Below the pieces are notes generated by a model. It was given only the letters and a program-made list of their open reading frames with translations, made no database searches and was not told the origin of the DNA. Of a stretch of 9,321 nt of DNA, positions 1 to 9,321 are shown one piece after another (position 1 is the stretch's first letter; each line of letters begins with the position of its first letter). The DNA comes from Acidithiobacillus sp. (GTDB taxonomy: Bacteria > Pseudomonadota > Gammaproteobacteria > Acidithiobacillales > Acidithiobacillaceae), in the NCBI GenBank assembly GCA_027445725.1, contig DAIAVG010000039.1:1-9321 (forward strand), in the 5' to 3' direction. The translations under genes were made by a program, and so were the position numbers.

Positions 1-183
1 AACATGCGGAATCGCTCCATAACCCCGCTTGCTGCCCGGCTTGGGCATTTCCTGTTCCAGCCAGCGATGAACGCCCAGCCCTCGAATGAACTCTCCATGG
101 AGCCCCAACCCTGATTGTGCGGTCATGGGTTCTTCAGTTGCTGCCACCTTGAAAGGAAGCACGGTTCGTGCCATTTTTCTCAT
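1..183 (-). CDS. IS1380-type transposase, N-terminal part (runs off the left edge)
   Basis: The visible 61 residues are the N-terminus of a DDE transposase that would cut and join insertion-sequence ends. The segment GLGLHGEFIRGLGV followed by MPKPGSKRGYG matches, from memory, the conserved N-terminal signature of IS1380-family transposases (a 'GL.L..E......L' segment, then 'P.PGS.RGY'). The DDE catalytic core lies outside the window. The start at 183 is chosen because an AGGAGGG ribosome binding site (minus strand, 194-188) sits 4-5 bases upstream; an ATG at 174 is possible but would be 13 bases away. The reading frame is open to position 1. The leader of this gene forms a strong nested inverted repeat (185-262). 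The end of the insertion sequence was not located, since the partner inverted repeat is off the window. Family assignment is fairly sure; completeness of the gene is unknown. Confidence 0.8.
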   Translation of the reverse strand, partial: MRKMARTVLPFKVAATEEPMTAQSGLGLHGEFIRGLGVHRWLEQEMPKPGSKRGYGAIPHV

Positions 184-184
184 C

Positions 185-262
185 GGACCCTCCTGTAAGT
201 CTCCCGGTAGGTGATCTGCTTTCGCAAAGCCATTATACCGGAAACCCTTACAGATCGGGTCC
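185..262. repeat. Nested inverted repeat over the transposase leader and RBS
   Basis: Four pairs of arms nest around a common centre near 224: GGACCC (185-190) with GGGTCC (257-262), CTGTAAG (193-199) with CTTACAG (247-253), CCGGTA (204-209) with TACCGG (236-241), and GCTTT (218-222) with AAAGC (226-230). The unpaired steps between arms are 2-8 bases. In a minus-strand transcript that begins outside the element, the 3' arm contains the transposase ribosome binding site and would be paired. A transcript that starts inside the loop would lack the 5' arms and leave the site free. The pairing is seen directly; the regulatory role is inferred by analogy with fold-back inhibition in IS10 and IS50. 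It could also reflect a palindromic insertion-sequence end. Confidence 0.7.
232..237 (-). promoter_or_regulatory. Candidate -10 box (TATAAT) for the transposase
   Basis: The minus strand reads TATAAT here, a perfect sigma70 -10 hexamer. It sits 49 bases before the ATG at 183 and within the loop part of the nested inverted repeat. Initiation about 7 bases downstream (near 225) would give a leader without the 5' arms of the fold-back. I see no good -35 at 16-18 bases spacing, so the call rests on the -10 and its location. Confidence 0.4.
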
Positions 263-276
263 TTCAATCCACTTCC

Positions 277-303
277 ACCTTATTCCATCGCGGAATTAAG
301 GGT
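277..303. repeat. Small imperfect inverted repeat beside the insertion-sequence leader
   Basis: ACCTTATTCC (277-286) pairs imperfectly with GGAATTAAGGGT (292-303) around a 5-base loop. It could be near the outer boundary of the insertion sequence or belong to the flanking DNA. No T-run follows on either strand, so it does not look like a terminator. Nothing else recognisable lies between 263 and 376 apart from several GCGAAG words between about 319 and 347. Confidence 0.35.
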
Positions 304-376
304 AAACAACGCCCAATGGCGAAGACTGCGACAAGCGAAGCGCGAAGCAGGAAGGGGTCTCGGGGCTTGCCCTGAG

Positions 377-437
377 CAGGGAGGGCTGTAGGAACTGGTC
401 CGCGCAAGCGGGCCGGGTCCTACCTGCCCCTACCCTG
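377..437. repeat. Long imperfect inverted repeat, possible oriT or replication structure
   Basis: CAGGGAGGGCTGTAGGA (377-393) pairs imperfectly with the reverse complement of 418-437 (TCCTACCTGCCCCTACCCTG). The loop itself closes as a GGTCCGC/GCGGGCC stem (397-403 with 408-414, one T-G wobble) around a GCAA loop. A competing small palindrome CCCTG-AG-CAGGG overlaps the left arm at 370-381, and another small hairpin, CCGC-GAA-GCGG, lies at 447-457 just to the right. Such structure next to short direct repeats is typical of plasmid transfer or replication origins. The inverted repeat is seen; the role is inferred. Confidence 0.55.
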
Positions 438-440
438 CCC
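430..440 (+). other. IncP-like nick-region resemblance (tentative oriT core)
   Basis: The sequence CTACCCTGCCC differs at one base from the CTATCCTGCCC core around the relaxase nick site of IncP/RP4-type origins of transfer. It lies in the right arm of the 377-437 inverted repeat. A short match like this can occur by chance and no relaxase gene is present in the window, so this is only a lead. The transfer-type genes downstream (ParA-like ATPase, TraB homologue) are what make it worth listing. Confidence 0.2.
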
Positions 441-468
441 AACAATCCGCGAAGCGGCGGCCGCATTT

Positions 469-540
469 TGTCCTGCTACGTTCTGGTATGTCCTGCTAAG
501 CCAAGGTAACTCAAGGTGGCTCAAGGAAAGTCAAGGTGGT
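469..540 (+). repeat. Direct-repeat array with 10-bp period (iteron or centromere-like)
   Basis: Seven consecutive 10-base units begin at 469: TGTCCTGCTA, CGTTCTGGTA, TGTCCTGCTA, AGCCAAGGTA, ACTCAAGGTG, GCTCAAGGAA, AGTCAAGGTG. The last four share the core CAAGG starting at 502, 512, 522 and 532. Two further isolated cores follow at 553 and 584, and another TGTTCTGCT word lies at 571-579. The spacings of 10, 10, 10, 21 and 31 keep the cores on one face of the helix, as expected for cooperative binding by a small DNA-binding protein. The cognate protein is unknown; candidates are the products at 978 or 1867, or a protein encoded elsewhere. Confidence 0.65.
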
Positions 541-632
541 GCCGTGGTGGGTCAAGGAAGCGATCAGGTGTGTTCTGCTGTGCCAAGGAACGACCAGATG
601 GGACCAGTTCCGTATTAGATCTGTCTTGCAGC

Positions 633-687
633 GTACAAGGTAAGTACAAGGTAAGTGTGAGGTAAACACAAGGTGGACACGAGGCGG
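633..687 (+). repeat. Five tandem 11-bp repeats
   Basis: Five adjoining 11-base units run GTACAAGGTAA, GTACAAGGTAA, GTGTGAGGTAA, ACACAAGGTGG, ACACGAGGCGG. The core (C/T)(A/G)AGG recurs every 11 bases at 636, 647, 658, 669 and 680. The same CAAGG core makes the upstream 10-bp array, and the gap from the core at 584 to the one at 636 is 52 bases, about five helical turns. The layout resembles the stb repeats of plasmid R388, which are sets of five short direct repeats with an 11-bp period bound by StbA beside oriT. It also resembles an iteron set. An AT-rich segment follows directly. Confidence 0.7.
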
Positions 688-689
688 CG

Positions 690-740
690 CGGAAACTCGA
701 AAAATCTCATGATTAAATTCACTTAAAATCAATAAGATGG
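690..740. other. AT-rich segment after the repeats (possible unwinding element)
   Basis: The stretch is clearly richer in A and T than its surroundings and includes GATTAAATTCACTTAAAATC, which is partly palindromic, and AATCAATAAGATG, one base off the IHF consensus WATCAANNNNTTR. An AT-rich tract immediately beside phased repeats is the usual layout of iteron replication origins, but no replication initiator gene or convincing DnaA box was found here. From 741 to 860 I see nothing else that can be named. Confidence 0.35.
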
Positions 741-867
741 CGCATAACCCAAGCAACTAGCCGTCGGCATGGCACAGATAAACCCCCTATAGGCGTTTGC
801 AACACCTTGATTTTTCTTGTCGAAACGATTTTCACCAAATCCGGGGAAAACCCAGGGCGGACGCACG

Positions 868-897
868 CCATCAATCATATCCTCACCATCAATATGG
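868..897. repeat. Direct repeat CCATCAAT upstream of the antA-type gene
   Basis: CCATCAAT occurs at 868-875 and again at 886-893, 18 bases apart. The second copy is followed by ATGG, giving a small CCAT....ATGG palindrome. It could be an operator in the upstream region of the operon, but no protein can be assigned to it. Confidence 0.3.
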
Positions 898-940
898 CGA
901 ATTAAACGCTCATCAGGTCCCAGTTAGTCCGTATATCTGG

Positions 941-961
941 TGAAGCAATGACGCTTCATTG
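941..961. promoter_or_regulatory. Overlapping inverted repeats just before the first operon gene
   Basis: TGAAGC (941-946) pairs with GCTTCA (953-958), and, overlapping it, CAATGA (946-951) pairs with TCATTG (956-961). The two alternative perfect 6-base stems share bases and end immediately before the ribosome binding site of the gene at 978. This could be an operator for an autoregulated gene or a leader hairpin that modulates translation. A weak -10-like TATATC lies at 932-937, with no convincing -35. Confidence 0.4.
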
Positions 962-977
962 ATAGAGGGACTTCATC

Positions 978-1805
978 ATGAACAGCAATAACGCTTTGAT
1001 ACCGGTCACCGAAGGCACCATACAGGGACGCGCCCAGCCGCTGTGCAACGCCCGTGATCTGCATGAATTTCTTGAGGTTCGCCGGGATTTCAATACCTGG
1101 ATCAAGCAGCGTATCGCTAAATACGGCTTTGTTGAGAATCAGGACTATGTTTGCTTTGAAGATTTGAGCTCCCCCGATTTGGGGAGCGCAAAAGCCAGGC
1201 AACAGATAACGAAGGAATACCACCTCACCCTGGACATGGCGAAACAATTGGCAATGGTCCAGAACAACGAACGCGGACGCCAAGCCCGCCTGTACTTCAT
1301 CGAGTGCGAGCGGATTGCCATGGATAAGCGCGAACATAAGCCGGAATTACATGATCCGTTCGCAGAGAACCTGCCCGCCATCGATCAGGGGCTGGTCTAC
1401 TCCCAGCCGCTGTGCCTGCTCATCCAGCCGCAGGCGAGCGTGACCTGCGTCATGCCGGACGATCGCATGCAGACATTTGTATGGAGTGAGCGCGACACAT
1501 ATCACCATCTGGTCGTCGGCACGGCCCGGGATCTGACCGACATTCTGGAAGGCCGCGCGCCTATCCCGCATTACACGCTGTTTGGTGCGCCGCTGTGGTT
1601 CGACCTGCTGGAACGCCGGGTGTTGATGGACGTGGGCGATGCGCACACCCCCACCAGGGAGGATCTGCAACCGCTCCCGGCGGCCAAGAGCCTGATCATC
1701 GGGCGCGAGTTCGAGACCCATAGCTTGTACGAGAACATGGGCTATTCAGTCGCCCGGTACCTGAAACCCCGCGTGCCGGATTGCGGCGTTTACAAGCTTT
1801 TTTAA
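978..1805 (+). CDS. AntA/AntB antirepressor-domain protein with an unknown C-terminal domain
   Basis: The 275-residue product carries an AntA/AntB domain at about residues 22-115: CNARDLHEFLEV, WIKQRIAKYGFVENQDY, then KEYHLTLDMAKQLAMV and the ERGRQARLYFIECER helix. This domain is best known in phage antirepressors, which bind and block repressors, and it also occurs in plasmid and island regulators. The remaining 150 or so residues (about 125-275) match no antirepressor C-terminal domain I recognise; they are rich in aromatic residues and prolines. The ATG start has an AGAGGGA ribosome binding site at 964-970, 7 bases upstream. It is the first gene of the plus-strand run and follows the phased repeats, so a regulatory role for the element is plausible. 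No other phage gene is present, which argues against a prophage. The domain call is confident; the target is unknown. Confidence 0.85.
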   Translation: MNSNNALIPVTEGTIQGRAQPLCNARDLHEFLEVRRDFNTWIKQRIAKYGFVENQDYVCFEDLSSPDLGSAKARQQITKEYHLTLDMAKQLAMVQNNERGRQARLYFIECERIAMDKREHKPELHDPFAENLPAIDQGLVYSQPLCLLIQPQASVTCVMPDDRMQTFVWSERDTYHHLVVGTARDLTDILEGRAPIPHYTLFGAPLWFDLLERRVLMDVGDAHTPTREDLQPLPAAKSLIIGREFETHSLYENMGYSVARYLKPRVPDCGVYKLF

Positions 1806-1823
1806 CAGACGTGACATATCCAG

Positions 1824-1842
1824 GGGCGGGCAGATCCCGCCC
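1824..1842 (+). terminator. Perfect 7-bp hairpin between the first two operon genes
   Basis: GGGCGGG (1824-1830) pairs with CCCGCCC (1836-1842) around CAGAT. It starts 19 bases after the antA-type stop codon and ends 24 bases before the next start. Only TTCATAAA follows, so a full intrinsic terminator is unlikely; partial termination, attenuation or protection of an mRNA end are better fits. It may uncouple the regulator gene from the downstream genes. Confidence 0.4.
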
Positions 1843-1866
1843 TTCATAAACGGCAGGGAGAATAAA

Positions 1867-2679
1867 ATGGACACGAGCGATAACGACGAAGCCACCCGGC
1901 AAGACACCCCGAATACCGACACCCAGAATCCTGTTCACGCGCCCGTCGCCGATTCGCCCACGGTGTGCGCTGTGCGGCGGGGCAAGCTTGGCAACAAGGG
2001 ATCGGCGAAGACCTACAGTTACGCGGATATCCAGAAGCTTAAGGAGGAATGGAAGCGGATTGGCGCCGGGGCTGTCCTGGAAGACACGCTCTATGCGAAG
2101 CGGGCCATCCGTATCGCGGCGAAAGATATGGCAGATACCATTCTGGATGTCAGCATGGACCGGTCGGAGTATGTGCACAGCCTTATTCGCGGCGGTTTTC
2201 ACCGGTCCACGGCCTTTGAGATCGTCAAGCTCGCCTTTGCGATGGCGGCGGAGCGGCATGAAATCGCTATGCGGAAAATTCCAGATTCGGCCCCAAAGCC
2301 CATATCAACCCAGGCCAGAATGACTGGCACCGCAGAGTCCGGTGGTGTCGAGGCTAAAGGGAAGGCAAGACCAGCGCCCGTTCAGTCAGCAAGGCCCCTG
2401 AACGGGGACGCCCGCGAGTCTGACGGGTGGGTGTGGGACAAGGATTTGCAGGACTATCGTGATCCCCAGAGCCTCCCGAGCGGGTTTCCACGTGTGCGGG
2501 ATCGTCACGTCTGGGATCGCCGCGAAGGGGACTTTATTGACGAAAGTACACTGCCGGACGGCTATAAGCGGATTGACGATGATTGGGAATGGAGCTCGAC
2601 CATGCATGCATACAGAGATCCAAAGGGCGGCAAGAATCCCTATGGGCTGAATCTCATCGAAAACGGCAACGCAAAATAA
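1867..2679 (+). CDS. Unrecognised protein with three 26-residue Trp/Tyr-Asp repeats at the C-terminus
   Basis: I do not recognise this 270-residue protein. The first 45 residues are polar and probably disordered. Residues about 47-135 look helical and charged, with a possible helix-turn-helix-like stretch at 97-128. Residues 140-183 form a Pro/Ala/Ser/Lys-rich linker. The C-terminus holds three repeats with an exact 26-residue period: Trp190, Trp216 and Trp242; Asp199, Asp225 and Asp251; and Leu-Pro-x-Gly-(Phe/Tyr) at 203-207 and 229-233. The pattern is W-(D/S)-x5-(Y/H/D)-(Y/F)-x-D-(P/E). The start has an AGGGAG site at 1855-1860, 6 bases away. It precedes the ParA-like gene by 65 bases, so by position it may be a DNA-binding or adaptor partner of the ATPase, as StbA or ParB proteins are. 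That role is inferred only. Confidence 0.75.
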   Translation: MDTSDNDEATRQDTPNTDTQNPVHAPVADSPTVCAVRRGKLGNKGSAKTYSYADIQKLKEEWKRIGAGAVLEDTLYAKRAIRIAAKDMADTILDVSMDRSEYVHSLIRGGFHRSTAFEIVKLAFAMAAERHEIAMRKIPDSAPKPISTQARMTGTAESGGVEAKGKARPAPVQSARPLNGDARESDGWVWDKDLQDYRDPQSLPSGFPRVRDRHVWDRREGDFIDESTLPDGYKRIDDDWEWSSTMHAYRDPKGGKNPYGLNLIENGNAK

Positions 2680-2732
2680 ACGCGATCAGGTCGGTGGATG
2701 CCGATAGAAGTATGAAGCGGTACCTTTTCGAC

Positions 2733-2738
2733 AAGGAG
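2733..2738 (+). promoter_or_regulatory. Ribosome binding site that sets the start of the ParA-like gene
   Basis: AAGGAG lies 6 bases before the ATG at 2745. The reading frame is open from 2583, inside the previous gene, but that upstream part is an out-of-frame read of the preceding coding region. The protein from 2745 begins, as ParA-type proteins do, with a beta strand (TIIFSHG) leading into the P-loop. Confidence 0.7.
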
Positions 2739-2744
2739 ACGGAC

Positions 2745-3521
2745 ATGAAGCAGACGATCATTTTTTCCCATGGGGATAAGGGCGGCGTAGGCAAATCGGT
2801 GGTGGCCGCGCTGCTGGTTGATATGGCCTTGCAGAGGTTCGGCAAAGCGACCCTCATCGAGGGTGACACCACCACGCCGGATGTGCAGGGTCGCTACAAA
2901 AACTCCGACATGGTGTTGAGTGCGGCGCTCCCCCTGAATCTGGCCGGTGACGTCAGCACGGCCATCGCCAATCTGGCGGGATGGCTGGAAAATTCCAATC
3001 AAAGGGATCACACCATCACCGTAGTGAATTTGCCGGCCAATGCCAGTGAAACGCTGGACGGTCTGGCGGATATGCTGGTATCGGTCTGCGAGGATCTGGG
3101 CTATGACGTGGCGGCTTGCTACTCCATTGGCAAGGGCGCCGATGCCGCCAATTCCCTGAAGCATTCTCTGGAGAACGGTTTTCTGTCTCGCCTGGACGCC
3201 GAACGGCGTCTGGTGGTGGTGCCGGAGTTCTTCGGCGGTAAGGAATCGTTTGTCTGGTTCACCCGTCCGGATGCCGGAAATTACCGGTACAAGCAAGCCA
3301 TTATCCCCAGACTCGAGCCAACGCCTGCCGCCGATCTGATCTTCAAGGCCAGCGGTGCTTTTTCGGATATGGAACATAACAAGCCGTCCGGCTTCGGCGT
3401 GTATCACACCCACGCCCTGCGGCGCTGGCTGAAAGCATCTCATACCGCGCTCGCGCCGATCTTCCCCGATCCGGAGACGGAATACCGTGGTGTTGAGGAA
3501 GGCGGTGATGGCGACGCCTGA
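2745..3521 (+). CDS. ParA/MinD-family P-loop ATPase (TraL/MobD/StbB-like)
   Basis: The 258-residue cytoplasmic protein opens with a deviant Walker A motif, HGDKGGVGKS, with signature Lys12 and P-loop Lys17. It is followed by LIEGDTTTPD (A' motif, Asp41) and VVNLPANA at 93-100. In the last motif the usual acidic residue of the ParA 'D-x-P' is Asn95. Proteins of this family bind ATP as dimers on DNA or membranes and position plasmids or transfer complexes. The length suits the single-domain type found in plasmid transfer and stability operons, such as RP4 TraL, pTF-FC2 MobD and R388 StbB. The end overlaps the next gene by 14 bases, so the two are probably translationally coupled. That next gene encodes a divergent paralogue. 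The family call is firm; the choice between transfer and partition is open. Confidence 0.85.
   Translation: MKQTIIFSHGDKGGVGKSVVAALLVDMALQRFGKATLIEGDTTTPDVQGRYKNSDMVLSAALPLNLAGDVSTAIANLAGWLENSNQRDHTITVVNLPANASETLDGLADMLVSVCEDLGYDVAACYSIGKGADAANSLKHSLENGFLSRLDAERRLVVVPEFFGGKESFVWFTRPDAGNYRYKQAIIPRLEPTPAADLIFKASGAFSDMEHNKPSGFGVYHTHALRRWLKASHTALAPIFPDPETEYRGVEEGGDGDA
3495..3502 (+). promoter_or_regulatory. Ribosome binding site choosing ATG 3508 over GTG 3487
   Basis: GAGGAAGG lies 5 bases before the ATG at 3508, inside the end of the upstream gene. The longer open frame could begin with GTG at 3487 or 3490, but no Shine-Dalgarno sequence precedes those codons, and the 14-base overlap from 3508 is typical of coupled genes. 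Confidence 0.6.
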
Positions 3522-4293
3522 CATCAAGACCTTTCTGGTGGACGGGGGGATGCCCGGTTGCGGGCGGTCCCTTGCCGTCCGGACGCTGGCGGATATGTAT
3601 ATCCGGGGTTATCGGGATGAAAAGCTCTCGCATGGGCGAGTGCCCAAGGCGCGGGTTTATGTCTGGGATGCCTGCAATGATCCTGACACCGAAACCGGGT
3701 ACCAGATGTGGCATGCGCGCGGTGACGCCACGGTGCATACCGGGAAACTGGATAGCGAACAAGGGGCGCAGGCCTACGGGACCATCGCCAACCTCGCCTT
3801 GGAAGCCGCGCAGGATGGGCCAGTGCGCTTCATCATCGATCTGCCGGCCGTCCAGGATAGTGAATTGCTGGAGAAGCGCCTGATGAACGGCATGCTCAAA
3901 GACCTCAACACCATCCCCATCTGGATACTCACCCGCCAGGCCATGAGCCTGGGGCTGCTGGCCGACCGGGTGGATGTGATGCCGGAGATCTACCGGGGGC
4001 GGGGCGTGGTCATGCGCAACAGTAAATTTTCCTACTGGAATGATTACGTGGAGTGGTGGGATTCAGGGCTGCGGCGGGCGCTGGTGGAGCATGGTCGCTG
4101 GCTGGACCTGTACATGCTCTTTTGCAACCAGTATGCGCAGGCGGCTATGGATATGGTCATCCCCAATATGCCGTTCAACATCGCCAATGAAAAGGCCCTG
4201 GCCGATGGTTCCTGGATGGGCTTGTGGCGTATCGCCATTCAGCTTTTCACCGGCTCGGAACTGGACGAGTGGAACGTCATGGAGACGCTATAA
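3508..4293 (+). CDS. Divergent ParA-like P-loop paralogue with degenerate Walker A
   Basis: The 261-residue protein repeats the layout of the preceding ATPase. FLVDGGMPGCGRS (9-21) sits where Walker A should be, with Arg20 in place of the P-loop lysine and no signature lysine. VYVWDACNDPD (51-60) sits at the A' position with Asp54, and FIIDLPAVQ (108-116) sits at the switch II/Walker B position with Asp111 intact. C-terminal to that the protein is rich in Trp and Met and has no motif I can name. This is the reverse of its neighbour, which keeps Walker A but has Asn for the Walker B acid. It probably does not hydrolyse ATP alone and may form a hetero-complex with the upstream ATPase. The next gene starts 10 bases after its stop. 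Homology is inferred from motif positions, not from an alignment score. Confidence 0.65.
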   Translation: MATPDIKTFLVDGGMPGCGRSLAVRTLADMYIRGYRDEKLSHGRVPKARVYVWDACNDPDTETGYQMWHARGDATVHTGKLDSEQGAQAYGTIANLALEAAQDGPVRFIIDLPAVQDSELLEKRLMNGMLKDLNTIPIWILTRQAMSLGLLADRVDVMPEIYRGRGVVMRNSKFSYWNDYVEWWDSGLRRALVEHGRWLDLYMLFCNQYAQAAMDMVIPNMPFNIANEKALADGSWMGLWRIAIQLFTGSELDEWNVMETL

Positions 4294-4303
4294 GGAGCGG
4301 GAC

Positions 4304-4972
4304 ATGGAACAGGAAACACGAAGCAAACAGAACGACCGTGAACGCGAGAGAAATGACGCCTTTGACACCATGCTGGGGCGGGGCCGCCGCAAGCCGACAG
4401 ACGAGGAACGGTGGGACGCGCAGTTGATGATGGACAAGCTCAGGATGCACGACGACGACCCCATGTGGTGGTTCATCGCCAATCAGACGGTCGGTAAGCC
4501 GGATCCGGGAGCGATGATTCAGTTGGCGGAACTGGGCAAGGCCATCGAATCCGTCAACAATCTGGGCAAAACCATCGACAGCCAGACGCTGGCGGCCAAT
4601 ATCAAGTTGCTGCAGGACACGCGGACGCAGGTGGACAGTCTGAAATTCGTGCATGACGAGACCCTGAAATCACTGAACGCGATCAATGGCTCGGTGGCGA
4701 AGTCGGTGGCGATTCATGAAAAGGCCACCAACCATCTTGCGCTGTGGGCCGTCCAGAAGCTCAAGGATCACCATCTATTCTACGTGCTGCTGGTTATCGC
4801 CGCGCTGGCGAGCACCGGCTGGTGGTATGCGGACCATGCCGGCTACGCGCGGGCGGTGCATGCCGCCGAGCTTTGCCGGGCGCAGGGCAAGCCGCTGTTT
4901 TTCCAGTCCGGGCATCTGACGTGTAATCCGCAGAAAGCCAAGTCGAGTAAAGGGTCAGGAGGTATGCCATGA
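4304..4972 (+). CDS. Coiled-coil protein with one C-terminal membrane span
   Basis: The 222-residue protein has a highly charged N-terminus (1-50), a Trp-Trp segment at 55-56, a long helical, probably coiled-coil region at about 70-145, one membrane span at about 158-176 (FYVLLVIAALASTGWWYA) and a C-terminal tail of about 45 residues. The tail has Cys191 and Cys207, which could form a disulfide if it faces the periplasm. AAGGAG at 4292-4297 gives the start at 4304. The frame extends upstream to 4040, but only as an overlap of the previous gene. Position directly after ParA-like genes recalls RP4 TraM, pTF-FC2 MobE or R388 StbC, small proteins encoded after the ATPase, but sequence similarity was not established. 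It could anchor the ATPase pair at the inner membrane. Confidence 0.7.
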   Translation: MEQETRSKQNDRERERNDAFDTMLGRGRRKPTDEERWDAQLMMDKLRMHDDDPMWWFIANQTVGKPDPGAMIQLAELGKAIESVNNLGKTIDSQTLAANIKLLQDTRTQVDSLKFVHDETLKSLNAINGSVAKSVAIHEKATNHLALWAVQKLKDHHLFYVLLVIAALASTGWWYADHAGYARAVHAAELCRAQGKPLFFQSGHLTCNPQKAKSSKGSGGMP

Positions 4973-5319
4973 ACGTATTTGGAAAGCATCCGGGATTGCG
5001 TTTGGTTATGCTACGTCTGGTGGCGATCATCATCACGGTAGTTACGGCTATGGCATTTATGTCGGTTCTCTATGTCCTGCGGTTTGGAAACCCCTGGCTG
5101 TCTCATTCCCCGGTTCACGCACCACAGAGTGCTATATGGGCTTATCATGGAGTGGCGATACTGGCGCTGATATTCACTATGTTCATGCTGGTTCGCCGTC
5201 TCGATCAGCAACACCAGCTAGATATGCTCATGAGCTTCCTGATGGAGTCAGGCTGGAATTGGGCCTATGCGTTGTTGTTCACACTGGCGATGGTCGCCGT
5301 CATAGCCTTGGCTGGCTGA
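4969..5319 (+). CDS. Small membrane protein, three predicted spans, microprotein-like C-terminus
   Basis: The 116-residue protein has hydrophobic spans at about 13-36, 57-75 and 97-115. The start overlaps the previous stop as ATGA and is preceded by a strong AGGAGG at 4957-4962. Its last 30 residues (FLMESGWNWAYALLFTLAMV and onward) closely resemble the two tiny proteins encoded just downstream, sharing L-x-E-(S/P), W, A-Y-A-(L/I)-LF and a run of hydrophobic residues with I-A near the end. It therefore looks like a two-span domain joined to one copy of the microprotein unit. No family is recognised. By context it probably acts in the inner membrane together with the TraB-like enzyme. Confidence 0.7.
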   Translation: MNVFGKHPGLRLVMLRLVAIIITVVTAMAFMSVLYVLRFGNPWLSHSPVHAPQSAIWAYHGVAILALIFTMFMLVRRLDQQHQLDMLMSFLMESGWNWAYALLFTLAMVAVIALAG

Positions 5320-5323
5320 TCTG

Positions 5324-5416
5324 ATGACTGCTGCAATTGAAGAGAGGCGCAGGATGATAAAGGCTGATGCGGGTGAGACATGTCCACCAAAGCCCCGAGC
5401 GGAGGGGCGGTCATGA
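5324..5416 (+). CDS. Possible 30-residue basic peptide
   Basis: A short frame beginning MTAAIEERRRMIKADAGE fills the gap between two membrane protein genes. Its stop overlaps the next start as ATGA, and its own start is 4 bases after the previous stop. The peptide is charged, with Cys-Pro-Pro near the end. It has no clear ribosome binding site, so translation would depend on coupling. The tight packing is the only support; it may simply be spacer. Confidence 0.3.
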   Translation: MTAAIEERRRMIKADAGETCPPKPRAEGRS

Positions 5417-5553
5417 ACACCCTTGATCATCTCTGGAAATTTCTGGTCGAACCTGTCTGGTATCCGGCCTATGCGATTCTATTCATGTTGGCAATGATTG
5501 CCCTCATTGCCCACTTTGGATTGCCTTGCTTCGGCGACGACAAACATGATTGA
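5413..5553 (+). CDS. 46-residue single-span membrane microprotein (copy 2 of the family)
   Basis: The peptide begins MNTLDHLWKFLVEP and has one span at about 17-35 (YAILFMLAMIALIAHFG), then a short tail LPCFGDDKHD. A GGAGGGG ribosome binding site at 5401-5407 lies 5 bases before the ATG, which makes translation likely despite the small size. LWKFLVEPVW..AYAILFMLAM aligns with the C-terminus of the 116-residue protein upstream (MSFLMESGWNWAYALLFTLA) and with the microprotein downstream. Its stop overlaps the next gene by 8 bases. Alternatives are a hydrophobic toxin, a small subunit or regulator of a membrane complex, or a pilin-like peptide; nothing in the sequence decides between these. Confidence 0.6.
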   Translation: MNTLDHLWKFLVEPVWYPAYAILFMLAMIALIAHFGLPCFGDDKHD

Positions 5554-5656
5554 CGTTACCTGGAGTCTTCTGGCGGAGCCGATCTCATGCTGTCAGGCTT
5601 CTGCACTGCTGTTCACGCTGCTGGTGATTGCAGTCGTAGCCTGGCTCAGACGATAA
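5546..5656 (+). CDS. 36-residue single-span membrane microprotein (copy 3)
   Basis: The peptide begins MIDVTWSLLAEP, has a Cys-Cys pair at 15-16 and a span at about 19-34 (ALLFTLLVIAVVAWLRR), and ends in two arginines. The start overlaps the preceding stop by 8 bases. The only possible Shine-Dalgarno is weak, so coupling to the upstream gene is likely. W-(S/K)-(L/F)-L-(A/V)-E-P followed by A-(L/I)-LF-x-L matches the preceding microprotein, and CTGCTGTTCACGCTG resembles TTGTTGTTCACACTG in the 116-residue gene, so this is a DNA-level duplication that has diverged. The TraB-like gene begins 4 bases after the stop. Confidence 0.55.
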   Translation: MIDVTWSLLAEPISCCQASALLFTLLVIAVVAWLRR

Positions 5657-5660
5657 TTTT

Positions 5661-6917
5661 ATGACATCGACGCGCAAGATAACCGTCCCATTCTCGTTCG
5701 TGGTGCGGGCGATCCTCGCCTCACTGCTGGGACTGTCCTGGCAGTACGGACATTGTGGACCAGTTCTTTCCCTGATCCTCATTCCGCTGGTGGTTCTCGG
5801 TGGAACCAGACGGGACCGGTACGGGGTCGCCCTGGCCTATTATCTGGCCGGCAGTCACGGTCTCATAGAGGGATCGGCGTCGTTTTTCGGGCCGGGGCAT
5901 GTGCCGATGGGTATAGCGCTCTGGCTTGCCAGTTCGGCGCTGCTGGCGGCGGGATGGGCCTTTGCCGACCGGCCATGGAGAGTCCTTGCCGTGCTGGTGG
6001 TGGACGCCTTGCCGCCTCTGGGACTCTTTGACTGGCTGTCACCATTGGCCAGCGCCGGGATGTTGTTTCCGGGGGCGTCATGGGTGGGACTGCTTATGTT
6101 GCTGACGGGCGTCTACCTGTCCGCCCGGTGGATGACGCAAGGTCTTCCGATGGATCTGAAATGGCGGCATGTCTGTACGGACACGCTCTGGTTTCTGGGC
6201 ATGATGGCCGTATTGTTGAACGTCATGGCCTACATTCACCCACAGGTAACACCGAAAGGCTGGGCCGGTATGAACCTGCATCTGGGGCCGATCACGGGAA
6301 ATATGATGGCGGACATGGCCCGCAATCAGGAATGGATCAGTCAGACACAAGCCAAGACCGATTCAGCCAAAGTAGTATTACTGCCGGAGACGCTGATGAC
6401 CTGGTGGGCAGGCAATGCGGCGGAAGTCCAGCATGCCGTACCCAAGGGGCAGATATGGCTGGTTGGGGCTTCAGTGCCGGTCGGACGGGATCTGCTGGCG
6501 GACGGTATCGAGGCGGTGCGCGGCGGTGGATTTGGGGTGACAGGAAGAGGGCAGGGCGGATTGCACCCTGCAAGGGCCAAGCTGCTGTTCATCTCTCCTT
6601 TTCCGGTACCGGTATCCATGTGGCACCCCTGGTATCAGGGGCATGGCTACGTGCGTGCTGACGGCGTGGGCTACGAGGCGGGCTGGTGGGAGCCTGTGCG
6701 CAAGGTGGATGGGGTCCGCGCCTGGGCATCAATCTGCTATGATCAACTCCTGCCCTGGGTGTGGATGGAAGGCGTGGCGCAGCATCCGCAAGTGGTCCTG
6801 CTGACAAACAACGAATGGTGGGCCAAAGGAACCGGGATCCCGGAGATTCAGCGAACTACGGCGTGGGCCTGGGTGCGGTTAATGGGCGCGCCGGTGGTAG
6901 AGGCGGAGAATGCTTGA
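5661..6917 (+). CDS. traB: TraB-like conjugation protein, apolipoprotein N-acyltransferase (Lnt) homologue
   Basis: The 418-residue inner membrane protein has an N-terminal half with about six or seven hydrophobic spans (11-29, 34-48, 55-66, 82-101, 107-123, 127-153, 175-191). A periplasmic nitrilase-fold domain follows from about 205. The nitrilase-superfamily catalytic residues are visible: Glu243 in VVLLPETL, Lys307 in ARAKLLFISPF, and Cys359 in ASICYDQLLP. The late motif LLTNNEWWAKG (380-390) corresponds to Lnt 'SNDAWFG'. Lnt N-acylates lipoproteins; the TraB homologues of Ti-type transfer regions share this fold but their substrate is not established. The domain ends abruptly at VVEAENA, earlier than Lnt, which may be normal for the family. 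There is no clear ribosome binding site, so it is probably coupled to the microprotein 4 bases upstream. The downstream gene overlaps by 8 bases. Confidence 0.8.
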   Translation: MTSTRKITVPFSFVVRAILASLLGLSWQYGHCGPVLSLILIPLVVLGGTRRDRYGVALAYYLAGSHGLIEGSASFFGPGHVPMGIALWLASSALLAAGWAFADRPWRVLAVLVVDALPPLGLFDWLSPLASAGMLFPGASWVGLLMLLTGVYLSARWMTQGLPMDLKWRHVCTDTLWFLGMMAVLLNVMAYIHPQVTPKGWAGMNLHLGPITGNMMADMARNQEWISQTQAKTDSAKVVLLPETLMTWWAGNAAEVQHAVPKGQIWLVGASVPVGRDLLADGIEAVRGGGFGVTGRGQGGLHPARAKLLFISPFPVPVSMWHPWYQGHGYVRADGVGYEAGWWEPVRKVDGVRAWASICYDQLLPWVWMEGVAQHPQVVLLTNNEWWAKGTGIPEIQRTTAWAWVRLMGAPVVEAENA

Positions 6918-7191
6918 GAAACCGTTAGGCGTGCCGGTTGTTGGCATCTATACTTCCTGTATGAAGCTAAGAAAACTTTCCATCGGTCAGAAAAAACATC
7001 TGGCTACAACGGCGCGAATCATTGGTATTGGGGCGTTTGTTCTCTATGGCTTGCCGGAACTCGCCCTGAAGGCGATCGAACGCAAACAGCATGTTATGAC
7101 TAGCCATGCTGGCATATTTATCGTTGGATTGGGCATTTTTTTGATAGCGGAATTGCTTGCCGTGGCTATATTGCAAGGAGTTGATTCATGA
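6910..7191 (+). CDS. Small two-span membrane protein
   Basis: The 93-residue protein has a basic segment (19-32, KLRKLSIGQKKH) and spans at about 35-55 and 67-89. The start at 6910 overlaps the TraB stop by 8 bases and has a weak GAGG at 6900-6903. A shorter 76-residue version from ATG 6961 has no ribosome binding site but would begin cleanly before the basic segment. The stop overlaps the next start as ATGA. From here to about 7310 the DNA is visibly more AT-rich than the TraB gene, which suggests a separate origin. No family is recognised. Confidence 0.6.
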   Translation: MLEKPLGVPVVGIYTSCMKLRKLSIGQKKHLATTARIIGIGAFVLYGLPELALKAIERKQHVMTSHAGIFIVGLGIFLIAELLAVAILQGVDS

Positions 7192-7295
7192 GTGATATTT
7201 TAAAGTTACTTCCATCAATCCCGGAGATTTGGTGGCCGGCTATTGCCATGCTTATCGCGTTAGGAATTATCGCTGTTATCGGGCTACGGCATTAA
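7188..7295 (+). CDS. 35-residue single-span membrane microprotein (copy 4)
   Basis: The peptide reads MSDILKLLPSIPEIWWPAIA at its start and then has a span ending in GLRH. A CAAGGAG ribosome binding site at 7174-7180 is 7 bases before the ATG, which overlaps the previous stop. L-L-x(3)-P-x-I-W-W-P-A-x-A followed by a hydrophobic run and a basic end is the same plan as the two microproteins upstream of the TraB-like gene (LLAEP/FLVEPVWYPAYA). Copies therefore flank the enzyme on both sides. The stop lies in a 9-base direct repeat CGGCATTAA (7287-7295 and 7297-7305). Confidence 0.55.
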   Translation: MSDILKLLPSIPEIWWPAIAMLIALGIIAVIGLRH

Positions 7296-7314
7296 TCGGC
7301 ATTAACGTAAAGAC

Positions 7315-7578
7315 ATGCAACAGAACACCGTGATTACGGCTCGCGTCAAAGACCTGATTGCCGAACAGTTCGCGCTAGACCGGGACCTGGTAATCGAATC
7401 CGCCAGGCTGTTTGAGGATCTGGGCCTGGATTCCATGGATAGTGTTGAACTGGTTATGGCGCTGGAAGTGGAGTTTGGCGGTGATGTGCCGGACGGGGAT
7501 ATCACCCGTATCAAAACGGTGGGAGACGTGATCCATGCGGTAAATACCTATTTTACGCCATCCGACCCGGCGGCCTGA
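7315..7578 (+). CDS. Acyl carrier protein
   Basis: The 87-residue protein is the usual length of a free-standing acyl carrier protein. It contains FEDLGLDSMDSVELVMALE, with Ser40 of the Asp-Ser motif as the expected 4'-phosphopantetheine attachment site, and the helix III/IV pattern DGDITRIKTVGDVIHAV. ACPs carry acyl groups as thioesters in the cytoplasm. This copy ends the run of transfer-type genes, 19 bases after the microprotein stop, with only a weak ribosome binding site. No fatty acid synthesis gene is near, so it is a specialised ACP, perhaps supplying an acyl group for a membrane or pilus component made by this operon. The family is certain; the partner is inferred. Confidence 0.88.
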   Translation: MQQNTVITARVKDLIAEQFALDRDLVIESARLFEDLGLDSMDSVELVMALEVEFGGDVPDGDITRIKTVGDVIHAVNTYFTPSDPAA

Positions 7579-7603
7579 CATGACCAGGGCCATTACGCCT
7601 GTC

Positions 7604-7618
7604 TGACCGCATCGGTCA
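7604..7618 (+). terminator. Short hairpin after the ACP gene
   Basis: TGACCG (7604-7609) pairs perfectly with CGGTCA (7613-7618) around a 3-base loop, 25 bases after the ACP stop. No T-run follows, so it is at best a weak end of the operon. It also overlaps the stop of the opposing remnant gene. Confidence 0.3.
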
Positions 7619-7852
7619 ACGCTCCAGATCGTCCTTATGGATACCGCGCGGGCGGCGGGCGCGATCTGGTGTCTTTTCTTTCTGGACATGACTTATCGCG
7701 GCGGAAAGTACGCGATGATCAGCGATATCCTTTTCTCTGGAACTGACTTTCGTCTTTAACAAACCTTCCAGGTTGAGTGTCCTTATTGAGTGCCCGTCTA
7801 TCTCCGCATTCAAAATATACGGGGTGAGACTCGTCTCCCTAACCCCCCCCGT
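7616..7852 (-). pseudogene. Remnant of a nucleotidyltransferase-like protein (C-terminal part)
   Basis: On the minus strand an open frame of 78 codons follows the stop at 7853-7855 and has no ATG. It contains IRTLNLEGLLKTKVSSREKD followed by IADHRVLSAAI. The pattern 'L-x-L-E-x-L-L-x-x-K-x(4)-R-x-K-D-x-A-D' resembles the C-terminal part of predicted nucleotidyltransferase proteins of the kind found in mobile regions (AbiEii-type and similar). The N-terminal catalytic part is missing and the left context of the frame is a C-rich tract, so this is probably a decayed fragment left by a rearrangement. A short expressed protein from TTG 7813 is possible but unlikely. Confidence 0.45.
7826..7850 (-). 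terminator. Possible terminator after the outer membrane protein gene, with a C-tract
   Basis: GAGAC (7826-7830) and GTCTC (7833-7837) form a small stem that can be extended with GGGG (7821-7825 region) against the C-run at 7843-7850. Read on the minus strand the stem is followed by CCCCGTATATTTT, with a T-run some 9 bases away. It lies directly after the stop at 7855, the right place for a terminator, but the U-tract is poor. Confidence 0.3.
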
Positions 7853-7854
7853 TA

Positions 7855-8646
7855 CTAAAAATTGTACATCAAATCAGCAGCAGTAATGGTGTTAAGCTTT
7901 TTGTAATAGCTTATCACAGGGAGCTCATTGTATGTGGCGGTATACGACATTTGCAAACTTAAAGGCCCATACAGTCGGGTTTGCACACTAGTAACCGATT
8001 CGTAAGTATTGTTGTTGGCTGTGGATAACAACGCGGTGACATCTTCCTTAAACGTCGCATGCCGGGTCAAATGCCATTCATACTCCACCGCCAACCGCGC
8101 GGCTGGGTTGGATTGATATTTCAGGCCTATGGGTTGGTCCTCCTGAGCACCGACGCCCACCTGGTAATCCAGGGACATGGTTTTGTTGAGGTGGATGATA
8201 TTACCTTCGCCGACGGTTTCCGCTAGATGGTAGTAATATCCGTCGAATGGATTGCGGTCATACCGGATATCGCCGAAAACATAGTGAACCTTCGGCTTGA
8301 AGTAATATCTGGATTGGTTTTGTAACACCAAGCGGTTGGCATAAACGGCCGTCGATGCCGCCGTGTAATTATAGCTCAGACGTGCTCGATTTTCCCAACG
8401 CTGATATTGCCAACGTATCCAATCCTTGCTATTAAGGCTTAAGGACGGGTAGGTTCCCGTGACGCTGGAGTATCCGAACGCGGCACTCCCGGACCAGATT
8501 TTTGGCTTTTTGGGTGTTTTAACCGTATTAGCCAGAGCGCATGTGGATAATGTCAGCCCAGCGATAAAAATAAAGCCCGCAATGGCTCGGGTGGGTCTGT
8601 TGCGGTTGGAGTGCGGTGTTATTTGTGAACTTTCCGGTAATATCAT
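7855..8646 (-). CDS. DUF481-like (YdiY-type) outer membrane beta-barrel protein
   Basis: The 263-residue protein has a signal peptide with a long basic lead (to residue 20), a hydrophobic core at 21-36 and a likely cleavage after Ala39 (STCALA-N). The mature part begins WSGSAAFGYSSVTGTYPSLS, the 'W.G....GYS...GN' type opening of DUF481 proteins. It is full of alternating aromatic and polar residues and ends in MYNF, the terminal aromatic typical of BAM-assembled outer membrane proteins. IRYDRNPFDGYYYHLAETVG matches the family's central 'Y.DPF.G......G.G' motif. The function of DUF481 proteins is not established; a role in envelope stress has been suggested for some. The start at 8646 has AGGAGA 4 bases upstream. 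It is transcribed against the operon to its left and lies between a gene remnant and an attC-like site. Confidence 0.75.
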   Translation of the reverse strand: MILPESSQITPHSNRNRPTRAIAGFIFIAGLTLSTCALANTVKTPKKPKIWSGSAAFGYSSVTGTYPSLSLNSKDWIRWQYQRWENRARLSYNYTAASTAVYANRLVLQNQSRYYFKPKVHYVFGDIRYDRNPFDGYYYHLAETVGEGNIIHLNKTMSLDYQVGVGAQEDQPIGLKYQSNPAARLAVEYEWHLTRHATFKEDVTALLSTANNNTYESVTSVQTRLYGPLSLQMSYTATYNELPVISYYKKLNTITAADLMYNF

Positions 8647-8656
8647 GTGCTCTCCT

Positions 8657-8714
8657 GTTCAATATATCGGGGATAATATCCATGTATCAGAATCATGGTA
8701 GCCTGGGGTCCAAT
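8657..8714 (-). promoter_or_regulatory. Possible promoter and operator of the outer membrane protein gene
   Basis: The AT-rich stretch upstream of the start holds TATTAT (8678-8673, minus) and TATATT (8666-8661) as -10 candidates. An inverted repeat CCATG (8680-8684) with CATGG (8694-8698) overlaps this stretch. TTGGAC (8714-8709) is a good -35 look-alike but is not at the right distance from either -10. The inverted repeat is seen; the promoter is only probable. Confidence 0.3.
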
Positions 8715-8720
8715 GAGCGG

Positions 8721-8794
8721 CATAAACGGTGGCAGAAATTAAAGCGACGGATGGGCGGCGCCTCTTGCTGTCCGTTTTGAACGCATTGTTAGAT
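8721..8794 (-). other. attC-like integron recombination-site remnant
   Basis: On the minus strand the sequence starts ATCTAACAATGCGTTCAAAA and continues CGGACAGC. This is the left half of many chromosomal integron attC sites: an RYYYAAC core followed by an imperfect arm. The far half contains CCGTCGCTTTAATTT, which pairs loosely with TCAAAACGGAC, and ends in CCGTTTATGCC, one inserted T away from a CGTTATGCC-type end. The site is about 74 bp, within the attC size range. It begins 36 bases after the stop of the hydrolase gene on the same strand, exactly where a cassette's attC belongs. The right core is imperfect, so it may be inactive. Confidence 0.45.
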
Positions 8795-8830
8795 GAGAGC
8801 CTCGCACAATTAGTGAACCAGCTAATGAAC

Positions 8831-9321
8831 TCAGAGGTCATGCAAGAACTCCCGCACAATGTCCGCAAAGCCACTCGGATTGTCCTGATGGACTACGTGC
8901 CCGCCGTCAAGCGTAACGAGACGAGTATTGGGCCGTCGCGCTGCCATTTGCTCGAAGTGGTCTTGCGTCGTAATCCGGCTCTCCCTCCCACGGACCAAGA
9001 GAGCCGGGCATTTAGTCGCGAGCCAGTCGGCCCAATGGTCACCATTGAGCTGAAGCTGTGATTCAAGCATCTCGCGAGGTTCGAACGCAAGCCGCCAGCC
9101 GTTTGGGGTAGAGCGAAAGGAATCCAGGAGGTATGGCGCCAGCCGTTGCCCGATGTGTTCTTCGAGCGCTTCACGGCTTGGAAAGATACCCTCCCAGGCT
9201 AACACAAACGACGCATCAGCATCCGGAGCGGCGCCGATGTCTTCAATGATGAGCGCCTTTACACGCTCGGGATGCCACGCAGCGAACTGGTAGGCGTTTA
9301 CGCCGCCGAGCGAGTTACCCA
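8831..9321 (-). CDS. Alpha/beta-hydrolase, C-terminal part (5' end off the window)
   Basis: The 163 visible codons begin at the nucleophile elbow GNSLGG (catalytic Ser codon at 9311-9313), followed by AAWHPERVKALIIEDIGA, the usual helix and strand after the elbow. The catalytic histidine is in LDGGHVVHQDNP (codon 8897-8899). The acid position falls in LLVRGRESRI, where Glu (codon 8981-8983) sits close to the Asp expected in most family members. A cap segment rich in Glu, Trp and Arg lies between. Substrates of this superfamily range widely (esters, epoxides, haloalkanes) and none can be assigned. The true start lies beyond 9321; a GTG at 9205 is internal. The attC-like sequence immediately downstream suggests it entered as an integron cassette. 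Confidence 0.8.
   Translation of the reverse strand, partial: GNSLGGVNAYQFAAWHPERVKALIIEDIGAAPDADASFVLAWEGIFPSREALEEHIGQRLAPYLLDSFRSTPNGWRLAFEPREMLESQLQLNGDHWADWLATKCPALLVRGRESRITTQDHFEQMAARRPNTRLVTLDGGHVVHQDNPSGFADIVREFLHDL

Follow-up and report, generated by a model that had tools for sequence, protein, structure and literature searches.

KdpF is a single-span membrane microprotein that serves a larger complex. CydX and AcrZ are likewise described, in two reports (PMC4325964, PMC7267776), as single-span microproteins serving a larger complex. In the 9,321-nucleotide stretch of Acidithiobacillus DNA analysed here (the window), four related segments lie around a traB gene and resemble CydX, AcrZ and KdpF in having fewer than 60 residues and one membrane helix, in standing beside a larger membrane protein and in being easily missed. 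Length and single helix are found in the free copies, by a single hydropathy peak in each (35-46 aa in the window) and by the m46 model; the fourth copy is a domain of the larger protein p116. The locus differs from these three systems in that several diverged paralogues occur in one operon, one of them within p116, on a mobile element. All four frames lie at the positions, and have the sizes, that an earlier sequence-only reading had given them:

4304..4972, forward strand: g5, the upstream neighbour, whose stop overlaps the p116 start
4969..5319, forward strand: p116, an ORF of 116 aa; two membrane spans at the N-terminus, and at the C-terminus a copy of the tiny module
5227..5316, forward strand: p116c, copy 1, the p116 C-terminus (last 30 residues), from shuffle tests
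5323..5341, forward strand: possibly what remains of a traB start, just past copy 1, from likeness to the traB start of G006
5401..5407, forward strand: m46 ribosome binding site, GGAGGGG, from the sequence
5413..5553, forward strand: m46, copy 2, an ORF for a 46-aa single-span microprotein
5546..5656, forward strand: m36, copy 3, an ORF of 36 aa ending 4 nt before traB
5661..6917, forward strand: traB, a membrane protein with a CN-hydrolase/Lnt-like C-terminal part (NCBIfam PRK13825, Pfam CN_hydrolase)
6910..7191, forward strand: p93, an ORF for a 93-aa membrane protein, its start overlapping the traB stop
7174..7180, forward strand: m35 ribosome binding site, CAAGGAG, from the sequence
7188..7295, forward strand: m35, copy 4, an ORF of 35 aa whose start shares 4 nt (ATGA) with the p93 stop

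The frames had been described as all overlapping their neighbours, which is true of m36, which shares its first 8 nt with the end of m46, and of m35 with p93, but not of m46, which starts 93 nt after p116. Inspection of the sequence gave no clear ribosome binding site for m36. Hydropathy peaks of p116 lie at residues 12-30, 56-74 and 98-116; its N-terminal part is unrelated to p93 (304 of 2000 shuffles), and its relative P0002 is 97% identical (8 member sequences, 1 contig). Relatives of g5 occur in the syntenic elements of L001 (24% identical, E 8.6e-8) and G006 (E 4.7e-6). By Pfam and NCBIfam scans, the family is adjacent to an acyl carrier protein (ACP).

Kinship of the four segments

For every pair, the local BLOSUM62 score was compared with those of 5000 full shuffles and of 5000 that kept the layout. 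The mean of the six pair scores is 51.8, compared with 22.5 (sd 2.0) for shuffled sequences, and not one of 1000 joint shuffles, with a maximum of 31.0, matched it, bearing out the claim that the segments are alike beyond random. The pairs of m46 with p116c, m36 and m35 score 84, 55 and 53, values that no full or layout-keeping shuffle reached; m36/p116c scores 47 (0 full, 3 layout-keeping), p116c/m35 40 (5 and 11) and m36/m35 a weak 32 (126 and 245). As controls, five further window segments and the end of the L001 g5 were each compared with six family members; these 36 comparisons gave scores of 16-37, and all three m46 pairs outscore every one of them. Some unrelated membrane segments also score slightly above chance, since in 7 of the 36 controls under 50 full shuffles per 1000 reached the score, where about 2 such controls would be expected. 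Four of these 7 involve the L001 g5 end (with P0003 29, P0005 23, m46 23 and m36 1 per 1000), and the remainder pair the window g5 with m36 (12), the middle of p116 with p116c (17) and the first span of p93 with m35 (32). The L001 g5 end lies above its usual shuffles with four of the six members, m36 being the best (1 and 3 per 1000), and not with p116c or m35; we do not claim it as a distant copy.

The weakest copy is m35, which reaches 16.5 bits (E 0.0014) against a four-row profile built without it, and whose kinship depends on the m46/m35 and p116c/m35 pairs and on P0007; p116c, itself a row in that profile, reaches E 6.4e-18. The common plan proposed for the segments holds in general, with m35 departing from it in the E-P and A-x-A-L-F wording.

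Database searches returned five distinct relatives of 35-52 aa, each a whole predicted protein. P0003, P0004 (an m36 relative), P0005 and P0007 (an m35 relative with three substitutions) had no part in the search profile and were recovered at E 5e-15 to 5e-9 among 5.8 billion sequences. P0001 is identical to m46 over the first 43 residues, and P0006 is m35 itself. P0001, P0003-P0005 and P0007 each come from 1 to 8 contigs. The tiny proteins matched no known family in Pfam, NCBIfam, PHROGs or PADLOC: matches were all sub-threshold in Pfam (ten proteins), as were the only matches in NCBIfam (eight proteins), the best E values in PHROGs (six proteins) were 0.058 for p93 and 0.17 for P0003, and PADLOC gave zero matches among seven proteins. 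The best PDB matches by sequence had E 0.75 for TraB and 2.8 for the tiny family. The shuffles, the five database relatives and a relative before traB in G006 support the view that m46, m36, p116c and m35 are one diversified family of tiny, easily missed single-span membrane proteins, much as the sequence-only reading had described them.

Occurrence beside traB genes

The window TraB is similar to TraB of Ti-type and other plasmids, matching NCBIfam PRK13825.1-5 at E 6.6e-48 with 163.9 bits, below the curated cut-off of 500, and Pfam CN_hydrolase with 17.1 bits, below the cut-off of 23.2. TraB relatives are present in 505 plasmid records at E 1e-5 or better; in nine plasmid regions the gene before TraB is traF or a signal peptidase in four cases and another gene in five. 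The predicted TraB model (pLDDT 38.6) is too low in confidence for use.

In G006 a family relative lies directly upstream of traB, with an ATGA stop/start overlap. The ATG of this relative and its conserved peptide are in different reading frames, and the copy looks broken. Over 90 nt the G006 segment differs from m46, m36 and p116c at 21, 22 and 24 positions, whereas these three differ among themselves at 32-37, so that the G006 segment is nearer to each of them than they are to each other, as expected if one copy diversified. At the same junction, the likeness of 5323..5341 to the G006 traB start has a score reached by 14 of 2000 shuffles, and the corresponding counts are 903 of 2000 for the window's own traB start and 943 of 2000 for that of L001; this stretch may possibly be a relic of a traB start.

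L001, with a traB that is 69% identical and an identical backbone order, has zero copies of the tiny family; TraB therefore does not need the family, which is dispensable. The family is rare, occurring in 1 of 31 genomes of the order. Fifteen of 29 genomes together have 30 TraB places, and a copy lies within up to 1.5 kb of one only, that of G006; none of the nine plasmid TraB regions contains one. With an E limit of 1, a family-level search with the A1 profile matched 11 of 29 genomes; the G006 match had E 9.8e-19, and the others (E 0.03 to 0.86) were dropped as chance. The only class-level match, in G327 (1 of 369, E 5e-4), is antisense to a long frame, which we take to be asparagine-synthase-like, and was likewise attributed to chance. 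A tblastn search with P0003 against plasmids and phages gave zero matches, and matches of the window DNA to plasmid and phage DNA were confined to the AntA gene. In viral contigs, neither TraB nor the A3 profile nor either of two DNA patterns yielded an accepted relative; two loci found with the first pattern (8.9 and 9.5 bits) lie inside 231- and 210-aa frames and were rejected.

Helix conservation and alternative functions

In the A4 alignment (nine rows), columns A19, L23, L26 and A30 are invariant, and the resulting A-x3-L-x2-L-x3-A stripe would form one helix face. The conservation moment at 100 degrees, calculated over eight rows, four of them shortened by one residue to fit, and a span that we chose, was reached by 237 of 5000 permutations, and the stripe signal is marginal (about 0.05). 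AlphaFold2 predicts helices at residues 3-12 and 14-35 of m46 (mean pLDDT 71). The proposed check for purifying selection gave a divided answer: amino acids are kept beyond a simple random-substitution model in m46/G006 and m46/p116c (6 of 2000 each), the identity excess is not significant in the other four of six pairs, and dN exceeds dS in p116c/G006.

We consider it unlikely that the copies are membrane toxin peptides of the type I kind, with Fst/Ldr-like behaviour, forming a maintenance device held by antisense RNA. They share with such toxins a length of 35-46 aa, one helix, several diverged copies on a mobile element and, in m36 and P0003-P0005, basic ends (C-terminal in some copies, as in Fst and Ldr), and the G006 relative is apparently inactivated. 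A review (PMC8309996) describes type I membrane toxins as generally shorter than 60 aa with a helical span, but the P-x3-G motif given there is absent from the nine A4 rows. The frames belong to a series of genes on one strand that overlap or lie close together, and one copy is part of the larger p116. No antisense element was found: over 4969-5660 the minus strand shows no site resembling a sigma-70-type promoter, and the three Rfam matches in the window are all under the gathering score, although an RNA of a new kind may still be encoded. The sole toxin-family match in Pfam and NCBIfam, to Toxin_30, covers 13 residues of P0001 and falls short of the family's cut-off.

There is also a small probability that the frames act as translational couplers, the tiny upstream frames setting translation of TraB (and ACP) and the peptide being of little importance. 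Overlaps or 4-nt gaps at several junctions would suit such a role, as would the four pairs in which amino-acid constraint is not significant. The invariant helix columns, the in-frame copy within p116 and the close whole-length relatives P0003-P0005 and P0007 argue against it, as do the 43 residues shared with P0001, though recent common descent could explain that identity.

It is quite improbable that the copies are entry-exclusion or immunity-like membrane proteins, diversified to distinguish elements. The small size and divergence of these membrane proteins and their mobile backbone would fit, and the syntenic G006 element carries a MobA/VirD2 relaxase; however, Pfam and NCBIfam scans of ten proteins each revealed no mating-pair gene in the window, no exclusion family was matched in Pfam, NCBIfam or PHROGs, and the exclusion proteins known to us are all larger than one-span peptides.

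The catalytic triad of Lnt is Glu-Lys-Cys. In a MAFFT alignment of 13 TraB proteins, with no Lnt included, E243 and C359 are invariant and no lysine is conserved between them. Lnt lipoprotein substrates need a signal peptide with a lipobox Cys, and no Cys is conserved in the nine A4 rows. Conjugative pilins of the TrbC/VirB2 kind have a cleaved signal peptide followed by two membrane helices, whereas the window copies have one span by hydropathy and model and match no pilin family in the Pfam scan. The sequence-only reading had suggested substrates of the Lnt-like enzyme or pilin-like peptides. That TraB acts on the copies as lipoproteins or pilin-like proteins, which their adjacency to an Lnt-related protein and an acyl carrier protein would favour, is very improbable; 29 of 30 TraB places, too, have no copy beside them. 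Hardly credible for the set as a whole is the view that these are look-alike hydrophobic segments and not genes: the sequence is hydrophobic and of low complexity, m36/m35 alone would fail and the 7 high controls point the same way, but the joint shuffles and the four non-profile relatives make chance unlikely for m46, m36 and p116c, the case against it being weaker for m35.

A possible role as accessory helices

The reading that we tentatively favour over these alternatives is that the copies are real microproteins with one membrane span, which arose next to traB, multiplied in this element and pack into a membrane complex of the operon. Each copy would have a short N-terminal helix, a break near the Trp/Pro stretch and a single inner-membrane helix. 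The ancestor was probably one gene directly upstream of traB, ATGA-coupled as in G006. In the lineage of the window, copies would have multiplied by duplication, one becoming the C-terminus of the two-span p116, with two further copies before traB (m46 and m36) and the more diverged m35 after p93. Once expressed, these accessory helices could pack through the A-x3-L-x2-L-x3-A stripe against a membrane complex (TraB, p116, p93 and possibly g5) and stabilise or tune it, separate copies suiting separate partners. Position and overlapping frames make it plausible that the family serves this operon, as had been proposed, and the best reading of its function is that it supplies a membrane complex with a subunit or a small regulator. 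A more far-reaching version, which seems to us doubtful, is that the helix is a portable module restricted to acidophile mobile elements, travelling either as a free microprotein or fused to the end of a larger one, and that the paralogues form a mixed complex with TraB, p116 and p93 in which copy number and divergence would set transfer or exclusion specificity.

Sets of one-helix paralogues within one operon are easily overlooked, their frames being too short for ordinary annotation and search, and in Acidithiobacillus-type elements the tiny frames near TraB genes merit annotation. With database relatives and a syntenic element that lacks the family both at hand, the effect of gaining the family is directly testable.

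Likeness and anatomy of the tiny proteins

The tiny segments and the genes that surround them are as follows.

4304-4972 (+), g5
4969-5319 (+), p116, whose C-terminus (p116c, 5227-5316) is one of the four segments
5413-5553 (+), m46
5546-5656 (+), m36
5661-6917 (+), traB
6910-7191 (+), p93
7188-7295 (+), m35
7315-7578 (+), acyl carrier protein (attachment motif D-S-M), right after m35 on the element
7855-8646 (-), DUF481 protein (E 1.9e-26), beyond the operon and on the other strand
8831-9319, end part of an alpha/beta-hydrolase-like frame (sub-threshold match), beyond the DUF481 gene

All four frames described in the sequence-only reading lie where it placed them, and its claim that they share one plan is borne out: for five of the six pairs no more than 11 of 5000 shuffles score as high; m36/m35 is a weak pair, with 126 and 245 of 5000. 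Averaged over all six pairs the score is 51.8, and 1000 joint shuffles that preserve the hydrophobic layout of each segment average 22.5 (sd 2.0) and peak at 31.0. With six control segments, of which five were taken from the window and the sixth from L001, a syntenic Acidithiobacillus MAG contig, 36 comparisons gave scores of 16-37; m46 with its kin gives 53-84. Membrane segments in general do score slightly high, since in 7 of the 36 control comparisons fewer than 50 of 1000 full shuffles score as well (the g5 end of L001 accounts for four), but not like m46 and its kin. This g5 end (L001 5830-5966, +), a C-terminal span directly before traB, scores a little higher than its shuffles do with four of the six family members and is possibly a remote or convergent counterpart. 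A four-row profile of m46, m36, p116c and a segment from genome G006, with m35 left out, picks up m35 at 16.5 bits (E 0.0014 over the frames of the loci searched), the next frame scoring 7.7 bits.

Each free copy has a single hydropathy peak, and an AlphaFold2 model of m46 predicts helices at residues 3-12 and 14-35 (mean pLDDT 71). The family alignment has no conserved Cys. Its nine-row version is invariant at A19, L23, L26 and A30, a 4-3-4 spacing that would fall on one helix face. The conservation moment at 100 degrees was reached by 237 of 5000 permutations with three angles tested, and support for such a stripe is therefore marginal.

Distribution and origin of the copies

Searching about 5.8 billion proteins with m46 returned one relative, P0001, identical over residues 1-43 and different in its tail. 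A six-row profile with P0001 and m35 among its rows retained six proteins of 17 candidates: P0001, P0003 and P0005 (the latter two similar to m46 and the G006 segment), P0004 (similar to m36), P0007 (m35 with three substitutions) and P0006 (m35 itself). A further database protein, P0002, is a p116 relative (97% identical). Among whole genomes, at family (29) and order (31) level, only G006 has a convincing match; ten others in the family-level search match at E 0.03-0.86 only, and one weak match among 369 class genomes was taken as chance.

The G006 copy adjoins traB on its upstream side, stop and start codon sharing an ATGA. An ATG with an m46-like leader is present, but judged by eye it is in a different frame from the conserved peptide, so that the copy looks broken as assembled; intact relatives exist, as P0003 shows. 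In L001 there is no family copy, and traB starts inside the g5 end. Across 30 TraB loci in 15 of the 29 genomes, taken with flanks as long as 1.5 kb and shorter ones where a contig ends, the profile matched only at G006, whose segment was itself one of its rows. It finds no member in nine plasmid regions around TraB relatives (best 5.5 bits), where traF or a signal peptidase precedes TraB in four and other genes in five.

In a 90-nt comparison, 21, 22 and 24 positions separate the G006 segment from m46, m36 and p116c, and the window copies are 32 to 37 positions apart from one another. A short stretch just 3' of p116 resembles the beginning of traB at the corresponding junction of G006 (14 of 2000 shuffles), and is unlike the traB start of the window (903 of 2000) or of L001 (943 of 2000). 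On these difference counts and this stretch, we infer that the tiny gene was duplicated locally together with the start of traB, after which one copy would have become the end of p116. Tests of selection are weak at 30 codons; two of the six pairs support purifying selection and four do not. Compared with a simple random-substitution model, m46/G006 and m46/p116c conserve more amino acids than expected (6 of 2000 each), and m46/m36 (531), m36/p116c (219), m36/G006 (704) and p116c/G006 (936 of 2000) do not. NG86 dN/dS is about 0.20 for m46/G006, 0.72 for m36/G006 and 1.2 for p116c/G006.

The mobile-element setting and TraB

From 978 to 7578 (+) the window encodes AntA, g2, a ParA-like ATPase (all matches sub-threshold), g4, g5, p116, m46, m36, TraB, p93, m35 and the acyl carrier protein. 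AntA, g2, ParA-like, g4, g5 and TraB recur in identical order in L001 and in G006 (L054), where a MobA/VirD2 relaxase lies upstream on the opposite strand; the window therefore most probably belongs to an Acidithiobacillus-type mobile element. Neither L001 nor the G006 stretch has a match at E 1e-3 or better to p116, p93, m35 or the carrier. At p116's place, between g5 and the tiny frame, G006 has an unrelated 165-aa gene (L013 1018-1515, +; no Pfam match at E 0.1), so this site takes up variable genes. Plasmid and phage collection matches to the window DNA fall within the AntA gene. Upstream of AntA (479-687, +) are short direct repeats, variants of TCAAGGTGG and AGGTAAGTACAAGGT in steps of 10-11 nt, possibly iterons or a transfer-origin-like region.

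Three Burkholderia/Paraburkholderia plasmids (L064, L066, L069) also have a ParA-like gene (BLASTP E 2e-7 to 4e-9, N-terminal part) near a TraB-like nitrilase-related gene, as at window 2745-6917, with a DUF6753 gene between the two in L064, hinting at an older plasmid module.

NCBIfam groups the window TraB with TraB models, below cut-off. The Lnt/nitrilase triad is Glu-Lys-Cys. The TraB family keeps its Glu and Cys: E243 and C359 are invariant in 13 aligned TraB proteins (window, Acidithiobacillus-type loci and plasmids; no Lnt in the alignment), but no lysine between them is conserved; the family may be a non-catalytic or altered enzyme. We found no paper joining TraB with Lnt or nitrilase in the open-licence literature. 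Matches to the carrier protein lie at 37 places, spread over 28 of the 29 genomes. The best relative (L074 1489-1782, -, genome G001; 49% identical, E 8e-21) lies near a TrbI-type conjugation gene; the remaining 36 match at E 3e-15 or weaker. A carrier beside conjugation genes may recur. A term search of PMC12375680 brought up neither TraB nor an acyl carrier.

Possible role of the tiny proteins

Among the open-licence Acidithiobacillus papers listed on TraB, plasmids, mobilization and microproteins, no title or abstract beginning describes this family. Exclusion proteins, translational couplers and type I toxin-like peptides are rival readings of it. The best-supported reading is a set of accessory membrane helices, which would be co-produced with, and pack into, a complex of TraB, p116, p93 and perhaps g5; it is favoured by where the genes lie, by the overlaps between frames and by the helix stripe. 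Being rare and absent from L001, the tiny family is an accessory rather than a core part.
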